A DNA stretch of 7,031 nucleotides, from the NCBI GenBank assembly GCA_016188625.1, contig JACPHL010000189.1, positions 1 to 7,031 on the forward strand, read 5' to 3'. The notes beneath the pieces are model-generated. The model saw only the letters and a list, made by a program, of their open reading frames with translations. It was not told where the DNA came from and did not search any database. Source of the stretch: Candidatus Rokuibacteriota bacterium (GTDB taxonomy: Bacteria; Methylomirabilota; Methylomirabilia; Rokubacteriales; JACPHL01). Every line of letters begins with the position of its first letter. Position 1 is the first letter of the stretch. Positions 1 to 7,031 of this stretch are shown in pieces. Made by a program: the position numbers and the translations under genes.

Positions 1-35
1 GTAGCGGGGAGCCGGCTCGTCCGGGAACGCCGGTC

Positions 36-61
36 GGCCGGACCCCCAGAGGGTGCCGGCC
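36..61. repeat. GC-rich hairpin downstream of the thiolase gene
   Basis: Arms at 36-45 (ggccggaccc) and 51-61 (gggt, a bulged g, then ccggcc) can form a 10-bp stem with a 5-base loop. It lies about 80 bases past the thiolase stop on the minus strand, where an operon end could be. No T-run follows on either strand, so it is not a standard intrinsic terminator. It may only be a chance fold in GC-rich DNA. The rest of 1-140 holds nothing I can support. Confidence 0.25.
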
Positions 62-140
62 GCGGGGAGGCAGGGGTGGCTCACCGGGGTCATGGGTGGT
101 TGGACCGGCAAAGCCCGCGCTCGGACCGGCACCTCATAGG

Positions 141-1307
141 CTAGGCATCCGTGCCGTAAAGGACGACGACGTGCTCGCCCATCCCGCTGTTGTTGTGGGT
201 GAGCCCGACCCTCGCCCCCGGGACCTGGCGCGGCCCCGCCTCGCCCCGGAGCTGCCAGAAGACCTCGGCGGCCTGCGCCGTCCCGGTCGCCCCCAGCGGG
301 TGGCCGCAGCCGATCAGCCCGCCCCGCGGGTTGACCACGACCTTGCCGCCGTAGTCGGCGAGCCCCTTCTCGACGAAGCGCCCGCCCTCGCCCTTTCCGC
401 AGAACCCCAGCTCCTCGTACGCGATGATCTCGGCGATGGCGAAGCAGTCGTGGACCTCGGCAAGGTCCATGTCGTCCGGCCCGAGCCCTGCCATCCCGTA
501 GGCGTGCTCGGCCGCGCGCCGGAGCGCGGGCCAGTGGGCGTAGTCGGGGTGGAGGGAGGTGAGGGTGAAGCCGTCCACGGCCTGGCCGGTCCCGAGGATG
601 AAGACCGGCCGATCGGTCAGGTCGCGCGCCCGCTCCTCCGAGGCGAGGATCACGGCCGCGGCCCCGTCGGTGATCGGCGAGCACATGAAAAGGCGGAAGG
701 GGGTCGAGATCATCCGCGAGCAGAGGACCTGCTCGAGGGTCGCCCCCTTCTGGAAGTGGGCGTAGGGGTTCTTCGCCGCGTGGTTATGGTTCTTGACGCT
801 CACCAGCGCCATCTGCTCCTCGGTGGTCCCGTAGCGGGCCATGTGGGCCTGGGCGGCCAGGGCGAAGGAGGGCGGCGCCGTGAGCCCGTAGGCCGCCTCC
901 CACTCCCGGTCCACGCCGGTCCCCATGTTGAGGATCGCCTCCTCGCCCGCGGGGGTGTTGAGCTTCTCGACCCCGAGAACCATCACGAGGTCGGCGAGCC
1001 CGGCCGCGATGAAGGCGTAGGCGTAGCGGATCCCCACGGTCCCGGAGGCGCACATGTGCTCGGTGCGGGCCGAGAGGCGGTCGGGCCGGATCCCGAGCGC
1101 CTCGGCGGCCAGGGGGGCGAGGTGACTCTGAAACGCGGTCCGCTCCGGCATCACCGAGCCGACCACCAGGCCCTGGAGGTCCCTCGGCTTGACCGTGGGG
1201 ACCGAGTCGAAGCAGGCCTTCCCCGCCTCCCAGATCAGGTCGCGGAGCGTGGCCTTCCGCACCCCGAACCTGGAGACCCCCGCCCCGACCAGCGTGACCC
1301 TACGCAT
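141..1307 (-). CDS. SCP2-type thiolase (acetyl-CoA acyltransferase-like)
   Basis: This 388-residue protein is a likely 3-ketoacyl-CoA thiolase, cleaving 3-ketoacyl-CoA with CoA to acetyl-CoA and a shortened acyl-CoA, or running in reverse. The nucleophilic Cys86 sits in HMCASGT. HDCFA (286-290) replaces the NEAFA motif of classical thiolases, and GCGHPLGATG (333-342) carries the active-site His336. Near the C-terminus THNNSGMG (370-377) stands where classical enzymes have a second catalytic Cys (C-x-G). HDCF together with HN here is typical of the SCP2/SCP-x thiolase subgroup. Length fits that family. The ATG start is supported by AGGGAG (1315-1320) seven bases upstream. It is the last gene of the leftward operon, 67 bases after the SDR. 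Many relatives work with a DUF35 OB-fold partner, and none is visible here. Substrate is unknown; some SCP2-like thiolases are not degradative. Confidence 0.88.
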   Translation of the reverse strand: MRRVTLVGAGVSRFGVRKATLRDLIWEAGKACFDSVPTVKPRDLQGLVVGSVMPERTAFQSHLAPLAAEALGIRPDRLSARTEHMCASGTVGIRYAYAFIAAGLADLVMVLGVEKLNTPAGEEAILNMGTGVDREWEAAYGLTAPPSFALAAQAHMARYGTTEEQMALVSVKNHNHAAKNPYAHFQKGATLEQVLCSRMISTPFRLFMCSPITDGAAAVILASEERARDLTDRPVFILGTGQAVDGFTLTSLHPDYAHWPALRRAAEHAYGMAGLGPDDMDLAEVHDCFAIAEIIAYEELGFCGKGEGGRFVEKGLADYGGKVVVNPRGGLIGCGHPLGATGTAQAAEVFWQLRGEAGPRQVPGARVGLTHNNSGMGEHVVVLYGTDA

Positions 1308-1338
1308 AAGCTAACTCCCTATTGTCCTCTCTCCTCGT

Positions 1339-1353
1339 ACTGCCCCGGGCAGT
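1339..1353. repeat. 15-bp inverted repeat between the SDR and thiolase genes
   Basis: ACTGCCC and GGGCAGT flank a single central C. The site lies in the 67-base gap between the SDR stop (1375) and the thiolase start (1307), the largest gap inside the operon. The near-perfect symmetry could be a protein-binding site or a small RNA hairpin affecting thiolase expression. No -10/-35 pair is evident beside it, and no second copy was seen in the window. Confidence 0.35.
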
Positions 1354-1374
1354 CCCGGATCGAGCACTTCATTG

Positions 1375-2118
1375 CTAAATCCCCACGGTCAGGCCGCCGT
1401 CGATGAAGATCACCTGCCCCGTAATATACCCCGCCTCCTCCGAGGCGAGGAAACAGTGCAGGGCGGCGACCTCGTCAGGGCTCGCGAGCCGCGCCGCCGG
1501 GATCCGGGCGACGATCTTCTCCCGGACCTGATCGGGGACCGCGGCCAGCATCGGGGTCAGGGTCGCCCCGGGCGCGACGGCGTTCACGGTCACCCCGTAG
1601 CGGGCATACTCGAGGGCCAGGGTGCGGGTGAGCCCGATCACCCCGGCCTTGGAGGCCGCGTAGTTGGCCTGGCCGATGTTCCCGAGCGCCCCGACCGAGG
1701 CGGTGTTGACGACCCGCCCCCACCCCCGCTCCCGCATCCCGGGGAGGACGGCCCTGGCGCAGAGGAAGGCCCCCTTCAGGTTCACGGCCAGGACCTCGTC
1801 CCACTGCTCCTCGGTCATCTTGGCGAGCATGGCGTCCCGGGTGATCCCGGCGTTATTGACCAGGACGTCCACCCGCCCCCACTCCTCCAAGACCCGCCGC
1901 ACCGCCGAGTCGACCTCGGCCGCCCGGGCGACGTCCGCCTCCACGGCGATCGCCCGGCCGCCGTCCGCCAGGATCCCCTCCGCCACCCGCTTGGCGCGGG
2001 ACGCCTCGGCGTCGTTCACCGCCACCCGCGCCCCCTCCCGGGCGAAGCGCCGGGCGGTCGCCTCGCCGATCCCGCTCCCGGCCCCGGTGATCAGCGCGAC
2101 CCGCTCCGCGAGCCTCAC
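1375..2118 (-). CDS. FabG-like SDR, 3-hydroxyacyl-CoA/ACP dehydrogenase
   Basis: This 247-residue classical short-chain dehydrogenase/reductase shows the cofactor motif TGAGSGIG (11-18), NNAG (88-91), the structural Asn113 in VNLKG, and the catalytic set Ser141, Tyr153 and Lys157 (YAASK). An acidic residue at the end of the second strand (VAVND, Asp36) usually favours NAD over NADP, which would suit oxidation of 3-hydroxyacyl-CoA more than fatty-acid synthesis. The frame stays open far upstream, but the real start is GTG at 2118. It overlaps the stop of the MaoC gene in GTGA and has GGGGAG eight bases upstream. That 4-base overlap implies translational coupling. FabG-type enzymes act on (R)-3-hydroxyacyl substrates, matching the (R)-specific hydratase type before it. 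The substrate cannot be read from sequence; a reductive role remains possible. Confidence 0.9.
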   Translation of the reverse strand: MRLAERVALITGAGSGIGEATARRFAREGARVAVNDAEASRAKRVAEGILADGGRAIAVEADVARAAEVDSAVRRVLEEWGRVDVLVNNAGITRDAMLAKMTEEQWDEVLAVNLKGAFLCARAVLPGMRERGWGRVVNTASVGALGNIGQANYAASKAGVIGLTRTLALEYARYGVTVNAVAPGATLTPMLAAVPDQVREKIVARIPAARLASPDEVAALHCFLASEEAGYITGQVIFIDGGLTVGI

Positions 2119-2582
2119 GCCGCCTGCTCCCCCCGCGCGAGGAGGAGCGTCCACTCGGCCTCCAGCACCCGCTCCTCCCGCTGGTTCAGCACCGCCACCG
2201 AGAAGACCACGGTCCCCCGGTCCGGCTTGGCCGACTCTTTCCGCTCCTTCACGGTCAGCTCGGTGTGAATGGTGTCGCCGTGGCGGACCGCCCCGCTGAA
2301 GCGGATCCGGTCCATCCCCAGGAGGGCCAGGGTCGTCCCCTCGAAGATCCCGAGCTGGTTGGCCTGGCCGGTGGCGATGGCCAGGGTCAGCGTCCCGTGG
2401 GCGATCCGCCCCTTGAGCGGGGTCCGCCGCGCCGTCTCCTCGTCCACGTGGAGGGGGTTGTAGTCCCCCGAGAGCCCGGCGAAGAGGGAGACGTCCCCCT
2501 CGGTGATGGTCCGGGCGGCGGTGGTGAAGGTCTCCCCGACGTCGAACTCCTCGAAGAAGCGGCCGCGCGGCGTCCAGGGCAT
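2115..2582 (-). CDS. MaoC family (R)-specific enoyl-CoA hydratase
   Basis: This 155-residue single hot-dog domain protein carries the hydratase-2 signature FAGLSGDYNPLHVDEETA (34-51), with the expected catalytic Asp40 and His45. Length equals that of PhaJ-like single-domain hydratases. The family reversibly hydrates trans-2-enoyl-CoA to (R)-3-hydroxyacyl-CoA. The ATG start is preceded by AGGAG with a 5-base spacer. This Shine-Dalgarno overlaps the TAG stop of the acyl-CoA dehydrogenase, only 8 bases away, so the two are tightly linked in translation. The 3' end overlaps the SDR start by four bases. Its place between a dehydrogenase and an SDR supports a beta-oxidation-like second step. Chain-length or ring preference is not predictable. 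The family also includes dehydratases acting on branched or mesaconyl-type CoA esters. Confidence 0.9.
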   Translation of the reverse strand: MPWTPRGRFFEEFDVGETFTTAARTITEGDVSLFAGLSGDYNPLHVDEETARRTPLKGRIAHGTLTLAIATGQANQLGIFEGTTLALLGMDRIRFSGAVRHGDTIHTELTVKERKESAKPDRGTVVFSVAVLNQREERVLEAEWTLLLARGEQAA

Positions 2583-2590
2583 GGCGACTC

Positions 2591-3751
2591 CTAGGCTGAC
2601 CCGAGGATCGGCGGGCGATCCAGGTCCCGGCCGATGATGAGACGGAGGATCTCCGAGGTCCCGCCCCCCAGGAGGAGGAAGCGGGCGTCACGGAAGTAGC
2701 GCTGGACCGGGTACTCCATGGCGAAGCCGTAGCTGGCGTAGATCCGGGAGGCCTCGTCCGCGATGGTGTTGGCCGCCTCGGAGGCGACCAGCTTGGCCAT
2801 CGCCGCCTCGCGGGTGGCCGGGCGCCCCTGGTCGAGGCACCAGGCGGCGTGGTAGACCAGGAGGGTCGAGGTGTGGAGCAGCGTCAGCATGTCGGCGAGC
2901 TTGAAGGCGATCGCCTGGTGCTGCCCGATCGGCTTGCCGAAGGCGACGCGCTCCCGCGAGTACCGGAGCGCCGCCTCGTAGGCGGCGCGCCCGACCCCGA
3001 GGGAGAGGGCCCCGGTCATCACCCGGATCTCTGAGAGGATCGTCCCTACCTTCTCGACGCCCCCGCCCTCGCCGCCCAGGAGGTGCCCCGGCGGGACCTG
3101 GACGTCCTCCAGGTGGACCTCGCCGGTCTCCGAGCCTCGGATCCCGAGCTTCTCGATCCGCTTCCCCAGGGTGACCCCCGGCATCTCGCGGTCCACGAGG
3201 AAGAGGGCGATCGACTCCATCCCCCGCTCCTTCGAGGTCTTGGCGCAGACGGTCAGGAAGTCCGCCACGGGGGCCGAGGTGACCCAGGTCTTGGTCCCGC
3301 GCAGGACGTAGCCATCGCCCGCCCGCTCGGCAAAGGTGCTGATGGCCGCCACGTCGGACCCGGCCCCGGGCTCGGTGAGGGCGAAGGTCCCGATCTTCTC
3401 CCCCCGGAGGGCGGGGACCAGGTAGCGCCGGCGCAGCTCCTCCGAGCCGTACTTGAAGACGAAGTGGGTCCCCATGAGGGACTGCATCGCCCAGGCCGCC
3501 GCGATGGCGAGGGAGCCCCGCGCCAGTTCCTCAGAGGCCAGGCAGTAGGTGACCATGTCGGCGCCGACGCCGCCGAAGGCCTCCGGGTAGCGGAGGCCGA
3601 AGTAGCCGAGCTCGCCGAGCCGGCGGAAGACGGCCAGGGGGAACTCGCCGCGGCCGTCCACGCCCTCGGCGATGGGGAGGATCTCGGCCTCCACGAACCC
3701 GGCGACCGCGCGCCGGAAGGCTTCCTGCTCCTCGGTGAGGCGGAAGTCCAC
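2591..3751 (-). CDS. Acyl-CoA dehydrogenase with divergent active-site motifs
   Basis: This 386-residue FAD enzyme has the full family length. It would oxidise an acyl-CoA to the trans-2-enoyl-CoA and pass electrons to ETF. The N-terminal helical domain spans about 1-120. FALTEPGAGSD (123-133) is the first family signature, followed by the beta domain to about 230 and a C-terminal helical domain with RERVAFGKPIGQHQ (266-279). The usual catalytic Glu of the YEGTSEI motif is missing: the protein reads LGGGTSEI, with Gly363 at that position. Helix G carries SEIR, with Glu241 one residue off the isovaleryl/long-chain enzyme position. The FAD-contact motif QxxGG is replaced by RIYAS (336-340). It is therefore a divergent subfamily whose substrate is unclear. 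The start is GTG at 3751, with GGAGG seven bases upstream. It lies 53 bases after the TrpB2 gene. Confidence 0.88.
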   Translation of the reverse strand: MDFRLTEEQEAFRRAVAGFVEAEILPIAEGVDGRGEFPLAVFRRLGELGYFGLRYPEAFGGVGADMVTYCLASEELARGSLAIAAAWAMQSLMGTHFVFKYGSEELRRRYLVPALRGEKIGTFALTEPGAGSDVAAISTFAERAGDGYVLRGTKTWVTSAPVADFLTVCAKTSKERGMESIALFLVDREMPGVTLGKRIEKLGIRGSETGEVHLEDVQVPPGHLLGGEGGGVEKVGTILSEIRVMTGALSLGVGRAAYEAALRYSRERVAFGKPIGQHQAIAFKLADMLTLLHTSTLLVYHAAWCLDQGRPATREAAMAKLVASEAANTIADEASRIYASYGFAMEYPVQRYFRDARFLLLGGGTSEILRLIIGRDLDRPPILGSA

Positions 3752-3769
3752 CGCTCCCCCTCCACGCCC

Positions 3770-3801
3770 CGGTCCGGGACCGCCCCCGGGCGATCAGCCC
3801 G
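3770..3801. repeat. Two adjacent inverted repeats in the TrpB2-dehydrogenase gap
   Basis: Just past the TrpB2 stop on the minus strand lies a 5-bp stem, CGGGC (3787-3791) and GCCCG (3797-3801), with loop GATCA. Next to it is a 13-bp inverted repeat, CGGTCC-G-GGACCG (3770-3782). Neither is followed by a T-run. They fill most of the 53-base gap separating the SerK-like/TrpB2 pair from the beta-oxidation genes. They could cause partial termination, stabilise an RNA end or bind a protein; chance is also possible at this GC content. Confidence 0.3.
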
Positions 3802-3804
3802 CGG

Positions 3805-5169
3805 TTACGCGGGGACCTTCGGCACTCCGGCCAGGGCCTCCCGGACCCGCTCCTGCGGGTACTCGTAGTCCTCCAGCTTCCCCGCCAGGTAGCGCTCGTA
3901 GGCCCCCAGGTCGAAGTGGCCGTGGCCGCAGAGGTTGAAGACGATCGCCTTCCGCTCCCCGGCCTCGCGGCAGCGGAGGGCCTCGTCGATGACGACCCGG
4001 ATGGCGTGGGCCGGCTCCGGGGCCGGAAGGATCCCCTCCGCCCGGGCGAAGGCGACGGCGGCCTCGAAGGTCGGGAGCTGGTGGACGGCGACCGCCTCGA
4101 TCGCCTTGGCGTCGTAGAGCGCGCAGACCAGCGGAGCCATCCCGTGGTAGCGGAGGCCGCCGGCGTGGATGGGGGCCGGGATGAAGGAGTGGCCCAGGGT
4201 GTACATCTTGATGAGCGGCGTGCTCCGGGCGGTGTCGCCGAAGTCGTAGACGTAGAGCCCCTTGGTCAGGCTCGGGGCGGCCTGGGGCTCGACCGCGATC
4301 ACCCGGAGATCCCGGGCCTTGCCGGCGAGCTTGTCGGCGAGGAAGGGGAAGGCGAAGCCGCCGAAGTTCGAGCCGCCCCCCACGCACCCGACCAGGATGT
4401 CCGGGCGCTCCTCCGCCAGCTCGAGCTGCCGCTTCGCCTCCAGGCCGACGACGGTCTGGTGCATGAGGACGTGGTTCAGGACCGAGCCGAGCGCGTACTT
4501 GGTGTCCTCGCGCTGGGCCGCGTCCTCCACCGCCTCCGAGATGGCGATCCCCAGGCTCCCCGGCGAGGCCGGGTCCTGGGCCAGCACGGCGCGCCCCGCG
4601 TGGGTGTCGGGGCTCGGGCTCGGGACCACCTGCGCCCCCCAGGTCTCCATCATGACCCGGCGGTAGGGCTTCTGCTCATAGGAGATCCGGACCATGTAGA
4701 CCTTGCACTCGAGGTCGAAGAAGCGGGCGGCCAGGGCGAGGGCCGAGCCCCACTGCCCCGCCCCGGTCTCGGTGGTCAGGCGCCGGACCCCCTCCTGGCG
4801 GTTGTAGTAGGCCTGGGCCACCGCGGTGTTCGGCTTGTGGCTCCCGGCCGGGCTCACGCCCTCCCACTTGTAGTAGATGCGGGCCGGGGTGTCGAGGGCT
4901 TGCTCCAGGCGCAGGGCCCGGTGGAGCGGGGTCGGCCGCCAGAGCCGGTAGATCTCCCGCACCGGCTCCGGGATCTCGATCCAGCGCTCCCGGCTCACCT
5001 CCTGCTTGATCAGCTCCACGGGGAAGAGCGGGGCGAGGTCCTGGGGCCCGATCGGCTGGCCGGTCCCGGGGTGGAGGACCGGGGGGAGCGGCGCGGGGAG
5101 GTCGGCCTGGATGTTGTACCAGCGAGTCGGGAGGTCCTGCTCGCCCAGGAGGAACCTGGTCTGGGGCAT
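3805..5169 (-). CDS. trpB2: Tryptophan synthase beta chain, TrpB2 type
   Basis: This 454-residue fold-type II PLP enzyme is longer than classical TrpB1 (about 400 residues) and has the TrpB2 N-terminal extension (WYNIQADLP, 17-25). Motifs run in family order: RPTPLHRA (78-85), the PLP Lys112 in [16 protein letters not shown] (134-141, with the expected catalytic Glu134), the phosphate-binding loop GGGSNFGG (264-271), [10 protein letters not shown] (335-344) and LCGHGHFD (413-420). Cys414 sits where most relatives have the Ser that contacts the PLP ring nitrogen. TrpB2 proteins make tryptophan from indole, usually without TrpA, and some prefer O-phospho-L-serine to serine. No trpA or other trp gene is in the window. 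The ATG start has GAGGAG seven bases upstream, overlapping the previous gene's stop. The upstream SerK-like gene is 11 bases away, suggesting a joint role. Confidence 0.93.
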
Positions 5170-5180
5170 CGGCGGTCTCC

Positions 5181-6041
5181 TCAGGGTCTCGCCAGGGCGA
5201 CCTCGTAGTCGGCGCGCGCGGCCGGGTCGGCGAAGAGGCCCGGCGGGATGCGGTAGCCGTCGAACTGGTAGAGGCGTTCCGGGTAGCGGCGATCGACCCG
5301 GACCCCCTCGCCCAGGAGCCTGAGGGGCCCGCCCCGCGTCGTCTCCACGATCCGCTCCACCGCCTCGCGCGGGCCGGCCAGGGCCTCGACCGGGAGCGGG
5401 ACGCCGATGACCCGGAAGGGGAGGAGGAAGCGGGTGGACTTGGGCGGGAACGGCGCGCGCCGCGACCGCGCGACGATCGCCTCCTTGGGGAGCGGCGGGA
5501 GCCGGACCAGGAGAGTCTCGGGCTGCTCGAGGTAGCGGGGCGCCTCCTCGTCATCCACGTAGGAGCGGCCGACGGCGCCGTTCCCCGTGAGGTCGCGCTC
5601 CACCTCGCGGGCGAGGTCGTACGCCGCCAGCGGGTCCAGCCCCTGGCGCCCGTAGACGCGCCCCTCGTAGTGGCAGACGAAGCCCGCGCCGGGCCCCTCG
5701 GCGAGCCCGAGCGCCCGCGAGAGGGCGGCGAAGCGGGCGCCGCTCACGCCCTCGAGGACCCGGCACCAGGTCCGGACCCGCACCCCGGGACTCTCCAGGA
5801 CGACGGTCTGGGCGAGGACCCAGCGCGCCCCCCACGTCTTCAGGAGCACCCGGACCCGGTGGTTGCCGTCCAGGACCAGGCCGGAGGCGCGGTCCACGAT
5901 GATCGGCCAGCTGAAGACGCCGGCCGCCCGGAGGAGGCGGCTCACGCGGGCCTCGCCCTCGGGGAAGGTCTCCTCGTGGAGGACCACCCCCTCGAGGGGC
6001 AGGACGGCGACGCTTCCCCGGACCTCGTGCTCGGATTCCAT
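5181..6041 (-). CDS. ParB/sulfiredoxin-fold protein, SerK/SbnI-like (possible serine kinase)
   Basis: This 286-residue protein has an N-terminal ParB/Srx-like domain (about 10-75): [11 protein letters not shown] (14-24), then PIIVDRASG (46-54) and [10 protein letters not shown] (57-66). The DGxHR box (58-62) is the nucleotide-binding motif shared by this fold and by free L-serine kinases such as archaeal SerK and staphylococcal SbnI. A further stretch, [11 protein letters not shown] (198-208), also resembles SerK-type proteins. There is no helix-turn-helix DNA-binding region as in true ParB. The C-terminal 80 residues are not recognised. The likely activity is phosphorylation of L-serine to O-phospho-L-serine; that is inferred, not shown. 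It is the first gene of the operon, 11 bases before TrpB2, an enzyme type that can use phosphoserine. The ATG at 6041 has no clear Shine-Dalgarno, but no better start was seen. It could instead be another nucleotide-binding member of the fold. Confidence 0.7.
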
Positions 6042-6048
6042 GTCGGCC

Positions 6049-6061
6049 CAAGAAATTCTTG
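6049..6061. promoter_or_regulatory. 13-bp palindrome in the operon leader, operator candidate
   Basis: CAAGAA and TTCTTG flank one central A. The palindrome is AT-rich, in contrast to the GC-rich surroundings. It lies between the minus-strand -10 box and the start codon at 6041, at about +5 to +17 of the predicted transcript, a usual place for a repressor operator. The RNA could also form a weak 5-bp stem with a 3-base loop. No regulator gene is visible in the window. Confidence 0.4.
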
Positions 6062-6071
6062 TATCTCCAAC

Positions 6072-6101
6072 ACTTTACCGGCGCGGTCCGCGATGTGTCA
6101 A
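6072..6101 (-). promoter_or_regulatory. Sigma70-like promoter of the leftward operon
   Basis: On the minus strand there is a perfect -35 TTGACA (6096-6101), an 18-base spacer and a -10 TAAAGT (6072-6077, four of six consensus bases). The predicted start is near 6065, leaving a leader of about 24 bases before the ATG at 6041. It is the only promoter-like pair seen for the six-gene operon. Confidence 0.6.
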
Positions 6102-6130
6102 CAGCCTTTTTCCCCGTCGGAGCGCGGCCC

Positions 6131-6160
6131 TTGACACCTTTCACGGCTCTTGGGTACTGT
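6131..6160 (+). promoter_or_regulatory. Sigma70-like promoter of the rightward ferritin-like gene
   Basis: A perfect -35 TTGACA (6131-6136) is followed by an 18-base spacer and TACTGT (6155-6160), a weak -10 that keeps the important T, A and final T. The start would be near 6167, only about 10 bases before the ATG at 6177, so the leader is very short. It diverges from the operon promoter; the two -35 boxes are 29 bases apart and form a 7-bp inverted repeat (GTGTCAA/TTGACAC). Confidence 0.55.
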
Positions 6161-6176
6161 AGGGCCGGGAATCGCC

Positions 6177-6912
6177 ATGCGGACGTACAGTTCCCGCGAG
6201 GGGATGGACGAGCGCTACTTCCAGACCGTCAGGCAGATGATGGAGAGCCAGGCCTACCGGGAGCTGGCCGCCGCCCGGCTTTTCGGCCATGGGCTCCAGT
6301 TCGTCCCCGAGCTCCGGTGGCTCGAGTACGTCGCCGAGAGCGTCCACGAGGAGGTCGAGCACCTCGAGGCCGTGACCGGGATCTACGAGCGCCTGACCGG
6401 AGAGGAGCTGCTCCCGAGGGTCCTGGCGCGCCTCGAGGAGCGGCCCGTGGGGTTCGTGGGCTCCTGGTTCGAGCTGGCCATGGCCCAGTTCCTCTTCGAC
6501 CGCGGCGGCTTCTGGCAGCTTCGGGAGTACGAGGCGTGCTCCTTTCTCCCCTACCGGGAGATCGTGGGGGATGGGCGAGCAGCTCGTGGTGGAGCTCTGC
6601 CGGAGCGGGGAGCACGAGGCGACCAAGCAGCCGTACTTCGAGAAGTGGCTGCGGGAGGGGCTCCTCTCCTTCGGCCGGCCGGGGACGGAGGGGAACCGGT
6701 ACGCCATCAGCGTGGGGATCAAGCGGCGGGATTCCGGCGAGGTGATGCAGGACTACCTGACCGACATCAAGCCGGTCGTCAAGGCCTGCGGCCTCGCCTT
6801 CCCCACCCCTGAGGCCCTGGGGCTCGAGATGCCGACCTGGATCGACTGGAGCCTCGACGGCGTCAAGCCGGCCGAGGCCGGCCGCTGGACCCCCAGGGCG
6901 GAGCGGGGCTAG
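6177..6912 (+). CDS. Ferritin-like PaaA/PaaC-family protein, interrupted by a frameshift
   Basis: Two overlapping frames together give one protein of about 244 residues: 6177-6569 supplies residues 1-131 and 6571-6912 supplies 132-244. The first frame, if unshifted, runs on to 6812 as low-complexity sequence. The join reads REIVG then MGEQLVVEL, as one helix would. The helical N-terminal half holds an ExxH metal-type motif (HEEVEHLE, Glu59 and His62). The C-terminal half has LLSFGRPG (162-169), VGIKRR (179-184) and CGLAFPTPE (204-212), resembling the FG-P, W-GIKR and LG-x-P motifs near the end of PaaA of phenylacetyl-CoA epoxidase. I cannot place all diiron ligands, so it may be a non-catalytic relative. 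A role in oxygenating an aromatic CoA ester is a family-level guess. No other paa genes are present. The ATG lacks a strong Shine-Dalgarno and sits about 10 bases after the predicted transcript start. An earlier TTG at 6150 would fall inside the promoter. Confidence 0.6.
6566..6570 (+). other. Frameshift site, G5 run with one G too many
   Basis: The run GTGGGGGATGGG contains five Gs after the T. With four Gs the reading would be GTG-GGG-ATG-GGC and the two halves of the ferritin-like gene would fuse into one open frame. This can be a sequencing or assembly error in a homopolymer, a real inactivating mutation, or, less likely, a programmed frameshift. Confidence 0.7.
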
Positions 6913-6954
6913 CCACGATCTTGAGCAATCCAGCGCATCCGGGCCGTGGTGCGC

Positions 6955-6967
6955 CGGGGATGCCCCG
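6955..6967. repeat. Small hairpin after the ferritin-like gene
   Basis: CGGGG (6955-6959) and CCCCG (6963-6967) flank ATG, giving a 5-bp stem about 43 bases past the stop at 6912. No T-run follows, so it is a poor intrinsic terminator. The remaining sequence to 7031 stays open in minus-strand frames, but no start, motif or family could be recognised. Confidence 0.2.
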
Positions 6968-7031
6968 CCGGAGCGAATTCCGATCGAGCCGTAGCGGGCC
7001 GCGAAGCGCAGGGCGGCGCCGCGCCCCGAGC

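Follow-up and report, generated by a model that had tools for sequence, protein, structure and literature searches.

A predicted free serine kinase encoded directly ahead of TrpB2 suggests a local phosphoserine supply for indole salvage

Introduction

Stand-alone TrpB2 proteins are widespread beside the ordinary tryptophan synthase beta subunit TrpB1, and their role is unclear. Their reported preference is for phosphoserine, which is rarely regarded as a tryptophan precursor; dependence of TrpB2 enzymes on O-phospho-L-serine (OPS) has been reported (Busch 2014, cited in PMC11917138). Where this substrate would come from is the question raised by the locus analysed here. Outside trp operons, a neighbourhood survey of 2007 did not detect any conserved partner of trpB2 (PMC1854888). 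Free serine kinases have been described in archaea (PMC5120207), and SbnI is another; a recent survey of their fold calls them sporadic examples (PMC12704722). A serine kinase beside TrpB2 in several lineages would account for the origin of the phosphoserine. The window, 7,031 nt in length, corresponds to the whole of contig G000:C315 in a draft genome of 2.6 Mb and 84% completeness, and it contains a candidate for such a pair.

The gene cluster and its TrpB2

Six consecutive genes occupy the minus strand of the window. The first encodes a 286-aa protein (5181..6041), a predicted free serine kinase of the SbnI/SerK type according to profiles, a structural model and a residue alignment. It is followed by the genes for TrpB2 (tryptophan synthase beta-2, 454 aa; 3805..5169), an acyl-CoA dehydrogenase (2591..3751), a MaoC-type hydratase (2115..2582), a FabG-like short-chain dehydrogenase (SDR; 1375..2118) and a thiolase-family protein (141..1307). 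The original prediction had placed the first gene 11 bases ahead of trpB2 on the same strand, with the Shine-Dalgarno sequence of trpB2 overlapping its stop, and both open reading frames are indeed arranged in this way. The junction (5170..5183, minus strand) reads TGA-GGAGACCGCCG-ATG, that is TGA-GGAG-ACCGCCG-ATG, with 11 nt between the kinase gene and the ATG of TrpB2, and the TGA stop of the kinase is part of the Shine-Dalgarno sequence TGAGGAG. As GC and GC3 of the two genes agree with those of the rest of the cluster, we consider both to be real genes. Contamination of the contig was rejected, since TrpB2 and the acyl-CoA dehydrogenase have their nearest relatives among same-order genomes and the composition is uniform. 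A divergently oriented gene occupies 6177-6912 of the plus strand; its second part bears a weak resemblance to PaaA/PaaC, and a frame shift near 6565-6575 points to a broken gene or an assembly error.

The assignment of the second gene to full-length TrpB2, also part of the original prediction, was borne out by class models with curated cut-offs (TIGR01415/COG1350 and PRK12391). The protein is full length and scores 665 bits against TIGR01415 (cut-off 519; 518.85) and 739 bits against PRK12391 (cut-off 366). The PLP lysine is K112, in GSHKPN, and the TrpB2-type motif GGLRYHG carries R340 in place of the Asp of TrpB1 (Asp300), a residue difference between the two classes that has been described before (PMC1854888). 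Both K112 and R340 are invariant in the TrpB2 alignment. The gene lies outside a trp operon and TrpB1 is encoded in the same genome, which are the hallmarks of the TrpB2_o subgroup.

Fold and residues of the predicted kinase

The gene ahead of trpB2 had been described as encoding a ParB/Srx fold with the motifs DGNHR and PPKSTRF. Both motifs are present (residues 58-62 and 199-205), and the AlphaFold model (pLDDT 83, pTM 0.81) has the full-length SbnI/SerK fold, more than the ParB/Srx core: Z is 17-20 for SbnI and SerK and about 6.5 for ParB/Srx. In detail, structural comparison gave Z 20.0 over 235 residues for SbnI (5ujd) and Z 17.9 over 209 residues for SerK (5x0b), whereas sulfiredoxin and ParB reach at most 6.7 over about 85 residues. 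A comparison with the SerK and SbnI active sites had been proposed as a check, and the residues common to these two tested kinases are all present in the window protein (H22, E23, P46, D58, G59, H61, R62, L67, G71, W92, F121, T203 and R204). E23 corresponds to SerK E30 and SbnI E20, and D58 to SerK D69 and SbnI D58; the two are invariant across 84 family members. Glu20 and Asp58 of SbnI are reported to be necessary for kinase activity (Verstraete 2018, as cited in PMC9641203), and structures of SerK E30A/E30Q contain phosphoserine and AMP. By analogy, E23 and D58 of the window kinase are predicted to be catalytic. Model and alignment together place the 286-aa protein in the SbnI/SerK free-serine-kinase fold family, as a predicted kinase.

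Within this family the window protein is very divergent. Otherwise near-invariant positions are altered (G29, W45, N60, R94, K201 and G262), and in a quick kinase tree it sits on a very long branch. This tree groups it with archaeal SerK through two long branches, for which reason the grouping was not relied on. As a lone query it matched archaeal SerK weakly (E 0.003-0.01), and it scores 23.1 bits against the SerK equivalog NF053625, for which the curated cut-off is 380, so that it is a relative and not an archaeal SerK equivalog. A family profile (A3) that includes the window protein itself retrieved, among PDB sequences, SbnI at 1e-34 and SerK at 1e-18. No Pfam family was found for the protein, and the ParB domain did not match either (E 0.1). 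A chromosome-partitioning ParB was rejected on account of this missing domain and the full-length kinase match found instead.

Distribution and partners of kinase homologues

Used alone in exact 8-mer/tblastn searches, which are of limited sensitivity, the window kinase had no match in the genome scan, in plasmids or in viral contigs, and in phages partial matches alone (E 0.03). A search of 388 bacterial genomes with the same single query yielded two unambiguous relatives (E values of 1e-13 and 3e-10) that align over the entire length, including the C-terminal VRxxYxE...FD block. In their phylum the kinase gene occurs in 39 of 43 genomes, and near-identical kinase sequences suggest that it appears to be the phylum of the 'Terrabacteria group bacterium ANGP1' records. 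With the family alignment A2 as query, a further scan of genomes found 69 kinase loci in Chloroflexota, Ignavibacteriota, Eisenbacteria, Latescibacterota, Armatimonadota, Gemmatimonadota and others; as it used the patterns VLDGANR and LPTGITRH, relatives of the window type (DGNHR/PPKSTRF) may be missing from this set. Short, weak matches to the N-terminal part only (G123, G270) look like a different, shorter family. Short SerK-like proteins of about 134 aa, comprising the N-terminal half only, are also encoded in L072 (9039-9440) and L074 (1661-2062), each gene adjoining a putative pyruvoyl-dependent arginine decarboxylase gene, and these may form a separate mini-family.

CysM/CBS enzymes are adjacent in about 20 of the 69 kinase loci, and a class-V aminotransferase (SerC-like) follows the kinase in two. 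Many kinase genes of Chloroflexota stand behind a CBS-domain PLP enzyme, and one genome (G362) has the order SerC-SerA-kinase. These CysM, CBS-PLP, SerC and SerA neighbours all make or could use phosphoserine, as is the case for SbnI-SbnA and archaeal SerK. For about 40 of the 69 homologues no recognised phosphoserine partner is found next door. In the ANGP1-type phylum a CysM-type PLP gene adjoins the kinase in 26 of 30 loci, usually together with a ThiS/CysO carrier and a JAMM protease. Across L065, L066 and L076-L105 this amounts to an operon, present in nearly the whole phylum, that combines genes for ThiS/CysO, a CBS-PLP enzyme, the serine kinase, CysM and JAMM and may encode a bacterial route to cysteine via phosphoserine, complete with a serine kinase. 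Unlinked TrpB2 genes lie about 6-7 kb from a CysO-kinase-CysM operon in L070 (G312:C13), L109 and L118.

Recurrence of the kinase-TrpB2 linkage

A survey for conserved linkage between TrpB2 and the SerK-like family had been proposed together with the original prediction, and the linkage recurs in five separate lineages and in both gene orders. In the homologue scan, which was blind to neighbours, trpB2 is the immediate same-strand neighbour in 7 of the 69 kinase loci, against an estimated chance expectation of about 0.02 (taking trpB2 to occur in about 43% of genomes of about 3000 genes each). The trpB2 gene comes first in L119, L154 and L171, and the kinase gene in L135, L138, L146 and L157, the last with a junction as short as that of the window. 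When, conversely, 135 TrpB2 loci were examined for the kinase, only the window and one other locus (G100) had it, and a profile search revealed a partial kinase gene at a contig end in the sister genome of the latter (G387). The kinase-linked TrpB2s (the seven loci, the window and G100) occupy five separate places in the TrpB2 tree, amid unlinked ones, and the linked loci are likewise scattered in the quick kinase tree. The linkage is uncommon but repeated, and apparently independent.

The phylum of the window encodes TrpB2 in 50 of 95 genomes and the kinase in the window's genome only. Two near relatives, G083 and G093, share the acyl-CoA dehydrogenase gene behind trpB2, and the genes ahead of trpB2 are unrelated. 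Since the relatives lack the kinase and keep the trpB2-dehydrogenase order, the kinase gene probably entered the lineage of the window's genome, landing exactly ahead of trpB2. In many same-order relatives (L039, L042-L044, L046, L047, L058, L059 and L061) trpB2 is followed by NMT1-type ABC transporter-like genes; the substrate-binding protein was checked in L039 and the permease in L042. The kinase-trpB2 pairs of L135 and L138 are flanked by a convergent SerB-type HAD phosphatase gene, and the divergent genes at these loci resemble indolepyruvate ferredoxin oxidoreductase (TPP, Fer4 and POR domains).

Tryptophan metabolism of the genomes

In the three Anaerolineae clusters (L119, L154 and L171) the gene ahead of trpB2 encodes a tRNA-synt_1b protein, by sequence tryptophanyl-tRNA synthetase-like, giving the order trpS-trpB2-kinase. 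A TTGAC/TATAAT promoter-like element lies between trpB2 and the kinase gene, just upstream of the latter, so that these pairs are neighbours and not one tight operon. In the draft genomes of these three loci and of G100 and G387, which represent another lineage (two of the drafts 82 and 85% complete), neither trpA nor the gene for IGPS (trpC) was found, and trpA was not found in the L157 genome either. Both genes were detected in 14 of 14 control genomes, which were not matched to these drafts, and are also present in the genomes of the window, L135, L138 and L146. The genomes in which they were not found look like indole salvagers, and the combination of trpS-trpB2-kinase clusters with trpA and trpC not found favours tryptophan as the product.

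The window's own genome presents a different picture. It encodes TrpF-TrpB1-TrpA (C313) and IGPS, so that the kinase-TrpB2 pair adds to a complete pathway, and SerA together with a SerC-like aminotransferase (C338), which should already make phosphoserine. The pair was therefore rejected as the sole tryptophan or phosphoserine route of this genome. Thus, of the predicted dedicated two-gene route to tryptophan without TrpA, tryptophan as the product is favoured by the trpS clusters elsewhere, whereas "dedicated" and "without TrpA" are not supported for this genome.

Discussion

We propose that a kinase of the SbnI/SerK family supplies OPS to TrpB2 for the salvage of indole to L-tryptophan, a reading to which we assign a probability of about two in three. 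It builds on the fold and shared residues of the kinase, the close linkage of the two genes, the recurrence of this linkage in several lineages, the phosphoserine-related partners of homologues and the trpS clusters. Kinase and TrpB2 are probably translated from one transcript. From the tested homologues we infer that the kinase would phosphorylate L-serine to OPS with a nucleoside phosphate as donor, by means of E23 and D58. TrpB2, as expected for its family, would take up OPS, form the aminoacrylate and add indole as second substrate in a PLP-dependent beta-replacement, giving L-tryptophan. With the kinase encoded beside TrpB2, the supply of OPS may be local and decoupled from serA-serC flux and central serine biosynthesis, and the pair could act as an indole-salvage module alongside the ordinary TrpB1-TrpA. 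Several findings count against this proposal: TrpB1-TrpA and a serA/serC-like pair are already present in the genome, about 50 TrpB2 genes elsewhere in the phylum have no kinase, the window kinase is highly divergent, a promoter-like element separates the pair in the Anaerolineae loci, many homologues have no phosphoserine partner beside them, and the acyl-CoA genes downstream are left unaccounted for.

These same acyl-CoA dehydrogenase, MaoC, SDR and thiolase genes invite a different product. Following the same kinase step, TrpB2 could join OPS to a nucleophile other than indole, yielding another beta-substituted alanine tied to the acyl-CoA genes. The order of TrpB2 and dehydrogenase genes is retained in near relatives, and as TrpB1-TrpA is encoded elsewhere in the genome, tryptophan need not be the purpose of the pair. 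In other lineages, however, the position of trpS beside the pair and the undetected trpA and trpC point to tryptophan, and no features of a biosynthetic gene cluster were seen within the window; we regard a non-indole product as unlikely. It is also conceivable, if quite improbable, that the role of the kinase lies in general serine assimilation or in making cysteine, and that it stands ahead of trpB2 incidentally. Many homologues do accompany CysM, CBS-PLP enzymes, SerC or SerA, but the repeated linkage weakens this explanation: adjacency to TrpB2 occurs in separate lineages far above chance, and a kinase absent from relatives lies precisely ahead of trpB2, with overlapping Shine-Dalgarno and stop.

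SbnI has been described as a regulator too (PMC9641203), and CTP binding has been reported for an archaeal SerK-like domain (PMC12704722). The window protein might likewise be a nucleotide-binding regulator of its operon, as a ParB-like CTP switch or an SbnI-like heme-responsive protein, and not a kinase. The full-length match to kinases, which are its top structural matches, weakens this explanation; in addition, no Pfam ParB domain was matched, every shared kinase residue is retained, and the partner genes of the homologues encode phosphoserine enzymes, making a purely regulatory role very improbable indeed.

Returning to the supply of OPS for indole salvage, the recurrent pairing across unrelated bacterial lineages suggests a portable two-gene route from serine and indole to tryptophan. 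More generally, and as a tentative proposal to which we give slightly less than even odds, SbnI-type kinases may be portable serine-activating modules, repeatedly set beside differing OPS-using PLP enzymes; they would supply the substrate of stand-alone TrpB2, and with TrpB2 (and trpS) would complete a route from indole plus serine to tryptophan, taking the place of de novo synthesis in bacteria that lack TrpA and TrpC. This would add to the free serine kinases, so far seen in a few archaea and in siderophore/antibiotic clusters, a broad family of bacterial members with roles in the metabolism of cysteine and tryptophan. In the open-access literature that we searched, subscription papers being outside its scope, no paper on a link between serine kinases and TrpB2 was found.

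Comparison with known systems

The closest parallel is SbnI-SbnA of Staphylococcus, in staphyloferrin B synthesis. The kinase fold and catalytic residues are those of the window kinase, although the two proteins are only about 14-18% identical over the structural alignment, and in both cases the kinase is paired with a PLP beta-replacement enzyme of fold-type II. That the OPS supply duplicates what central serine synthesis provides, as it would in the window's genome, has also been noted for SbnI (PMC12414870). The window differs in having TrpB2 instead of SbnA as the partner and in lacking siderophore genes. The ADP-dependent SerK of Thermococcus kodakarensis (TK0378) has the same fold, with E30, D69, H72, R73, W102, T223 and R224 conserved, but it feeds cysteine synthesis and serine assimilation, and no trpB2 link has been described for it (PMC5120207). 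The DGxHR and PKxTR motifs of the window kinase are nearer to those of SerK than to those of the other bacterial homologues.

CysM-CysO-Mec is a cysteine synthesis system of Mycobacterium, and the ANGP1-type homologues are likewise encoded with CysM, ThiS/CysO and JAMM, an arrangement that is not that of the window. To our knowledge, the mycobacterial cluster contains no serine kinase gene. The TrpB2_o stand-alone subunits resemble the window TrpB2 in their location outside a trp operon, in the presence of TrpB1-TrpA in the genome, in their match to TIGR01415 and in their TrpB2-type residues; what sets the window TrpB2 apart from TrpB2_o in general is its kinase neighbour.
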